In this document: one piece after another, positions 1 through 64,000 of the stretch
Layout of the letters: each line of letters opens with the position of its first letter
How positions within the stretch are numbered: the stretch's first letter is position 1
NCBI GenBank assembly: GCA_947175265.1
Contig: CAMWMD010000001.1
Span: 62,001 to 126,000 of the forward strand
Length of the DNA stretch: 64,000 nucleotides
Reading direction: 5' to 3'
Source: an uncultured Porphyromonadaceae bacterium
Lineage (GTDB): Bacteria > Bacteroidota > Bacteroidia > Bacteroidales > Muribaculaceae
Notes under the pieces: model-generated
Database searches by the model: none
What the model was told of the DNA's origin: nothing
The model's input: only the letters and a program-made list of their open reading frames with translations
Position numbers and translations under genes: made by a program

Positions 1-81
1 GGAACGTCAAAAAGTAAAATATTCGGGCAAGATTTCCGTATGAATAAATGAGAGTATCATGAAAGAAGAATAAAGAATAAA

Positions 82-600
82 ATGTTGAATTACGCAGCAA
101 TAGATTTTGAGACAGCTAACGGAAATCCATGCAGTGTCTGTAGTGTAGGTGTTGTAATCGTAAAAAACGGTATTGTTGTCAGGGAGATATATCGTCTCAT
201 CCATCCTGTGCCAAACTATTACAGCCCGGGCAACGTCAGGGTTCACGGTCTGACGAAAGAGGATACCGAGAGCGAGGATACTTTTCCGGAAGTGTGGGCA
301 GAGATATCCCAGTATATAGAAGGGTTGCCGCTCGTGGCCCATTTCAGCAGATTTGATGAAGGTTGCCTCAAAGCGGCTTTCACAAGGTTTCAGATGACGT
401 ATCCGGGCTATCGGTTTTATTGCACCTGCACGGCATCAAGAAAACATTTCGGAAAATCACTCCCCAATCACCGGCTCCCAACGGTAGCCAGGGCCTGTGG
501 CTTCAATCTTGAATCGCATCATCACGCGTTGGCTGACGCAGAGGCGTGTGCCCATATATGGCTCGCCTTAACGGAGGGGCGCAAACTCGCTTTTACCTGA
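82..600 (+). CDS. DEDDh 3'-5' exonuclease, DNA polymerase III epsilon-like
   Basis: A 172-residue single-domain exonuclease of the DnaQ superfamily, expected to remove nucleotides from DNA or RNA 3' ends using two metal ions. ExoI is visible as IDFET with D8 and E10, ExoII as the stretch around AHFSRFDEG (about 87-95), and ExoIII as HHALADA with H147 and D152, the histidine variant (DEDDh). It lacks the polymerase-binding tail and any BRCT or UvrC-like extension, so it is a stand-alone nuclease rather than a clear replicative proofreading subunit. The ATG at 82 follows an AT-rich stretch with no strong ribosome site. The amidase gene follows on the same strand after 75 bases with its own promoter. 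Family call is firm; substrate is unknown. Confidence 0.85.
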   Translation: MLNYAAIDFETANGNPCSVCSVGVVIVKNGIVVREIYRLIHPVPNYYSPGNVRVHGLTKEDTESEDTFPEVWAEISQYIEGLPLVAHFSRFDEGCLKAAFTRFQMTYPGYRFYCTCTASRKHFGKSLPNHRLPTVARACGFNLESHHHALADAEACAHIWLALTEGRKLAFT

Positions 601-649
601 AAAAGACACTTTTTCATTTTCAAATTGTAGTCAGGCTACATTTTTTTAT

Positions 650-657
650 TAATTTTG
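650..657 (+). promoter_or_regulatory. Putative -7 box of the amidase gene
   Basis: TAATTTTG matches the Bacteroidetes -7 consensus TAnnTTTG, 18 bases before the amidase ATG, which predicts a very short leader. The -33 element is weak (ATTG at 624-627, 22-base spacing). Confidence 0.45.
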
Positions 658-675
658 TAGGTAAAATTATTTTAA

Positions 676-2187
676 ATGAAGAAGAAGACTCTAATCGCAA
701 TATTCATAACAATCTCCGCATTTCTGATGCTGCCTGTCTCCATAAAGGCGAAGGATACTAACCTCAAAGAATTTACGGTTGTGATTGATGCCGGGCATGG
801 GGGTAAGGATATAGGGGCGGCCGACAATGGGGCGATGGAGAAGCAAATCAATCTCGGAGTTGCCCTGCGTCTTGAGGAGATTATCAAGAAGAAACTTAAA
901 AACGTGAAGGTCGTGATGACGCGCTCCACCGACACCTACCTCACATTGCAGCAAAGGGCTGACGTAGCAAATAAAGCCAAGGGAGATCTGTTTATCTCAA
1001 TCCATACCAATTCGGTCGACAAGAGCAACAAGAACCGCAAGACCGTGACGGGAAGTTCTGTCTATGCCCTCGGTCTCCATAAGGATGACAATAATATGAA
1101 AGTGGCCCAGCGCGAAAATTCTGTGATAGAACTTGAGAGCAATTTCGAGCAGAAATATAAGGGCTTCGACCCGAGTAAGGATGAGTCTTATATCATTTTT
1201 GAAATGGCTCAGAAAAAAAATCTTACAAAAAGCCTGAAATTTGCCGAGGAGGTTCAGAAAGAGTTGGTCGGTATAGGTAGGGCAAATAGGGGAGTGCACC
1301 AGGCCGGATTCTGGGTGCTTTGGGCCACCTCGATGCCTGCGGTGCTTATCGAACTTGATTTTATCTGCAACCCGACATCGGCAGCATATATGACCTCTTC
1401 AAAAGGGGAGGAGGAGTTTGCCTCTGCCATTTTCAAGGCTGTGGAGGGGTACTATAAGAATTGGGAGAAGACGCAGACGGGAAATCCCGGCGCCAAAGTG
1501 GCTGCTGTTTCCGGAAACATCAAAGAAGAGGGTGTTCGTCAGGCTACATCCTCCAAGGCATTAAATTCAAAGGCGTCAAACTCCAAAATGCCTCGTCAGG
1601 CTGTTGCGGCAACTCCCGCAGAGAAGAAGGAGAAGCGTATATCAAAAGCCTCATCTCCCAGAAGGGAATACGCCGCCAAGAGAAGAAGACGTAGCGATGC
1701 CTCTCGTGAACTCTCAATGCAAAGGGATGTGGAGACCGCTTCGATACCTCTCCACAAGGAGAGCGAGCGTTCGGGGATGCGGGTTTCCGTGTCAGGTGAA
1801 GAGAAAAGCGGCGATGTTGTGAGTGCCTCCATATCAGAGAAAGAGAGGAAGAGGATGGAAAAATTAGCCAAAAAAGAACGCAAGGAGAGGGAAAAACAAA
1901 AAAAAATGGAGGAGAAGCGTAAAAGAAAGGCTGATGCACACAACGCAAAGAGAGGTAAAATTGTTACAGTATATAAAATTCAAATCTTGGCATCGGCTGA
2001 TTTGCTGAAACAGAACAATCCCAGATTCTGCGGGCTCGCTCCGATTTCCACATTTAAGGAGAACAACCTCTATAAGTATTATTATGGGGAGAGTCTGGAG
2101 AGAGCGGAGATGGAATCCCTTCTGAAAGAGGTTAGGAAAAAGATTCCTGATGCTTTTGTGGTTGCCAGCACTAAGTCAAGCCACTAA
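676..2187 (+). CDS. N-acetylmuramoyl-L-alanine amidase (Amidase_3) with charged linker and SPOR-like tail
   Basis: Zinc amidase cleaving the bond between N-acetylmuramic acid and L-alanine in peptidoglycan, used in daughter-cell separation and wall turnover. Residues 1-25 form a signal peptide. The Amidase_3 domain covers about 33-275 with zinc or catalytic residues H41 (VIDAGHGG), E55, H110 (SIHTNS) and E226 (LIELDF). Residues about 280-430 are low-complexity, first Ser/Ala/Lys-rich and then a strongly charged Lys/Glu/Arg helix. The last 70 residues resemble a SPOR peptidoglycan-binding fold, inferred from pattern only. It stands between an exonuclease gene and an MCE gene on the same strand. 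The domain call is secure; the SPOR assignment is moderate. Confidence 0.92.
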   Translation: MKKKTLIAIFITISAFLMLPVSIKAKDTNLKEFTVVIDAGHGGKDIGAADNGAMEKQINLGVALRLEEIIKKKLKNVKVVMTRSTDTYLTLQQRADVANKAKGDLFISIHTNSVDKSNKNRKTVTGSSVYALGLHKDDNNMKVAQRENSVIELESNFEQKYKGFDPSKDESYIIFEMAQKKNLTKSLKFAEEVQKELVGIGRANRGVHQAGFWVLWATSMPAVLIELDFICNPTSAAYMTSSKGEEEFASAIFKAVEGYYKNWEKTQTGNPGAKVAAVSGNIKEEGVRQATSSKALNSKASNSKMPRQAVAATPAEKKEKRISKASSPRREYAAKRRRRSDASRELSMQRDVETASIPLHKESERSGMRVSVSGEEKSGDVVSASISEKERKRMEKLAKKERKEREKQKKMEEKRKRKADAHNAKRGKIVTVYKIQILASADLLKQNNPRFCGLAPISTFKENNLYKYYYGESLERAEMESLLKEVRKKIPDAFVVASTKSSH

Positions 2188-2202
2188 ACTTATTCATACT
2201 TT

Positions 2203-3105
2203 ATGAAAAAACTGTTTTCAAAGGAGTTTATTATCGGCCTCTCGGTTATAGTGGCCATTCTTGTGCTTTTCTTCGGGATAGAATATCTGAAAGGCATCAA
2301 CCTGTTTAAACCGGCCAACTTTTATGTTGCTAAGTATTCCAATGTCGCAGGTCTCGAGGTATCGGCTCCGGTCTCGATTGACGGGTATAAGGTAGGGCAG
2401 GTCCGTGAAATCAACTTCAACTATGAGCATCCCGGGGAGATTGAGGTCGTGATGGCACTGAATAAATCTTTAAGGTTGCCGAAAGACTCTAAAGCCGTTA
2501 TTGCCACATCTCTTCTCAGTGGCGCTTACGTAGAGATAAAAATGGGTAAGAGCAGTCAACTTGCGGAAGTCGGCTCCATTATAAACGGAGAGACAACACC
2601 TGACATGATGGCTTCCATTTCCGATCAGGTGCTTCCTGCGGTAGGGACTATTCTCCCTAAGGTTGACAGCCTGCTTGCCAACTTGAATAATCTTGTGGCT
2701 GACCCGGCCTTATCACAATCAATAAAAAGACTTGACAACATCACGGCCGATATTTCTGCCACTACAGCAGGACTCCGTACCGTGATGGGCTCTCAGGTGC
2801 CGGCAATAATGTCGAAGGCAGGAAAAGTGACAACTAATCTCGATTCCTTGACACGTAATCTCGCATCCCTGTCATACCAACTTAAGCAACTTCCCATTGA
2901 TAAGACTATGGGTAACGTCAACCAAGTTACGGAGAATCTGGTCCGTTTTTCTGATCAGTTGAACAGTCAGAACTCCACGATTGGTAAATTCAATTCAGAT
3001 CCGGAACTCTACAACCGCATCAACCGTGTGACGGCTGATATCGACTCTCTGATTCTGGATATTCAGAAGAACCCAAAACGATATATAAGCATAAAACTTC
3101 TCTAA
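2203..3105 (+). CDS. MCE/MlaD family lipid-transport protein
   Basis: A 300-residue membrane-anchored protein. An N-terminal transmembrane helix (about 9-27) is followed by a single MCE domain (about 37-120, including SNVAGLEVSAPVSIDGYKVG and LLSGAYVEI), then a long helical region (about 150-290). MCE proteins bind and shuttle phospholipids between the inner and outer membranes as hexameric rings; MlaD is the best-known example. No MlaE permease or MlaF ATPase is next to it, so partners must be elsewhere. The gene begins 15 bases after the amidase stop and is probably co-transcribed with it. It ends at a strong hairpin. Confidence 0.88.
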   Translation: MKKLFSKEFIIGLSVIVAILVLFFGIEYLKGINLFKPANFYVAKYSNVAGLEVSAPVSIDGYKVGQVREINFNYEHPGEIEVVMALNKSLRLPKDSKAVIATSLLSGAYVEIKMGKSSQLAEVGSIINGETTPDMMASISDQVLPAVGTILPKVDSLLANLNNLVADPALSQSIKRLDNITADISATTAGLRTVMGSQVPAIMSKAGKVTTNLDSLTRNLASLSYQLKQLPIDKTMGNVNQVTENLVRFSDQLNSQNSTIGKFNSDPELYNRINRVTADIDSLILDIQKNPKRYISIKLL

Positions 3106-3122
3106 GTGTTGCAGAAGGTAGA

Positions 3123-3161
3123 AATGCCACCTCTCAGGATATGAGGGGCGGCATTTTTTTT
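3123..3161 (+). terminator. Rho-independent terminator after the MCE gene
   Basis: Stem AATGCC-A-CCTCTCA pairs with TGAGGGG-C-GGCATT around a five-base loop and is followed by eight T residues. It separates the amidase/MCE unit from dnaA. Confidence 0.85.
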
Positions 3162-3289
3162 AACATAAGTGAATTTTTATTTCCTTGAATTACAAATCAA
3201 TATATAAAATTGTAAAAATGCAAACGCATAAACTATTTTTTAATTAAAAAAAAAGTCGTTATTTTGTAGTCCAGTTTGCGATTTGAGAT

Positions 3290-4696
3290 ATGACGGAAGA
3301 CTATAAAATAAAATGGCAAAGATGTCTCGATATTATCCGCGATAATATCGGTGACACTAAAACCGTGACCTGGTTTCAGCCGGCGAAGCCACTCGATTTT
3401 AAGGATAATACCCTTACTCTCGGGATACCCTCAAGTTTCTTTTATGAGAAATATGAGGATGAATTTTATTCCATTCTGTCGACAACTCTCAAGAAGGTCT
3501 TTGGTCAGGGCATCAGACTCGACTATGTGATTTCCCTTATAAAGAATGATGAGGATTCTAAAGTGAAATTGCAGGGCACCAAACAAAGCACGGCTGTCAA
3601 GAATAAGTTCGTACAATCAATGCAGTCGGCCTCTCCTATGGGGGAATCAAGAACTGAGAAAACACCTGATTTCAATCCCCAGTTGAATGAGACACTGACG
3701 TTCGAGAATTATTGTATAGGTGAAAGCAATCGTCTTCCCTTCACCATAGCAGAATATATCGCAAACCATCCCGGCAAAAATGATTTCAACCCTTTCTTCC
3801 TTTATGGCGATGTCGGAGTCGGCAAGACACATCTCATACAGGCTATAGGAATAAGGGTAAAGGAGCGTAATCCAAATGCAAAGGTTCTGTTCGTAACTCT
3901 CCGTCAATTCCAGAATCTTATGGCGAATGCCACGATAAGGAAGCAGATTCCGAGCTTCCTCAATTGGTTCCAGCAGATGGATGTGCTTCTCATTGACGAC
4001 CTTCAGGAACTCTCGCATAAGGATGGAACGGCAAAGGTGCTCTTCCCTATATTCAATCATCTTCATCAGAACGGCAAGGCGCTTGTATTTACCTGCGACC
4101 GTCCTCCGATGGAACTCGACGGTATTGCCGACCGCCTCATTGACCGTTTCAAATGGGGTATTACGGAACGCCTTCCGAAGCCGGATCTTGCCCTCAAAAA
4201 GAAGATTCTTTCATTTAAGGCGTCAAAGAGCGGACTTAGCCTTCCTCCGGAAGTGATTGACCTCATTGCGGAGCAGTCCACAGGTTCTGTCCGCGAACTT
4301 GAGGGAATAGTGATGGGTATTCTGACGAGATCAATAACTCTCAACGTCCCCATCGACCTTACCCTCGCTCAGGAGGTGATGAAAAACTCCATAAAGAGGA
4401 TTGAAAAGAAAACAATCAATTTTGATATGATTGTGGAGGCCACAGCGGAATTTTACAGATTGAATCCGGATGTGATATTCTCGAAAAGCAGAGTGAGAGA
4501 TATAGCGGATGCACGTCAGGTGATAATGTATCTCTGCCATAAACTCACCTCCCTTTCATCTTCTGCGATAGGGCATAAGTTGAACAGAAGGCACGCGACT
4601 GTCTTGCACGGCATATCAGCGATCACCGACAGATTGCCTTATACAAAGGAACTCTCCCTTGCAGTCGAGAAAATTGAGGAAGAATTGAGGTCTTGA
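3290..4696 (+). CDS. dnaA: Chromosomal replication initiator DnaA
   Basis: A 468-residue initiator that binds origin DNA boxes and opens the duplex. Domain I (1-80) opens with a helical WQRCLDIIRD segment. The AAA+ domain starts near 140 with Walker A GDVGVGKT at 173-180, Walker B LLIDDLQ near 234-240, and a sensor II/arginine region GSVRELEG. The C-terminal domain IV holds the DNA-contact signature as NRRHATVLHG, a mild variant of the usual (K/R)(D/H)HTTVxHA. I see no cluster of DnaA boxes next to the gene, so the origin is not demonstrably here. Upstream AT-rich DNA contains a near -7 box (TATTTTG near 3260). It stands alone between two hairpins. Confidence 0.96.
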   Translation: MTEDYKIKWQRCLDIIRDNIGDTKTVTWFQPAKPLDFKDNTLTLGIPSSFFYEKYEDEFYSILSTTLKKVFGQGIRLDYVISLIKNDEDSKVKLQGTKQSTAVKNKFVQSMQSASPMGESRTEKTPDFNPQLNETLTFENYCIGESNRLPFTIAEYIANHPGKNDFNPFFLYGDVGVGKTHLIQAIGIRVKERNPNAKVLFVTLRQFQNLMANATIRKQIPSFLNWFQQMDVLLIDDLQELSHKDGTAKVLFPIFNHLHQNGKALVFTCDRPPMELDGIADRLIDRFKWGITERLPKPDLALKKKILSFKASKSGLSLPPEVIDLIAEQSTGSVRELEGIVMGILTRSITLNVPIDLTLAQEVMKNSIKRIEKKTINFDMIVEATAEFYRLNPDVIFSKSRVRDIADARQVIMYLCHKLTSLSSSAIGHKLNRRHATVLHGISAITDRLPYTKELSLAVEKIEEELRS

Positions 4697-4708
4697 AAAA
4701 TTAAAGAA

Positions 4709-4739
4709 GCCACCGATGATAAGTTCATCGGTGGCATTT
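4709..4739. terminator. Hairpin terminator between convergent dnaA and the TPR gene
   Basis: Perfect 11-bp stem GCCACCGATGA / TCATCGGTGGC with a five-base loop, 13 bases after the dnaA stop. T-rich DNA follows on the plus side (ATTTCTGTT), and the minus strand also has a T-rich stretch after the stem, so it may serve both genes. Confidence 0.75.
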
Positions 4740-4821
4740 CTGTTAGAAGGTAGGCGAGTCAATTATATTTTCAGGGACACGCTTCCGAGATACGTTTCAG
4801 TTATATGCCTCAGACTTACGC

Positions 4822-7017
4822 TTACGCTTCTGATACGTCGTATGCCACTTTGTCAAGAATGAAATTCATTATGTTGGGGTCGGCTCCATTTTTAAGCAAT
4901 GTGGGCAAATCCTCAGCCATACTTTCCCTAAGTTTATTCATTCCACCCTCCTCTTTGGCGCAGTGGAGATAATATTCAGAGGCATCCTTCAATCTACCCA
5001 TGAGTAGAGCTGCATGGCCGGCATTAAGGTGGTCGTTGAAAGTCGATTCCCCACTTGAGAATAACTCTGAATAAGTATCAAGACTTTTCTGATAATTTCG
5101 GTTCAGTAGTTCGCCCCATGCGATTGCGCGCTTTGCGGTTAATCGGGTTGGCTGGAGATATGCCGCATGGTAATAATGCTTCAGGGCATCTCCGGGCAAA
5201 CCGGCTTCAAGAAGACAGTTGCCTGTGCTTATCAACAGTTTGAAGTTGTCGGGATCTTTCTCCAAAGCCTTAAGATAATATTCGGTAGCCTCTTCGGGGC
5301 GGTTAAGCAACCTGCTGACAAGTGCTATCTTTTTGATGAGCCACTGGCTGTCAGGGTTTATGAGTTCCGCTTTCCTATACCATACCAAGGCTTCATTCAG
5401 ATTATTGAGCGCATTGTGGCAATATCCAATCTTTTCCCAGAGTAAGGAGGCGTCGCCACCCATCTTTTCAAGGGAGAGGAACAAGGGGAGTGCCTCCTTA
5501 TAGTAACCTCTCTTAAAATAGAATTCACTCACGAGATTGAGTATATCACTGTCGGAAAGGAGTTCGCTAAGGTAGGGAAGAGATCGGAAGTCGATAGGAG
5601 ACTCGAAGGGATCGCGGAAATCACCCTTTCTTCTGAAGAGTTTGAAAAAACGGTATATGTTCCTGAGGTATCTTGTGACCTCCAGATCAAAATCTGAAGA
5701 GCCCGGAACCAGTTTTTTCTCCTCCATCATCTCCTTTATCTGCGACATCTCCATACCCATTCGCTGCGACATAATCTTCTTCTGTTCGGAAGGCATTCTG
5801 TTGAGCGAGAGGGCAAAAGAGAATTTATCTGAGTCGCACATCACGCCTTCCATATCGAGAATCTCGGCAAACCCTTCCAGCGCCCCGTCTTTATCCGTTG
5901 CCACCTCAGAGTGATTCGAGGAAAAAGGTAGAAACCAGTTGGCCACATTGTTAAAGAATGGGAATGATTTAAGATTGGAGAAAGCCATCATCATCACATC
6001 TCCTCCGTCAAGTTGTATCTCCGTGAGCTCCTTGAGTTTGTCGCCGATGCCGTTTTTATTGAGAAGTTCTTCCCATTCAGGGTTCTCCTCCAAGGAATCT
6101 ACATCCATCTCCTCAGTGGCATTCTTAAGTTTGCTGATGATCTCGGGCCTCATTTTCATAATCTCGGGAAGGAGTTCATCCTGCACCTTTTTGTTTATGC
6201 GTTCAGTATCACGTGCGCGGAGAATATTCATGAGCACCTCTCTCAGTCGCGGATATGCCATTATATCATCTTTCCAGAGAGAAAGGCGCGAGCGGAGCCT
6301 GTAATCATCCTGTACGCGCTCATGGTTGGCTGCGACAATCAGGAAAATTGCCACAAGAGCCCGTGCAGAAATCTTCGGAGAGATCTCGGCCTCATATATA
6401 TCAATAAGGGAGATTAATGCCTCCCTGTCGAAATATCGGAGATTACCTAATAAGAGGGCGGAGATAACCTGGGCTTTAAACAGGAAAGGGACCTCCTCTG
6501 ATTTTACAAGTTTCGTCAACTCCTTGTATTCCTCGGCAGGGGCACCGAACATTGTCCATACATAAGTAAAGACGGATTCAAGAGCCGTCTCCGTGCTTCT
6601 TTCCGTTTCACGGTCGCCTCCCGCTATTCTTGCGAGTTCAGACTTGGGGTAAGAATCGAAATAATCCTTGAGACGCCCTTGTAAGGTGGCCTTTCTGATA
6701 TTTTCAAAACGGAGTGCCGAAGAATATATATCCTCACTCGCGGGGAGAACGGCATTTCTCAAGATCATATCATTGATATGATGGAGGTCGGAGATTATGT
6801 CGGAAATCATTCCCTCCCTACCGTCGTCAGGGTACCCCTCCACAAGATAGTGGATCATATATTTGTAGGTCTGTTCATTATGATTCAGACGGTCGGTGAG
6901 TGCGGAATCAGATTGGAGAGTGAGTAATTTCCGCAACAGGCGGAAAGAATCGTTGAGTCTCCCTTTGAAAAGAAGGCTCTTTATTTTGTCGTGTCTGGTT
7001 TGGTTTTTATCTGTCAT
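4822..7017 (-). CDS. Large TPR-repeat protein, function unknown
   Basis: A 731-residue soluble protein without signal peptide or membrane helices. The C-terminal third (about 480-700) carries at least five tetratricopeptide repeats, recognisable in segments such as YYKEALPLFLSLEK, NLNEALVWYRKAELINPDS and RPEEATEYYLKALEKDPDN. The N-terminal two thirds are helical but match no family I recognise. TPR arrays usually bind partner proteins, so a cytosolic scaffold role is inferred. The gene runs against dnaA and ends at a shared hairpin. Its 558-base upstream region holds a copy of the dispersed 125-bp element described elsewhere in this annotation. Confidence 0.8.
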   Translation of the reverse strand: MTDKNQTRHDKIKSLLFKGRLNDSFRLLRKLLTLQSDSALTDRLNHNEQTYKYMIHYLVEGYPDDGREGMISDIISDLHHINDMILRNAVLPASEDIYSSALRFENIRKATLQGRLKDYFDSYPKSELARIAGGDRETERSTETALESVFTYVWTMFGAPAEEYKELTKLVKSEEVPFLFKAQVISALLLGNLRYFDREALISLIDIYEAEISPKISARALVAIFLIVAANHERVQDDYRLRSRLSLWKDDIMAYPRLREVLMNILRARDTERINKKVQDELLPEIMKMRPEIISKLKNATEEMDVDSLEENPEWEELLNKNGIGDKLKELTEIQLDGGDVMMMAFSNLKSFPFFNNVANWFLPFSSNHSEVATDKDGALEGFAEILDMEGVMCDSDKFSFALSLNRMPSEQKKIMSQRMGMEMSQIKEMMEEKKLVPGSSDFDLEVTRYLRNIYRFFKLFRRKGDFRDPFESPIDFRSLPYLSELLSDSDILNLVSEFYFKRGYYKEALPLFLSLEKMGGDASLLWEKIGYCHNALNNLNEALVWYRKAELINPDSQWLIKKIALVSRLLNRPEEATEYYLKALEKDPDNFKLLISTGNCLLEAGLPGDALKHYYHAAYLQPTRLTAKRAIAWGELLNRNYQKSLDTYSELFSSGESTFNDHLNAGHAALLMGRLKDASEYYLHCAKEEGGMNKLRESMAEDLPTLLKNGADPNIMNFILDKVAYDVSEA

Positions 7018-7289
7018 TTTTTATAATTGTCGTTTATTTTAAATAACAAATACCGTGCCGAAAAGTGTCATTGCAACAAAAAACTCTTTTTTGGAAAACA
7101 ACACTTTCATTTAAGTGTATGGAGCCTTTGTGAAAGTAACTAATATTCTTGCCCTATTGTAAAATAAGTCTCCCTTGTAAATTCCTTTTGCTTTCTTTGT
7201 GTTTCAAAATTATTTGCGCTTACCTTATTTTTCTTCAAAATATCTCTCGAACTTCCCCAAAATTTGAATTTTTGTGATTTTTTAATTTT

Positions 7290-7414
7290 TGGAACGGAAC
7301 GATTTTAACAGAATTTCACAGTTTTATTCGCTCAAATTCAGCAATAACTTACAGTGCCTTTATGTGTTACAACTTTCTCCTTATCCTGCAACACGTTCCA
7401 CCCCCGGAACGATT
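7290..7414 (-). repeat. Dispersed 125-bp intergenic element, copy A
   Basis: Read on the minus strand it begins AATCGTTCCGGGGG, then TGGAACGTGTTGCAGGATAA, then about 70 diverged bases, and ends TTAAAATCGTTCCGTTCCA. The core from TGGAACG to CGTTCCA is 7290-7400, exactly 111 bases, the same length as the other two copies (31924-32034 and 59226-59336). The ends align without gaps. This copy has a perfect CGTTCC/GGAACG inverted repeat at its 5' edge. Similarity to copy B continues past the 3' end to 7217. Its left end lies 162-175 bases from the DUF4293 start. Function unknown. Confidence 0.85.
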
Positions 7415-7506
7415 CCTGAGCATTACTTCCTCCAAGGGAAATCTCTTTTTAATTAAAGACCCGTGTTTTTGGAATCTAACCATGACGGAAATTAAATCTT
7501 TTTGGT

Positions 7507-7514
7507 TAAATTTG
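7507..7514 (+). promoter_or_regulatory. Putative -7 box of the DUF4293 gene
   Basis: TAAATTTG followed by C is a perfect match to TAnnTTTG, 61 bases before the start codon. No good TTTG lies at the usual distance upstream. Confidence 0.45.
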
Positions 7515-7575
7515 CAGATGTATTTTCAAAAGGAATAAACCGACATTATAAACTCAATAAATATAAAAAGATAAT

Positions 7576-8037
7576 ATGGTAATACAGCGTTGGCAATCTG
7601 TGCTGCTTCTCGCGGCTGCCGTTATGATGGGTATCTTTACCTTCTGCTCCCTGGGACAAATTCAGACGGAAATGAACACATTCAACTTCACTGCACTGGG
7701 AATCTCACAGGAAGGGAAAGGTGCTCCTGAATATATCAGTTACTCCACAGTGTCTCTTTTCATCATCTCTCTCACTTCAATGATTCTACTTCTTATAGAT
7801 ATTTTCTTATATAAGAAATTGCCACTTCAAAAGAAGATATGTCTTGTTTCCGTATTATTTATAGTGGCATCGGCAGCGGAGGCCGCATATATAGGTTACT
7901 CTACTGTCCCGGGAGGAGAGATAGGGTGGTCGTCTGTAATATGCGCCCCTGTGATTGCCCTCATAGCAACGATAATGGCATACCAGAGAATGCAGAAGGA
8001 TCACAACATGCTCAAGTCGGTTGACCGCATCCGCTGA
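7576..8037 (+). CDS. DUF4293 family four-helix membrane protein
   Basis: A 153-residue integral membrane protein with four predicted helices: about 6-28, 55-74, 83-104 and 114-133. The opening VIQRWQSVLLLAA is typical of the Bacteroidetes-specific DUF4293 family, which has no established function. The short basic C-terminus (QRMQKDHNMLKSVDRIR) would lie in the cytoplasm. The gene is monocistronic: it has its own -7 box upstream and a hairpin between it and proS downstream. Confidence 0.85.
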   Translation: MVIQRWQSVLLLAAAVMMGIFTFCSLGQIQTEMNTFNFTALGISQEGKGAPEYISYSTVSLFIISLTSMILLLIDIFLYKKLPLQKKICLVSVLFIVASAAEAAYIGYSTVPGGEIGWSSVICAPVIALIATIMAYQRMQKDHNMLKSVDRIR

Positions 8038-8058
8038 CCTTCCCATAATAAGAAAAAT

Positions 8059-8100
8059 ACAGTCTCCATTGAAATCATTTCAAAGGGGACTGTTATTTTT
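8059..8100 (+). terminator. Terminator after the DUF4293 gene
   Basis: Stem ACAGTCTCC / GGGGACTGT with an inner TGAAAT/ATTTCA pairing, followed by TATTTTTT. Confidence 0.75.
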
Positions 8101-8143
8101 TGATAAAAAATATTTATCTATATTGTTTGTCACGAATTTTTTG

Positions 8144-8151
8144 TAATTTTG
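8144..8151 (+). promoter_or_regulatory. Putative -7 box of proS
   Basis: TAATTTTG matches TAnnTTTG and lies 53 bases before the chosen proS ATG. This also argues against the upstream in-frame start at 8100, which would precede the transcript. Confidence 0.5.
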
Positions 8152-8204
8152 TATTCAAAACCCGAAAATTAATCAAGCGGGCGGGAAAGGCCCACATCTT
8201 AAAT

Positions 8205-9686
8205 ATGGCAAAAGAACTTAAAGATCTTACGAAACGTAGTGAAGACTACTCCAGATGGTATAATGAACTGGTTGTTAAAGCCGACCTTGCAGAGCAAAGT
8301 GCTGTGAGGGGATGTATGGTTATCAAGCCGTACGGTTATGCAATCTGGGAAAAGATGCAGCAGACTTTGGACGGAATGTTTAAGGAGACAGGTGTACAGA
8401 ACGCCTATTTCCCTCTATTGATTCCGAAGTCGTTTCTTTGTCGTGAGGCGGAGCATGTGGAAGGCTTTGCCAAAGAGTGTGCTGTCGTCACCCACTATCG
8501 TCTGAAAAATGATCCCGACGGAAAGGGTGTGATAGTCGATCCTGCCGCTCGTCTTGAGGAGGAGTTGATCGTGCGTCCCACATCTGAGACCATCATCTGG
8601 GGAACTTATAAGAATTGGATTCACAGTTACAGGGATTTGCCTCTTCTGATAAATCAGTGGGCTAACGTGATGCGTTGGGAGATGCGCACAAGGATGTTCC
8701 TGCGCACATCTGAGTTCCTGTGGCAAGAGGGTCACTGCGCACATGCCACTGCCGAAGAGTCGGAGGCAAGGACAGTGGAGATGATCAACGTTTATGCCGA
8801 TTTCGCTGAAAATTATATGGCGATGCCTGTCATAAAGGGCGTTAAATCTGAGAATGAAAGATTTGCCGGTGCAGTCAACACATATACCATCGAGGCGATG
8901 ATGCAAGATGGCAAAGCTCTTCAGAGCGGCACGTCGCATAACCTCGGTCAGAATTTTGCAAAGGCCTTTGACGTGACTTTCATGAATAAGGAGAATAAGC
9001 CGGAATATGTTTGGGCTAATTCATGGGGTGTTTCAACGCGCCTTATGGGTGCCCTCATTATGACTCACTCAGACGACAATGGCCTTGTCCTACCTCCGAA
9101 ACTCGCGCCGATTCAGGTGGTGATAATCCCTATATACAAGAATAATGAGCAACTTGAAAAGATAAGCGAGGCTGTCATGCCGATAGTTGCCGACCTCAAA
9201 AAGAAGGGTGTCAGCGTCAAATATGATGATGCCGACAACAGAAGACCCGGCTTCAAGTTTGCTGATTATGAGTTGAAGGGTGTTCCTGTCCGTCTTGCCA
9301 TAGGCGCACGGGATCTTGAGAACGGCACGGTTGAGATCATGCGTAGGGATACACTCGAGAAGGAGACTGTTCCGCTTGAAGGTATCACCGAAAGGATAGA
9401 GAATGAACTTGACGATATACAGAAGGCATTGTTCGACAGGGCACTCCGTCTGAGGGAATCCCACACCTACAAAGTCGACTCCTACGAAGAATTTAAGGAG
9501 AAGATAGAGAAAGGGGGCTTTTTCCTTGCCCACTGGGATGGGACAACCGAAACAGAAGAGAAGATCAAGGAGGAAACAAAAGCCACAATACGCTGCGTGC
9601 CACTTGACAGCGAGGAGGAAGAGGGAGTCTGCATGGTAACGGGCAAACCATCCAAGAGAAGGGTGATAATAGCGCGTGCCTACTAA
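8205..9686 (+). CDS. proS: Prolyl-tRNA synthetase
   Basis: Class II synthetase charging tRNA-Pro with proline. The protein from the ATG at 8205 is 493 residues, opening [20 protein letters not shown], which is the usual start of the short archaeal/eukaryotic-type ProRS found in Bacteroidetes. Motif 2 is visible near [22 protein letters not shown] and motif 3 near [17 protein letters not shown]. The anticodon-binding domain follows ([12 protein letters not shown]), then a C-terminal extension with CVPL and VCMVTGKPS and a terminal tyrosine. No editing INS domain is present. An in-frame start 35 codons upstream is rejected because the -7 box lies inside that stretch. Confidence 0.95.
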
Positions 9687-9694
9687 ACAACGAC

Positions 9695-9726
9695 CCGCGT
9701 GGGTGTCATGCAAGACATTCACGCGG
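9695..9726 (+). terminator. Hairpin after proS
   Basis: Stem CCGCGTGGGTGTC / GACATTCACGCGG with one bulge and one mismatch. It lacks a run of T, so termination strength is uncertain. Confidence 0.5.
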
Positions 9727-9791
9727 ATTGTAATATCTGAAACAAATAGGAAATTACATAAACATTCGATAACTAATCTTACCGCACCAAT

Positions 9792-11963
9792 ATGAAACTC
9801 AAACCTTTACTACCGGCTATGGCTATTATGGCCACATCATACGGAGTATCCGCCTCTCCATTGACCTTACAGGATTTCTGCAAGGTAAGACCGGCCACGG
9901 TTAAGGCTATGACGCCTCTGGCGGATGGAGAGACATACGCAGCGATCAGTGACAATGGCGAAGCCATAGAAGTGTTCAGTTACAAAACAGGTAAGAAGAC
10001 CGGCGAACTGTTCAGCATCTCGGGAGTAAAGGGAGAAGTCAAGATTTCAGATTTTGACGGCTTCAGAATTTCAGCAAATGGTAAGAAGATATTACTGTGG
10101 AACGATACTCAATTGCTGTATCGTCATAGTTTCACGGCAGAGTATTACGTATATGACATTATGCGCTCCACTCTCTCGAGGGTGAGTGTTAACGGTCCGC
10201 AGCGCGATGCGGTAATCAGCCACGACGGTAGGATGGTGGCTTATACGAGAGGAAACAATATCTATATTTCCAATATTGAGTATAAGACGGATTATGCTGT
10301 CACCTCAGACGGTGAGGAGGGAAAGATAATAAACGGCTCGCCCGACTGGGGATATGAAGAGGAATTCTCAATGATTCATTCCATGAGATGGAGTGGTGAT
10401 GACAGGACTCTTGCCTATATCCGCTTTGATGAGTCGGAAGTGCCGACATATTCGTTTGACGAGTATCTCAATTACTGCAACCCAGACCCTTTGCAAGATG
10501 TATATCCTGACTCATATTCCTACAAGTACCCCTTGGCCGGCTATCCTACGGCATCCGTAGGTGTGTATGCGTTCAGCGTGGACAACAGGGTCTCGAAGAA
10601 GATGGATCTTCCGATAGGGGAGAAGGATTATGTCCCCTCTATAGAGTTTGACGGAAAAGGAGAGAGAATAATGGTGATGATTGTGAACCATGATCAGAAT
10701 AATCTCCGTCTTTTCAGTGTGAATCCAGGATCAACTGTAGGAAAACAGGTTTATACCGACTCCTCAACCGCATGGTTGAGTCCCAAATCCTACCAGATGG
10801 TGACATACCTCGATGATTCATTTGTGATTGCGAGTGACAGAAGTGGCAACCGTCATCTTTATCAGTATGACTATAACGGTACGCTCCGTAAGCAACTTAC
10901 CAAGGGCGACTATAATGTCACGGACTATTATGGATATGATGCCAAGACCGGTCGCCATTATTTCCAATCGACCTACAAGGGAGCGATAAACAGGAACGTA
11001 TGTTTCACTGATGTCAAGACTCCGATAGGGCTGGTAAATAAAGAGGAAGGCTTCGCCTCAGCACGTTTCAGCCGTGATTTCTCCTATTATCTACTTACCT
11101 ATCAGAATGCAGCAACCCCTCCGCAGTATTCCATCTACAGTATCAAAGGTGGGAAAATAGCGGATGTGGAAATGAACGAGGCTTATAGGACGAAATTCGC
11201 TCAGGCTCCGAAAAAAGAATTCCTTACAGTAAAGAATGCTGAGGGAAAGGAGATGAACGCATATATGATCAAGCCCTACGATTTTGATCCTAACAACAAG
11301 TATCCTCTCCTCATGTATCAGTACAACGGTCCGGAATCTCAGGAGGTGCAAAATCGTTGGAGCATGGACGGCCTTTTCTACCTCGTGCAACAAGGATATG
11401 TCGTAGCGGCTGTGGATGGACGTGGCACCGGATTCCGAAATACAGAATGGGCATACAGTGTCTACAAGCAACTCGGCGTGTTGGAGTCGGAAGATCAGAT
11501 AGCCGGAGCGAAATATTTCGCTACTCTGCCCTATATTGATGAGACCAGATTGGGATGTTTCGGCTGGAGTTACGGAGGATACATGACTCTAATGGAACTC
11601 GGTTCTAAAAATTCACCCTTCAAGGCTGGTGTCGCGATGGCTTCTGTGACAGACTGGCGATTCTACGATGCGATCTATACGGAACGTTACATGCTGACAC
11701 CTCAACAGAATGCCAAAGGATATGAGGTGTCTTCGGCGTTGAACCGTACCGGAAACGTAAATGGAGAACTTCTGATTATGTCGGGAACGAGTGATGACAA
11801 CGTTCATTTCTACAATACCTTGAAGTATGCCTCCAAACTCAGCAATGAGGGAGGAATATTCGATATGATGGCCTTCGCCGAATTTGAGCACTCCTTCAGG
11901 AAATGCACGGGTAAGGAACAGGTGTATCGGAAGATAAGCCATTTCCTCAGCAAGAATCTCTGA
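9792..11963 (+). CDS. Dipeptidyl peptidase IV (S9B serine peptidase)
   Basis: Exported peptidase releasing X-Pro or X-Ala dipeptides from peptide N-termini. Residues 1-21 are a signal peptide. The beta-propeller (about 40-470) includes DWGYEEEFS, whose Glu pair matches the substrate N-terminus anchor of DPP IV. The alpha/beta-hydrolase domain has S593 in GWSYGG, D668 in GTSDDNVHF and H700 in FEHSF, a complete triad. The 723-residue length is normal. The gene follows proS after a hairpin; I see no consensus promoter. It fits peptide foraging by an asaccharolytic or mixed feeder, and may also modify host peptides; that role is inferred. Confidence 0.95.
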   Translation: MKLKPLLPAMAIMATSYGVSASPLTLQDFCKVRPATVKAMTPLADGETYAAISDNGEAIEVFSYKTGKKTGELFSISGVKGEVKISDFDGFRISANGKKILLWNDTQLLYRHSFTAEYYVYDIMRSTLSRVSVNGPQRDAVISHDGRMVAYTRGNNIYISNIEYKTDYAVTSDGEEGKIINGSPDWGYEEEFSMIHSMRWSGDDRTLAYIRFDESEVPTYSFDEYLNYCNPDPLQDVYPDSYSYKYPLAGYPTASVGVYAFSVDNRVSKKMDLPIGEKDYVPSIEFDGKGERIMVMIVNHDQNNLRLFSVNPGSTVGKQVYTDSSTAWLSPKSYQMVTYLDDSFVIASDRSGNRHLYQYDYNGTLRKQLTKGDYNVTDYYGYDAKTGRHYFQSTYKGAINRNVCFTDVKTPIGLVNKEEGFASARFSRDFSYYLLTYQNAATPPQYSIYSIKGGKIADVEMNEAYRTKFAQAPKKEFLTVKNAEGKEMNAYMIKPYDFDPNNKYPLLMYQYNGPESQEVQNRWSMDGLFYLVQQGYVVAAVDGRGTGFRNTEWAYSVYKQLGVLESEDQIAGAKYFATLPYIDETRLGCFGWSYGGYMTLMELGSKNSPFKAGVAMASVTDWRFYDAIYTERYMLTPQQNAKGYEVSSALNRTGNVNGELLIMSGTSDDNVHFYNTLKYASKLSNEGGIFDMMAFAEFEHSFRKCTGKEQVYRKISHFLSKNL

Positions 11964-12046
11964 AATGACAGGTCAAATCTCATTTCTATTTAATATGTTC
12001 AATTTGATAGGTGGTCCACAAGGCTCCTGTAACAATAATTACTAAT

Positions 12047-13411
12047 ATGGAAGATATAGGGAAAGTAAACAGTATGCAGCTCTACGTCATGTGGAAGAAT
12101 CTTACGATCGGCATGACCTCCATCATTGCTCTGATCACCTTCTCTCACATGTTGCCTTACTTTTTGTCGCCGGTCGTCGCATTGGTGACAGCAGCAGTTC
12201 TGTATGTATATATCTATAACACCCGGACAACCCATGTGACATCATGTATGCTTGTGCCGTTCGCCACGCTCTACGGATGTCTCGGTTACGCTTTCGCATC
12301 AATTCTTCTGAACGTGCTTTATGCTTGGGGCGTAAAGTCCATACCAAATGAATTTATATTCTTCGACGGCACATACGTGCCCTCGCTGATTCTCAGTCCC
12401 GTATGTTTCCTTGTATCGGGATACTTCCTCTTGTTCAGGAAGTCGTTAAGGATATGCAAATCTTGCAGGGTAAACGGATCGGAAGCATACGAAACCGGAA
12501 TGATGCGGCAGGTGATGAAGGTTGAATCGCCATTCCAGTTGCGTAACCTGACGATTATCTTCGGGCTGTTGTCGGTTATCATTTGGGTTTACTTCTTGAA
12601 ATTCTATGTTAACATCAGTTTTAATGCCCGAGACAAGTACATCTTCGTATGGGTTGCAATAATCCTGTTTGTGCTTGACGAACTTTATTTCATCGCCCGA
12701 TACTATAATCTCTATCTTGATTTGAAGGAGGAAGATGAGATAATCACACAGGAGGAACTGAACGATATGACCGCCAAGACCTATATACGGTATTATGTGG
12801 TATGCGGGAATTATATCTATGTTGACAGCCATACGGTAGACCCCCACGCATCCTACAAGGAAGTGGTCGACACACCATTCCTCACGAAGCGGAGCATGAA
12901 CGGTATTCCTGTTGATGAGGTGAATAGGATAATAGGCAATATGACCGGATACCGCGATGGAGAGTTGAGGTTCTTTTACGGACGTAAAAATTCAGAGTTG
13001 ACCAATCACAGCATTCTGCGTTACTTCTATTTCCTTGACGGGAAACCGGAGGATTATCCTGAAATTAATGTGGAGGGTGAATGGATGGATTTCGAGAGGC
13101 TCAAGTATCTTTATTCAAGTAATCCCGGGAAGTTGGGAGACACCATGGTGACCGATACGACACGCCTTGCAACCATAATGCTAACCGAGAAGACATTTGA
13201 TGAGAACGGATTCCGCAAGTCTAAGATCAAGATGTATAACCCGTCGTTCAATCTGATTGATGTAAAGAATTCCAATCTTGATTTTCAGGATGACAAATGG
13301 ATAAACATCTCATTGTTTAATTCCGACACACCGATGTTCCGATTTAAGAGATGGTGGAGAAAATTCCTGAATGGATCATCTAATAAGAGAAAAAATGGCT
13401 CTTGGCAATGA
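12047..13411 (+). CDS. Multi-pass membrane protein of unknown function, coupled to miaA
   Basis: A 454-residue protein from the ATG at 12047; an upstream GTG at 12011 is less likely. The N-terminal half has six or so hydrophobic segments, for example ITFSHMLPYFLSPVVALVTA, then SLILSPVCFLVSGYFLLF, LTIIFGLLSVIIWVYFL and YIFVWVAIILFVLDELYFI. The C-terminal 220 residues are soluble and polar, with TAKTYIRYYVVCGN and HSILRYFYFLDGKPEDYP. I do not recognise the family. Its stop overlaps the miaA start (ATGA at 13408-13411), so the two are translationally coupled. The C-terminal segment ends in a basic KRWWRKFLNGSSNKRK tail. Confidence 0.75.
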   Translation: MEDIGKVNSMQLYVMWKNLTIGMTSIIALITFSHMLPYFLSPVVALVTAAVLYVYIYNTRTTHVTSCMLVPFATLYGCLGYAFASILLNVLYAWGVKSIPNEFIFFDGTYVPSLILSPVCFLVSGYFLLFRKSLRICKSCRVNGSEAYETGMMRQVMKVESPFQLRNLTIIFGLLSVIIWVYFLKFYVNISFNARDKYIFVWVAIILFVLDELYFIARYYNLYLDLKEEDEIITQEELNDMTAKTYIRYYVVCGNYIYVDSHTVDPHASYKEVVDTPFLTKRSMNGIPVDEVNRIIGNMTGYRDGELRFFYGRKNSELTNHSILRYFYFLDGKPEDYPEINVEGEWMDFERLKYLYSSNPGKLGDTMVTDTTRLATIMLTEKTFDENGFRKSKIKMYNPSFNLIDVKNSNLDFQDDKWINISLFNSDTPMFRFKRWWRKFLNGSSNKRKNGSWQ

Positions 13412-14325
13412 ATGAAAAGAAATTGATTACGATAGTCGGCCCTACCGCGTCCGGAAAGACGGGGAGGGCCGTCGCTCTTGCAGAGGCTTTGGGAGGTGAG
13501 ATCATCAGTGGTGACTCAAGGCAGGTCTACAGGGGGATGGACCTTGGGACCGGAAAGGATCTGGAGGAATATGGCGAAGTGCCGTATCATCTTATCGATA
13601 TTTGTGACGCAGGGGAGAAGTATAATCTCCACAGATTTATATCTGACTTCTCAAGGGTATATGATGACATAAAAAGAAGAGGAGTGCAGCCTATTCTATG
13701 TGGTGGAACGGGGATGTATGTGGAGACCGCCATAAGCGGAATTAGATTGCCTGAGGTGCCTGAAAATACAGAATTAAGGAATAGTCTCGCAACTAAGTCG
13801 CTTAAGGAACTTGAAGAGATATTGCGAGGCTATAAGACACTTCATAATACTACTGACATAGATACCGCCAAAAGGGCAATCAGGGCTATTGAGATCGAGG
13901 ATTATTATTCTAAAAATCCAATGGCTGCTTTAATGGCTGACAGGGGGAGGGCAACACCCCTTGAGACCGTAATCATAGGGGTAGATATATCCCGGGAGAA
14001 GAGAAGACGGAGAATTTCCATGAGACTGGATAAGCGTCTTGACGAAGGTATGGTGGATGAGATAAGGTCTCTTCTTAAAGACGGTGTCAAACCCGAGGAT
14101 TTAATTTACTACGGATTGGAATATAAGTTCCTCACCCTTTACGTAATCGGCAGTCTCAGTTATGATGAGATGAGAAGACAACTTGAAATCGCAATTCACC
14201 AATTTGCAAAACGACAGATGACCTGGTTCAGGGGAATGGAGAGAAGGGGATTCAAGATTCACTGGTTGCCTTACGATATCCCTGACAGTAGATTCGTAGA
14301 GGAAGTGGAGAATCTATTGTCATGA
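13408..14325 (+). CDS. miaA: tRNA dimethylallyltransferase
   Basis: Transfers a dimethylallyl group to N6 of adenine 37 in tRNAs reading UNN codons. The P-loop GPTASGKT sits at residues 11-18, followed by the substrate-binding ISGDSRQVYRGMDLGTGK, the GTGMYVET segment and the C-terminal QFAKRQMTWFRGM RNA-contact stretch. At 305 residues it is close to the family norm. The start at 13408 is chosen over a TTG at 13402 because it makes the classic four-base ATGA overlap with the membrane gene upstream. A strong terminator follows. Confidence 0.95.
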   Translation: MNEKKLITIVGPTASGKTGRAVALAEALGGEIISGDSRQVYRGMDLGTGKDLEEYGEVPYHLIDICDAGEKYNLHRFISDFSRVYDDIKRRGVQPILCGGTGMYVETAISGIRLPEVPENTELRNSLATKSLKELEEILRGYKTLHNTTDIDTAKRAIRAIEIEDYYSKNPMAALMADRGRATPLETVIIGVDISREKRRRRISMRLDKRLDEGMVDEIRSLLKDGVKPEDLIYYGLEYKFLTLYVIGSLSYDEMRRQLEIAIHQFAKRQMTWFRGMERRGFKIHWLPYDIPDSRFVEEVENLLS

Positions 14326-14354
14326 TTGGCGAAATATCTTATATAGTATAAAAG

Positions 14355-14394
14355 AGCGACAGCAGGACTGAATTTTCAATCCTGCTGTCGTTTT
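14355..14394 (+). terminator. Terminator after miaA
   Basis: Perfect 11-bp stem CGACAGCAGGA / TCCTGCTGTCG followed by TTTTATA. Confidence 0.85.
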
Positions 14395-14471
14395 ATAATG
14401 GTGAAGTTTCTAAATTCAATTATTATTTATTCGATTCGGTCGGGCTCTCTTACAAAGATTGACCTAATTTA

Positions 14472-15377
14472 TTACTCAGCACGCAGGAAAGTAATGATAT
14501 CCTTGGGAGTGAATTTCTTCCCTTTGAACAATAGTGAGGCTCTGTATAGTTTGCCGGCGAAAATCACGCAAATTGCAGCCGATGCATATAGTATCAACAG
14601 GGAAATTATGGTTTGCCAGATTGGAGAGACTCCGGACACCGCATTAATTGTTCCTACCGTTGGTGACGTGAAGGGGATATAGTTGCATACTATGGCTAAA
14701 GTGGAACCTCCATGATCAACCGCAAATTGGCCGAGATAGAACGCGGCAAGGAGAATAAACGTAATCACAGTCATGTACGTCTGATTTTCACCGTCCTTAT
14801 CGACAATTGCGCCACTCGCTGCATAAAGTGAACCGAAAAGAATGTACCCACCTATGAAGTAAAGGAGCATCCATAAAAGATAAAGGTATAATTTCGGGTT
14901 CAAGAGAATATCCCATGGAATAGCGGATTGGAACACCATGAAAAATACTGCAACGCCAACAAATACCAAAGCACCCCATACCAATAGTTGGACAATGCCG
15001 ACAAGACCTACGGCAATGATTTTAGCAAGCATCATGGTGCGACCATCAACACTGGTCAAGAGGATTTCCATAATCCTGTTAGACTTTTCAGTTTTGACTT
15101 TATTGAAAATCATTCCACCATAAATCATGAGGAAGAATGTGAGGAATGCACCCATCATCATGCCTACAGCCTTTGCGGCTGTCATTTCCTCCGGATCAGG
15201 CGATGTGGAAAGATCCTGCATTGTTTTATTGAAAGTGTCGGCCTCCGACATCAGCAGACCAAAAATCCCGCCAATCACCAAGACCACTACCGGCACAATA
15301 ATGGTGCCTATCCAGAAACTTTTCGATTTTACGTCAGACAGAAATTCATGACGCACTATCAAAGATAATTTTGACAT
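14472..15377 (-). CDS. ABC-2 type transporter permease, short form
   Basis: Membrane partner of the ATPase encoded immediately upstream, in the NatB/ABC-2 export superfamily. The N-terminus MSKLSLIVRHEFLSDVKSKSFW and first helix (about 21-40) are typical. Five more helices follow the conserved KTEKSNRIMEILLTSV cytoplasmic segment. At 301 residues it is about 130 shorter than the usual 430-residue form because the extracytoplasmic domain between helices 1 and 2 is reduced to some 40 residues. It is the last gene of the dapA-dnaG-ATPase-permease run. Substrate is unknown; drug or sodium export is only a family-level guess. Confidence 0.85.
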   Translation of the reverse strand: MSKLSLIVRHEFLSDVKSKSFWIGTIIVPVVVLVIGGIFGLLMSEADTFNKTMQDLSTSPDPEEMTAAKAVGMMMGAFLTFFLMIYGGMIFNKVKTEKSNRIMEILLTSVDGRTMMLAKIIAVGLVGIVQLLVWGALVFVGVAVFFMVFQSAIPWDILLNPKLYLYLLWMLLYFIGGYILFGSLYAASGAIVDKDGENQTYMTVITFILLAAFYLGQFAVDHGGSTLAIVCNYIPFTSPTVGTINAVSGVSPIWQTIISLLILYASAAICVIFAGKLYRASLLFKGKKFTPKDIITFLRAE

Positions 15378-15388
15378 ATTTGTTAAGG

Positions 15389-16345
15389 TCAGTTGGATAA
15401 GTTATTATTACCAGCCTCAATCTTATCTGAAGAGGTATAGTTTATGAAAATCTCATTGAGTGTGGGAATCCTTTCCTCAAAATGTATCACCTCACCCTGG
15501 AGGGCTACCGCTTCAAGAACATCATTGTTTCTGACGCCCTCTTTCTTTGTAAGACTGTAGGCATTCCCTTTTCTCCATTTTAAGGTCTGAGTCTCCTTGA
15601 CATCTGAAAGCAGCCCGCTGTCAGTAAGCAAAGGTAGAGAAAGGGGATTGCGGGTGGTCAGAAGAAGTTCTGAAGTCTTATGCTGCTCTTTGATATCCGA
15701 GATTTCCCCTTTTACGAGGAGATTTCCATGATTTATCAATGCTATTGTCGAACACATCTCCTCAATTGCCGGCATATTGTGGGAAGAGAGCATGATGGTC
15801 GCTCCTTTCTCATTAAGCCTTGCGATGAGGTCACGGAGGAGGAGTCCGTTTATAGGGTCGAAACCGCTGAAAGGCTCATCAAGAATAACCAGACGCGGTT
15901 CATGCACAAGAGTTGAGATGATTTGGACTTTCTGCTGATTACCCTTGGAGAGTTCCTTAATTTTCCTTTTCCCCTGTCCGGTCAACTCGAATATATCCAT
16001 ATATTCGTGCATCACTTCACGCAGGCGCTTCTTGTCACCCCCCTTTAGTTGACCGAAATACATTATCTGGTCTTCTACGCTGATTTTTTCATAGAGACCT
16101 CTCTCTTCCGGCATGTATCCGATATTTTTCCCGGCTTCCAAAGAGGCCGGCTGTCCGGCGATAGTCACGGAACCTTCATCCGAGACAAGGAGACTGTTGA
16201 TGATTCGGAGGAGAGTTGTCTTTCCGGCCCCATTCGGTCCGAGGAGCCCGCAAATCTCACCTTCCGCCACATTGAAAGACACGCCGTCAAGAGCCTTTGT
16301 ATTTGCGAATTGTTTTGAAAGGCCGTTAATTTCAAGAATATTCAT
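15389..16345 (-). CDS. ABC transporter ATP-binding protein, NatA-like
   Basis: A 318-residue ATPase. Walker A is GPNGAGKT near 37-44, the signature is LSKGNQQKVQII near 135, and Walker B is LVILDEPFSGFDP, with the switch histidine in LSSHNM. The C-terminal 90 residues form the DUF4162-like extension common in ABC-2 exporter ATPases. It lies 11 bases upstream of the permease gene and 13 bases after the dnaG stop, so all are probably on one transcript. Confidence 0.92.
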   Translation of the reverse strand: MNILEINGLSKQFANTKALDGVSFNVAEGEICGLLGPNGAGKTTLLRIINSLLVSDEGSVTIAGQPASLEAGKNIGYMPEERGLYEKISVEDQIMYFGQLKGGDKKRLREVMHEYMDIFELTGQGKRKIKELSKGNQQKVQIISTLVHEPRLVILDEPFSGFDPINGLLLRDLIARLNEKGATIMLSSHNMPAIEEMCSTIALINHGNLLVKGEISDIKEQHKTSELLLTTRNPLSLPLLTDSGLLSDVKETQTLKWRKGNAYSLTKKEGVRNNDVLEAVALQGEVIHFEERIPTLNEIFINYTSSDKIEAGNNNLSN

Positions 16346-16358
16346 AAATTAGTAATTA

Positions 16359-18638
16359 TTATCGGTTCCCCCTTTTACCGGGGAGCAGAATCCTGTCTCC
16401 GATATTTTTTGCGATAGAACTTCTCATCTGCATTAAAGAATTCAATTCAAGTTGAATCGATTGTTCCTCCTCGATATTCCCTTTACCGCTAATCTCGCGG
16501 AATCGTTGAAAGAGTATCTTTATCCTCAGATCAAGCAAACCGCTTTTCCACACAGATAGAGAAGTAGGAAGAAGGGTAAAAAGTTTATCTTCCTCTTTTT
16601 CCGCAGGTCTCTCCCGGGAATAAATGTGGCTCAATTGATAACGCTCAAACAATGCCTCATTTGCAAAATGTCGTACGGTCTCTTCCTCATGGTTAGAGAG
16701 TTGGCCGGCGACATATTCGCGAGCAAATTCCTCAAGTCTGTTATTGTACCAGTCATCAACTTCCTCCACCAACTTCTTCTCCGCCCTTTGGATATCCCTC
16801 ATGGAGGAATAGGTTTCTCCGATTGCCGCATACCCGGCAGTCAGCCTATCCATTTTCTTTGATTCAAGTTGAATGATGAAATTTTCTGTTGCCTGTTTGA
16901 AATCCGGGATAAGTTGTCTTATCAACTCAAATATATAACTGAATTCCGGAACTGAGAATGTTGTGGAATCAGCCGCCAGTTCTTCCTCGACAAATTCCAT
17001 TACATTTATTGCTCTTTGCACCGAACCATTCTCATCTTCAATATCCTCATAACAGAAAGTTGAGAATCCATATCTTATACAGTATTGAAGCACTTTCCAC
17101 TCTAGAGGAAGAAGAGGATAGACGGCCATTTCCTTCTTTAGAAATTCAGCGACGGAACCTATGGGCTTTTTTGAGGATTGGAGCCGGTGTAATCCCGTCT
17201 TTTCGTCATCCTGTCCCGAACCGGTGGGTGATATATTTTGTGACTGATGAGAAGCCTCGTTTTTAATCGTCTCTCCGGCATCTGATTTCGCCGTACGTTG
17301 GTTTTCCATCATGAGACGCCTCTGTTCCTCCCCTTCGTTGATGTATCGCCTGCGGTCGATTTCCCTAACCATTTCAGTCTCCGACACACCAAGGAGTAGG
17401 CTACTGTCCTGAGCATAGACCAATCTTTTCATCCTGTCAGGAATCTGGGCGATAGATTCTACGATGCTTTGAATAGCCTCATATCTCTTCTGTGGGGAAT
17501 TACCGGAATCTGACATTAGGACCTTTATCTTGAATCTTATCACATCCGTTTTGTTGGAGCGAATATATTCCTTCAAATCCTCCGGAGAATGTTTTCTCGC
17601 GAAAGAATCAGGGTCATCCCCGTCGGGAAGAATAAGGACATTCACATCCATTTCATTCTTCAACAGGAGATCCACACCCTTAAGAGCTGCCTTTATTCCC
17701 GGTGCATCACCGTCATAGATAAGAGTGACGTTCTTCGTGAATCTTTTTATAAGCCCGATTTGTCCGTCTGTCAGTGCCGTACCTGAAGAGGCGACCACAT
17801 TTTTGAGACCCGCCTGCCACATTCCTATTACATCGAGATACCCTTCCACAAGGAAGCATTCATTCTCTTTGCCAATAGAATCCTTAGCCTGATAGAGGCC
17901 ATAAAGTTGATAACTCTTTTTGTATATATCGGATTCCGAAGAATTGATATATTTGGCATTGTGACCCTTCAAGTCACGTCCTCCGAAACCGACCACTTTC
18001 CCTGCGGAATTCTGGATAGGGAAAATCACCCTTCCCGAATATCTTCCGTAGTAATAATCGTTCTCGGATTTCCCCAATAGACCAAGTGTGCGGAGCACCT
18101 CCAGACGGAGCCCCTTTGCTTTAGCCGCCTTTATAAATTCCTTACCCGATTCAAGGGCATATCCCAAATGAAAAGCCTTGACCGCCTCGTATGTGACCCC
18201 CCTTTTGTCGTAAAGGTAGGTGAGCCCAACATTTTTACCCTCCTCAGTGTCATGCAGATTATGCTCGAAATATGACATGGCCCATAAGTTGGCAGCCAGC
18301 ATGGCTTCCCTTTCACTCTGGCGTTCCCTCTCCTCATCAGTCAATTCCCTTTCCTCAATCTTTATCCCATATTTGAGGGCGAGCATCCTTAAAGCCTCAG
18401 GATATGACACGCCTTCTTTCTCCATGACAAAATTTACCGGCGATCCACCTTTGTGACAGGAAAAGCAATAGCAGAAATTCCTTGCCTTATTGACATGAAA
18501 AGAAGGGGTGCGCTCATTATGGAACGGACATAGTCCCATATAGTTGGAACCTGAGCGTTTCAATTGCACGTAATCGCTAACCACTTCGACAATATCAGCG
18601 GTATCCTTTATTTTCTGTGCCGTGTACTTATCAATCAT
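16359..18638 (-). CDS. dnaG: DNA primase
   Basis: Makes RNA primers for replication forks. The N-terminal zinc ribbon uses C37, H40, C58 and C61 (CPFH ... CFSC). The catalytic core follows, with the Toprim acidic cluster in FLVEGYLDVIGM and LIYDGDAPG. The C-terminal 330 residues are long and poorly conserved, including the helicase-interaction region; at 759 residues it is larger than the roughly 580-residue E. coli enzyme but typical of Bacteroidetes. It lies 30 bases downstream of dapA and 13 bases upstream of the ABC ATPase gene. Confidence 0.96.
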   Translation of the reverse strand: MIDKYTAQKIKDTADIVEVVSDYVQLKRSGSNYMGLCPFHNERTPSFHVNKARNFCYCFSCHKGGSPVNFVMEKEGVSYPEALRMLALKYGIKIEERELTDEERERQSEREAMLAANLWAMSYFEHNLHDTEEGKNVGLTYLYDKRGVTYEAVKAFHLGYALESGKEFIKAAKAKGLRLEVLRTLGLLGKSENDYYYGRYSGRVIFPIQNSAGKVVGFGGRDLKGHNAKYINSSESDIYKKSYQLYGLYQAKDSIGKENECFLVEGYLDVIGMWQAGLKNVVASSGTALTDGQIGLIKRFTKNVTLIYDGDAPGIKAALKGVDLLLKNEMDVNVLILPDGDDPDSFARKHSPEDLKEYIRSNKTDVIRFKIKVLMSDSGNSPQKRYEAIQSIVESIAQIPDRMKRLVYAQDSSLLLGVSETEMVREIDRRRYINEGEEQRRLMMENQRTAKSDAGETIKNEASHQSQNISPTGSGQDDEKTGLHRLQSSKKPIGSVAEFLKKEMAVYPLLPLEWKVLQYCIRYGFSTFCYEDIEDENGSVQRAINVMEFVEEELAADSTTFSVPEFSYIFELIRQLIPDFKQATENFIIQLESKKMDRLTAGYAAIGETYSSMRDIQRAEKKLVEEVDDWYNNRLEEFAREYVAGQLSNHEEETVRHFANEALFERYQLSHIYSRERPAEKEEDKLFTLLPTSLSVWKSGLLDLRIKILFQRFREISGKGNIEEEQSIQLELNSLMQMRSSIAKNIGDRILLPGKRGNR

Positions 18639-18668
18639 GGATTGGTCAGAAAGGGCGGTGTATAAAAA

Positions 18669-19604
18669 TCAATATTCCCAGATTCTCTTTAGCCCGCTTT
18701 TAAGTTCGTCATTGGAGGGGGTATAAAGGGATTTCAGGAGTTTGTGGATTTTTTCATTTGTGCTGAGACGGGTGGGGACGAGGGGAAGACGGAGTTCATT
18801 CTCGATAAGCCCCAGAGCATTCAGAGTGCATTTCACCCCTGCAGGGTTACCGTCAACGAAAAGCAAGTTGAAGAGTTCGTTGAATTCCCAGTGAATAGGA
18901 AGAGCCTCTTGGAATTTGCCTTCGAGACAAAGCCTGACCATTTTACCGAACTGCATGGGGAATGCGTTTCCGATTACTGAAATCACGCCCACCGCACCCA
19001 GAGTCATCAGGGGATATGTTATACTGTCGTCGCCGGAGATTACTTCGAATCTGGCCGGCTTATTTTTGATAATTTCCTCAATCTGTGCAAAATTACCCGA
19101 TGCTTCCTTGACTCCAATTATGTTCTCGCAGTCACGTGCCAGAGAAAGGGTAGTCGCGGCAGTCATGTTGACACCTGTTCTGCCGGGTACATTATAAAGA
19201 ATCACAGGGAGAGGGGATGCTTCGGCTATAGCCTTGTAATGTTGGTAAATACCTTCCTGAGAAGGTTTGTTGTAATAAGGCACAACCGAAAGTATCGCAT
19301 CAAAACCGGTGAAATCTGAATTGAGAAGTTCGTTTACGACGGCCTGAGTATTGTTGCCGCCGACTCCGAGAACAAGTGGGACACGCCCATTATTGACCTT
19401 GATAATTTCTTTCTTAATAAGTTCCTTCTCCTCAGGGAACAATGCGGGAGTTTCACCGGTGGTGCCGAGTACAACAATGTAATCGCCTTTACCGGTCACC
19501 ACATACTCCACCATAGAGCGAAGAGCCTCAAAATCTACAGTTTTATCACTTTTAAAGGGAGTGACAAGAGCCACCCCAAGACCTTTTAATTGAAAATCAG
19601 CCAT
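18669..19604 (-). CDS. dapA: 4-hydroxy-tetrahydrodipicolinate synthase
   Basis: Condenses pyruvate with aspartate semialdehyde in the lysine/meso-diaminopimelate pathway that feeds cell-wall synthesis. From the ATG at 19604 it is 311 residues, opening MADFQLKGLGVALVTPF. The GTTGETP motif, the catalytic tyrosine in ILYNVPGRTG and the Schiff-base lysine in GVKEASGNF are all present. The start eight codons upstream is less likely because a perfect -7 box at 19626-19633 predicts a transcript beginning near 19619. It leads the minus-strand run into dnaG. Confidence 0.96.
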   Translation of the reverse strand: MADFQLKGLGVALVTPFKSDKTVDFEALRSMVEYVVTGKGDYIVVLGTTGETPALFPEEKELIKKEIIKVNNGRVPLVLGVGGNNTQAVVNELLNSDFTGFDAILSVVPYYNKPSQEGIYQHYKAIAEASPLPVILYNVPGRTGVNMTAATTLSLARDCENIIGVKEASGNFAQIEEIIKNKPARFEVISGDDSITYPLMTLGAVGVISVIGNAFPMQFGKMVRLCLEGKFQEALPIHWEFNELFNLLFVDGNPAGVKCTLNALGLIENELRLPLVPTRLSTNEKIHKLLKSLYTPSNDELKSGLKRIWEY

Positions 19605-19625
19605 AACTTGGTTCATTTGTTGATG

Positions 19626-19633
19626 CAAAGTTA
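19626..19633 (-). promoter_or_regulatory. Putative -7 box of the dapA-dnaG operon
   Basis: On the minus strand TAACTTTG followed by C matches TAnnTTTG. It implies a leader of only about 15 bases. No clear TTTG lies at -33. Confidence 0.55.
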
Positions 19634-19645
19634 ATAAAAAAACAG

Positions 19646-19653
19646 TATATTTG
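19646..19653 (+). promoter_or_regulatory. Putative -7 box of the DUF389 gene
   Basis: TATATTTG followed by C matches TAnnTTTG, 20 bases before the DUF389 start, so the leader is very short. It is divergent from, and 12 bases away from, the dapA box. Confidence 0.55.
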
Positions 19654-19672
19654 CGGAAAACTTTTAACGAAC

Positions 19673-21088
19673 ATGATGAAAAAAGAAAATATTACTGCCA
19701 GTTTGAAAAGATTTTGGCAAGAACTTTTGTCATATTTCAATGTAGCGGAAGATCTCGAGCCTCAAAATGATGCGGAGATGGCGATAAGATCGGGCGTAAG
19801 TTTCAAAGGGAGTCAACTTCTGGTGTTGATATTCGCAATTTTCATAGCGTCGTTGGGACTGAATACGAATAGCATACCTGTCATAATAGGCGCGATGCTA
19901 ATATCTCCCCTTATGGGTCCGATCATCGGCATGGGATTGGCTGTAGGAATTGAAGATTACGAGTTATTGAGGCGAAGTTTCAAAAATATAGGGATGGCAA
20001 TAATCGGCTCATTGGCTGCCTCGGCTCTCTATTTTTTGGTCTCACCCCAATACGAGGGCTCGAGTCAACTTCTCGCGCGTACCTCGCCATCGATTTATGA
20101 TGTTTTTGTTGCCTTATTTGGCGGAGCAGCCGGAATCGTCAGCATAGCTTGCCGAAACAAGGGACAGGTGATGCCTGGTGTCGCCATAGCCACGTCGCTC
20201 ATGCCTCCCTTATGCACGGCAGGGTATGGATTGGCCACAGGGCAGAGCCATTTCTTTTTCGGAGCGCTGTATCTTTTTTTCACCAATATGATATTTATCC
20301 TTTTTGCTACCTTAATAGGGGTAAAGTTGATGGGATATAAAAAGGTTGTCTATCAAAGCACAAAGCGCAACAAGCGAGTGCAGATGATGGTGTATTCCGT
20401 AGTAGGCCTTACAGTTGCCGTAAGTTGCTTCCTCACATACCAAATGATAAGGAAAAATGTATTCATGGCTGAGGCGAGTGAATTCGTGAAAAATGAGATG
20501 GTGTTCCCGAATACCCAGGTCCTAAATCATGAGGAATATATCTCACATGGTAAAAGGTATATCGAGGTGACACTGATAGGACAGGCTCTTCCGAAGGATT
20601 CCCTTCAACTTGCCATGCTCAACAAACTTGACAGTCTTGGCCTGGGGGGAACCGTTCTTAACATAAAGCAAGGTTTCTCATTGGAGACCGCTAAGGGGGA
20701 TGACGACAGGGATTTCCAACAGTTCTATAGTGTCATGCAACAGGAGATAGCAAAACGGCAGGAACTCATTGATTCACTTAGAGGAGTGGTAGGGCTCTAT
20801 CAGTCTTTTAATTCCGAAGGTGTGGAACTTGCGCCGGAGGTGAAAGCCCTTTTCCCTTCAATCAGTGACTTCGCATTATCGCGAATGATTGCAAACTCCA
20901 CGAGTTCAGGTGCGCTTGACACTCTCAACATGGTTTTCGTAAACTCACCCGGAGGACTGGATACGAAAGATAGAGAGAGACTCGTCAACTACCTGCGGGT
21001 ACGGTTGAAGGAGCGGGAAGTATATCTGACATTAAATCCTCCCGGTTTCCCATGGCCAAGGGAAAAGCGGAACTCAGCAAAGAAATAG
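19673..21088 (+). CDS. DUF389 family membrane protein
   Basis: A 471-residue protein. A cytosolic N-terminus is followed by a DUF389 membrane block with about six helices (roughly 45-265), including LISPLMGPIIGMGLAVGIEDYELLRRSFKN, which I recognise as the family's core. The C-terminal 200 residues are extracytoplasmic or cytosolic, with an amphipathic helical region (FYSVMQQEIAKRQELIDSLRGVV). DUF389 proteins have no settled function. The gene is divergent from dapA and uses its own -7 box. Confidence 0.85.
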   Translation: MMKKENITASLKRFWQELLSYFNVAEDLEPQNDAEMAIRSGVSFKGSQLLVLIFAIFIASLGLNTNSIPVIIGAMLISPLMGPIIGMGLAVGIEDYELLRRSFKNIGMAIIGSLAASALYFLVSPQYEGSSQLLARTSPSIYDVFVALFGGAAGIVSIACRNKGQVMPGVAIATSLMPPLCTAGYGLATGQSHFFFGALYLFFTNMIFILFATLIGVKLMGYKKVVYQSTKRNKRVQMMVYSVVGLTVAVSCFLTYQMIRKNVFMAEASEFVKNEMVFPNTQVLNHEEYISHGKRYIEVTLIGQALPKDSLQLAMLNKLDSLGLGGTVLNIKQGFSLETAKGDDDRDFQQFYSVMQQEIAKRQELIDSLRGVVGLYQSFNSEGVELAPEVKALFPSISDFALSRMIANSTSSGALDTLNMVFVNSPGGLDTKDRERLVNYLRVRLKEREVYLTLNPPGFPWPREKRNSAKK

Positions 21089-21126
21089 ACCGAGAGGATA
21101 ACCATGGCATAGATGCTTCTGAAAAA

Positions 21127-21158
21127 TTTGTTTATTTCCTGCACAATAGTTAATTTTG
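21127..21158 (+). promoter_or_regulatory. Promoter of the ddl-ileS-lspA operon
   Basis: TTTG at 21127-21130, a 20-base spacer, then TAATTTTG at 21151-21158: a full match to the Bacteroidetes sigma consensus, 66 bases before the ddl ATG. Confidence 0.75.
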
Positions 21159-21224
21159 CAAATTGAATAAAACAAAGGAGATTGAAATAATAACCTCCAT
21201 AAATTAAATGGTTTTCCATCAGAT

Positions 21225-22424
21225 ATGAAGACTAACGTAGCGGTGTTCTTCGGCGGACGGTCGGTAGAACATGAGATCTCTGTCATTTCAGCCCTCCAGG
21301 CAATCAATGCCTTTGACAAGGAGAAATATAATATTGTCCCGGTGTACATTTCCAAGCAAGGGAGATGGTACACGGGGCCGCAACTTCTCGATATCCGAAA
21401 TTACAAGGATATGAAAGGGCTTGTGGAGAAGTCGGAAGAGGTGTTCATGCGCCCTGAATACGGTGATTACAATCTTTACCGTGCAAATGCAGGAGGAGGA
21501 TTTTTTTCAAAAAAGAATCCCGTAGTAGCCGAACTCCATGTAGCCATACCGGTGCTCCACGGTTCTCATGGTGAAGACGGCATGTTTGAGGGATTGCTCG
21601 AGACCATAGGGATACCGTTTGCAGGATGCGACACCCTCTCAAGTGCGAACGGTATGGACAAGATCACCATGAAGATGATTCTCCGGTCGGAGGATATACC
21701 CGTTGTGGATTATGTCTGGTTCACCGATAAGGAATGGATTTCCGACAGAGATTCCATTATTAAGAAAATAGAGGACAAACTCGGATATCCGGTAATAGTG
21801 AAACCTGCTAATTTAGGTTCAAGCGTAGGGATAGGTAAAGCGTCGGATAGAGAAAGCCTCATTGCGAAAGTCGATGATGCTGCGAAGTTCTCCCAGCGTC
21901 TTATCGTTGAGGACATGGTAGAGGATATGATGGAGATCAACTGTTCGGTGCTCGGAGATTGCGACGACCATCAGAGCAGCGTTTGCGAGGAGCCCATTTC
22001 CAAGGGAGACTTCCTTTCATACGAAGAAAAATATGGAGGAGGTGCGAAAGCGGGAATGCAGGCGAGCGAGAAGCGTATCCCCGCAGACATACCTGAAGAG
22101 ATGAGCAGGGAGATCCAAAGGCTTGCGGGAGAGACATTCAGGGTGCTTTCATGCCATGGAGTCAGCAGGATTGACGTCATGGTCGACAAGAAAAGCGACC
22201 GTATATACGTCAATGAGATTAACACAATCCCCGGCTCACTGTCATTCTACCTTTGGGAAGAGAGCGGAATATCCTTCACCCAACTTATGGATAAACTTGT
22301 GGAACTCGCTCTCCGCAGGAAAAGGGAGACAGACCGAAAGACGTTTACGTATGATGCCAATATCTTTGCAATGGGTGGCGGGACAAAAGGTGGCGTCAAA
22401 GGAAAACTATCATCAAGAAAATAA
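21225..22424 (+). CDS. ddl: D-alanine--D-alanine ligase
   Basis: ATP-grasp ligase making the D-Ala-D-Ala dipeptide for peptidoglycan. The N-terminus carries GGRSVEHEISVISALQA, the centre the ATP-binding KPANLGSSVGIGKA, and the C-terminal part the metal and substrate motif VNEINTIPGSLS. The insertions make it a long-form ligase. At 399 residues it also has a glycine-rich basic tail (MGGGTKGGVKGKLSSRK) beyond the domain, of unknown purpose. It begins the run ddl-ileS-lspA-DUF4296, with 23 bases to ileS. Confidence 0.95.
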   Translation: MKTNVAVFFGGRSVEHEISVISALQAINAFDKEKYNIVPVYISKQGRWYTGPQLLDIRNYKDMKGLVEKSEEVFMRPEYGDYNLYRANAGGGFFSKKNPVVAELHVAIPVLHGSHGEDGMFEGLLETIGIPFAGCDTLSSANGMDKITMKMILRSEDIPVVDYVWFTDKEWISDRDSIIKKIEDKLGYPVIVKPANLGSSVGIGKASDRESLIAKVDDAAKFSQRLIVEDMVEDMMEINCSVLGDCDDHQSSVCEEPISKGDFLSYEEKYGGGAKAGMQASEKRIPADIPEEMSREIQRLAGETFRVLSCHGVSRIDVMVDKKSDRIYVNEINTIPGSLSFYLWEESGISFTQLMDKLVELALRRKRETDRKTFTYDANIFAMGGGTKGGVKGKLSSRK

Positions 22425-22447
22425 CAGGAAACCCGTTTACTGGAAAA

Positions 22448-25400
22448 ATGAGCAAGAAATTTAAGGAATATACCAAACAACTCAGCCTCTCTGACGTAAA
22501 TAAGGAGATGCTGCAAATATGGGATGACCATTCGCTGTTCGAGATGTCGATGAAAGAGCGGGAAGGCTCACCCACGTTCGTATTCTATGAGGGACCACCG
22601 TCAGCAAACGGAATGCCCGGCATCCATCATGTAATGGCAAGGACAATTAAGGATATTTTCTGCCGTTATAAGACAATGAAGGGTTTCCACGTGAAACGTA
22701 AAGCCGGCTGGGATACTCACGGACTTCCGGTGGAACTCGGTGTAGAAAAAAGTCTCGGTATCACGAAAGAAGATATCGGCACAAAAATCTCAGTTGACGA
22801 TTATAATGCCGCCTGCCGCAGGGAGGTAATGAAATATACAAAGGAATGGACGGATCTCACCCACAAGATGGGATATTGGGTGGATCTTGAGCATCCCTAC
22901 ATTACTTACGACAATAAATATATCGAGAGTGTCTGGTGGTTGTTGCGTCAGTTATACGACAAGGGTTACCTGTATAAGGGGTACACCATACAGCCTTATT
23001 CCCCGGCAGCGGGTACCGGTCTGAGCACGCACGAATTGAATCAGCCCGGGTGTTATAGGGATGTCAAGGATACCACGGCTACCGCTCTTTTCTCTGTGGT
23101 TGATCCTAAAGAGGAGATGAAGGGATGGGGAAAACCGTATTTCATGGCTTGGACCACCACTCCGTGGACACTTCCTTCCAACACAGCGCTGTGTGTGGGG
23201 CCTTCATTTGATTACGTGGCTGTCAGGACCTATAATCCATATACCGGCGAGAAGATTACTGTAGTTCTAGCGGAGGTTTTGGTCGGATCATATTTCAAGA
23301 AAGAGGGTGCTGAGAAACCTCTTGACCAATATGAGGCTGGCGATAAGGTTATCCCATACGAAGTGGTAGGAAAATGGAAAGGCTCAGAACTGGTGGGTAT
23401 GCGATATTCACAACTGATGCCCTGGGTTAAGCCCGTTGAGAAAGTAGATGACAATTCAGCCGAATTCATAAAGAAATTTGCAGAAGCACACCCTGAGAAT
23501 GTCTTCACATACGGTAACGACAAGTTTGTGGAAATCGCAGAAGAGGCGTTCCGTGTGATTCCGGGTGACTATGTCACGACTGACGACGGTACAGGTATTG
23601 TCCATATAGCTCCGACCTTCGGTGCGGATGATGCCAAGGTCGCGAAGGCTGCAGGAATTCCTGCACTCTTCATGATAAACCTGAAAGGGGAGACACGTCC
23701 CATGGTGGATTTTACCGGGAAATATTATCCTGTGGATGAATTGGCACCTATTTTTGTAGAAAAATGTGTCAACCTTGAGGAATACAGACGCCATGCTGGT
23801 GATTTCGTAAAAAATGCCTATGATCCGAAGTTTACCGTTGACGGCAAGTATGATGAGAAGGCAGCCTCTCAGGCGGAGGATCTCAATATCGTGCTTTGCA
23901 TGGAGATGAAGCGGAATGGCGAGGCTTTCAAGATAGAGAAGCACGTGCATAACTATCCTCACTGCTGGCGCACGGATAAACCGGTGCTTTATTACCCTCT
24001 TGACAGTTGGTTCATACGTTCTACAGCGGTACGTGAACGCCTGATGGAACTCAACGGCGGAATCAAATGGAAACCGGCCTCTACAGGAACCGGACGTTTC
24101 GGAAAATGGCTTGAAAATCTTCAGGACTGGAATCTATCACGAAGCCGTTATTGGGGAACCCCGCTTCCCGTATGGAGATCTGAAGATGGAAAAGAGGAGG
24201 TGTGCATAGGCAGTTATCAGGAATTGTACGACCGTATTGAGGATGCAGTCGCTGCCGGCGTAATGAAATCAAACCCGTTGAAAGATAAGGGTTTCGTAGC
24301 TGGAGATTTCTCTCAGGAGAATTATGACAGAATTGATATCCATAGACCGTATGTAGACGATATCATCCTTGTATCTGAGACTGGGAAACCTATGAGGAGG
24401 GAACTTGACCTCATAGACGTCTGGTTTGATTCAGGCTCTATGCCCTACGCTCAGATTCATTATCCTTTCGAAAACAAGGAACTTCTCGATAATAAGGAGG
24501 TCTATCCTGCCGACTTTATAGCAGAAGGAGTAGACCAGACGAGAGGATGGTTCTTCACCCTACATGCTATCGCCGGGATGGTATTTGATACTGTAGCCTA
24601 CAAGGCCGTGATTTCAAATGGTCTTGTACTTGACAAGAATGGAAACAAGATGTCGAAACGTCTTGGAAATGCAATAGATCCGTTCAATAATATAGAACGT
24701 TTCGGTAGTGATCCCGTGCGTTGGTATATGATATCAAATTCGGCACCCTGGGACAATCTTAAATATGACGAGACGGGAGTTGGTGAGGTAAGCCGTAAAC
24801 TTTTCTCCACACTCTACAATACTTATAAGTTCTTTGCCCTCTATGCAAATGTAGACGGCTTTACAGGGTCAGAGAGCCAGGTTCCGTCAGAGAAACGTCC
24901 TGAAATAGACAGGTGGATACTGTCACTCCTCAATTCACTCGTCAAAGAGGTGACAGAGGCTCTTGATGATTATGAGCCTACGAAGGCAGCCAGGGCAATA
25001 GATGATTTTGTGAATGATAATCTCAGCAACTGGTATGTGCGTCTGAACCGTCGTAGATTCTGGGCCGGAGAGATGAACGAGGATAAGTTGTCAGCCTATC
25101 AGACACTTTATACTTGCCTCAAGACAGTAGCACTTCTTATCGCTCCATTCGCACCTTTCTATTCTGACAGATTATATACTGACTTGGTGGAGCCTTCAAT
25201 GGAGGGGAATGGTTATGCCTCTGTGCACACATCGGATTTCCCTGTGTTTGATCCCGCCTTGATAGATGCAGATCTTGAGGAGCGTATGCGATTGGCTCAG
25301 ATTATCACATCAAATGTTCTCGCATTGAGGCGCAAGGTAAATCTCAAGGTACGTCAACCGCTTCAGACTCTGCTTATCCCCGTTTCAGGCGAACATCAGC

Positions 25401-26020
25401 GTCATGCTGTCGAAGCGCTTGAGGAGTTGATCCGTGCCGAGGTAAACATCAAGGATCTGAAGATAGTCGACAACGAGGAGAGTGGACTTGTGAAAAAAGT
25501 GAAGGCTGATTTCAAGAAACTTGGTCCTAAATTCGGTAAGATTATGAAGCAACTCGGAAAAGCCATAACCGAATTGGATCAGAAGCAGATTGCTATTCTT
25601 GAGAAGGAAGGCAGTTTCAAATTCACAGAGTTGCCCGGAGAGCCTGTGATCACACTTGAAGATGTGGAGGTGATACCGGAGGATGTCCCCGGTTGGCTTG
25701 TAGCGAACGACGGCAATGTCACGGTTGCTCTTGACGTAACGGTCACACCGGAATTGAAAAACGAAGGTATGGCACGGGAACTCATAAACCGAATTCAGAA
25801 CATAAGGAAAGGGAATGATTTTGAGATTACCGATAAAGTGGCTGTAGAACTTTCCGATATTCCTGAGATTCGCGAGGCGGTTGAGGCTTTCGGCGACTAT
25901 ATTTCATCGCAGGTGTTGGCTGAGGAAATCAAACTTGTTGAAGGTCCGGACGGTGAAGGAGTTTCTGAACTCGATATAGATGGTCTGAAGGCCTTTGCCA
26001 AAGTTAGTAAGAAGTTATAA
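22448..26020 (+). CDS. ileS: Isoleucyl-tRNA synthetase
   Basis: Class Ia synthetase of 1190 residues. The HIGH-type motif appears in PPSANGMPGIHH near 50-61, the CP1 editing domain between about 190 and 460 (TTTPWTLPSN, GTGIVHIAPTFGADD), and KMSKR in NKMSKRLGN near 735. The C-terminal anticodon and DUF5915-like region lacks a zinc finger, as in the eukaryote-like ileS2 type common in Bacteroidetes. It is followed, in the same frame and after a single TAA, by lspA. Confidence 0.96.
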   Translation: MSKKFKEYTKQLSLSDVNKEMLQIWDDHSLFEMSMKEREGSPTFVFYEGPPSANGMPGIHHVMARTIKDIFCRYKTMKGFHVKRKAGWDTHGLPVELGVEKSLGITKEDIGTKISVDDYNAACRREVMKYTKEWTDLTHKMGYWVDLEHPYITYDNKYIESVWWLLRQLYDKGYLYKGYTIQPYSPAAGTGLSTHELNQPGCYRDVKDTTATALFSVVDPKEEMKGWGKPYFMAWTTTPWTLPSNTALCVGPSFDYVAVRTYNPYTGEKITVVLAEVLVGSYFKKEGAEKPLDQYEAGDKVIPYEVVGKWKGSELVGMRYSQLMPWVKPVEKVDDNSAEFIKKFAEAHPENVFTYGNDKFVEIAEEAFRVIPGDYVTTDDGTGIVHIAPTFGADDAKVAKAAGIPALFMINLKGETRPMVDFTGKYYPVDELAPIFVEKCVNLEEYRRHAGDFVKNAYDPKFTVDGKYDEKAASQAEDLNIVLCMEMKRNGEAFKIEKHVHNYPHCWRTDKPVLYYPLDSWFIRSTAVRERLMELNGGIKWKPASTGTGRFGKWLENLQDWNLSRSRYWGTPLPVWRSEDGKEEVCIGSYQELYDRIEDAVAAGVMKSNPLKDKGFVAGDFSQENYDRIDIHRPYVDDIILVSETGKPMRRELDLIDVWFDSGSMPYAQIHYPFENKELLDNKEVYPADFIAEGVDQTRGWFFTLHAIAGMVFDTVAYKAVISNGLVLDKNGNKMSKRLGNAIDPFNNIERFGSDPVRWYMISNSAPWDNLKYDETGVGEVSRKLFSTLYNTYKFFALYANVDGFTGSESQVPSEKRPEIDRWILSLLNSLVKEVTEALDDYEPTKAARAIDDFVNDNLSNWYVRLNRRRFWAGEMNEDKLSAYQTLYTCLKTVALLIAPFAPFYSDRLYTDLVEPSMEGNGYASVHTSDFPVFDPALIDADLEERMRLAQIITSNVLALRRKVNLKVRQPLQTLLIPVSGEHQRHAVEALEELIRAEVNIKDLKIVDNEESGLVKKVKADFKKLGPKFGKIMKQLGKAITELDQKQIAILEKEGSFKFTELPGEPVITLEDVEVIPEDVPGWLVANDGNVTVALDVTVTPELKNEGMARELINRIQNIRKGNDFEITDKVAVELSDIPEIREAVEAFGDYISSQVLAEEIKLVEGPDGEGVSELDIDGLKAFAKVSKKL

Positions 26021-26038
26021 CATTTAAAGGAACTTACT

Positions 26039-26734
26039 TTGGTTAGCAATGATAAAAATGTGGCGACGGCGACCTCCGGAAAGGATGTCGCCGCCACCCG
26101 TATCTGGATAGTGGTAGCCATAAGTGTTTTTGTAGTCCTCATTGACCAGATAATGAAAATTTGGGTTAAAACCAGTTTTTATATGGGTGAGGATCTGCCT
26201 ATCACAAGTTGGTGGCACCTTAAATTCATAGAGAACAACGGTATGGCATTTGGCCTGGAATTGTGGAACAAGATTGTTCTTACGGTAGGACGCATTGCCG
26301 CTGTGGCTCTCTTTATATGGTTTGTTGCAAAAATAAGGAAGGCGGAGGGGATACGCACAGGTTTCTTTATTGCGGTCGCGCTGATTATAGCAGGGGCGGC
26401 CGGCAATATTTTTGACTGTGTGTTTTACGGAAAATTATTCAGTAATCCGATGCCCCCCGGAGTTGCAGTCGCTTTCCCTTCTGAGGGCGGTTATGCCGGA
26501 TGGTTTGAAGGAAGAGTGGTTGATATGATGTATTTCCCACTGTTTTCATTCTACTGGCCGGACTGGGTACCGTTCGTTGGGGGACAATATTTTGAATTCT
26601 TCCAATACATCTTCAATATAGCGGATGCCTCGATCTGTATTGGAGTAGGTTTGCTACTATTTTTCTATTCAACGGATGCCTCCAAGGCATTCCAGTTGGT
26701 GGGAAAGCAAGATAAATCAAATGGTAACGGATAG
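26039..26734 (+). CDS. lspA: Lipoprotein signal peptidase (signal peptidase II)
   Basis: Inner-membrane aspartyl peptidase that removes signal peptides from prolipoproteins. Four helices are visible, with the catalytic aspartates in GAAGNIFDCVFYG and FNIADASI. There is no ATG before the first helix. The reading frame opens directly at the ileS stop, and the only codons that work are TTG at 26039 or a GTG seven codons later; TTG has an AAGGAA purine stretch about eight bases upstream. At 231 residues it is long because of a loop of about 50 residues between helices 3 and 4 (PPGVAVAFPSEGGYAGWFEGRVV). Several lipoprotein genes in the window are its natural clients. Confidence 0.93.
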   Translation: MVSNDKNVATATSGKDVAATRIWIVVAISVFVVLIDQIMKIWVKTSFYMGEDLPITSWWHLKFIENNGMAFGLELWNKIVLTVGRIAAVALFIWFVAKIRKAEGIRTGFFIAVALIIAGAAGNIFDCVFYGKLFSNPMPPGVAVAFPSEGGYAGWFEGRVVDMMYFPLFSFYWPDWVPFVGGQYFEFFQYIFNIADASICIGVGLLLFFYSTDASKAFQLVGKQDKSNGNG

Positions 26735-26741
26735 TCCGGTG

Positions 26742-27776
26742 ATGAGAAAGAGAGGAATTTTGACAATGGGATATACGGCATGTATATCCTGTTGCCTTTT
26801 ATTGTCATTCGTGGCATGTAAGCAACGGCCAAAGGAGATACTTGATGAAAAGGAGATGGTGAGCCTGATGGTTGATATGCAACTTGCAGAGGCATATTCC
26901 AACTCAAGAACCACCCATGAGGGGGAGGATGACAGATATTCTCTTGCCCGCTCCGTGATGGCGGCTCATGGCATCAGCCAGGAACAACTTGACACGACCT
27001 TAGGATGGTATGGCAAGAATCTTGATGAATATGTGGAATTGTTTGCGAAAGTAGATAAGGAGATTCTCAAGAGGAAAAAGCGTCTGATGAAGGATGAAGG
27101 TGTCACTATAAGTTCCGATGGCATGAATCTGTGGCCTTATTCGGCGAATGGTATTGTAACTCAATTATCACTGACAGACGGGTGGATTATCTCAGTGCCT
27201 GATCCGGAACTTGAAAAAGGCGACAGGATAATCTGGTCAATGCATCTGTCGGAACATAATGATTTGGTTGCTTCCCTTGGGGTAGAGTACACGGATGGTT
27301 CAGGAGAGACCACCAATATGAACAGGGGGAGGAATGACCATTTCGAAATCACCCTTCAGACTGACAGTGCCAAAAAGGTGAGCCGCCTTTACGGTTCAAT
27401 CAGGATTAAAGACCGTGGTTCATTACCCTTGTTTACGGACAGTATAAAACTTGAGAGGCTTCCGTTTGATAGTCTTGAGTATAATGCTTCAAGGAGTCAA
27501 AAACGCTATGCAAAGCCTGTAGCCATTATAAAAGAGTCGAAGAAAGAGTTGAAGGATTCCGTGAAGAACGGTGAGGAGAAAGCCCTCAATGTTGCTGAGA
27601 CCACAAATGATAAGGAAACAACACCGTCCGGCGAGTCAGAAGGAACGAACACCTCTACTTCCGGAAACAGTGGTAAAAGTCTGAAACTTGAGAAAAGGGG
27701 TAGGGAAGCGCTTCAACCTGTGACAGATAAGGGTGAGGTGAAGTTTGTGCCAAAAAAAGTAATGACCGGTGTGTAA
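26742..27776 (+). CDS. DUF4296 family lipoprotein
   Basis: A 344-residue lipoprotein from the ATG at 26742, seven bases after the lspA stop; ATGs at 26721 and 26766 are alternatives. The signal ends in LSFVAC, giving a lipidated cysteine near residue 23. The DUF4296 domain covers about 30-115 (ILDEKEMVSLMVDMQLAEAY ... WYGKNLDEY). A beta-rich part follows (about 130-250), then a Lys/Glu/Thr-rich tail. The family occurs next to lspA across Bacteroidales but has no known function. Confidence 0.85.
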   Translation: MRKRGILTMGYTACISCCLLLSFVACKQRPKEILDEKEMVSLMVDMQLAEAYSNSRTTHEGEDDRYSLARSVMAAHGISQEQLDTTLGWYGKNLDEYVELFAKVDKEILKRKKRLMKDEGVTISSDGMNLWPYSANGIVTQLSLTDGWIISVPDPELEKGDRIIWSMHLSEHNDLVASLGVEYTDGSGETTNMNRGRNDHFEITLQTDSAKKVSRLYGSIRIKDRGSLPLFTDSIKLERLPFDSLEYNASRSQKRYAKPVAIIKESKKELKDSVKNGEEKALNVAETTNDKETTPSGESEGTNTSTSGNSGKSLKLEKRGREALQPVTDKGEVKFVPKKVMTGV

Positions 27777-27795
27777 CTGTAGTAATTGTGATAAT

Positions 27796-28038
27796 ATGAA
27801 CCCGGTAGATAATGGCACGCGATACTATGCTCTTGTTAGGAAACTGGTAATCAAATCAAGTGAGGACACTGACGAATCTCATCTTCAATATGTGGAAGGC
27901 TGGGAAAGAGATGGAAAAATATATTTTCCAACCTTCTATCCATTTGATAGGGAGAGAGCCGAAATGATATACTTATCTAAACTCGTGCTACTGAAGATTT
28001 CGGAAGAGGAATACAGAATTTTAGAAATTAACGAATAA
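27796..28038 (+). CDS. Small orphan protein, 80 residues
   Basis: Starts at the ATG at 27796, 19 bases after the DUF4296 stop; an in-frame GTG at 27769 would overlap it. The protein (MNPVDNGTRYYALV ... YRILEINE) is soluble, mixed alpha/beta, with several aromatic residues and no signal or motif I recognise. It ends inside a perfect palindrome that also encodes the end of the convergent GntR gene, so both proteins end in Asn-Glu. Coding status is supported by position in the operon only. Confidence 0.6.
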   Translation: MNPVDNGTRYYALVRKLVIKSSEDTDESHLQYVEGWERDGKIYFPTFYPFDRERAEMIYLSKLVLLKISEEEYRILEINE

Positions 28039-28083
28039 ATAACGAGGAGAAACATTTCAATGTTTCTCCTCGTTATTTATTCG
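28032..28083. terminator. Bidirectional terminator overlapping two stop codons
   Basis: A perfect 25-bp inverted repeat (28032-28056 with 28059-28083) separated by two bases. Its inner part reads ACGAGGAGAAACATT. It contains the stop codon of the 80-residue orphan on the plus strand and of the GntR gene on the minus strand, and both strands end the stem in T-rich sequence. Confidence 0.85.
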
Positions 28084-28445
28084 TTTTCTTTTAGAAATCT
28101 CCTGTAAAGTTCAGAAAGATTTTCCGGAGAGATTCCTAAGGATTTAAGGCGTCCGAAGAAGAAATCGGCCTCACCGTTGAAAAATTCCTCTTTCCTCATG
28201 TCGACTATCCTCTCCTTTGCTTCAGGCACAACGAAAAAACCAATACCTCTTTTATTGAAAATTATGTTGTGCTGTTGAAGCCAATCGAAAGATCTCATGA
28301 CCGTGTTGGGATTAACTTCAGAAGACGCCGCATATTCCCTGACAGAAGGTAGACGACCCTCTAAAGGATAGATATCACGGAGAATATCATCCATTATGCG
28401 GTCAGTAATCTGAAGATATATAGGTTTGTTTTCCGAATATTCCAT
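28077..28445 (-). CDS. GntR-family transcriptional regulator, YtrA type
   Basis: A 122-residue repressor. The winged helix-turn-helix occupies residues about 5-75 (YLQITDRIMDDILRDIYPLEGRLPSVREYAASSEVNPNTVMRSFDWL, seen in the sequence), with a short C-terminal helical tail rather than a ligand domain, as in the YtrA subfamily. It is the last gene of an operon with an ABC ATPase and a membrane protein. A YtrA-like operator lies at the operon's promoter (30190-30212), so autorepression is inferred. YtrA relatives respond to envelope stress. Confidence 0.9.
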   Translation of the reverse strand: MEYSENKPIYLQITDRIMDDILRDIYPLEGRLPSVREYAASSEVNPNTVMRSFDWLQQHNIIFNKRGIGFFVVPEAKERIVDMRKEEFFNGEADFFFGRLKSLGISPENLSELYRRFLKENE

Positions 28446-28482
28446 TTATTGTTCTAACGCTTTGTTTCAATTTATGTTTTAT

Positions 28483-29307
28483 TCAGAAGAGCCGGTAGAT
28501 GACCTCGCTATTTTTGAATCGTCTGTAAGTGAGCCAATAGAAACACAGAGTCAAGATAACTAAAAAGATTAAAATGAAAGTCAGGATAGTGGTTTCATTT
28601 TTCGGACTTATCCGAAAGAGATGGTCCTCGCTCCATATTCTAATGAAAAAGAGCGATGCAATTCCAAAAATTATTTCCAGACAATAGAATAGAGCAAAAG
28701 TTTTAAGGAATGATAGTTTAGGCCATACAATGCCTCCTAAAATATAGACAGACTGCATAAAGAAATATGTCGCCGTACCAAGAAGGGCCAGATATAATGT
28801 ATCGTAATCAAAAAATAGAGTGAAAGGATTCAACACCTGATGATAGGCCTCTGAACCAACTCTCTGGTTAGAAAGCCATGCAATGAACAGGCGTGAAAGA
28901 TCACCGAGATAATATCCTATGATTCCAACCACAGCCATCAATGGTACGGTGAACAACCATCTGATGAAAAATTTGTCGGCTGCTGATGCCGGGAGCATAA
29001 GAGTGGAAATCCTGCCCTTTTTATTTTTCATATCGGAAAAAATCATAGATCCGAATATGCACGCGATTAACTCAATGATGAAATAAAAAGCCGCCAGTTC
29101 GGAGAATCCTCCTCCCCGGCCATAAAAACCGAGCAGACACCCAAAGAGGATACATGCACCCCAGGCAGTAGCCAATTCCATCATAAGCAGTTTCCTATTG
29201 TCAATGATCTCCTTTCTGAATAGACGGTGGAGAGACGATTTTCCCTTCATGGAGTCAACAGTAGCAGAAAGAGAAAAAATATTGTCTTTATTCAAAGTAG
29301 TTTCCAT
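28483..29307 (-). CDS. ABC transporter membrane subunit
   Basis: A 274-residue protein with six hydrophobic segments after a cytoplasmic N-terminus (about 45-65, 73-93, 118-140, 170-190, 205-225 and 238-258), including KNKKGRISTLMLPASAADKFF, a typical coupling segment of ABC-2-like permeases from Bacteroidetes. It lies 17 bases after the ATPase gene and 37 bases before the regulator gene. Substrate unknown. Confidence 0.75.
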   Translation of the reverse strand: METTLNKDNIFSLSATVDSMKGKSSLHRLFRKEIIDNRKLLMMELATAWGACILFGCLLGFYGRGGGFSELAAFYFIIELIACIFGSMIFSDMKNKKGRISTLMLPASAADKFFIRWLFTVPLMAVVGIIGYYLGDLSRLFIAWLSNQRVGSEAYHQVLNPFTLFFDYDTLYLALLGTATYFFMQSVYILGGIVWPKLSFLKTFALFYCLEIIFGIASLFFIRIWSEDHLFRISPKNETTILTFILIFLVILTLCFYWLTYRRFKNSEVIYRLF

Positions 29308-29324
29308 AATAGAGTTTGATTTAT

Positions 29325-30167
29325 TCAGGATTCAAAAACAGACTTGACTACAGATGGATTTGAAAGGACGAGTTCAAACAAGGATTCAAGATTGACGTTT
29401 GTTTCCTCTTTGTCTCCATCCATAAGTTCCACGATATTGAAACCGCCGGGAGCATCAAGAGCAATCAGAGCTTTTGAGGCTTCCTCGCGATTGGGGGTAT
29501 TTCTGAATCTCAATCTGGATGTTATGTCAAGTATCGGTGAATCGAGGAGTATACCATTACTTTCAGTAATAATCACGTGGTCAATAATCTTCTCTACATC
29601 GTACACCTGATGAGTAGAAATGATGATAGTGCGGTTATCGTTCATTCCATTCAGTACCGCTTTCCTGAAAAGACGTTTTCCGGGGATATCAAGCCCGTTT
29701 GTAGGTTCGTCAAGCAGGAGGAGGGAAGTATTGCAGGCGAGTGCGAAACTTACGAAAACCCTTTTCTTCTGTCCCATTGATAATTGACCGAGATGAACGT
29801 CGGCATCGAGTTCGAATGTCGCGAGATGCCTTTCAAGGTCAGACATTGAGAAATTAGGATAGAAGGGAGCAGTGGTGCTTAGAAATTCCTTTAATGTAAT
29901 GTTAGGAAGTTCAAACTCCTCCGGAACAAGGAAAATATCGTTTAGAAAATTCACATTCCTTTCCCAGGGAGTGAAAATTCCAAAGGATATGGTGCCGGAT
30001 TTCGGTTTCAATAGACCGGAGATCAAGTATAACAGAGTAGATTTACCTGCTCCGTTTTTACCAAGAAGCCCGCAGATGGAACCCGGAGATATCTGTAAAG
30101 ACAAATTCCGGAGAACCGGAAGGGAATGTTTTCGGTAGGAATATGTAAGATCCTTTACAATTAACAT
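29325..30167 (-). CDS. ABC transporter ATP-binding protein
   Basis: A 280-residue ATPase from the ATG at 30167. Walker A is GKNGAGKST near 35-43, the signature LSMGQKKR near 133, Walker B LLLLDEPTNGLD near 155, and the switch histidine in ISTHQV. The longer frame to 30212 is rejected because that codon would lie inside the operator and at the predicted transcription start. First gene of the ATPase-permease-GntR operon. Confidence 0.93.
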   Translation of the reverse strand: MLIVKDLTYSYRKHSLPVLRNLSLQISPGSICGLLGKNGAGKSTLLYLISGLLKPKSGTISFGIFTPWERNVNFLNDIFLVPEEFELPNITLKEFLSTTAPFYPNFSMSDLERHLATFELDADVHLGQLSMGQKKRVFVSFALACNTSLLLLDEPTNGLDIPGKRLFRKAVLNGMNDNRTIIISTHQVYDVEKIIDHVIITESNGILLDSPILDITSRLRFRNTPNREEASKALIALDAPGGFNIVELMDGDKEETNVNLESLFELVLSNPSVVKSVFES

Positions 30168-30189
30168 AACAAATCTAATTTTGTTTATT

Positions 30190-30212
30190 AGTGTACTATT
30201 TAAGTAATACAC
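30190..30212 (-). promoter_or_regulatory. Putative GntR/YtrA-type operator
   Basis: AGTGTA, 12 bases, TACAC: a near-palindrome over 22 bp, close to the AGTGTA-N13-TACACT site known for YtrA of Bacillus subtilis (recalled). It overlaps the predicted transcription start, where binding would block RNA polymerase. Confidence 0.65.
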
Positions 30213-30214
30213 CG

Positions 30215-30246
30215 CAAAATTAATATTAATGTATCAAATCTCCAAA
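30215..30246 (-). promoter_or_regulatory. Promoter of the ATPase-permease-GntR operon
   Basis: On the minus strand TTTG (30243-30246), a 20-base spacer, then TAATTTTG (30215-30222). The -33 box abuts the T-run of the terminator of the upstream DUF1846 gene. Confidence 0.75.
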
Positions 30247-30283
30247 AAAAGCCGCAAAATTCTTTGATTGGAATTTTGCGGCT
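30243..30283 (-). terminator. Terminator of the DUF1846 gene
   Basis: Perfect 13-bp stem AGCCGCAAAATTC / GAATTTTGCGGCT with an eight-base loop; read on the minus strand it is followed by seven T residues. Confidence 0.85.
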
Positions 30284-30320
30284 TTGGTATATTCTGCCGA
30301 ATCGTATATGAATGAATGTT

Positions 30321-31787
30321 TTACTGTTTCTTCTTGGCAGGATCGCAGGTGAGACCGACTCCGAGTTTTTTGAATATCTTATGGTCTACTTCACCAAGCA
30401 TCACTGTAGAATGTATCTGACACCCGTTAAGTTCGGGAAGTTTCTCAAGAGCCTTCTTGCAGTCCTCATTGCGAGTGCTCAGAACAGAGAGAGCCACGAG
30501 AACCTCATCGGAATGTAAGCGGGGATTCTTTCCCTTGAGGTAATTCAATTTTGTGTACTGTATCGGTTCTATCAATTCCTGTGGAATAAGTTTCACGTTA
30601 TGGTCTATTCCGGCAAGATGTTTTACGGCGTTCAGGATAAGAGCTGAACTTGGACCAAGCAAGTCACTTGTTTCCGCAGTAATAATAGTGCCGTCAGACA
30701 ACTCTATAGCTGAACATGGTTTACCGCATTTCTCAGCCCTTTCCCTTGCAGCGCGTACCGGCTTTCTGTAAGAGAGGTCAATGTGTGCCTGTTTGAAAAG
30801 CAGGGAGATTTTGTTGACCTCCGACTCATTTCCCTTACCTGTGGCGAGTTGGTTGAGTGCTGCGAAATATCTGCGTATAATCTCGTTTTTGGAAGCATCT
30901 CTGCAGACCTCATCATCATCGATACAGTTTCCTACCATATTTACACCCATGTCTGTAGGTGACTTATAGGGATTCTCACCGTATATCCCTTCAAATAGCG
31001 CATTGAGCACGGGGAATATCTCGATGTCTCTGTTATAATTGATTGCCGTCTTTCCGTAAGCCTCAAGATGGAACGGGTCAATCATATTAACATCGTTAAG
31101 GTCGGCTGTCGCTGCCTCGTAAGCGATGTTGACGGGATGTTTCAGGGGGAGGTTCCAAACAGGGAAGGTTTCAAATTTGGCATATCCCGCCTCCACACCG
31201 CGCTTATGCTCATTGTAGAGTTGGCTCAAACAAACGGCCATTTTCCCGCTACCGGGACCGGGTGCAGTGACGATAACGAGTGGGCGAGTGGTCTCGATAT
31301 AATCATTATTACCGAATCCCTCGTCGGATGCAATGAGATCAACATTATTGGGGTAGCCGTCAATGGTATAGTGATAATATACCTTTATGCCCAATCTTTC
31401 GAGACGTTTTCGGAAAGAATCCGCGCTGATTTGTCCGTTGTAATGAGTGACACAAACCGAACTTACGAGAAACCCTCTCTTCTGAAACTCTTCACGAAGG
31501 CGGAGCACGTCCTCATCGTAGGTAATACCAAGGTCGCTTCTAACCTTGTTTTTCTCAATGTCGAGGGCACTGATTACAATCACGATTTCGGCATGATCCT
31601 TGAGTTGGCCGAGCATTCTCAGTTTGCTGTCGGGCTGAAAACCCGGGAGAACCCGGCTTGCGTGGTGGTCATCGAAAAGTTTTCCTCCAAGCTCAAGATA
31701 GAGTTTGTTGCCGAATTTTGCTATTCTCTCTTTGATGTGTTCCGACTGTATCTTCAGATACTTGTCATTGTTGAATCCGTATACCAT
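30321..31787 (-). CDS. DUF1846 family protein
   Basis: A 488-residue cytosolic protein from the ATG at 31787, opening MVYGFNNDKYLKIQSEHIKERI, the hallmark of DUF1846. The family is conserved in Firmicutes, Actinobacteria and Bacteroidetes, and structures exist, but the reaction is not established. A P-loop-like turn APGPGSGKMAVCLSQLYNE is visible near residues 178-196. A TTG four codons upstream is rejected because it lies inside the -7 promoter box. That leaves a leader of only a few bases. Confidence 0.9.
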   Translation of the reverse strand: MVYGFNNDKYLKIQSEHIKERIAKFGNKLYLELGGKLFDDHHASRVLPGFQPDSKLRMLGQLKDHAEIVIVISALDIEKNKVRSDLGITYDEDVLRLREEFQKRGFLVSSVCVTHYNGQISADSFRKRLERLGIKVYYHYTIDGYPNNVDLIASDEGFGNNDYIETTRPLVIVTAPGPGSGKMAVCLSQLYNEHKRGVEAGYAKFETFPVWNLPLKHPVNIAYEAATADLNDVNMIDPFHLEAYGKTAINYNRDIEIFPVLNALFEGIYGENPYKSPTDMGVNMVGNCIDDDEVCRDASKNEIIRRYFAALNQLATGKGNESEVNKISLLFKQAHIDLSYRKPVRAARERAEKCGKPCSAIELSDGTIITAETSDLLGPSSALILNAVKHLAGIDHNVKLIPQELIEPIQYTKLNYLKGKNPRLHSDEVLVALSVLSTRNEDCKKALEKLPELNGCQIHSTVMLGEVDHKIFKKLGVGLTCDPAKKKQ

Positions 31788-31796
31788 AACGGATTG

Positions 31797-31828
31797 CAAA
31801 GTTAATAAAAAATAATAAAAAAATCAAA
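31797..31828 (-). promoter_or_regulatory. Promoter of the DUF1846 gene
   Basis: On the minus strand TTTG (31825-31828), a 20-base spacer, TAACTTTG (31797-31804). The start codon is at 31787, so the mRNA should be almost leaderless. Confidence 0.75.
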
Positions 31829-32167
31829 GAAAATGATAAAACCTAAATAAATGGTCAGGAGTTCTTTCATTATAAATATTTTCTCAAGAGAATGCATCCT
31901 TATTCTGCAAATTGTTTCAGTGATGGAACGTTTTGCAGGATAAGAATAATATTATAACACATTAAAATCCACTGTTTAACTAAAGAATTTGAGCTCAAAA
32001 TCCCTAAAAATCATGTAAAATTTGTTCCGTTCCAAAATTTAAAAAAATGCCAAAATTCAAACTTTGGGCATGTTCAATAGATGATTTTAGAAAAATAAGG
32101 TAGGCGTATATAAAATCGTAAGGTAAAGAAAGTGGCCGGTATTTGAAAGACTACTTTAAAAATGGTC
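31829..32167. other. Intergenic region between DUF1846 promoter and ilvC terminator
   Basis: AT-rich and non-coding. It holds copy B of the dispersed element (31910-32034, similarity to copy A extending to 32106). No tRNA or open frame of note. Since ilvC is convergent from the right, nothing is transcribed rightwards from here into a gene. Confidence 0.6.
31910..32034 (+). repeat. Dispersed 125-bp intergenic element, copy B
   Basis: Starts AATTGTTTCAGTGA, continues TGGAACGTTTTGCAGGATAA, and ends GTTCCGTTCCA at 32034. The core from TGGAACG is 31924-32034, 111 bases, the same as copies A and C. Conserved mid-positions include TTATAAC at core 29-35. The flank 32035-32106 also matches copy A (CAAAATTCAAA, AAAAATAAGGTA, GCG). 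Its left end is about 120-140 bases from the DUF1846 start, on the divergent side. Confidence 0.85.
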
Positions 32168-32203
32168 CCAAAAAAGACAGGGGATTCAAACGAATCCCCT
32201 GTC
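32168..32203 (-). terminator. Terminator of the ilv operon
   Basis: Perfect 12-bp stem GACAGGGGATTC / GAATCCCCTGTC with a four-base loop; on the minus strand a run of T follows. It lies 34 bases after the ilvC stop. Confidence 0.88.
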
Positions 32204-32236
32204 GGAACATATCAATTATGATAAGTTTTTTTAGGA

Positions 32237-33280
32237 TCAGTTATTCTCGGGACGGAGGCCACGTACAGTAGCACCAGCCTGCCACATCTCGCTTTCGCGG
32301 AGTGCTTTGAGTTCCTCTTCGAGACCCTCACGGTAGCCGGGCTTAGAGTTGGAATCGATAGAGTTCTGGGCTTCCTGACCGCAAGCAACACTTGCATAGA
32401 GTTTTTCCACTACAGGCTTGATTGCGTCATGGAAGGGACCCATCCAATCGAGGGCACCACGCTGAGCGGTAGTAGAGCAGTTAGCATACATCCAGTCCAT
32501 ACCTTTTGCAGCGAATAGTGGCATGAGAGACTGAGTAAGTTCCTCGACAGTCTCGTTGAAAGCCTCAGAGGGAGTGTGACCATTCTCACGGAGCACCTCG
32601 TACTGAGCGAGGAGCAGACCCTGGATAGCACCCATGAGAGAACCACGTTCACCGGTAAGGTCGCTGTAAGCCTCACGCTTGAAAGTAGTCTCAAAAATAT
32701 AACCGGAGCCGATACCGATAGCAAGAGCGAGAGTACGCTCAAGAGCACGGCCGGTGTAATCCTGTTCGATGGCATAACTTGAGTTCAGCCCACGACCTTC
32801 AAGGAACATTGTGCGGAGAGAAGTACCGGAACCTTTAGGTGCAACAAGGATAACGTCAACATCCTTGGGAGGAACGACACCAGTGCGTTCGGGCCAAGCG
32901 ATTGCAAAACCATGAGAGAAATAGAGAGCCTTTCCGGGTGTAAGGTTCTCCTTGATAGTGGGCCAAACAGAGAGGACAGCAGCATCAGAAAGGAGACACA
33001 TGATGATTGTACCCTTCTGGCAAGCCTCTTCAATAGAGAAAAGAGTCTCACCGGGAACCCATCCGTCAGCGACAGCCTTATCGTAGGTCTTGCCCTCACG
33101 CTGGCCAACAATAACGTTGAAGCCATTGTCGCGGAGGTTAAGGCTCTGACCGGGACCCTGAACACCGTAGCCGATTACGGCAATTGTTTCATCCTTAAGA
33201 ATTTCGCGGGCTTTTTCCAAAGGAAATTCCTCACGTGTGATGACGGTCTCTTCTACGCCGCCAAATTTAAGCTTTGCCAT
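32237..33280 (-). CDS. ilvC: Ketol-acid reductoisomerase
   Basis: NADPH-dependent isomerase/reductase, second step of valine and isoleucine synthesis. The Rossmann motif VIGYGVQGPGQ lies near residue 36, with the magnesium and catalytic acidic residues in SDLTGERGSLMGAIQG. At 347 residues it is the short class I form, with a C-terminal knotted domain. It ends the operon ilvD-ilvB-ilvN-ilvC, 55 bases after ilvN. Confidence 0.97.
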   Translation of the reverse strand: MAKLKFGGVEETVITREEFPLEKAREILKDETIAVIGYGVQGPGQSLNLRDNGFNVIVGQREGKTYDKAVADGWVPGETLFSIEEACQKGTIIMCLLSDAAVLSVWPTIKENLTPGKALYFSHGFAIAWPERTGVVPPKDVDVILVAPKGSGTSLRTMFLEGRGLNSSYAIEQDYTGRALERTLALAIGIGSGYIFETTFKREAYSDLTGERGSLMGAIQGLLLAQYEVLRENGHTPSEAFNETVEELTQSLMPLFAAKGMDWMYANCSTTAQRGALDWMGPFHDAIKPVVEKLYASVACGQEAQNSIDSNSKPGYREGLEEELKALRESEMWQAGATVRGLRPENN

Positions 33281-33335
33281 TTTTAATGAATTATATGGTT
33301 GTTCGTTATAAATTATCAGAATTAAGAGGTTTATT

Positions 33336-33884
33336 CTATTTGTTCAGTTTGTGCTTGCGCTCTTCCTGAGTCTGAAGAAATTCGTCGACCAGTTCCACCG
33401 GGGCTTTAGTGACAGCGATTCTCCCTGACCTGACAAACTGACGAAGGCCAAGAGGTTGGAGCCTGTCAAAAAGATCCTTTACCTCAACAGTATGCCCCGT
33501 CTTTTCAAAGACGGTATATTCAGGCTGAATTTCCAGGACTCTCGCGCCACTTTTCCTTACAATATCTTCAATTTCCCTGCTTTTCAGCACGCTTTCGGTA
33601 GGCACCTTATAAAGTGCCACTTCCTGAAATACAATCTCGTCATCGGTATGGAGGAAAGCTTTCAGGACATCAATTCGCTTTTCAATTTGCTTCACCACAT
33701 GCTCCATCATCTCACGGGTGCTTTTACAAGTGATTGTAAATTTATGAACACCCGGTATAGAACAAGCGCTGACAGAGAGACTTTCAATATTGAGACAGCG
33801 GCGACTGAACACCATTGAGATCTGATGCAACAGGCTGACCTGATTTTCCGTAAAGACTGCTATTGTAAATAATTGAGTATCCAT
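33336..33884 (-). CDS. ilvN: Acetolactate synthase small (regulatory) subunit
   Basis: A 182-residue regulatory subunit that confers valine feedback on the large subunit. The start is the ATG at 33884 (MDTQLFTIAVFTENQVSLLHQISMVF), where the ACT domain begins (about 4-75); the longer frame to 33929 would overlap ilvB and is rejected. A second ACT-like domain fills the C-terminus. It lies 16 bases after the ilvB stop. In several Bacteroides, as I recall, an acyl-ACP thioesterase sits between ilvN and ilvC; here there is none. Confidence 0.95.
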   Translation of the reverse strand: MDTQLFTIAVFTENQVSLLHQISMVFSRRCLNIESLSVSACSIPGVHKFTITCKSTREMMEHVVKQIEKRIDVLKAFLHTDDEIVFQEVALYKVPTESVLKSREIEDIVRKSGARVLEIQPEYTVFEKTGHTVEVKDLFDRLQPLGLRQFVRSGRIAVTKAPVELVDEFLQTQEERKHKLNK

Positions 33885-33900
33885 TACTGAAGCAAAGAGT

Positions 33901-35622
33901 TTAGACGGGTTTGTAATATTCTGTGGCATTGAGCAGGATTTCGTCTACGGCATGCCCTGCGGGAGTCATCGGGAAGACCATATCGGTCTCATCAATATTT
34001 ACATTCAGCAGGAACGCACCCTCTGTCGACACCATTTTCTCAATGGCTTCATCAAGTTGGTCGCGATGTGCCACATCAATAGCCGGAATGCCGTAAGCGT
34101 TAGCGAGCATCTTGAAATCCGGATTGACCATTGGAGTTGCGCTATAGCGAGAATTGAAGAAAAGGTGCTGCCATTGGCGGACGTTGCCAAGGAAATTATT
34201 ATTAAGCAACACAATCTTGACACCCACGTTGTACTCCATTATCATACCCAGTTCCTCCACGGTCATCTGGAGACCACCGTCGCCAATGAAAAGAACAACA
34301 TTTCTTTCAGGTTCACCAATCTTTGCACCTATTGCTGCGGGAAGACCGAAGCCCATAGTTCCCAGACCACCGGAGGAAATTACGCTACGAGGGCGGGTAT
34401 AACTGAAATACCTTACGGAGAACATCTGGTTCTGACCTACATCCGTGACGAGAATCGCATCATGGGAGAATGCCTCGCTCACTTTGCTCACCACCTCACC
34501 CATGAGCATCTTCCCGTCGGGTGTAGAGGCATTGGTCTCACGCGCCTTCACGCGCTCATCTTCCACTTTGGCATGGCGAGAGAAGGAGTCGTTCCAATCC
34601 TTATGATTATTCTTATCAATCACTTCCGTAAGCCTTCTCAACACCCCGGCTGCATTGCCATGGATATGGAGGTGGCTTTTTATGGTCTTGTCAAATTCAC
34701 TTGAATCTATGTCGATATGAATGATCTTTGCATTGGGCGCATACTTTTTAGTGTCACCCGTGACACGGTCGTCAAAACGCATACCTATGGCCACAATTAC
34801 ATCAGCCTTATTGGTATTGATATTGGGACCGAGATTCCCGTGCATACCGAGCATACCCTTGTTGAGAGGGTGGTCGGTAGGAATTGATGAAAGACCCAGC
34901 ATTGTGCAGCCTACCGGAATATCACCTTTTTCAGCAAAAGAGATAAGTTCATCCTCAGCCTTTGAGATAGTCACACCGTGGCCGGAAAGGATGAGTGGAC
35001 GCTTCGCATTATTTATGATTTTGGCTGCTTCATCTATAATTTCATGAGCAACCTCCGGATCCGGATTATAACTGCGGATGAAATTACATGGCTGGAAAAT
35101 GTATTCAGCCACACCTGTCTGCGCATCCTTGGCGAGATCAATCACCACCGGACCGGGACGACCGCTGTTCGCTATATAGAAAGCGCGCGCCACTGCCGAT
35201 GCTATGTCTTCAGGACGTCTTACCTGAATCGCCCATTTTGTCACAGGAAGAGTGACGCTTACCACATCACTTTCCTGAAAGGCATCCTTTCCGAGAAGAG
35301 TAGACTGTACCTGACCTGTGATAGCCACGATAGGAGTGCTGTCCATCAAGGCATCGTTAAGTCCGGTAATCAGGTTCATCGCACCGGGTCCGGAAGTGGC
35401 GATTACCACGCCTGTCTTTCCTGTAGCGCGAGCAAAACCTTCAGCAGCATGTATCGCCCCCTGCTCATGGCGGGCGAGGTAATGATGCAGTTTGTCAGAA
35501 AAATCGTAAAGGCGATCGTAAACCGGAATGATCGATCCCCCCGGATAACCGAAAACCTTGTCGATACCCTGATCAATAAGTGAGCGAATAAGTATTTCCG
35601 AACCGGATATCTTGTTACTCAT
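33901..35622 (-). CDS. ilvB: Acetolactate synthase large (catalytic) subunit
   Basis: Thiamine-diphosphate enzyme making acetolactate or acetohydroxybutyrate. The catalytic glutamate lies in RHEQGAIHAAEG near residue 53, the FAD-binding middle domain spans about 190-340, and the thiamine-diphosphate/Mg motif GDGGLQMTVEELG lies near 448 with LNNNFLG. Length 573 residues is standard. Second gene of the ilv operon, 37 bases after ilvD. Confidence 0.97.
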   Translation of the reverse strand: MSNKISGSEILIRSLIDQGIDKVFGYPGGSIIPVYDRLYDFSDKLHHYLARHEQGAIHAAEGFARATGKTGVVIATSGPGAMNLITGLNDALMDSTPIVAITGQVQSTLLGKDAFQESDVVSVTLPVTKWAIQVRRPEDIASAVARAFYIANSGRPGPVVIDLAKDAQTGVAEYIFQPCNFIRSYNPDPEVAHEIIDEAAKIINNAKRPLILSGHGVTISKAEDELISFAEKGDIPVGCTMLGLSSIPTDHPLNKGMLGMHGNLGPNINTNKADVIVAIGMRFDDRVTGDTKKYAPNAKIIHIDIDSSEFDKTIKSHLHIHGNAAGVLRRLTEVIDKNNHKDWNDSFSRHAKVEDERVKARETNASTPDGKMLMGEVVSKVSEAFSHDAILVTDVGQNQMFSVRYFSYTRPRSVISSGGLGTMGFGLPAAIGAKIGEPERNVVLFIGDGGLQMTVEELGMIMEYNVGVKIVLLNNNFLGNVRQWQHLFFNSRYSATPMVNPDFKMLANAYGIPAIDVAHRDQLDEAIEKMVSTEGAFLLNVNIDETDMVFPMTPAGHAVDEILLNATEYYKPV

Positions 35623-35659
35623 ATTTGGTTTTAATCCTTAATTATGTTTACCCCGAAAA

Positions 35660-37492
35660 TTAAATGTCAGTCCTTACACCACCCTTGTCAGCAGAAGACA
35701 CGGCAGATGCGTAGGCACGCAGTGCGCGGCTCACATGGCGGTCTCTACCGCGTGGTGTGAAAGCCTCTTTCCCGAAGGCTTCCTCCTCCTTACGGCGAGC
35801 CTCAAGTTCCTCATCGCTCAGCCTCACGTTTATTGTTCTGGCCGGTATGTCGATATCTATGATGTCGCCGTCCCTTACGAGCGCAATCTCTCCACCATTT
35901 GCTGCCTCCGGAGAGATGTGTCCAATCGACAGACCGGAAGTGCCTCCGGAGAATCTTCCGTCAGTAATAAGCGCACACTCTTTTCCGAGGTGCTTGCTCT
36001 TGATATATGAAGTGGGGTAGAGCATCTCCTGCATTCCGGGACCACCTTTAGGGCCTTCAAATGTGATGACCACCACATCGCCGCTCTTCACCTGATCCTT
36101 CAGGATTCCCTCCACTGCCTCATCCTGGCTGTGGAATACTTTTGCGGGACCGGAGAACTTGAATATACTCTCGTCAACGCCGGCGGTCTTCACCACACAT
36201 CCATCCTTGGCAATATTTCCCTTAAGGACCGCGAGACCGCCATCCTTCACGTAAGCATGATCGAAATCACGGATACATCCTTCGGCACGGTCGCTGTCCA
36301 ATTCCTTAAAATAGTTTGAGTGGCTTCCCATTACTGTGGTGTGTACGCCACCGGGAGCGGAATGCCAAAGTTTTGAGGCTTTCTCTGAGAAATTCTTACC
36401 CTCAATGGCATAGTTTTCTATAGCCTCGCCGAGAGTCATACCGTCGACACGTTTGACGTCAGTATTTATCAGACCCTGATCGGCAAGTTGCTTCATGATA
36501 GACAAGATACCACCTGCACGGTTGACGTCTTCAATGTGATACTTATTGGTGTTGGGAGCAACCTTGCAAAGGACGGGTGATTTCCTTGACAGGGCATCGA
36601 TGTCGTCCATCTTGAAGTCGGCACCCGCTTCATTGGCCACGGCAAGAAGGTGGAGGACTGTGTTTGTGCTTCCACCCATAGCAATATCGAGGGTCATCGC
36701 ATTGAGCATAGCCTCACGTGTTGCAATGGAACGTGGGAGCACACTGTCGTCGCCATCCATGTAGTAGGCGTATGTATTTTTCACAATCTGTCTTGCGGCT
36801 TCCTTGAAGAGCTCAATCCTATTGGCATGAGTGGAAAGAATGGTACCGTTGCCCGGGAGAGCGAGACCGATCGCCTCGTTGAGTGAGTTCATGGAATTGG
36901 CAGTGAACATTCCTGAACAGGAGCCGCACGTTGGGCAACCCTCTCGCTCGAGTTTCTCAACCTCTTCATCAGATACAGATGTATCTGCGGAATCAATCAT
37001 TATATCAATCAGGTCAAGTTTCCTTCCCTCAATGTCACCGGCCTCCATCGGGCCACCTGAAACAAAAATCGTGGGAATGTTTAATCTCATGGCCGCCATA
37101 AGCATACCGGGAGTCACTTTGTCGCAGTTGCTTATGCACACCATAGCATCCGCCTTATGCGCATTGACCATATACTCTACGGAATCAGCAATAAGATCGC
37201 GTGAGGGGAGTGAGTAGAGCATACCGTCATGCCCCATGGCGATACCGTCGTCAATGGCGATTGTGTTGAACTCAGCCGCGAAACAACCCTGTTTCTCGAT
37301 TTCCTTCTTGACTATCTGTCCGATTTCGTGTAGATGAGTATGTCCGGGTACGAATTGGGTAAAGGAGTTTACGACAGCGATGATAGGCTTCCCCATCTGC
37401 TCCTCCTTCATGCCGTTAGCCCTCCAAAGGGCACGGGCGCCAGCCATCCTTCTTCCGAAAGTGCTTGCGTAACTTCTGAGTTGATTCACCAT
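35660..37492 (-). CDS. ilvD: Dihydroxy-acid dehydratase
   Basis: Iron-sulfur dehydratase forming 2-oxo acids in valine and isoleucine synthesis. Cluster-ligand cysteines are visible in [11 protein letters not shown] and [17 protein letters not shown], and the C-terminal substrate region in [14 protein letters not shown]. 610 residues, the usual length. Leads the operon; its promoter is a full consensus match 81 bases upstream, leaving a leader of about 75 bases with no obvious attenuator peptide. Confidence 0.97.
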
Positions 37493-37572
37493 AATAATTA
37501 AACTTACCGATAGAAACCTCCGGTTAGATTAAAACCGAAATGTCTCAAGACCTGCTTTAATGGAAATTTCGG

Positions 37573-37604
37573 CAAATTTATGCAAATTTTCCAAGATGAG
37601 CAAA
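37573..37604 (-). promoter_or_regulatory. Promoter of the ilvDBNC operon
   Basis: On the minus strand TTTG (37601-37604), a 20-base spacer, TAAATTTG followed by C (37573-37580): a complete Bacteroidetes consensus promoter. Confidence 0.78.
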
Positions 37605-37644
37605 TAAATCGTCTTGTTTTTAGGGATATTGATAGTTATGAAAA

Positions 37645-37677
37645 GAAAATACGGAGATTCGTAGCGAACCTCCGTAT
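37645..37677 (-). terminator. Terminator of asnA
   Basis: Stem ATACGGAGGTTCG / CGAATCTCCGTAT (one mismatch, read on the minus strand) with a three-base loop, followed by TTTCTTTT. Confidence 0.78.
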
Positions 37678-37705
37678 ATAAAATGAATAAATATCGAGTC
37701 TATCG

Positions 37706-38740
37706 TCACATGAGATTCATGCCGGCATCCTTGCAGGCCTTAATCTGGTCTTCCGGCCAAATAGAAGCCTGTACCTCACCGATATGCGCTTTCTGCAGCA
37801 GGAACATTGCGAGCCGGCTCTGACCGATTCCTCCGCCGATGGAGTAGGGGAGTTCTCCATTGAGGAGTCGCCGGTGGAATTCAAGTTTTGATCTTTCCTC
37901 GCAGCCTCTTATCTTCAACTGTTTAGCTAGCGATTCGGGGCTGACGCGAATACCCATTGATGACAATTCAAAGGAGCGGCCGAGTACGGAATCCCATACC
38001 AAAATATCGCCGTTAAGTCCGAGGAATCCGTCTTCATTAATTGAAGACCAGTCATCGTAGTCGGGGGCGCGTCCGTCGTGAGGCTCACCGTTGGATAGTG
38101 GAGCACCGATACCGATAAGAAAAACAGCACCATATTTCTTGGTTGCTTCAGCCTCCCTTTCCGCGGGAGAAAGGTCGGGATATTGGTCAAGGAGTTCCTG
38201 ACTGTGAATGAAGGTTATATCTTCCGGAAGTCTTGGCGTGATGTGAGGGAACTGGCGGAAAACATCATTCTCGGTCTCACGAATCGCCTGATATATTTTT
38301 TTGACAGTATCTTTCAGATAATTAAGATTCCTGTCTTCCTCATTAATGGTCTTTTCCCAATCCCACTGGTCGACATACAGAGAATGGAGATTATCAAGTT
38401 CTTCATCCGCACGGATAGCGTTCATATCTGTGTAGAGTCCGTACCCGGGAGCTATACCGTAAGCACCGAGTTTTGCTCTTTTCCATTTGGCAAGAGAATG
38501 GACCACTTCCGCCTTTCTTTCGCCAAGAGCCTTGACGGGGAATGAAACGGGACGCTCCACTCCGTTGAGATCATCGTTAAGACCTGTTCCGGAGAGGACA
38601 AAGAGAGGTGCCGTCACACGTCGCAGTCCCAAAGCGTCGGAAAGACGTCTCTGAAACTCTGACTTTATCATTTTAATAGCCACCTCGGTAGTCTCAGGCA
38701 GTAATTTCTGCTTGTATTTTGGAGGAATGATAAGACTCAT
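37706..38740 (-). CDS. asnA: Aspartate--ammonia ligase
   Basis: Ammonia-dependent asparagine synthetase related to class II tRNA synthetases. The N-terminus SLIIPPKYKQKLLPETTEVAIKMIKSEF and the C-terminal GGGIGQSRLAMFLLQKAHIGEVQ (seen in the sequence) are characteristic of AsnA. 344 residues, normal length. A single-gene unit with a consensus promoter and its own terminator, immediately upstream of the ilv promoter. Confidence 0.96.
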   Translation of the reverse strand: MSLIIPPKYKQKLLPETTEVAIKMIKSEFQRRLSDALGLRRVTAPLFVLSGTGLNDDLNGVERPVSFPVKALGERKAEVVHSLAKWKRAKLGAYGIAPGYGLYTDMNAIRADEELDNLHSLYVDQWDWEKTINEEDRNLNYLKDTVKKIYQAIRETENDVFRQFPHITPRLPEDITFIHSQELLDQYPDLSPAEREAEATKKYGAVFLIGIGAPLSNGEPHDGRAPDYDDWSSINEDGFLGLNGDILVWDSVLGRSFELSSMGIRVSPESLAKQLKIRGCEERSKLEFHRRLLNGELPYSIGGGIGQSRLAMFLLQKAHIGEVQASIWPEDQIKACKDAGMNLM

Positions 38741-38779
38741 TAGAGATTAATTTATTAGTTGAAATGAATTTTTACGGTG

Positions 38780-38810
38780 CAAAGTTAATAACAATATTTC
38801 ATAAATCAAA
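38780..38810 (-). promoter_or_regulatory. Promoter of asnA
   Basis: On the minus strand TTTG (38807-38810), a 19-base spacer, TAACTTTG followed by C (38780-38787), 39 bases before the start codon. Confidence 0.78.
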
Positions 38811-38924
38811 CATTTTATAAATTAATGCAAAAAAATGATAAATAAATTGATATGTATGTGACAAATTTATTGAAAATTAAGAAGAGGCGGTTTTTGTGTA
38901 AAATCTGAAATTTGACAATGTGAA

Positions 38925-38956
38925 TTTGGTGGTTTGAAAATGAATTATTAATTTCG
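38925..38956 (+). promoter_or_regulatory. Promoter of the btu operon
   Basis: TTTG (38925-38928), a 20-base spacer, TAATTTCG (38949-38956), one mismatch in the -7 box. It would start RNA near 38963, at the 5' edge of the riboswitch. Confidence 0.6.
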
Positions 38957-38961
38957 CAGCG

Positions 38962-39060
38962 GTAAAGCAGCATACATTGAATAGGGTGCGAATCCCTTAC
39001 AGTCCCGCTACGGTAAAAGTCCGACCTCTGTATGCTCTCCTATCCAATTAGGGAATTTAA
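38962..39060 (+). promoter_or_regulatory. Cobalamin riboswitch
   Basis: The core shows GAATAGGGTGCGAATCCC, then ACAGTCCCGCTACGGTAA, then GTCCGACCTCTG, corresponding to the conserved J6/3 and B12-box parts of the cobalamin riboswitch. A closing stem GCATACA / TGTATGC brackets the core (about 38970 and 39029). A small CCTA/TAGG pairing near the btuB start may be the expression-platform switch. Binding of B12 would reduce btuB expression; this direction is known for the family. Exact edges are estimated. Confidence 0.9.
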
Positions 39061-39087
39061 CAACAAAACAATTGCTTTTCTTCGAGG

Positions 39088-41106
39088 ATGAGAAAACAGG
39101 CAATAATAGCATCTATATGCTTTGCAACTATCACCTCGGCTCATAATACTGAGGTTTCTTTTTGTTCGGAAGTCAGTGAACGTCCGGACTCGTTGACTGT
39201 GCTTCAAGAAGTCGAGGTGACAGAGCGGAAAGAAAGCAAATCGGTCACTTCAGCGGTGCCCTTCCAGAAAATTGATGCTGAGAGAATCAAGCATGAGGGA
39301 GTGACGGATATTTCCGATGCCATGCGTCGACTTGCCGGAGTGAATATCCGTGATTACGGAGGGGCCGGTGGAATGAAGACTGTCTCCGTAAGGGGATTGG
39401 GAGCATCGCATACAGGAGTGGTCTATGACGGAGTCTCTCTGAGTGACAGCCAGACAGGCGAGATTGACCTTTCCCGATATACACTTGACAATCTACGAAG
39501 CATCTCTCTCTATTCAGGAGAAAATGATGACATTTTTATTCCGGCGAGGGCTGCCTCATCATCAGTTTCCCTATTCATAAACACGTTTGACCTGCCGAGT
39601 GTGTTTAATGAAGGTCTTCACACTACGTTCAGGATGAAGACGGGGTCTTTCGGCTACTACAATCCGTTCTTAAGGTGTGATTATAACAAAGACAGGTTGG
39701 CCCTTTCATTTAATGCGGAATATATCCATACACGCAACAACTATCCATTCAAGTTGAGGAACGGGGATTATGTGACAACGGAAAGGAGGGAAAATTCCAT
39801 GATGAATTCATGGAAATGTGAATCCAATATCAGATATAGATTCGGATCATCCTCTATCTCGGGAAAACTTTATTATTATGATAATTCACGGTGTCTGCCC
39901 GGTCCGGTGATTTACTACGTCACGGAGAGTCAAGAACATCTGCGTGATAGGAATTTCTTCGGACAATTGAACTATAAAGGTAGATTAAGTGATAAGATCT
40001 CTCTCTCCGCAATCACCAAATTCAATTGGGGTAACAGCCGATATAATGATGTCGGAGGGCAGTATCCGGGAGGTATGCTTGACAACAACTATATCCAGAG
40101 GGAGGCCTATGTTACGGCAGCCGTTCTGTATCTCCCCAAACACGGCTTTAGTCTTGATTATTCCTTTGATTGGTATTGGAACAACCTGACGACAAACAGC
40201 GATTCGAAGGGGAAAATTGGTCCTTACAGGAACAGTGTGCTTCAGTCGTTGGCCTTCAAGTATTCCGTAGGCCGTTTCTCAGTACTTGCAAGACTTCTTT
40301 ATTCCCTATACTTGAACGGGGCGAAGAATGGAGAGGCAGGAAAAGACGAGAGCAGATTGTCTCCCTCGTTGAATATTTCGTATAGGGTTTCAGATGACAT
40401 TCCTTTATACGTCAGGGCATCTTATAAGAATATTTTCCGTGTCCCGACTTTCAATGAGGCATATTTTGACAATTACGGAAGTCTGAATCTTGAACCTGAG
40501 ATAACCGACCAACTTAATCTCGGCATCACATACTCTTATTCAAATTCAGATATCCTGTCGAATCTCACTCTTACAGCCGACGCCTATTACAACAGGGTGA
40601 CCAATAAGATTGTGGCTTTACCATACAACATGTTCCTTTGGACAATGAGCAATTTGGGAAAGGTCAGGATTTTAGGGTTGGAAACCAATCTTTCAGCAAC
40701 AGTGGAGCTTACAAGTAAACAAAAGATTTTGTTAACCGGCACCTACAGTCTACAGGATGCGAGAACCCGCACAAGCCGTGATATGAGTGACTGGAACAAT
40801 CAGGTGGCATACACACCGGTCAATTCCGGCTCCTTTTCCCTCTCCTGGCTGAATCCATGGGTAGATACATCTATCCATACAATAGGGTGCGGAAGCCGAT
40901 ATACGACCAACAAAGGTATCTCGGAAACGAGACTTAGCGGTTATTTCGACACAGGGATAACCCTATCACATCTCTTTAGATTAAGGAAATGCAGCATCGA
41001 GTGCAGGGGAGATGTCATGAATATTTTCAATAAGCAATATGAGATAGTGGCCCGCTATCCTATGCCGGGAAGGGCATGGAAAATAGGGCTTACTTTGGAA
41101 TTCTAA
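39088..41106 (+). CDS. btuB: TonB-dependent outer-membrane receptor, cobalamin (BtuB-like)
   Basis: A 672-residue outer-membrane barrel. A signal peptide is followed by the plug (about 50-165, with DISDAMRRLAGVNIRDYGGAGGMKTVSVRGLG) and the beta-barrel, ending in the terminal aromatic signal LTLEF. Cobalamin specificity rests on the riboswitch immediately upstream and the btuG, btuF and btuC genes downstream rather than on a motif. No carboxypeptidase-like extension precedes the plug, so it is not a SusC protein. Confidence 0.92.
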   Translation: MRKQAIIASICFATITSAHNTEVSFCSEVSERPDSLTVLQEVEVTERKESKSVTSAVPFQKIDAERIKHEGVTDISDAMRRLAGVNIRDYGGAGGMKTVSVRGLGASHTGVVYDGVSLSDSQTGEIDLSRYTLDNLRSISLYSGENDDIFIPARAASSSVSLFINTFDLPSVFNEGLHTTFRMKTGSFGYYNPFLRCDYNKDRLALSFNAEYIHTRNNYPFKLRNGDYVTTERRENSMMNSWKCESNIRYRFGSSSISGKLYYYDNSRCLPGPVIYYVTESQEHLRDRNFFGQLNYKGRLSDKISLSAITKFNWGNSRYNDVGGQYPGGMLDNNYIQREAYVTAAVLYLPKHGFSLDYSFDWYWNNLTTNSDSKGKIGPYRNSVLQSLAFKYSVGRFSVLARLLYSLYLNGAKNGEAGKDESRLSPSLNISYRVSDDIPLYVRASYKNIFRVPTFNEAYFDNYGSLNLEPEITDQLNLGITYSYSNSDILSNLTLTADAYYNRVTNKIVALPYNMFLWTMSNLGKVRILGLETNLSATVELTSKQKILLTGTYSLQDARTRTSRDMSDWNNQVAYTPVNSGSFSLSWLNPWVDTSIHTIGCGSRYTTNKGISETRLSGYFDTGITLSHLFRLRKCSIECRGDVMNIFNKQYEIVARYPMPGRAWKIGLTLEF

Positions 41107-41125
41107 ATTAAAATCCATATAAGAG

Positions 41126-42235
41126 ATGATTAAAAAATTTCTGGTTTGCTCGGTTGCCGCAATAACGTTCGGAGCATTTGTTTCCTGTGACGACAATGAA
41201 AAAGAAGGGGATAAAATCGAGAAAGATGTTTTTCCCGTGATTTCGAAAGCAAATCCTGAGGCCTACATACTCACGCAGGGAAATTATTACAGTAAGATCG
41301 AGGGTGGTCTCAACGTCGTGGATCTGACCGAGTCAACATTAATGAGCAAGGTTTTCAGCACCGTCAACCGCCGAAGCCTCGGAGCGACACCACAATGCGG
41401 AGTTGCTTACGGAGGGAAAATCTACATAGGTATGTATGAATCGAATACGATAGAGGTAGTCGACAGATACACTTTTGAGAGTGTCGCCCAGATTTCTCTC
41501 GCAGGCTCTACAGAGGGACAGCAGCCCCGGTATATGGTAGCGCAGGGTGGAAAAGTATATGTATCAATGTTTGACGGATACGTGGCTCGTCTTGACACAC
41601 TGACACGAAGGATAGACGCATCCGTGAAGGTAGGTCCGAATCCGGAAAAAATCTGTATCCATAAAGGGAAGATATATGTGCCCAATTCTGACGGTATGAA
41701 CTATGAAAACGATTATAAGAATGGCACTACGGTATCTGTGGTAAGTCTGTCGCCATTTGCGGTAGAGAAGACATTGACGGTTCCCCTTAATCCGGGCAAC
41801 TGTGTGAGTGCCGGAAATAATGTGTTCGTACTCTGCAAAGGGAATTACAAAGAAATTCCCTCTAAGGTTTACAGGATTGAGGAAGATGGAAACACGACCG
41901 AGATAGCATCCGGAAATATGATTACGGCTGACGGGGACAAGGTCTATATTGTAGATGCTCACTGGGACGGAAGCGGCAATATCTACCATGTCTATGATGC
42001 GACGGCGCATAGACTGGGCACATTGGATGTCAGAGGGGTGGATTATCCCAACGGAATAGCAGTCAGCAGTCAGTACGACAGAATTATAATTTCCTCAAAC
42101 GTATGGGGCGACGGAATGCCGGCCTACGATCTTCCGGGTTATATAATGGAATACAAGACCGACTGCACATTTATAAAGAGATATGAGTCAGGTGTAGGAG
42201 AGGCATCGATATTCTTCAGTGTCCCCCTTGACTGA
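41126..42235 (+). CDS. btuG: BtuG-like surface beta-propeller lipoprotein
   Basis: A 369-residue lipoprotein (signal ending AFVSC, lipidated Cys near residue 21, followed by Asp/Glu/Lys residues typical of surface export in Bacteroidetes). The rest is a YncE/DUF5074-type seven-bladed propeller with repeated strands such as YGGKIYIGMYESNTIEVVDR and AQGGKVYVSMFDGYVARLD. In Bacteroides, BtuG caps BtuB and captures cobalamin, including from host intrinsic factor (established for B. thetaiotaomicron). The gene lies 19 bases after btuB. Identity as BtuG is inferred from fold and position. Confidence 0.82.
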   Translation: MIKKFLVCSVAAITFGAFVSCDDNEKEGDKIEKDVFPVISKANPEAYILTQGNYYSKIEGGLNVVDLTESTLMSKVFSTVNRRSLGATPQCGVAYGGKIYIGMYESNTIEVVDRYTFESVAQISLAGSTEGQQPRYMVAQGGKVYVSMFDGYVARLDTLTRRIDASVKVGPNPEKICIHKGKIYVPNSDGMNYENDYKNGTTVSVVSLSPFAVEKTLTVPLNPGNCVSAGNNVFVLCKGNYKEIPSKVYRIEEDGNTTEIASGNMITADGDKVYIVDAHWDGSGNIYHVYDATAHRLGTLDVRGVDYPNGIAVSSQYDRIIISSNVWGDGMPAYDLPGYIMEYKTDCTFIKRYESGVGEASIFFSVPLD

Positions 42236-42258
42236 AATCAAAGTAAACTTTCCGGTTT

Positions 42259-43404
42259 ATGAGATTACTTAATGCTTTGATAATTATCATGGGTCTACTC
42301 GCCTCCACCGGTGTCATGCAGTCATGCACGACATCGGGGAGCGGGCAGGAATCCCATGGAAATACTGTTGAAATAAAGTATTCGAAGAATCTGAGTATAG
42401 AGGAATTTGATGGGTATACCAAGGTAATCATTCGAAATCCTTGGGATACCTCGAAGACTCTTCAGAAATTGGTTCTTCTGGAGGAGGGTGTCGGGATAGA
42501 CCGTACGCTGTTTAACGGGGGAGAGGAAGTGATAACAGTTCCTCTTAAGAAGTCGGTGGTTTTCTCTGCAATACACAATTCCTTAATCAAAGAGTTGGGA
42601 GAACCGGGGGCTGTTGTCGGGATATGTGATGTTGACTACATCAAAGAGCCGGAAGTACAGGAAATGATCCGGTCGGGCAACCTTGCGGATTGCGGAAACA
42701 GCATGGCTCCCAATATCGAGAAGATAATAAGTCTTGATCCCGACGCAACTCTGCTTTCACCTTACGAAACCGGAGGAATGGAGGATAAACTGAGGAAAGT
42801 AGGTATTCCGATAGTGGAATGCGCCGACTATATGGAGTCGACACCCCTCGGAAGGGCTGAATGGGTGAAATTTTTCGGCCGTCTTTACGGAAAGGAGAGG
42901 GAAGCCGATTCATTATTTAAGGAGACTGAGAGGAAATACCTCACATTGTCCGGCGAGGCGCGGAAGAGTGGGACTCGTCCTAAAATATTATTTGATCGAC
43001 TCTATGGTGGCGTTTGGAGTGTCCCCGGAGGGAGGTCAACAATCGGCAGATTGATAAATGATGCGGCAGGAACGAATCCCTTCGGGAAAGAAGAAAAGGC
43101 CGGAAGCCTAAATCTCAGTGGTGAGCAGGTGCTTTATGAAGCGGGAGACTCCGATTTCTGGTTCATACGCTACGCCGGCTCCGACTTGACAAAAGATGCG
43201 CTCATTAAGGATAAACAACTTTACGGTGAGTTCAAGGCTTATAAGGATGGGAAAATCTACTTCAGCGATACCACAACATCAGGGATATTTGAAGATTTTG
43301 CATTTCATCCCGATTTACTGTTAGGCCAACTGATAGAGATTATTCATCCGGAACTGAACATTAAATGTGAGAAGGAGTATTTCAACTTACTTCCGGAAAG
43401 ATAA
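42259..43404 (+). CDS. btuF: Cobalamin ABC transporter substrate-binding lipoprotein
   Basis: A 381-residue class III binding protein for periplasmic B12 delivery to the permease. The signal ends in VMQSC, predicting lipid attachment. The two-lobed TroA/BtuF fold is marked by SVVFSAIHNSLIKELG, by DPDATLLSPYETGGMEDKLRKVGIPIVE, and by a C-terminal lobe with AGTNPFGKEEKAGSLNLS. It lies 23 bases after btuG and four bases before btuC. Confidence 0.88.
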   Translation: MRLLNALIIIMGLLASTGVMQSCTTSGSGQESHGNTVEIKYSKNLSIEEFDGYTKVIIRNPWDTSKTLQKLVLLEEGVGIDRTLFNGGEEVITVPLKKSVVFSAIHNSLIKELGEPGAVVGICDVDYIKEPEVQEMIRSGNLADCGNSMAPNIEKIISLDPDATLLSPYETGGMEDKLRKVGIPIVECADYMESTPLGRAEWVKFFGRLYGKEREADSLFKETERKYLTLSGEARKSGTRPKILFDRLYGGVWSVPGGRSTIGRLINDAAGTNPFGKEEKAGSLNLSGEQVLYEAGDSDFWFIRYAGSDLTKDALIKDKQLYGEFKAYKDGKIYFSDTTTSGIFEDFAFHPDLLLGQLIEIIHPELNIKCEKEYFNLLPER

Positions 43405-43408
43405 TGAT

Positions 43409-44410
43409 ATGAAGAATAAATTCCGTTTCCTGCTTCTCGTGGTATTGACTTTAATCCTTTTCGGGTTGAATATCTTCTTCGGTGCAGTGGATATTCCTTT
43501 CGAAGATGTGATTAAAGTCATTACGGGAAAAGGGAATGTAAGCCGTTCCGTATCCTTCATTATAGTAGGCAGCCGAATCCCCGAGGCTGTCACGGCGATG
43601 TTGGCCGGCAGTTCACTCGCAGTATCCGGCCTTTTGCTTCAGACAGCGTTCAGGAATCCGCTTGCTGGGCCTACGATACTTGGTGTCAGTTCGGGAGCAA
43701 GTCTTGGAGTGGCATTGGTGATGCTTCTACTCGGAGGTAGCATTACAATCGGAAGTTCTGTCATGGGGGGATATTTTGCAGTCGTGGGGGGAGCCCTGTT
43801 GGGAAGTTTTCTGATAATGGGACTCCTGATAATTCTCTCCACATTCATCCGAAGTGACATAATGCTGCTGATTGTAGGGATAATGATAGGGTATCTCACC
43901 TCATCGATAGTGACATTGCTGTCGTCACTTTCAGATGCACAGGGGATAAGGTCGTTTGTGATGTGGGGAATGGGTACGTTCAGCGAAGTCGGCCTCACCC
44001 AACTCCCATTCTTTTCCCTATGCTGCCTTATAGGGTTGGGAATGTCGGTATTATTGTCAAAACCGTTGAATCTGCTATTGCTCGGTGAGAATTATGCCCG
44101 TAATCTCGGGGTAAACATAAAGGTGGTGAGGAATATGCTCCTTCTCTCTACAGGATTGCTCACGGCAATAGTCACCGCATTCTGCGGCCCGATAGGATTC
44201 ATAGGGATAAGTGTGCCACATATTTCAAGACTGGTGTTCAGGATTGACGATCATTTCATCCTTATTCCGGCATCCATGTTCTCAGGTGCCATAATGGGTC
44301 TTGCATGCAGTCTGTTCAGCACATTATTCTCCGGGATAGTCATACCGGTCAATGCACTAACTCCAATTATAGGTGTACCTGTCATTCTGTATGTAATCCT
44401 AAGGAGATAA
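43409..44410 (+). CDS. btuC: FecCD-family ABC permease, cobalamin
   Basis: A 333-residue, roughly ten-helix permease. Characteristic segments are VGSRIPEAVTAMLAGSSLAVSGLLLQTAFRNPLAGPTILGVSSGASLG and GPIGFIGISVPHISRL, both visible here. The ATG at 43409, five bases after the btuF stop, is preferred to the in-frame start at 43367. The expected ATPase btuD does not follow; the next genes are on the other strand. Confidence 0.9.
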   Translation: MKNKFRFLLLVVLTLILFGLNIFFGAVDIPFEDVIKVITGKGNVSRSVSFIIVGSRIPEAVTAMLAGSSLAVSGLLLQTAFRNPLAGPTILGVSSGASLGVALVMLLLGGSITIGSSVMGGYFAVVGGALLGSFLIMGLLIILSTFIRSDIMLLIVGIMIGYLTSSIVTLLSSLSDAQGIRSFVMWGMGTFSEVGLTQLPFFSLCCLIGLGMSVLLSKPLNLLLLGENYARNLGVNIKVVRNMLLLSTGLLTAIVTAFCGPIGFIGISVPHISRLVFRIDDHFILIPASMFSGAIMGLACSLFSTLFSGIVIPVNALTPIIGVPVILYVILRR

Positions 44411-44600
44411 TGGCTTAAAATTTGTAAATTTATTTTGTCGTAGGAATATATTATTAAATAATGTTAAATGTTGGGTAATTTTATATGTTTTATAACATAT
44501 TTTGAAAAATAAATTGTAATTTTGCAATGAGTTTTTCATGGTATTAGATTTTAAGGTTAACAGAAGATTGGTTGTCGGGATGACAATCAATTTTTTTTGC

Positions 44601-45290
44601 TCAATAGCGAAATGATTTTATAATTTCCGAGGTCGCTCCATCGGCCTTAAGTTCTCCGTCAGAAAGAAGAATCGCACGGGGACATAATTCCTTTGCGAGG
44701 GAGAAATCGTGGGTTGCTATAATCACAGTATGTGAAAACGATTTGAGGAGATTTATAAGATTCCGGCGAGCCAACGGGTCAAGATTGGCTGAAGGCTCGT
44801 CAAGGACGAGGATATCAGGCTCCATAGACAGCACGGCAGCGATCGCCGCACTCCTGCGTTGACCACCCGATAACTGAAAAGCGGCTTTGCCGGCGACATC
44901 ACTCAAACCGACTTCTTCCAATGCAGATTCAGTGCGCCTTTTGACCTCGTTTTCCGGCAGCCCCATGTTTCTCGGACCAAAAGCGACATCATCGAAGATG
45001 GTAGGCATGAAAAGCATATCGTCGGGGTTCTGAAACACCATTCCTACACTTCTGCGTATTATTTTCAAGGTTTGGCGGGAGAGGGGTACATCACCTATAT
45101 TCACTTCACCGGCCGAGGGCATCAGGAGTCCGTTGGTCTGTAGAAGGAGGGTTGACTTTCCGGAACCGTTAAGACCGAGCAAAGCAACTTTCTCACCGTG
45201 TGTGACAGTGAATGAAATATTTTTCAGCGCCCGATGACCATCGGGATATGTGAAGGATACATCAGAGAATTTTATGAAATGATGACTCAT
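44601..45290 (-). CDS. cbiO: Cobalt ECF transporter ATPase CbiO
   Basis: A 229-residue ATPase from the ATG at 45290; a longer frame to 45410 would run back over cbiQ and is rejected. Walker A GLNGSGKSTL, signature LSGGQRRSAAI, Walker B LVLDEPSANLDP and switch histidine IATHDF are present. It powers the cobalt importer together with CbiQ and CbiM. It lies 11 bases downstream of cbiQ. Confidence 0.92.
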   Translation of the reverse strand: MSHHFIKFSDVSFTYPDGHRALKNISFTVTHGEKVALLGLNGSGKSTLLLQTNGLLMPSAGEVNIGDVPLSRQTLKIIRRSVGMVFQNPDDMLFMPTIFDDVAFGPRNMGLPENEVKRRTESALEEVGLSDVAGKAAFQLSGGQRRSAAIAAVLSMEPDILVLDEPSANLDPLARRNLINLLKSFSHTVIIATHDFSLAKELCPRAILLSDGELKADGATSEIIKSFRY

Positions 45291-45301
45291 ATAAAAAATA
45301 T

Positions 45302-46090
45302 TTACATACGGTGAGAAAATTGAAGGAAAAGGCGGGAAAGATCGTAAAAGCGGAGAAAGGCTATTGCCGCAACCCAACCTATTGCCCAAAGCCAGGATGA
45401 AATGGTCCATTTGAGGTGAGATCCGAGCGGAAGGACCCCTTCAAAACCTCTCGCTTTCATCGCTTGGTGTATGCGTTTTGCTCTATTGGTGGAGCGTATC
45501 ATAAGGAGTCCGACAAAACGTGCCCATTCCTTGATGGGGTAGTTGCTTCTCCCATATCCTCTCGCCTCCCTCGCTCTTTTCATGACGATTGCCTCCCCGG
45601 CGATAATTATGATATACCTATAAGTCAAAAGCATCTGTGTGGTCAATATGGATGGTATTCCCAATCGGGAAAAGGAGTTGAACACATTGATGAGACCTGT
45701 ATTCATAATAAGTATTATCAAAGCTTGGAATGACAGAAGTCCCCTTAAAATAATTGACACAAGACTCAGCCAACCTTTACTTATAACCATGCCTTGATAT
45801 ACGAAAGCAGTCTCAGTGTCTAAAATAGGATTGAATATGCCGATAACGACAACAAGAGGGAGAATCCAAAGAGATCTCAACAGAACTTTCAGGAACCCGA
45901 TGCCGGTTATTTCCGAGGCCATGATAGGATAGGCGCCCAGCCATATTAATTTTTGAGGCTGAAATATAGGAATGGTAAGGACGGCAACAAGATAAATAAT
46001 CGTGACGAGAAGCATTGCGGGCGCGGCAGTAAAAGCGCTACCGGCCATGCCTTCGTTTCTTATCTTCAGATATATTCTTTCTAAATCCAC
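45302..46090 (-). CDS. cbiQ: ECF transporter transmembrane subunit CbiQ
   Basis: A 262-residue T-component with five to six helices and the coupling region MKRAREARGYGRSNYPIKEWARFVG and HQAMKARGFEG, the ARG signatures that contact the ATPase. The start is a GTG at 46090; the first ATG (46048) would also spare the first helix, so the start is uncertain. A 21-bp tandem duplication lies between it and cbiM. Confidence 0.9.
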   Translation of the reverse strand: MDLERIYLKIRNEGMAGSAFTAAPAMLLVTIIYLVAVLTIPIFQPQKLIWLGAYPIMASEITGIGFLKVLLRSLWILPLVVVIGIFNPILDTETAFVYQGMVISKGWLSLVSIILRGLLSFQALIILIMNTGLINVFNSFSRLGIPSILTTQMLLTYRYIIIIAGEAIVMKRAREARGYGRSNYPIKEWARFVGLLMIRSTNRAKRIHQAMKARGFEGVLPLGSHLKWTISSWLWAIGWVAAIAFLRFYDLSRLFLQFSHRM

Positions 46091-46093
46091 TTA

Positions 46094-46135
46094 TTTCAAA
46101 TGAGTTCAAGAGTCTTTCAAATGAGTTCAGGAGTC
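46094..46135. repeat. 21-bp tandem duplication at the cbiM stop
   Basis: Two adjacent 21-base units (46094-46114 and 46115-46135) differing at one base; each contains CAAATGAGTTCA. The second unit includes the cbiM stop codon. Confidence 0.9.
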
Positions 46136-47086
46136 GAAATATTTCCTTTTCCTATTTCTGAAAAGGATTGCGCAGATTCCCCACAACAGAGACATCACGA
46201 TAAGGCCTCCGAATATTCCGGCAAGAGTAGAGTCATAATCGGGCATCAAAGCTGTAGGGGGTGCTACCGCTTCCTCAAGTTCAGGGTTTCCGGTGATTTT
46301 TTCTATCGACCATTCAAGGCCGTCGGGGTTTTCCGAAGCCAACCATGTGAATCCTGTGGCCATTATAAGGGCTGCAATTCCAAACCCGATGATAATTTTC
46401 TTAAAATTCTTATTGCCTGATTTCGGCCCACGCCTCTCGGAAGAGGGGGAGGAATAGAGGAGGGTAGGCTGATACGAGTCCACGAAACAAAGTATCGCTG
46501 CGGTTGCAATTCCTTCACAAAGTCCTATAGCAAGGTGAATTGCCGTCATCATTCCAAGGAATGTTGCGGTTGACAATGCCGTGACTCCCGAAAGTTCAGT
46601 CTCAAGCGTCACGAGCACCGCTCCTACCTCGAGGCTGAAAACAGAAGCCACAATGGACGCTGCTATGAGGCGTGTTCTCGTCATTTTGCTTCCCGCTATA
46701 GGTCTGAAAACGAGAGGGTATGCAAGGAGGCAACTTACGGCCGCCATATTTATCAAGTTGCATCCGAGAGCCAGGAGACCACCATCGGCAAAAATTAGGC
46801 ACTGAATGATCAGCACCGAGGATAGGGTTATGAATGCAGCCCAAGGGCCCAAAATAGCAGATAGGAGTATGCCACCGATGATATGTCCGCTTGACCCCGT
46901 ACCCGGGATTGCGAAATTGATCATCTGTGCAGCAAATACGAAGGCACCCATCACTCCCATAAGGGGGACAATATCTTCCCTACCGTATTCCTTGACTTTC
47001 TTTGAGGCTATTGAGATTAGTGCTATAGCCGCCACACCGGCTGTAAGGGCTACGGGGGGCGACACAAGCGCGTCAGCCATGTGCAT
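46127..47086 (-). CDS. cbiM: Cobalt ECF substrate-binding subunit CbiM fused to a CbiN-like PDGLE tail
   Basis: A 319-residue S-component. The N-terminal MHMADALVSPPVALTAG carries the Met1-His2-Met3 metal site; six to seven helices follow (PGTGSSGHIIGGILLSAILGPW is typical). Residues about 225-319 form a separate domain with ASENPDGLEWSIEKITG, the PDGLE motif of the CbiN-type accessory subunit. This fused form is a known arrangement. Cobalt rather than nickel is inferred from the convergent B12 operon. Confidence 0.9.
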   Translation of the reverse strand: MHMADALVSPPVALTAGVAAIALISIASKKVKEYGREDIVPLMGVMGAFVFAAQMINFAIPGTGSSGHIIGGILLSAILGPWAAFITLSSVLIIQCLIFADGGLLALGCNLINMAAVSCLLAYPLVFRPIAGSKMTRTRLIAASIVASVFSLEVGAVLVTLETELSGVTALSTATFLGMMTAIHLAIGLCEGIATAAILCFVDSYQPTLLYSSPSSERRGPKSGNKNFKKIIIGFGIAALIMATGFTWLASENPDGLEWSIEKITGNPELEEAVAPPTALMPDYDSTLAGIFGGLIVMSLLWGICAILFRNRKRKYFDS

Positions 47087-47214
47087 GGTTAAAAATTTTT
47101 AGGTTAATATAGAGAATACCGTCTTTTCAGAGACATGGGGGTGAGGAGAATTTGTCGGCAGTGTTAAAACACCCGAATGTAAGGAAAAGTTGCGTGGTTT
47201 CACGGGTCGGGTCA

Positions 47215-48648
47215 CTATCTCTTCTCCAGATTATGTGAAAATCTCACACAGGAAGGTATCTCGGAGTTATAATGAGTGACGTAGATTAATGTTGTCCCGT
47301 TGCGTCTCAACATTCCGTCAACGAGGGTTTTCACAATATTCTTATTTTTCGGATCGAGTCCGTGAAGGGGTTCGTCAAGCACCAGTAGTTCGGGTTGTTT
47401 AATCATAGCCCGGGCCACGAGCACAAGGCGTTGTTCTCCGGTTGAAAGATTTGAGAATAGACGGTCGGCAAGATGAGAGATTGATAATAGAGAAAGCCAT
47501 CTGTCGGCAACCTCGAGCTCCTCCGGTGAAGGTTTGCGATAGCGGTTGAGAGAATTTCTCAATCCCTGCATCACAATCTCGCGCACATTTGAGCCGGATT
47601 TGAAAAAAAGCTGCATTTCAGGAGAGACGTAACCTATGGCATCCTTTATCTCCCAGATGCTCTCGCCCGATCCTCTTTTCCTGTCGAAAAGGACTATGTC
47701 GTTGGCATAACCTTGTGGATTGTCGGCACATACCATACTTAGAAGTAGGGATTTTCCTGACCCGTTTTTCCCAGTAAGGGCCCAACATTCCCCTTTGTGT
47801 ATTTCCCAGTTCTCATCTCTTATAATCTCACGGTCGCCATACCTGACATGGCCATCACGAATGGCAAAAGAAACCGAGTGGGGGAGGGATGAATGGGAGG
47901 GTCTGGGGGGAATTTCAGCAATTTCAGCATCATTCACAAACTCGGTTTCCCTGATTTTAGCGATTTCATCCGAATCTATCACTAAAGATGATAGGACAAG
48001 ATCTTCAAGGATGATTACACTGTCGGTAAAATCCGGGATGTCGGCAGGATCACAAAGTGCAAGGACAATGCTCTTACCCTCGTCGCGAAGTTTTTTCATT
48101 GTCACATTCAATTCCTTTCTGGAACATTCGTCAAGCCCTATATAAGGATTATCGAGGATGAGAAGATCGGGATTGTCGGTCAAAGCATTTATGATAAGGA
48201 GTTTTCTTAATTCACCGCTTGAGAGATAATTAACTTTCTTATCCTTAATATCCTTTAAGGATAGTGTGTCGCAAAGTTCATTCCAAACCGGGGAATTAAT
48301 GCGTTGTCCCAGTATATCGGCAACGGTCGGCACAAGGTCATTCATTGAAGATTCCATCCGTTGAGCCATATACTGCACTTCCATGCCGCTAAGTGTATGG
48401 ATATCGGAGAAAGAGAGCATCTTAATCTTAAGCCCCGGTTTTATGAAGGATAGGCGGTTTCCGTAGGCGAAACGACCCTTTTCCAGAATTGTGGCAAGAG
48501 TAGTTTTTCCGCTACCGTTCTTTCCGAGAATAACGGTCAGCCCCTTGGGGATGCCCAAATAGAGGGGATTATCGAGAACAACCTTTCCATAACCGAGTCT
48601 CCTACTGTCAAGGCGAATTATATAATCTTTTGTAATCTTTGAATCCAT
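47215..48648 (-). CDS. Two-domain ABC ATPase, ModF-like
   Basis: A 477-residue protein of two fused nucleotide-binding domains. Domain 1 has GKNGSGKTTL, LSSGELRKLL and LLILDNPYIGLD (Asn replaces the catalytic Glu after the Walker B Asp). Domain 2 has GKNGSGKSLL, LSTGEQRLVL and LVLDEPLHGLD with a switch histidine in VTHYNSE. The architecture matches ModF/PhrA of E. coli. There is no membrane subunit in the gene. It lies 128 bases upstream of cbiM on the same strand; possible service to the cobalt or cobalamin permease is inference only. Confidence 0.85.
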   Translation of the reverse strand: MDSKITKDYIIRLDSRRLGYGKVVLDNPLYLGIPKGLTVILGKNGSGKTTLATILEKGRFAYGNRLSFIKPGLKIKMLSFSDIHTLSGMEVQYMAQRMESSMNDLVPTVADILGQRINSPVWNELCDTLSLKDIKDKKVNYLSSGELRKLLIINALTDNPDLLILDNPYIGLDECSRKELNVTMKKLRDEGKSIVLALCDPADIPDFTDSVIILEDLVLSSLVIDSDEIAKIRETEFVNDAEIAEIPPRPSHSSLPHSVSFAIRDGHVRYGDREIIRDENWEIHKGECWALTGKNGSGKSLLLSMVCADNPQGYANDIVLFDRKRGSGESIWEIKDAIGYVSPEMQLFFKSGSNVREIVMQGLRNSLNRYRKPSPEELEVADRWLSLLSISHLADRLFSNLSTGEQRLVLVARAMIKQPELLVLDEPLHGLDPKNKNIVKTLVDGMLRRNGTTLIYVTHYNSEIPSCVRFSHNLEKR

Positions 48649-48689
48649 ATTAAGAAAAGGAGAGAAATACTTATGATGAAATAATAATG

Positions 48690-48697
48690 CAAAGTTA
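48690..48697 (-). promoter_or_regulatory. Putative -7 box of the two-domain ABC ATPase gene
   Basis: On the minus strand TAACTTTG followed by C, 42 bases before the start codon; the -33 element is poor. Confidence 0.45.
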
Positions 48698-48767
48698 ATT
48701 TATTTATGTGAGGTTATGAAAATTAAAAGTATGCAAACGAATATTAAATAAAAATTTGTACATAATT

Positions 48768-48798
48768 TTTGTATAATAAATTTTAATTACTAAATTTG
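48768..48798 (+). promoter_or_regulatory. Promoter of the lipoprotein/DUF5723 pair
   Basis: TTTG (48768-48771), a 19-base spacer, TAAATTTG followed by C (48791-48798). It leaves a leader of about 120 bases before the start codon at 48924. Confidence 0.75.
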
Positions 48799-48923
48799 CG
48801 CGAAATTACCTGATTGATCAAGCCAATACAGAGTAGAATTTAAGATTAAGAAAAAAAATTAACTTTGACAAATGAGTCAAAGTCTTTGCCATAAAAATTA
48901 GTTTAATTAATAACGTTTAACGC

Positions 48924-50678
48924 ATGAAACAAACCTTGAAATTTGGAGCAATTCCACTTCTGGCATTGGTTTCTTTATCCGCGTGTACAGATGATAAGTA
49001 CGATCTTTCGGATATCGACACCACAACGACCATTAAGGTAAAGGATCTGGTGCTTCCTGTAAATGTAGAGCCCATTACATTTGGCGATATCATTACAATA
49101 AATGATGACGACCAGATAAAAGTGGTGGAGATCAACGGACAGAAATACTATGCAGTGAGCGAAGGAGGCACTTTCACATCGTCCGACATCACGATCGATA
49201 AATTTGTATCACCATCCCCGCAACTCCAATCGTATAAGGTACAATTCCGAGGAGTTGGCGCTCCCATCCCGAGCGGGTCAAGTGTTGAAATGCCTTTCCC
49301 GGATAAAATCATCCGCAAGGTGACCTATAAGGCGGAATCACTTGACGAAGCCATAGAGTCGGTAGACGAGATTTTTCTTGAGGGGACATCCTTCAACATT
49401 TACTTCTCGACTGATGAAATAGCAAATGCCGATCTTTCAGTCAAGAATGTAAGTCTCAAGTTGCCGGTTGGTCTTGAGGTGACTTCTGTCAAACCTGCGG
49501 GAACCTACGATGTAGAGACAGGTAGATGTGTGGTCAGCAATGTGCCTTTGAAAGGTGGTAAAGGTGCGATTGAGATAGATATCGCTTCCATAAACCTTAA
49601 TGATGATGATTCTAAAATTACGGATGATCCTCATGACCTTATAATCACCACATCTATAGATATTGAGAGCGCCTCATTCCAGGTGGATGCTAAAGGAACG
49701 GGAGCGACTTTGCCTTCAAATATAGACGTTGATATTGACTATGGTCTGGATGACATGGAGATAAACGGAATCTCGGGTACGGTGAATTATGCACTTGACA
49801 ACATCCACATTGATCCGGTAGACCTCAGCAACATACCTGATATATTCTCTCAGGAGGGCACGAACATAGTGCTTGACAATCCTCAGATATATTTGAATTT
49901 CAATAATCCGGTAGCCAATTACCATCTTGACTATCAAGTTGGATTGAGCCTTACTTCCGAGCGGGACAATGAAGCGCCGAAGACATTCTCTCTTGATGAC
50001 GGCACGTTCAAGGTAGGATATTCCAACGGTGTGGCCGGACCGTATGATTTCTGTCTGTCGCCAAAGGCACCTCAGACTTATCTTGAAGGATTTGAGGGAG
50101 CAAAACACGTCTCCTTCTCAGATTTAGGCGAAGTGTTGAGCGGAAACGGATTGCCTAAGAAGATACAGATAACATTGCCCGATACGAGGATTTACAGTCA
50201 GTACGTGGATCATTTCAAATTGGGTGAGGAGAATAAGCTTGATGGCATGAGAGGACGTTGGGAATTTTTCGCACCCCTCGCACTCACATCTGACGGAGGA
50301 AACGATTCAAAGATCATATACAGCAAGACACAAGACGGTTGGAGTGATGAAGAGGTGGATGCAATCACAATTGAGGTGCTTCAACTGACAGCAACGGTAG
50401 ACAGCGACCTGCCTGTATCGGCCACTTTGTCAGGTTATCCTATCGATATCAATGGGAACCAGATTAACGGTGCCAAATTTGAGCCGGTAGTAATACCCGC
50501 CGGAGCAAAGAATCATGAGATAGTGCTTTCCCTTACGGGTAAAGTGAGTCATCTTGACGGCATCACCTACACGGCGGAAATTACTGGCTCAAACGGAGAG
50601 GCACTTTCCCCTAATCAGAAACTTTCACTTAAGGATATCCGTGTGAAGGTTAGCGGTAACTACACAAAGGAATTCTAA
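48924..50678 (+). CDS. Exported lipoprotein of unknown function
   Basis: A 584-residue protein with a lipoprotein signal ending LSLSAC (lipidated Cys near residue 21) followed by Thr-Asp-Asp, compatible with surface display. The body is beta-rich with Asn/Asp-rich loops and repeated strand patterns such as VEINGQKYYAVSEGG, KNVSLKLPVGLEVTSVKPAGTYD and ASFQVDAKGTGATLPSNIDVD, suggesting several Ig-like domains. I do not recognise a named family. The DUF5723 gene follows after 12 bases, so they probably act together at the outer membrane. Confidence 0.8.
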   Translation: MKQTLKFGAIPLLALVSLSACTDDKYDLSDIDTTTTIKVKDLVLPVNVEPITFGDIITINDDDQIKVVEINGQKYYAVSEGGTFTSSDITIDKFVSPSPQLQSYKVQFRGVGAPIPSGSSVEMPFPDKIIRKVTYKAESLDEAIESVDEIFLEGTSFNIYFSTDEIANADLSVKNVSLKLPVGLEVTSVKPAGTYDVETGRCVVSNVPLKGGKGAIEIDIASINLNDDDSKITDDPHDLIITTSIDIESASFQVDAKGTGATLPSNIDVDIDYGLDDMEINGISGTVNYALDNIHIDPVDLSNIPDIFSQEGTNIVLDNPQIYLNFNNPVANYHLDYQVGLSLTSERDNEAPKTFSLDDGTFKVGYSNGVAGPYDFCLSPKAPQTYLEGFEGAKHVSFSDLGEVLSGNGLPKKIQITLPDTRIYSQYVDHFKLGEENKLDGMRGRWEFFAPLALTSDGGNDSKIIYSKTQDGWSDEEVDAITIEVLQLTATVDSDLPVSATLSGYPIDINGNQINGAKFEPVVIPAGAKNHEIVLSLTGKVSHLDGITYTAEITGSNGEALSPNQKLSLKDIRVKVSGNYTKEF

Positions 50679-50690
50679 AAGTCAGAAATC

Positions 50691-52070
50691 ATGAAGACAA
50701 ATATAAAGAGAAATTTGCTTGCTGCCTCATTGCTTGCACTGGCTGCGGCCGGCTCAGCTCAGACTACATATTCCGGTTATTTCCTTGAGAATTATGACTA
50801 TCGTTTTCAGATGAACCCGGCTTTGGGGAATGAAAAAGGATTTGTATCCTTCCCTGTTTTGGGTAATCTCAATGTCAACGTACATGGAAGCCTGCATCTC
50901 ACGGATGTGCTTTATTCGGTGGACGGGAAAACGGTGCTCTTCACCAATCCCAAAGTAGGGGAGGCCGAGGCCATGAAGAAATTCGGTGATAAAAACAAAC
51001 TCGGGACAAGTGAGAAAATAGATATCGTAACGGTAGGCTTCAATGCGTTCGGCGGTTACAATGCGGTGTCGTTGAGTGCAGTTGCCAATGCAGATGTCTC
51101 GGTGCCCGGTTCATTCTTCTCCCTTGCGAAGGAGGGTATCACCAACAAGACGTATGATATAGAGAATCTTTTCGGCAATGTGAACGCTTACGCACAGATA
51201 GCGTTGAACCACTCACGCGACATAAAACCCGTTCCTGGATTGAGAGTGGGCGGTTCTTTGAAGTTCCTCATAGGCGTAGGAAGTCTTGATTTCCGATTCA
51301 ACGAAGCCAAACTCATGCTTGGGCAGGATAATTGGCGAGCCTTGACCAATGCGGAGATATATGCCTCAGTAGGTGGGTTCAAGTATAAATTCGACCACAG
51401 TGATTCCACAGGTAAAGATTATGTATCGGGAGGAGAGATCGACTCATTCAAGCCTCAGGGTTTCGGTATGGCACTTGATCTTGGAGCAACCTATAAATGG
51501 AGAGACTTCACATTCTCGGCAGCCGTTCTTGACCTCGGCTTCATAAACTGGGGAAAGACTCAGAAGGCCACGACAAACGGGGTGCAGGAGATTTCGACAG
51601 ATTCCTACATATTCAATGCCAATGATGATGCCGAGAACTCTTTCTCTAATGAGTGGCACCGATTTAAAGACAATCTTGCCAACCTTTATCAGATAACGGA
51701 TGTAGAGGAGGTATCTTCCTATACGCGAGCGTTGGGAGCGACTTTGAATTTTGCTGGTGAATATGAACTTCCCTATTACAGGAAACTTCATTTCGGTTTG
51801 TTGAATTCGACGCACATAAATGGTAAATACACCTGGACCCAATTCCGTCTTTCAGCAAATGTTCACCCTGTGAAGTGCCTCTCGGCTGACGTGAATATGG
51901 TGCTCGGCACTTACGGGGTAGGGTTCGGCTGGTTGTTCAACCTTCATTTCCCCGGGTTCAACTTATTCATGGGTATGGATCAGACTCTGGGCAAACTCGC
52001 AAAACAGGGAGTTCCGCTGAATTCAAATGCATCATTTAACTTCGGTATCAATTTCCCATTCGCAAAGTGA
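50691..52070 (+). CDS. DUF5723 family outer-membrane protein
   Basis: A 459-residue protein with a signal peptide (1-22, ending GSAQ). The following NYDYRFQMNPALGNEKGFVSFPVLGNLNVNVHG is typical of DUF5723, and alternating hydrophobic strands ending in NFGINFPF predict an outer-membrane beta-barrel. Function unknown; the family is common in Bacteroidales, often beside a large lipoprotein as here. A shared bidirectional hairpin follows. Confidence 0.85.
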   Translation: MKTNIKRNLLAASLLALAAAGSAQTTYSGYFLENYDYRFQMNPALGNEKGFVSFPVLGNLNVNVHGSLHLTDVLYSVDGKTVLFTNPKVGEAEAMKKFGDKNKLGTSEKIDIVTVGFNAFGGYNAVSLSAVANADVSVPGSFFSLAKEGITNKTYDIENLFGNVNAYAQIALNHSRDIKPVPGLRVGGSLKFLIGVGSLDFRFNEAKLMLGQDNWRALTNAEIYASVGGFKYKFDHSDSTGKDYVSGGEIDSFKPQGFGMALDLGATYKWRDFTFSAAVLDLGFINWGKTQKATTNGVQEISTDSYIFNANDDAENSFSNEWHRFKDNLANLYQITDVEEVSSYTRALGATLNFAGEYELPYYRKLHFGLLNSTHINGKYTWTQFRLSANVHPVKCLSADVNMVLGTYGVGFGWLFNLHFPGFNLFMGMDQTLGKLAKQGVPLNSNASFNFGINFPFAK

Positions 52071-52096
52071 AAATCTGATTAGAAAGTAATATACAG

Positions 52097-52132
52097 AAAA
52101 GAGACGGGCTGAATGATCAGTCCGTCTCTTTT
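52097..52132. terminator. Bidirectional terminator
   Basis: Stem AAAAGAGACGG / CCGTCTCTTTT, with A and T runs on both sides, between convergent genes ending at 52070 and 52134. Confidence 0.82.
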
Positions 52133-52133
52133 A

Positions 52134-52997
52134 TCATTTTATATTGATGATGTTCATAGAGTCTACGTTGGGATGTGTTGGTTTTCCGTGGTGAGGTCGT
52201 TTGACGTGGTCAAGCCAGTAAGATGGTTTCGCATAATATCGTTTTGAGTGACCTTTACGGTCGATCTCAATCCTCGGCTCCTCATCATCCTCACTGACAT
52301 CGGGGGTATATTCGGCTGTTGTGCCATTATCATCAGAGAATCTGTAATAACGGTTACCCATAGAACCCTCGAGATCAAGAGTGCCGTAAAGGATTATGCT
52401 GGGGGTTCCGGAAAGATCGGATTCTGAAGAATATCCTGCAAGCCTATAAACAGGAGGGTCAATATCCATTTTGGAGTCAATCCTGAAGATAGCACCGGAG
52501 ACTGTATCCATGATGCAGGCTACGGGAGTCCAGTCTTTTCTGAGGGAAGGCTCAAGAGAGGATATCTCGAGCGATTGCAGAGAATCCCGCATCTGGGTTT
52601 CCTTTTTCGACATGTAAGTGATGTCGTAAATCTTTCCTTCATCAATCCAGAAGTAGGCGCCGTTCTCAAGCGTCCAACCTCTCCAACCTTCCTGCTGCCA
52701 CAGAGAGTCAGGTTTCTCCTTAACGGCTTTCTTAATGGGCTCGTCGATCATCTGAGTGTAATAATTCACCATTTCGGCTGAATCTTTCACATCAGGGAGA
52801 GGGTAGGGGCGTTCGATAGGATAGGTTACCGCAGATGCAAATTGAGAAGGCGACTCATTTTCTATAGCCTCCGCAACATTCCTTACCTCCTTAGGCAGGT
52901 CAGGACGTGTGATTTTAGTGTCCTTACTGTCGGATTTGCAACCGCAGACAGCGAGAGAGAGGGGTAGAAGAGTCAATATATAGATTGAAGTTTTCAT
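52134..52997 (-). CDS. Lipoprotein of unknown function
   Basis: A 287-residue lipoprotein (signal ending AVCGC). It has a helical N-terminal part with AEMVNYYTQMIDEPIKKAVKEKPDSLWQQEGWRGW and a beta-rich C-terminal part ending in basic residues. The first half resembles the DUF3828/nuclear-transport-factor-like folds of small periplasmic proteins, but I cannot assign it. It stands alone between a terminator and the lysozyme-like genes. Confidence 0.7.
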   Translation of the reverse strand: MKTSIYILTLLPLSLAVCGCKSDSKDTKITRPDLPKEVRNVAEAIENESPSQFASAVTYPIERPYPLPDVKDSAEMVNYYTQMIDEPIKKAVKEKPDSLWQQEGWRGWTLENGAYFWIDEGKIYDITYMSKKETQMRDSLQSLEISSLEPSLRKDWTPVACIMDTVSGAIFRIDSKMDIDPPVYRLAGYSSESDLSGTPSIILYGTLDLEGSMGNRYYRFSDDNGTTAEYTPDVSEDDEEPRIEIDRKGHSKRYYAKPSYWLDHVKRPHHGKPTHPNVDSMNIINIK

Positions 52998-53050
52998 TCT
53001 TTATAATATTCTTGAAAAGGTAAAGTATGTTATTAGGAAATTCTGCCGAA

Positions 53051-53593
53051 TCATTTCACAAAGAGACTGTCCAACTCCTCCTGTCTCCTACGTTTCAACT
53101 GGCTGAGGGTTTTACCCCTTGATTTGGAGTGGGCAAGATACGCGCTTTCAATATTACGGTTGCCGGCCTGTAAATTCTTATAGACCGAAGATTTGGCTAC
53201 TGTCCCTATTCCGCAGTTATAAGCGAGAGCAGCGAGAAGAAGACTGTCTTTTCCGAAAGAGCGGTACCGGGCACAGAGTTTTGAGAGATCGTCCCGAAGC
53301 AACTCATCGGCTTGCTCGAGAGAGAGATTTGCGCGCCGTTTATATTTGTCACCGGCGATGACCTGATGCCCGTAGCCAATCAAAGTGGGATGATTTTTGT
53401 GCAAACCCTCATATTTCTTTATTATTGTCACAGCTTTCTCAAATTCGACTGTATATACCTTATTATCTGATTTTGCCGAACCGAGGGCAAACATCGCTAT
53501 TCCTGAGAGAGCAATGGCTGAGATTATCGCCCAAAGAAGTTTCCGTAGGGATCCGGAATTTGAGCATTGTGCAAAATATCCTGAAACATTCAT
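53051..53593 (-). CDS. Shortened T4-lysozyme-like (GH24) protein, membrane-anchored
   Basis: A 180-residue protein from the ATG at 53593 (the longer frame begins with TTG). A transmembrane segment lies at about 20-38, then a GH24-like domain. The catalytic glutamate is in KKYEGLHKNHPTLIGYGH, but between this Glu and the GYGH turn there are about seven residues fewer than in T4 lysozyme, so the Asp of the Glu-x8-Asp-x5-Thr triad is missing. The remainder (ALAYNCGIGTVAKSSVYKNLQAGN) fits the family. It may cleave peptidoglycan by a Glu-only mechanism or only bind it. A paralogue lies upstream. Confidence 0.8.
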   Translation of the reverse strand: MNVSGYFAQCSNSGSLRKLLWAIISAIALSGIAMFALGSAKSDNKVYTVEFEKAVTIIKKYEGLHKNHPTLIGYGHQVIAGDKYKRRANLSLEQADELLRDDLSKLCARYRSFGKDSLLLAALAYNCGIGTVAKSSVYKNLQAGNRNIESAYLAHSKSRGKTLSQLKRRRQEELDSLFVK

Positions 53594-53669
53594 AATCTGC
53601 TTATATAATATTACGAAGTTGTTTGAACTTCTCAAGTATTTAACACATTGCCTGAACCTAAAGTTTAAG

Positions 53670-54191
53670 TTATAGGACGAAGAGGGTGTCGTATTCCTCC
53701 TGACGGCGTTTCTGGAGTTGAGAGATAACCTTTCCTTTGGAGGTGCAGTAAGAGAGGTAAGAGGCCTTGATATTCCGGTTTCCGGCCATCAGACTTTTAT
53801 ATACTGAAGATCTTGTCGCGCCTCCTGATCCGAGATTGTAAGCGAAAACGGCCATAAAGAGACTGTCTTTTCCAAGTTGCCTGAACTCCTTGCAGAGTTT
53901 TTTAAGATCTTTTCTAAGGAGACGTTCGGCCTGGGCTTCCGAGAGATTGTCTCCCGGGCGGTATCCGTCGCCCTTTACGACGAGATGTCCATAACCAATC
54001 AACGACCCATGATTCTTATGGAGACCCTCGTATTTTTTCAAGAGTGCGATTGCTTTCTCAAAGGCAGGTGAGGATTTTGAAGAAGCCTTGGGGAATGAAG
54101 GGAGATACGAAAAGATAAGAAGAGCGATGAGCACCAAAAAGGAGCATGAAGCATTTTGAGAGAGAGAGAAAGAGGAAGATGAGTTTGACAT
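53670..54191 (-). CDS. Shortened T4-lysozyme-like (GH24) protein, paralogue
   Basis: A 173-residue protein from the ATG at 54191 (MSNSSSSFSLSQN); the frame extends upstream to 54335 but that part looks non-coding. A signal or anchor helix (about 15-31) is followed by a domain with KKYEGLHKNHGSLIGYGH and AVFAYNLGSGGATRSSVYKSLMAGN, closely similar to the downstream gene. It also lacks the triad Asp, and the triad Thr is Ser. The two genes are a tandem duplication 76 bases apart. Confidence 0.78.
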   Translation of the reverse strand: MSNSSSSFSLSQNASCSFLVLIALLIFSYLPSFPKASSKSSPAFEKAIALLKKYEGLHKNHGSLIGYGHLVVKGDGYRPGDNLSEAQAERLLRKDLKKLCKEFRQLGKDSLFMAVFAYNLGSGGATRSSVYKSLMAGNRNIKASYLSYCTSKGKVISQLQKRRQEEYDTLFVL

Positions 54192-54448
54192 AAGAAAAAG
54201 TTTTGATAGGATTAAAGAAAAGTGGATTAAAGGTGGGGAGAATCCCGAGAAGATCAGTGGTAGGAGAGAGGAGATAGATTTCAATGTTCTGTAACTATAA
54301 CAAACGAATTTTTCCATCGGTTTAAAAAATGTCAAAATTTTTTAATAATAGTTCGTTCATGTGCCCAATTATTTTTGAATCTGGCGAGTGTATTGTTACA
54401 TAAAAGACTAATCTTACATATCGGAGAAAATATTATATGCTTTAAATA

Positions 54449-54493
54449 AGTTATATCGAAATGAGTTATATCGAAATTAGTTATATCGGTAAG
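54449..54493. repeat. Three tandem 15-bp repeats
   Basis: AGTTATATCGAAATG, AGTTATATCGAAATT and AGTTATATCGGTAAG follow one another without gap about 260 bases upstream of the lysozyme-like gene. Confidence 0.9.
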
Positions 54494-54584
54494 GCACACA
54501 AAATGGTTCTGATCCTCACTTATGAAACGGAAGTGATAAGTGATAAAAGTTTCTTGACGCCTACAACGGGGGAATTAAACGGGT

Positions 54585-54620
54585 GAAAAAGAAAGAGGAG
54601 AGTCGGCTGACTCTCCTCTT
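54585..54620 (-). terminator. Terminator of the amylase gene
   Basis: Perfect 12-bp stem AAGAGGAGAGTC / GACTCTCCTCTT with a four-base loop; on the minus strand it is followed by TTCTTTTTC. Confidence 0.85.
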
Positions 54621-54644
54621 AACTTTATAGAGAATTAGAAGATA

Positions 54645-57600
54645 TTACTTGATGAACTCTTTAGAGACTTTGTTGCCGCGAACCACGATATAGATACCGT
54701 TGGAAGGATTGGCAACTCTTGCACCCTGGAGGTTGTAGTAAACAGGCTCAACGTCTGATTCCACATTCTCAACCGGGAGAGACTCTACAGCAGAAGTAGC
54801 TTTCAATTTACCGATACGGGCAGGAGCGTAAGTGATGACATCCTCATCTTCTTTCTCGAGGCTTGAGGAGGGATCCTGAGAATAAGATCCGTTTACGTTG
54901 TCGAAGAAACTCGGATCGTAAGGAGTACCGCCAACAGGGCTTGTGCCGTACTTGTCGAGATACATGAAACCGATACCGTGGTTTTGGATGTAATCAGCGG
55001 TCACACCGAGGAGAGAAAGAGGAAGTTTGAACTCATAGAATGTGTGAGCTTTGTCATCAATCTCGCTGCGGAGATCCACGAAACCTTCGTTGCCTTTGAG
55101 CAGTTCAGGATCATAAGAGAAGTCGCTCTGGCCCCAGACATGCTCGATAGAGGGATGGAGACCGTCGGTATACCCCCAGAAACCTGAAGGAACTGTCTTG
55201 CAATAAGCAGCATCGTAAGAAGCGTGACCGTCGGCAGTCGGGATAAAGAAGCCGGGAGTTCCAACACCGGGCTTGGTAGAGCACATCAGCACAGCGTCAA
55301 CGCCATTGTTGAACTTAGCGCCTTTTGCACCTTCATTCCAGATCGGACCAGCGCCGTTGATGTATCCATCGAAACTCTTTTCAGGATCAAGGTCGAAGGC
55401 GAGAACCATGTGGCCATCCATATTGTATGGTTTGGACTCACCCGGCTGCTTCCCTTCACCGTAGAGATCCCAAATCGTATAAACGAACTGGATACCGAGA
55501 TAAAGGTTGTCATTATCGTAAGCAGCGTAGATAGCGTAAGAGTCAACTATAGGACGTTCGTGAACACCCTTGAAAGCCTGACAAACGTCGCGAGCCACAC
55601 CCTGAGCGATAAGATCGGAAGCACTCCAGTTGGAGAACGCATTTGTTGCGGGATGACCTGTTACGTTAACCGTCCTGCGGGTACCGACCTGACCGTTGGG
55701 ATTCACCTTATAGTAATCTGTGATAAGGTTGTCGCCACTCGGGCCGGGAGTCGGCTCGGGATCGTCATTGCTCCTCTTAGTGTAGGTGAATGACTGTGCA
55801 TTCTCTTCACCGTCAGCTGTAACTGCGAGAGTCTTGATTGTAGTAGTCTCGACCACTGCAATCGGGCTAACATACTTGGTAGAAGAAGTAGTCGGGTTGC
55901 TACCGTCGATTGTATAGTAGATTGTAGCCTCGGGAGAAACGGTAAGAGTCACATTGAGGTAATCTGCTGTGAAGGTAGTGCCACCGGCGGGATTAGCAGT
56001 AACTACAGGTTTTACAGGTGTCGGAATGGGATCGTTGCCTGCATTTACAACAGTAAGAGTCAAAGCAGAGGGATCGAAAGTGAAATCGTAAGAACCTGCG
56101 GGGAGTGTCCAAGAAAGACAACCAGAGGCATCGACGCCATTAGCATATTTCACCACAGAAGCGGGAGAACCGAGAGTGATAGCCTCACCTTCAGTGGCAG
56201 CACCGTAGCGGTTGGCGGTCATGTTCAGTGTATCCCAATCTGCTGCGAGAGCATCTGTAATGTTGAAATAGCAAGAGGTCTCCTCAGCGGCAGCAGAGAG
56301 TTTCACGTTTTTCGCTACGAAAGCGTTGCCTTCAGCCGTCATAGCCGCACCGTTGTCAGTAGTCCACTGAGCACCCTCGATGTTACCGAGGATGTAGTAA
56401 GAACCTTCGGGTGTGGGACCGGGAGTAGGACCGGGGTTGGGGTTCGGGTCGCTGCTGAGAGAATAAGTACCATCCTGGTGATAGGTGTTCTTATCAGCGT
56501 AAACGAGGTCGCCACCACCGATCTTCTCGCCACCATTCTCAGAAATGATAACCTGTTCGGGAAGGTCTTTACCAGCGGGGAGTTCCCAATACCACTTGCC
56601 ATCCTTCTTAGTCATTGCATCACCGGGCCATGCTCCGTTTGCATTGCAGTTGGCAGTAGATGTCCAAGCCCAAACAGTAGGAGTTGAGAATGTGCCGTCA
56701 TAGTAGATATAGTGAGCATCACCGGGAGTCGGATCGGGAGTCGGAACCGGATCAGGATTCGGGTTGGGGTTGGGGTTATTTCCGTTATCGAACTTAACGG
56801 CAATTGATGTAGCGCCGTTATTATCCATCACGTAGGCTCCTGTGTAATCGAGATCGGCTGTCTTATCGCCATCACCGTTAGTGGCAAAGATTACGTTGGT
56901 AGTACCTTCGGGCACTTTGAATACTTTATATGTATTTCCATCCGAACCCACAGCTGTGGCCATTGTCTCACCGGGCCATTCCGGTTTTGAAGCGCCACCC
57001 CAATAGTAAACTTTTTCCAACGAACCGTTGTAGGCGAGGTTATAGTCGCCGGTTATAGTCAAAGTGCCGGGTGTCGGAGTAGGAGTCGGTCCGGGAGTCG
57101 GATCCGGATCGGGAGTGGGATTCGGGTCGGGATTAGAACCGGCATTCACAACCACGAGAGTGAGCGCAGCGGGGTTGAATGTGAAATCGTAAGTGCCGGC
57201 AGGAATTGCCCAAGAGAGGCAACCTGATGCATCGACCCCATTTGCATATTTCACTACCGGGGTTGAGGCACCGAGTGTGATGGTCACACCTTCAGTAGCC
57301 GCACCGTAGCGGTTGGCGGTCATGTTCAGTTCATCCCAGTCTGCGCCGAGGGCATCGGTGATATTGAAATAGCAAGCAGTCTCACCGGCTGCCGCCGAGA
57401 GTTTCACACCTTTAGCCACATAGTTAGAACCGTCGGAAGTGAGAGTTGCGCCACCGGTAGTAGTCCACTGCGCACCGTCAATATTGCCGAGGATGTAGTA
57501 AGAACCGGCCGGTGTGGGGTCAGGTGTTGGACCGGGAGTCGGATCCGGAGTGGGGGATGGAGTAACGCCGTCAGCATAGATGACAGCGATACCGCTTGAA

Positions 57601-58865
57601 CCGACATTACCGCTAATAGTTGAGGCAGTAACAGTAAAAGTACCACCGTTAACGCGGTCTTTGTAAGTTCCGGCAGGGCAATATCCACCACCGTTTGTGA
57701 TGCTGACATTTCCGCTACCCTTCATAACGATAACTGCACCGCCATCCTTACGTGTTATAGAGCAAGCATTACCGTTGCTCTCGAACCAATCAGCCTTACC
57801 TACCATTGTATTGCGGAATTTATTGACCTCCGCGATATGTTTAGCGGTGAATGCTGTGGATCCCTTTCCAACCTTGATGTTGCTGAATCCTTTTGTATTC
57901 GGGCGAGAAAGATAGAGAGCAGTCGCTCCGTTTCGGCATGCGTATGCAGCGTAAGCACGGTCGATAGTAGCCTGATCTACGTTCTGGCTCCATTCATCGT
58001 TGGAATAAGTGTCATGGCTTTCTGCCCAATAAACCACCTTATCGCCAAGACCGTAGTTTACATCCCATGATCCACCGTGACCACCTGGGATGCCGCCGTT
58101 GCTCTTGGCAGCATAATTACAGTATTCATTGTCAGTTACGGACATATATTGACCGTACTCCTTAATAATAGCCGGGTTAGGACCGGGATTATCGAGGATC
58201 TCACCGTAGTGCCACATTCCGGGAACTGAAGTAACCGTAGACCAGAAATTGCAACCTTCCGAGGGGAGACCGATGTGCTTGGCAGCATCCCAGCGGCAAC
58301 CGCTGACGCCGAGCGACTTGAGTTTCTCGACGTAAGCCTTGCCTCTTGCGGCAACCTCTGCGCTTTCTGAATTCACATCCTTGTAGTCGCCCAAATTACC
58401 GTGTGTGATAGAATTACGGTCGCCATAATTTATGCCACCATAGTCGCGCTGTCTTCCGTTGGAATCCCACCAAGTATCGTGATAACCGGCAGTTTTATCA
58501 ACGTGGTTAGCAACCACGTCGACAATCACCTTAATGCCATATTCCTTGGCAGCCGCGCAGAGATCCTTCAGATCCTGCTCGGAACAATAAGCGGAAGGTT
58601 TGAAAGCGAGGTCGTAAGGACGGTAAAGGTCGTGCCACGGAGAGCCGATACCTACGTCCGGGCGCTGCAGGGGAGAAAGCTGGACAGTGCCGAAACCGGC
58701 AGCTGCAATCTGCGGCAAAGCGGCTTTCACTTCCTTAGCAGGCCAGTTGAAGCAGTGGAGTATGTTGCCTTGCTGTATCGTGGCCGGGAGACCGTAGTCA
58801 GCACCCCACGCCGCGGGAATGGCCCATAACCCCAGAAGCAAACTGTAGAGAAGTTTTTTCTTCAT
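54645..58865 (-). CDS. Multimodular exported alpha-amylase (GH13) with starch-binding modules and T9SS-like C-terminus
   Basis: A 1406-residue starch-degrading enzyme. After a signal peptide (1-21) comes the GH13 barrel with nucleophile D193 (CRWDAAKH), acid E222 (HYGEILDN) and D285 (AESHDTYSND), then the amylase C-terminal beta domain (to about 430). Pro/Thr/Asp linkers then separate: module X1 (about 452-572), two CBM26-like starch-binding modules (about 600-692 and 715-805; GGASKPEWPGE, TANCNANGAWPGD), module X2 (about 821-943, nearly identical to X1), a chitobiase C-terminal-like Ig domain (about 950-1030), and a CBM9/DOMON-like domain (about 1044-1310). The last 55 residues (YYNLQGARVANPSNGIYIVV) resemble a type IX secretion sorting signal. 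No SusCD genes adjoin it. Confidence 0.93.
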   Translation of the reverse strand: MKKKLLYSLLLGLWAIPAAWGADYGLPATIQQGNILHCFNWPAKEVKAALPQIAAAGFGTVQLSPLQRPDVGIGSPWHDLYRPYDLAFKPSAYCSEQDLKDLCAAAKEYGIKVIVDVVANHVDKTAGYHDTWWDSNGRQRDYGGINYGDRNSITHGNLGDYKDVNSESAEVAARGKAYVEKLKSLGVSGCRWDAAKHIGLPSEGCNFWSTVTSVPGMWHYGEILDNPGPNPAIIKEYGQYMSVTDNEYCNYAAKSNGGIPGGHGGSWDVNYGLGDKVVYWAESHDTYSNDEWSQNVDQATIDRAYAAYACRNGATALYLSRPNTKGFSNIKVGKGSTAFTAKHIAEVNKFRNTMVGKADWFESNGNACSITRKDGGAVIVMKGSGNVSITNGGGYCPAGTYKDRVNGGTFTVTASTISGNVGSSGIAVIYADGVTPSPTPDPTPGPTPDPTPAGSYYILGNIDGAQWTTTGGATLTSDGSNYVAKGVKLSAAAGETACYFNITDALGADWDELNMTANRYGAATEGVTITLGASTPVVKYANGVDASGCLSWAIPAGTYDFTFNPAALTLVVVNAGSNPDPNPTPDPDPTPGPTPTPTPGTLTITGDYNLAYNGSLEKVYYWGGASKPEWPGETMATAVGSDGNTYKVFKVPEGTTNVIFATNGDGDKTADLDYTGAYVMDNNGATSIAVKFDNGNNPNPNPNPDPVPTPDPTPGDAHYIYYDGTFSTPTVWAWTSTANCNANGAWPGDAMTKKDGKWYWELPAGKDLPEQVIISENGGEKIGGGDLVYADKNTYHQDGTYSLSSDPNPNPGPTPGPTPEGSYYILGNIEGAQWTTDNGAAMTAEGNAFVAKNVKLSAAAEETSCYFNITDALAADWDTLNMTANRYGAATEGEAITLGSPASVVKYANGVDASGCLSWTLPAGSYDFTFDPSALTLTVVNAGNDPIPTPVKPVVTANPAGGTTFTADYLNVTLTVSPEATIYYTIDGSNPTTSSTKYVSPIAVVETTTIKTLAVTADGEENAQSFTYTKRSNDDPEPTPGPSGDNLITDYYKVNPNGQVGTRRTVNVTGHPATNAFSNWSASDLIAQGVARDVCQAFKGVHERPIVDSYAIYAAYDNDNLYLGIQFVYTIWDLYGEGKQPGESKPYNMDGHMVLAFDLDPEKSFDGYINGAGPIWNEGAKGAKFNNGVDAVLMCSTKPGVGTPGFFIPTADGHASYDAAYCKTVPSGFWGYTDGLHPSIEHVWGQSDFSYDPELLKGNEGFVDLRSEIDDKAHTFYEFKLPLSLLGVTADYIQNHGIGFMYLDKYGTSPVGGTPYDPSFFDNVNGSYSQDPSSSLEKEDEDVITYAPARIGKLKATSAVESLPVENVESDVEPVYYNLQGARVANPSNGIYIVVRGNKVSKEFIK

Positions 58866-58885
58866 GATGAGATTATTTAATTAAA

Positions 58886-58916
58886 CAAAGATAATTCAAC
58901 AGAAATCATCAGCAAA
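58886..58916 (-). promoter_or_regulatory. Promoter of the amylase gene
   Basis: On the minus strand TTTG (58913-58916), a 19-base spacer, TATCTTTG (58886-58893), 20 bases before the start codon. Confidence 0.76.
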
Positions 58917-59211
58917 TGTTGATGAAGAACATGTAAGAATTGGTATAAGTCGTCCTAAAAACAAGATTACCCTACCTAAAGCTATAGTTTGTCGCAAAAT
59001 TACAACTTCTTTAAGATAAATGTGTAATAAAAAAATATGTTATAAAACATGTTTTTATGAAAATAACTATTTTTATGGGATAAAAATCAATATTCCTTGC
59101 AAAAGTCGGGCGAAATATAATACTGATAACCAATATTTGGGATTTTCGGGTGATTATCACTCTTACGAGGGAGGGGCCAATTATCTGATTTAGGAGAATT
59201 GAGGGTGGCGA

Positions 59212-59336
59212 AATCGTTTCAGGGGTGGAACGTTTTGCAGGATAAGGAGGAGATTGTAACGTGTTAAGGGATAGTTGGTAATGGGAGGATTTTTCGGGAA
59301 ATAATCTTAAAAATTTGTTAAAATCGTTCCGTTCCA
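59212..59336 (+). repeat. Dispersed 125-bp intergenic element, copy C
   Basis: Starts AATCGTTTCAGGGG, continues TGGAACGTTTTGCAGGATAA and ends TTAAAATCGTTCCGTTCCA at 59336. The core 59226-59336 is 111 bases, equal to copies A and B; the first 20 core bases are identical to copy B, and the last 21 to copy A. The middle is diverged and G-richer. Downstream similarity stops soon after the A-rich run, with only GAATTTTGG left. The left end lies some 350 bases from the amylase start. Confidence 0.85.
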
Positions 59337-59594
59337 AAAATAAAAAAAACGAATTTTGGCGAGACCCTGTGAAATTTAGAACAATTTCTGAGGTTGCCGA
59401 AATGTTTAGGTGGTATGTAATGAAGTCGAAAAAATATCACTAAAGAAATAGTTTCTAAAACTTCTTCTTTTTGACCACAACCCAACTTGAAAGACTTCAT
59501 TTTAGAGAACATCCCAACTTAAAGTGCAAAGAAAGGTAAAGGAAATAACAATGTAGGCTTATTCTACAAAACAGGATATTAATGAAGTACACCT

Positions 59595-59630
59595 TAATTA
59601 TTAAAGGGACACTAATTATTAAAGGGACAC
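59595..59630. repeat. 18-bp tandem duplication
   Basis: TAATTATTAAAGGGACAC occurs twice in perfect tandem (59595-59612 and 59613-59630), about 150 bases before the PepSY-like gene. Confidence 0.9.
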
Positions 59631-59780
59631 TCCTCAAATATCAATAAGACTCTCCTTAGTAATTGAGACTCCAACAGTAATAAGGTGTGGAGTATGGAGA
59701 TGTATAATGAGGAATGGAATGAACAATAATGAAAAGAGACGTGTTTGGAAGTATATGTTCAATCCTCTAAATTCAAAATT

Positions 59781-60221
59781 ATGAAAAAACTTCTGTTGAT
59801 ACTCGCAATGTTGGTAGGAATCGGCGTCGGCACGTACGCAAGGGATAACTACGCCCATGATGCATCCGTCTTACCACAGGCTGCCAAGGTGACCATATCC
59901 AAGAATTTCAAGGCAAATGTCAGTCTTGTAAAAATAGACAAGACACTCGGACAAATTAAGGAGTATGAGGTGATACTGACAGACGGCACTGAAATAACCT
60001 TCGACAGTAAAGGAAATTGGGAGAATGTAGAGACCTCAGTGAAAAAGTCAGTTCCGTCAGGATTCATACCAAAGGGAGTGTCTGATTATGTGAAGAAACA
60101 TCATTCCGGAGCAAGAATCGTAGGAATAGAGAAGGAACGAAACGGATACGAAGTAGAATTGTCAAACGGAATCGATATGAAATTTGACAAAGAAGGCAAT
60201 TTCCAGCGATACGATGATTGA
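59781..60221 (+). CDS. PepSY-like periplasmic protein
   Basis: A 146-residue exported protein from the ATG at 59781 (an upstream in-frame start adds 12 residues before the signal). The signal peptide ends near TYA at about residue 20. Two tandem PepSY-like repeats follow: about 30-75 (KNFKANVSLVKIDK ... YEVILTDGTEITFDSKGNW) and about 85-146 (KKHHSGARIVGIEKERNGYEVELSNGIDMKFDKEGNF). This is the beta-lactamase-inhibitor-like PepSY family common in Bacteroidetes, of unknown role. A terminator follows. Confidence 0.85.
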   Translation: MKKLLLILAMLVGIGVGTYARDNYAHDASVLPQAAKVTISKNFKANVSLVKIDKTLGQIKEYEVILTDGTEITFDSKGNWENVETSVKKSVPSGFIPKGVSDYVKKHHSGARIVGIEKERNGYEVELSNGIDMKFDKEGNFQRYDD

Positions 60222-60245
60222 GCATAAGCAACGTAACACTGATAA

Positions 60246-60283
60246 AAGGGAAGATTCATTCAAGGGTCTTCCCTTATTTTTTG
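60246..60283 (+). terminator. Terminator after the PepSY-like gene
   Basis: Stem AAGGGAAGA / TCTTCCCTT with a 12-base loop, followed by ATTTTTTG. Confidence 0.82.
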
Positions 60284-60297
60284 TTTTACAAAGCAAA

Positions 60298-60329
60298 TTT
60301 GCATAATATCATATTATTACTTAAATTTG
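60298..60329 (+). promoter_or_regulatory. Promoter of the DUF362-pncB operon
   Basis: TTTG (60298-60301), a 20-base spacer, TAAATTTG followed by C (60322-60329); leader of about 110 bases. Confidence 0.76.
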
Positions 60330-60447
60330 CGATTAGAAGTGAAAACTGATGGAGGTACCGACATCGGATTACGGGAGTAGTTCTCCTTATCGGAATCATC
60401 TGTTTGCAGACTTTACTTAAATAAGAAACCTACAAAACTTACCTAAT

Positions 60448-61395
60448 ATGAAACAAGTTGTGTTAGCAGCGGCGGCAATAGTGACCGGTCTATGCGCATT
60501 TGGACAGTCAAAAGTATATATGACAAAAGATATCAGTCCGGAATCCTTAGTGAAAATATATAAGGCTTTGGGGAGACCGGCGGATAATCATCGGGTCGCA
60601 GTAAAGATAAGTACCGGAGAGTCGGGTAATCCTAATTATCTGAGTCCTGAATTGATTAAGGATCTCGTTCAGGAGGTGAACGGAACGATTGTGGAATGCA
60701 ACACCGCCTACAACGGCAAGCGGAACACTTTCGACGCCCACTGGCAGACCGTCAAGGAACATGGATTCGATTCCATCGCTCCCGTGGATCTCATGGACGA
60801 GGAGGGGGATATGAAGATTCCTGTGAAGGACCGCCGCCATATAAAATATGATATCGTGGGGAGTCATCTTCCACGCTACGACTACATGGTAAACCTGGCC
60901 CACTTCAAAGGGCATGCGATGGGTGGCTTCGGTGGAGTATTGAAAAACGCGAGTATAGGTGTCGCGTCAGCCGATGGTAAAGCGTATATCCATTCCGCAG
61001 GGAAACATGACAAGGTAGAAGGTCTGTGGGATAATATCGCGCAGCAGGATCTGTTTCTTGAGTCAATGGCCTCGGCAGCCCAGGGTGTGCACGACTATTT
61101 CGGAGATAATATCATTTACATCAATGTCATGAACAATATGTCGGTTGACTGTGATTGTGCGGCTCATCCCTCGGAAGTGCTGCTTAAGGATTACGGCATC
61201 CTTGCCTCAACCGACCCTGTCGCTCTCGACAAGGCATGCGTTGATATAATTTTCAATATGCAGCCGGGAGAGGGGAATGACAACAAACCGCTTATAGAGA
61301 GAATAAACAGCCGCCACGGTACCCACACCATAGACCATGCTGCGGCCATAGGTCTCGGTTCTCTTGAGTATGAGATAGTCGATATAGATAAATGA
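60448..61395 (+). CDS. DUF362 family exported protein
   Basis: A 315-residue protein with a signal peptide (1-19, ending CAFGQ). The DUF362 domain fills the rest, with RVAVKISTGESGNPNYLSPELIKDLV, LAHFKGHAMGGFGGVLKNASIG and MNNMSVDCDCAAHPSEVLLKDYGILASTDPVALDKACVD. DUF362 proteins often carry iron-sulfur centres; here the CDC pair could bind metal but no ferredoxin motif is present. Function unknown. Its stop overlaps the pncB start by the ATGA arrangement, so they are translationally coupled. Confidence 0.88.
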   Translation: MKQVVLAAAAIVTGLCAFGQSKVYMTKDISPESLVKIYKALGRPADNHRVAVKISTGESGNPNYLSPELIKDLVQEVNGTIVECNTAYNGKRNTFDAHWQTVKEHGFDSIAPVDLMDEEGDMKIPVKDRRHIKYDIVGSHLPRYDYMVNLAHFKGHAMGGFGGVLKNASIGVASADGKAYIHSAGKHDKVEGLWDNIAQQDLFLESMASAAQGVHDYFGDNIIYINVMNNMSVDCDCAAHPSEVLLKDYGILASTDPVALDKACVDIIFNMQPGEGNDNKPLIERINSRHGTHTIDHAAAIGLGSLEYEIVDIDK

Positions 61396-62609
61396 TGGAA
61401 GAGCTACCCCGCATCATCAACCATTTCACTGACGATGATCTTTATAAGTTCACCATGTGCTGCGCGGTGATAGATAATTTTCCGCGCACACAGGTGAAGT
61501 ATAAATTTACGGATAGGGATAACACCGTTTATCCTCCGGGATTCGCTGATGAACTCCGCAAACAGATAAAGTATCTGGAGACGCTGCGAATCACTGAGGA
61601 GGAGACGGAGTTTATGAGGCGCAAGTGCAGTTTCATACCAGAATGGTTCTGCTCGTATCTGAAGGGTTTCAGGTATGACAGCCGTTGGGTTAAGGTAGAA
61701 CAGGATGAGGAGGGTCATCTCACGGTAGAATTTGAAGGAAACTGGAGCCACACGATTCTGCTTGAGGTGAAAGTTCTTGCCATCATCTCCGAACTATATT
61801 ATATCATGACAGGGGAGAGTGCGTCCTTAGATTATGAGGATTGCTACAGGAGATCATGGGATAAGGCAGAAAGGCTGATAAGGGGTGGATGTATGTTCAG
61901 TGATTTCGGCACACGGAGGAGAGCGTCGTTCAAGTCGCAGGAAACGGTGGTCAGAGCCATGTCGAAATGCAACAAATCGGTAAAGGGCCCCGGGCGGTTT
62001 ACGGGTACAAGCAACGTGTATCTTGCCATGAAGTATGATCTGATGCCGATAGGGACTATGGCACATGAGTTTGTCTGCGCGATAGCGGGGATGTACGGAC
62101 CTCAGATGTCGAATCATTTGGCAATGGATGCGTGGAGCCGAACTTACAGAGGGGCGTTGGGCACTTTCTTGTATGACACATACGGATGGAGGATTTTCAG
62201 TCTGAATTTCTCTGAGGATTACGCCAATATGTTCAAAGGTCTTCGTGTTGACAGCGGGGATAATTATGAGCAACTTGACAATATAGTGGGGAAATACAGG
62301 AGCCTGAATATTGATCCGGCAACGAAACAGGTGGTGTTCAGTAACGGACTGAATGTGGATGAGGCATTGAAGATCCGTAGATATGCAAGCGGGAAATGTC
62401 TACCTTCGTTCGGAATCGGCACACATTTCACCAATGATTTCCCGGGAATCACACCGCGCAACATTGTGGTGAAACTTCTTGCTGTGAAGATAACCGAGTC
62501 ATGGCCATTCTACTGCGACACCTGCAAACTTAGTGAGGATCACGGAAAATATACGGGGAATAAGGCAACCGTAGAAAGATTTCTCGAAGCATTACATCTT
62601 AAGGGTTAA
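61392..62609 (+). CDS. pncB: Nicotinate phosphoribosyltransferase
   Basis: Converts nicotinate and PRPP to nicotinate mononucleotide in NAD salvage (Preiss-Handler pathway). Recognisable segments are NHFTDDDLYKFTMCCAVID at the start, FGTRRRASFKSQE near the phosphoribosyl site, and FKGLRVDSGDNYEQLD and GIGTHFTNDFP in the C-terminal half. 405 residues, the E. coli-like length. The start is either ATG at 61392, overlapping the DUF362 stop, or the next codon but one; both give nearly the same protein. Confidence 0.95.
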   Translation: MMEELPRIINHFTDDDLYKFTMCCAVIDNFPRTQVKYKFTDRDNTVYPPGFADELRKQIKYLETLRITEEETEFMRRKCSFIPEWFCSYLKGFRYDSRWVKVEQDEEGHLTVEFEGNWSHTILLEVKVLAIISELYYIMTGESASLDYEDCYRRSWDKAERLIRGGCMFSDFGTRRRASFKSQETVVRAMSKCNKSVKGPGRFTGTSNVYLAMKYDLMPIGTMAHEFVCAIAGMYGPQMSNHLAMDAWSRTYRGALGTFLYDTYGWRIFSLNFSEDYANMFKGLRVDSGDNYEQLDNIVGKYRSLNIDPATKQVVFSNGLNVDEALKIRRYASGKCLPSFGIGTHFTNDFPGITPRNIVVKLLAVKITESWPFYCDTCKLSEDHGKYTGNKATVERFLEALHLKG

Positions 62610-62672
62610 TTCAGATGCAAAGTTCAGAGGGAAATAGTGACCGGATGGTCGGAGGAAGAAGGGGAATATCAC

Positions 62673-62712
62673 AAAAATCTCGGTATGGGTTTAGACTCAT
62701 ACCGAGATTTTT
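62673..62712. terminator. Bidirectional terminator between pncB and the Fic gene
   Basis: Perfect 15-bp stem (AAAAATCTCGGTATG with its complement) around a ten-base loop; T and A runs are built into the stem ends. Confidence 0.85.
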
Positions 62713-62773
62713 GTATAAGTTTCGGTGATTATTGGTAAGTGTTTGTGAAGAATAGTGGATTTAAAAATCACAT

Positions 62774-63337
62774 TTACGGATTCTCCGGTTCGTAACCCTC
62801 GTAATAGTAGGATTGCTCAATACCATGAAATATTATATCTCGATCGGAGGTATCAACACTAAGGGCATCATTTAGCAAAACCCGAAGTTCAAGGTCGTTG
62901 ACAGGACTTCGCTCCATTGCCATCATATAATCTTGGCGACTGATTTTTCGCCAGTCAACAACCTTTCCAAGTGTCCTCTTGAGCATCATATCAAGCCAGA
63001 TGCGAGTTGCCCTACCATTTCCTTCCATAAAAGGATGAGCAATATTCATCTCCACATATTTTGCAACAATGTGTTCAAAATTATCTTCGGGCATTTTTTC
63101 AATGGCCTGAAGCGCCGGCAAGAGATATAGGGAATTTGCGAACCGAAATCCACCCTTTGAAATATTGAGTGTACGGATTTGTCCGGCAAACTGATATAGT
63201 CCGGCGAAGAGATTGAAATGAATATCCTGCAATCCCTTTGTAGAGCCAACCTCTATTTCGTCAATCCTGCCCGATGAGAAAAGTGATTTAGCCTTATCAA
63301 GGCTTTGACGGTCTATTTCATTTTGTGTCAATTTCAT
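62774..63337 (-). CDS. Fic-domain protein, class III type
   Basis: A 187-residue Fic protein from the ATG at 63337 (a TTG 15 codons upstream is the alternative). The catalytic HPFMEGNGR occupies 101-109 with H101. The C-terminal helix carries S176-YYY-E180-G181, matching the class III inhibitory motif (S/T)xxxE(G/N), whose Glu blocks ATP binding in self-inhibited Fic enzymes such as that of Neisseria meningitidis. Known relatives transfer AMP to GyrB or ParE. No antitoxin gene is next to it, in keeping with built-in inhibition. Target here is unknown. Confidence 0.9.
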
Positions 63338-63487
63338 GTCTCGTAATTTGGGTTTATTTGGAGTGGGAGAAAGGATCGTCAAAGGGGAGGCGATCGTAAA
63401 TCGTAAAGTTACAAATAAAAATTTAGATTACAATCGGGAGCGGCAAAATTTAGGGTAGATGGGAGAGGTAAGACGGGGGAGGGGGCA

Positions 63488-64000
63488 TTATCTCCACCAC
63501 TTGGAGAATATGAGGCGGGCGAGGAATATTGTTCCACGGAAGATAAGTTCCACGCACATTGCAATCCAGACACCTTTCAATCCCATCGTCGAGGCCATCC
63601 ACCAAGCGAGAGGCACCCTTACCGCCCAAATGCTACCGAGATTCATGAACGCGGGAAGTTTGGTATGGCCGACACCCACGAAAGCGCCATAAGCCACAAT
63701 AGAGGCGGCAAACATGGGTTCTGCCCATGCCTCAATGCGAAGCACCTCGGCACCGAGAGTGCTTATAGAGGTCACCGGAGTTATGAGTCGCATAATTTCA
63801 TCGGCAAAGATGTAAAGGAGAACACCCATACCGGTCATCACCGCCATGCCAATCCCTACGGCCATGAAACCGAATTTGCGTGTAAGTCTGTGCCGCCCGG
63901 CTCCGTGACATTGACCCGTGAGGGCAGTGGCAGCATCGCCGATACCATAACCGGGCATATAACAAAGACTCTCAGCCGTGACAGCAAAAGCGTTGGCGGC
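63488..64000 (-). CDS. MATE family multidrug exporter, partial (C-terminal part)
   Basis: The frame is open to the right edge, so the N-terminal part lies beyond 64000. About 170 residues are visible with the MatE pattern NAFAVTAESLCYMPGYGIGDAATALTGQCHGAG, the start of the second half, followed by three to four helices and a basic end (ARLIFSKWWR). MATE proteins export cationic drugs or metabolites in exchange for sodium or protons. The gene ends 150 bases from the Fic start on the same strand. Confidence 0.9.
   Translation of the reverse strand, partial: AANAFAVTAESLCYMPGYGIGDAATALTGQCHGAGRHRLTRKFGFMAVGIGMAVMTGMGVLLYIFADEIMRLITPVTSISTLGAEVLRIEAWAEPMFAASIVAYGAFVGVGHTKLPAFMNLGSIWAVRVPLAWWMASTMGLKGVWIAMCVELIFRGTIFLARLIFSKWWR

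Follow-up and report, generated by a model that had tools for sequence, protein, structure and literature searches.

An intergenic repeat of a Muribaculaceae genome forms the middle of a decayed ISAs1-type miniature transposon, and ends of related transposons tend to lie at a set distance from predicted promoters

The window analysed here is the whole 64,000-nucleotide stretch of DNA from an uncultured Porphyromonadaceae bacterium (Muribaculaceae in the GTDB lineage), referred to below as the host. An earlier note had claimed three gap-free copies of an intergenic element in it, at 7290-7414 (minus strand), 31910-32034 (plus strand) and 59212-59336 (plus strand). All three were present, with 125 bases aligned, and the span from TGGAACG to the last CGTTCCA was 111 bases in 3/3 copies, as that note had also said. 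The ends were conserved as claimed but do not bound the repeat, as weaker conservation extends about 60 bp further left and about 200 bp further right. The features of the three loci are given below. The R2 scores come from a model of the right arm alone, which was built because the first search had required the left motif, and all promoters were predicted from the consensus -7 box only.

7088..7096: target-site duplication TTCCAAAAA on the right side of copy 1, 9/9 identical to 7466-7474
7097..7465, minus strand: copy 1, whole miniature transposon (MITE), outer end to outer end, with inverted ends; left end CACGGGTCTTTAATTAAA, 3/18 off consensus; right end TTAAATGAAAGTGTTGTT, inverted, 4/18 off consensus
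7129..7249, minus strand: right arm of copy 1, R2 E 5.7e-18, the copy being part of the R2 training
7290..7301, minus strand: right direct-repeat site of copy 1, CGTTCCGTTCCA
7394..7411, minus strand: left hairpin site of copy 1, CCG form, CGTTCCGGGGGTGGAACG
7466..7474: target-site duplication TTCCAAAAA on the left side of copy 1
7507..7514, plus strand: -7 box TAAATTTG of the DUF4293 gene (predicted promoter), 49 bp from the left end of copy 1
7576..8037, plus strand: DUF4293 gene facing the left end of copy 1 (PF14126, E 1.2e-31)
30321..31799, minus strand: DUF1846 frame facing the left end of copy 2 (longest frame; PF08903, E 4.7e-179)
31797..31804, minus strand: -7 box of the DUF1846 gene, CAAAGTTA on the plus strand (predicted promoter), 60 bp from the left end of copy 2
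31857..32202, plus strand: copy 2, element remnant (left arm, core and decayed right arm); left end AGGAGTTCTTTCATTATA, 7/18 off consensus
31913..31930, plus strand: left hairpin site of copy 2, TCA form
32023..32034, plus strand: right direct-repeat site of copy 2, TGTTCCGTTCCA
32085-32202, plus strand: right arm of copy 2, R2 E 3.6e-8
59215..59336, plus strand: core of copy 3, from the hairpin (TCA form) to CGTTCCGTTCCA; no left arm detected
59488..59596, plus strand: right arm of copy 3, R2 E 3.6e-9, the copy lying outside the R2 training

The -7 box of the DUF4293 gene is found at the same position in the related genomes G116 and G022, and that of the DUF1846 gene at the same position in relatives without the element. 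The DUF1846 gene probably starts at the ATG at 31788. That the left end faces the start of a divergent gene, noticed earlier for the three window copies, is general, being true of 24/28 copies with a called left gene (simple frame finder, after removal of two duplicate rows; in one copy no gene was called). This orientation fits the placement of related transposons relative to promoters, described below. Left genes were scanned in 20 of the 24 cases, and 17 had a family, including DUF4293, DUF1846, amylase, outer-membrane barrel, sulfate permease, amino acid kinase, GrpE and QueF. Apart from OMP_b-brl in two and AAA-ATPase_like in two, the families did not overlap. The lack of a common theme argues against a simple regulon.

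The left motif, TGGAACGNNTTGCAGGATAA, has three mismatch-free matches in the window and four at up to three mismatches, compared to 0.02 expected from dinucleotide-preserving shuffles. In the whole host genome (3,247,183 bases, 95 contigs), 29 copies were found at up to two mismatches, and the reversed-pattern control gave none. The right motif alone was not beyond chance in the window, with three matches at one mismatch versus 1.28 expected, 13/100 shuffles reaching three. In the 28 genome copies with both ends, the span was 111 bases in 25, 112 in two and 110 in one. R1, a sequence-only model built from 27 copies, found 31 places in the host genome at E < 1e-9, including one extra full core and two half copies. 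The alignment used below (A2) likewise holds 27 copies and leaves out the truncated L010, L020 at 767 and the later-found C38, C29, C27 and C56. TGGAACGT is invariant in 28/28 copies, 27 of which had been picked up by the left-motif search allowing two mismatches. The average for TTGCAGGATA is 0.94, and none of the 28 copies departs from the right pair at more than two positions. The middle of the core averages 0.675, and the left end 0.56, an underestimate from 15 copies aligned ungapped. The middle had been described as strongly diverged and free; it is diverged but not free, as mean pairwise identity is 0.56, with 0.83 for the best pair. To judge from these two identities, the core copies are old.

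The unit first described and the mobile unit differ: the former occupies the middle of a miniature transposon (MITE), now decayed, of about 340-370 bp. The earlier suggestion of a small mobile element was therefore right about the kind but not about the unit, the mobile ends lying outside it as ISAs1-family terminal inverted repeats. In an alignment of the copies with their flanks, GGCTCTTTCATTTAA is found about 62 bp left of TGGAACG, and its exact inverse, TTAAATGAAAGAGCC, at about +270 to +300 in copies retaining the right end. The outer ends of the host-genome copies have decayed to varying degrees, and several copies keep both. Insertion sequences of the ISAs1 family in Bacteroidales, about 1.53 kb long, have matching ends (CACGGCTCTTTCATTTAA, inverted). 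The element has the usual marks of a MITE: inverted repeats in common with an autonomous element (GGCTCTTTCATTTAA and its inverse); short, non-coding, dispersed copies (29 by the motif, 334-369 bp where both ends are clear); and a 9-bp target-site duplication. The duplication is exact in copy 1 and, among the matches listed, in 10/19 paired elements elsewhere, two more pairs sharing 10 bp by eye. Across 29 rows for the host genome, in which ends were placed automatically and some wrongly, the duplication scored 9/9 in one (copy 1), 6/9 in one and lower in the rest (range 1-6 of 9).

When its first three bases are included, the outer end reads CAYGGCTCTTTCATTTAARA; the species-genome collection gave at least 118 stretches containing it, and 12 viral contigs contain it as well. 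Among the matches listed were 17 paired elements, four of 1527-1589 bp, nine of 165-198 bp and four in between. The two transposases tested, from 1.53-kb elements, scored 235 and 225 bits with the NCBIfam ISAs1 model (cut-off 70) and matched PF01609 plus PF13808. In the host genome a decayed ISAs1 transposase frame lies beside an identical end (G000:C14:42037; 28.5 bits, E 8.2e-7, under the cut-off of 70). Given the same ends on ISAs1 elements, the duplications and the transposase matches, the window family is a MITE population using ISAs1-type ends. A protein-based search of the viral contigs for the transposase gave no relative. Two of the loci with the ISAs1-type end pattern among the matches listed, L243 and L251, are titled Clostridiales and Clostridia.

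At the copy 1 locus, conserved anchors that are 675 and 668 bp apart in the host are 342 bp apart in G116 and 334 bp apart in G022. In the alignment the element is absent at this site in both genomes, and the region is 333-334 bp shorter there. The length difference is smaller than the 378 bp of a 369-bp element plus a 9-bp duplication; hence the region has also been altered by other means. In G128 the corresponding region shows a 453-bp gap with other sequence inside. The DUF1846 locus is of no use as an empty-site test, because the neighbouring sequence differs between species. Elsewhere, three loci (L202:1501-1520, L209:1501-1520 and L014) have common sequence outside the right end of the element, with the end of an RHS-like gene at two of them by eye. 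About 20 bp of element end is left at L202 and L209, and the L202 copy adjoins a decayed ISAs1 transposase frame. Sequences identified by eye as IS66-like interrupt the copy at L010 (G000:C4:65172-66181) and abut the right site of the copy at L029.

At E < 1e-4 the R2 search found 25 places. R1 had already located a core at 24 of them, but 22 of the 25 were part of the R2 training, and of the three new ones two had a core. The exception, C8:18690 (L366:1500-1740), has a right arm without a core and a palindrome, GGTTAAC...GTTAACC, in the core's place, and single outer ends without a core were seen at C14:42037, C11:18202 and C46:2607. Of 33 copies, eight lacked a detectable left arm and eight a right arm, these still having at least part of the core. 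No core was found in 130 loci with ISAs1-type ends (840,334 bases, among the matches listed), which held two left-motif matches with three mismatches each and two right-motif matches with one mismatch, none of them paired. R1 gave no convincing core in 110 other genomes of the genus or in 396 others of the family sample; the two samples overlap, and stricter filters were applied. Weak copies may be missed at this step, since the best 28 (genus) or best 7 (family) candidates were scored per genome. The pattern of both site pairs also gave nothing in the 110 genus genomes. The species-genome collection, from which the window's own genome may be missing, contained no exact left-motif match, and the core, with one copy as query each, had no match in the phage and plasmid collections. 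Weak partial R1 matches came up in G086, G105, G029 and G314 (E 8.6e-4 to 6.6e-3). On inspection those in G086, G105 and G029 were judged to be chance matches, even if in two of them a short GAAACGATTTT stretch resembles the surroundings of the right site. A left-motif match in a viral contig falls inside a frame resembling a DNA polymerase gene and was likewise judged a chance match. As far as searched, then, the core is lineage-specific. The earlier note had named scarcity in related genomes as evidence against its proposal; for the core that scarcity is what the 110 genomes gave, but within the host genome the copies are many. Its statement that no described family matches holds for the core and not for the mobile vehicle, which belongs to a described family, ISAs1.

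The consensus of the Bacteroidetes -7 box is TANNTTTG, which reads CAAANNTA on the element's strand. In the host genome, a -7 box was found left of TGGAACG in 19/28 copies and none in 9/28. Nine of the 28 copies had the box 121-127 bp from TGGAACG, that is, 59-62 bp from the element end; two more left-arm copies had it at 48-49 bp and one at 71, and most other boxes were at least 98 bp away. The test set in other genomes, mostly of Bacteroidales, consisted of 131 ends among the matches listed, 126 of them with at least 170 bp outside, from which three flanks were dropped as near-duplicates or for unread bases, to give 123 non-redundant flanks. Gathering these flanks with an exact end pattern biases the matches listed toward ends that are young and intact. 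A CAAANNTA box pointing away from the element was present in 82/123 flanks, and 41/123 had no perfect box (among the matches listed). In the same listed matches, 49 away-pointing boxes were at 59-62 bp, 33 of these at exactly 60, with smaller peaks of 7 at 49-51, 10 at 70-72, 4 at 38-39 and 2 at 80. Among the matches listed, 17 boxes faced the element instead; these were spread over 29-162 bp, five being at 68-74.

Several controls bear on this register, all of them on the matches listed. Random flank shifts of up to 50 bp gave a mean of 3.3 and a maximum of 11 boxes at 59-62 in 2,000 rounds, versus the 49 found, and none of 29 letter-permuted patterns reached more than 5 in any 4-bp window of the same flanks. 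The satellite distances were phased at 10.5 bp (n=31, mean resultant 0.59, Rayleigh p about 2e-5). Counting 60 itself and the positions whole turns of 10.5 bp to either side of it, 75/123 ends had a box no more than 2 bp off, compared to 82 with any box. With viral contigs counted singly, 33/65 assembly labels gave at least one end at 59-62. By family, again among the matches listed, the 49 ends came from Muribaculaceae (23), Prevotellaceae (6), Bacteroidaceae (3), Porphyromonadaceae (2), Salinivirgaceae (1) and Tannerellaceae (1), with 13 viral or without a family label. The right-type ends, which have CCCTTACCC just inside and were defined as a class after inspection of the data, had 0/14 boxes at 59-62 and a box elsewhere in two; by comparison, 45/104 other ends and 4/5 short-interior ends had one at 59-62 (among the matches listed). 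In four full-length insertion sequences the left end faced the box, at 59, 60, 60 and 51, and in short MITEs either end could do so, the right end sometimes. The ten elements with exact duplications among the matches listed had boxes at 59, 60, 51, 71, 39, 70, 71, 90 and 60, with one exception at 129, and three of the ten had a further box.

In the 33 flanks with the box at exactly 60 (among the matches listed), CAA was weakly enriched some 20 bp closer to the element than the -7 box, where a -33 box should lie. The 9 bp that are duplicated had no consensus there. The sequences outside the ends are mutually unrelated and have promoter signals alone in common, which we read as target choice by the promoter. 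The same promoter distance in transposons of gut Bacteroidales thus suggests mobile DNA that finds its targets via promoters.

Class I activators such as CRP contact the alpha C-terminal domain of RNA polymerase near -61 and at whole helical turns further upstream. The insertion positions seen here, near -60 counted from the start and whole turns away, coincide with these. We propose that the register arises at insertion, with RNA polymerase serving as the address. The transposition complex would be positioned by the promoter itself, most likely via bound polymerase, whose alpha C-terminal domains reach as far upstream as the insertion position and are probably the point of contact. Insertion would then take place just upstream of the polymerase and on one helix face, so that the gene is spared. 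Insertion directed in this manner would make the fixed distance, the single orientation and the absence of a gene theme all understandable, and it fits the left genes better than a classical regulon. The core, less certainly, would be a two-site protein-binding module, an inverted pair and a direct pair of CGTTCC sites 111 bp apart, which the host has kept under selection after decay of the MITE and at which a DNA-binding protein may bridge or loop the DNA upstream of promoters. A protein that bridges both ends, one of the possibilities raised in the earlier note, is our preferred reading of the core. We thus view the core as a putatively selected two-site DNA-binding module, carried upstream of promoters by a promoter-targeted transposon, that would act on the promoter. 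It is probable that each copy is a decayed ISAs1-family MITE with its ends near promoters, inserted at a position set by polymerase and carrying a selected, foreign 111-bp core. The general scheme, in which ISAs1 complexes address promoter-bound polymerase about 60 bp from the -7 box and on one face, passengers install the module and the 111-bp core is selected, is put forward tentatively, at somewhat less than even chance.

The left site of the core shows a further regularity. It reads CGTT-CCG-GGGG-TGGAACG or CGTT-TCA-GGGG-TGGAACG, plus a few further substitutions. In the 27 aligned copies the CCG form occurred 11 times and the TCA form 16 times, with no intermediate, and five further copies also had one or the other form by eye. 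On a tree of the remaining core, which is short and weak, there were 10 changes of form versus 8.8 for shuffled labels, and the close pairs L014/L019 and L002/L024 differ in form. With two forms, no intermediate and a scatter over the tree, the two bases change as a pair. Either a protein that reads both at once or a hairpin in which exactly one pair is non-Watson-Crick would fit. On the plus strand both natural forms fold with seven pairs, exactly one of them G-U. The computed energies are -8.1 and -5.9 kcal/mol for the natural forms and -8.8 and -5.2 kcal/mol for the absent intermediates, which do not single out an RNA reading of the joint change and leave a balanced RNA switch behind the two forms unsupported. 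Avoidance of a CCAGG methylation or restriction site would account, by eye, for one missing intermediate and not the other. The interleaved inverted pair TTGCAGGATA ... TATTCTACAA, considered as an RNA pseudoknot, is mostly C-A mismatched and shows no matched changes by eye, and this reading was rejected.

These folds bear on the possibility that the core is a structured RNA or a small-RNA gene, an RNA closed by its ends having been among the earlier suggestions. The phylum does have paralogous small-RNA families, such as FopS at 44529. Against an RNA, 0/11 predicted pairs had two-sided changes across 27 copies, and folding was no better than that of shuffles (z -0.14 to -0.74 on the plus strand, -1.33 to 0.04 on the other). 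No Rfam match to the element reached its gathering score; at a lax threshold, with the copy 2 region alone, there were 15 matches, each far below it. A conserved promoter for a transcript of the core was not seen by eye. The RNA explanation is accordingly improbable, and the structured RNA of the earlier note is not supported by these comparisons. Gene conversion, or needs of selfish transposition, could keep the core alike without host selection. Short-tract exchange would scatter the hairpin forms over the core tree much as was seen, and in REPIN populations replication maintains the ends. Conversion, however, would not be expected to act in tracts of about 10 bp beside a freely drifting neighbourhood, and as to selfish need, the outer ends, which are essential for transposition, are the most decayed part measured, and the ISAs1 elements among the matches listed lack the core; we consider this origin of the conservation unlikely, if still worth serious attention. 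We regard it as rather unlikely that the core is a putative site pair of a replication or partition protein of a mobile element, picked up by the MITE. That idea comes from a single divergent core, C56:12392 (L079:5390-5515; E 3.8e-4), in which all four half-sites are GTTTC/GAAAC, the span is 102, no arms are detectable and a 13-bp palindrome is present. It directly follows the 3' end of a gene for an AAA_25 ATPase that has a helix-turn-helix at its C-terminus, and eight plasmids of Bacteroides, Phocaeicola and Butyricimonas carry relatives of this ATPase (35% identity). The joint change of four half-sites is as expected if all serve one partner.

Survivorship is the alternative to targeting for the promoter register: insertion could occur anywhere, with promoter-sparing insertions alone remaining. 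Most elements do sit a little outside the promoter core, at positions where an insertion does little harm, and the comparison covered ISAs1-type ends alone among insertion-sequence families. But survivorship predicts a lower bound on the distance rather than a peak 4 bp wide with satellites at about 10.5 bp, and it leaves unexplained both the lack of a peak for the right-type ends (0/14 among the matches listed) and the in-register boxes of the ten exact-duplication elements (the one at 129 excepted, among the matches listed). It is thus a decidedly improbable account of the register.

Targeting by the promoter, the reading we favour, has parallels. In yeast, the transcription machinery directs Ty1 and Ty3 to integrate upstream of promoters, so that the gene is spared, as in the targeting proposed here; these are, however, unrelated retroelements that use RNA polymerase III factors. 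CRP-type class I activators occupy the same positions on one face, but they bind to activate, whereas here the positions are insertion sites. We know of no bacterial DNA transposon with targeting by promoter position and helical register, and among open-access papers, judged by title and the opening of the abstract, none came up on ISAs1 elements inserting in a promoter register, which is weak evidence of absence. In the portions consulted, PMC9208149 lists ISAs1 among the families over-represented between convergent genes, which counts against a promoter register, and places insertion sequences often less than 100 bp from genes with no fixed register given, and PMC3281130 mentions ISAs1 for its distribution alone. 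If the register does reflect insertion, a bacterial insertion sequence would pick its target by promoter position and helical register, providing a route for placing a ready-made regulatory site at the same spot upstream of many promoters. The transposon ends would then be natural promoter markers in uncultured Bacteroidales, and a promoter-directed insertion tool would be conceivable.

Compared to ISAs1 (H-repeat type, with an IS4-like DDE transposase), the window copies have the outer inverted repeats and 9-bp target duplications in common. They differ in having no transposase, in their length of about 340-370 bp and in their core, for which the insertion sequences gave no match. REPIN/REP sequences with RAYT have palindromic ends at a set distance, a drifting middle and intergenic dispersal. 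The window element resembles REPINs in its palindromic ends, set distance and drifting middle but differs in its outer boundary, an ISAs1-type inverted repeat with a target duplication. A RAYT connection was rejected: the genome has three PF01797 matches, two over the cut-off, and none is flanked by the element's motifs. The three Y1-transposase loci (about 3.2 kb) held no left motif, outer end or TTGYARRATA, and single CGTTCC/GGAACG hexamers only. Correia, ERIC and RUP are short, dispersed intergenic inverted-repeat elements that can affect neighbouring genes; their ends differ from those of the window element, and to our knowledge no promoter register has been described for them. The R''/R' boxes of integron attC sites are RYYYAAC and GTTRRRY, which the GGAAC/GTTCC ends do not fit by eye. 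The MITEs of Bacteroidales, BrickBuilt and others of Porphyromonas gingivalis, are like the window copies in being non-coding, intergenic and multi-copy, in sharing inverted repeats with insertion sequences and in spreading cargo (PMC4596501). BrickBuilt, as described in the part of that source consulted, differs in having other ends, a cargo of 23-nt tandem repeats, a distance of 49-591 nt from coding sequences and no fixed register (PMC4596501).

The FopS small RNA of the window lies at 44529-44600 (Rfam RF04319, 78 bits). Each of three related genomes has several copies, 78-97% identical, of the surrounding DNA (44451-44600), and from these matches FopS looks like a multi-copy RNA family in the genus.
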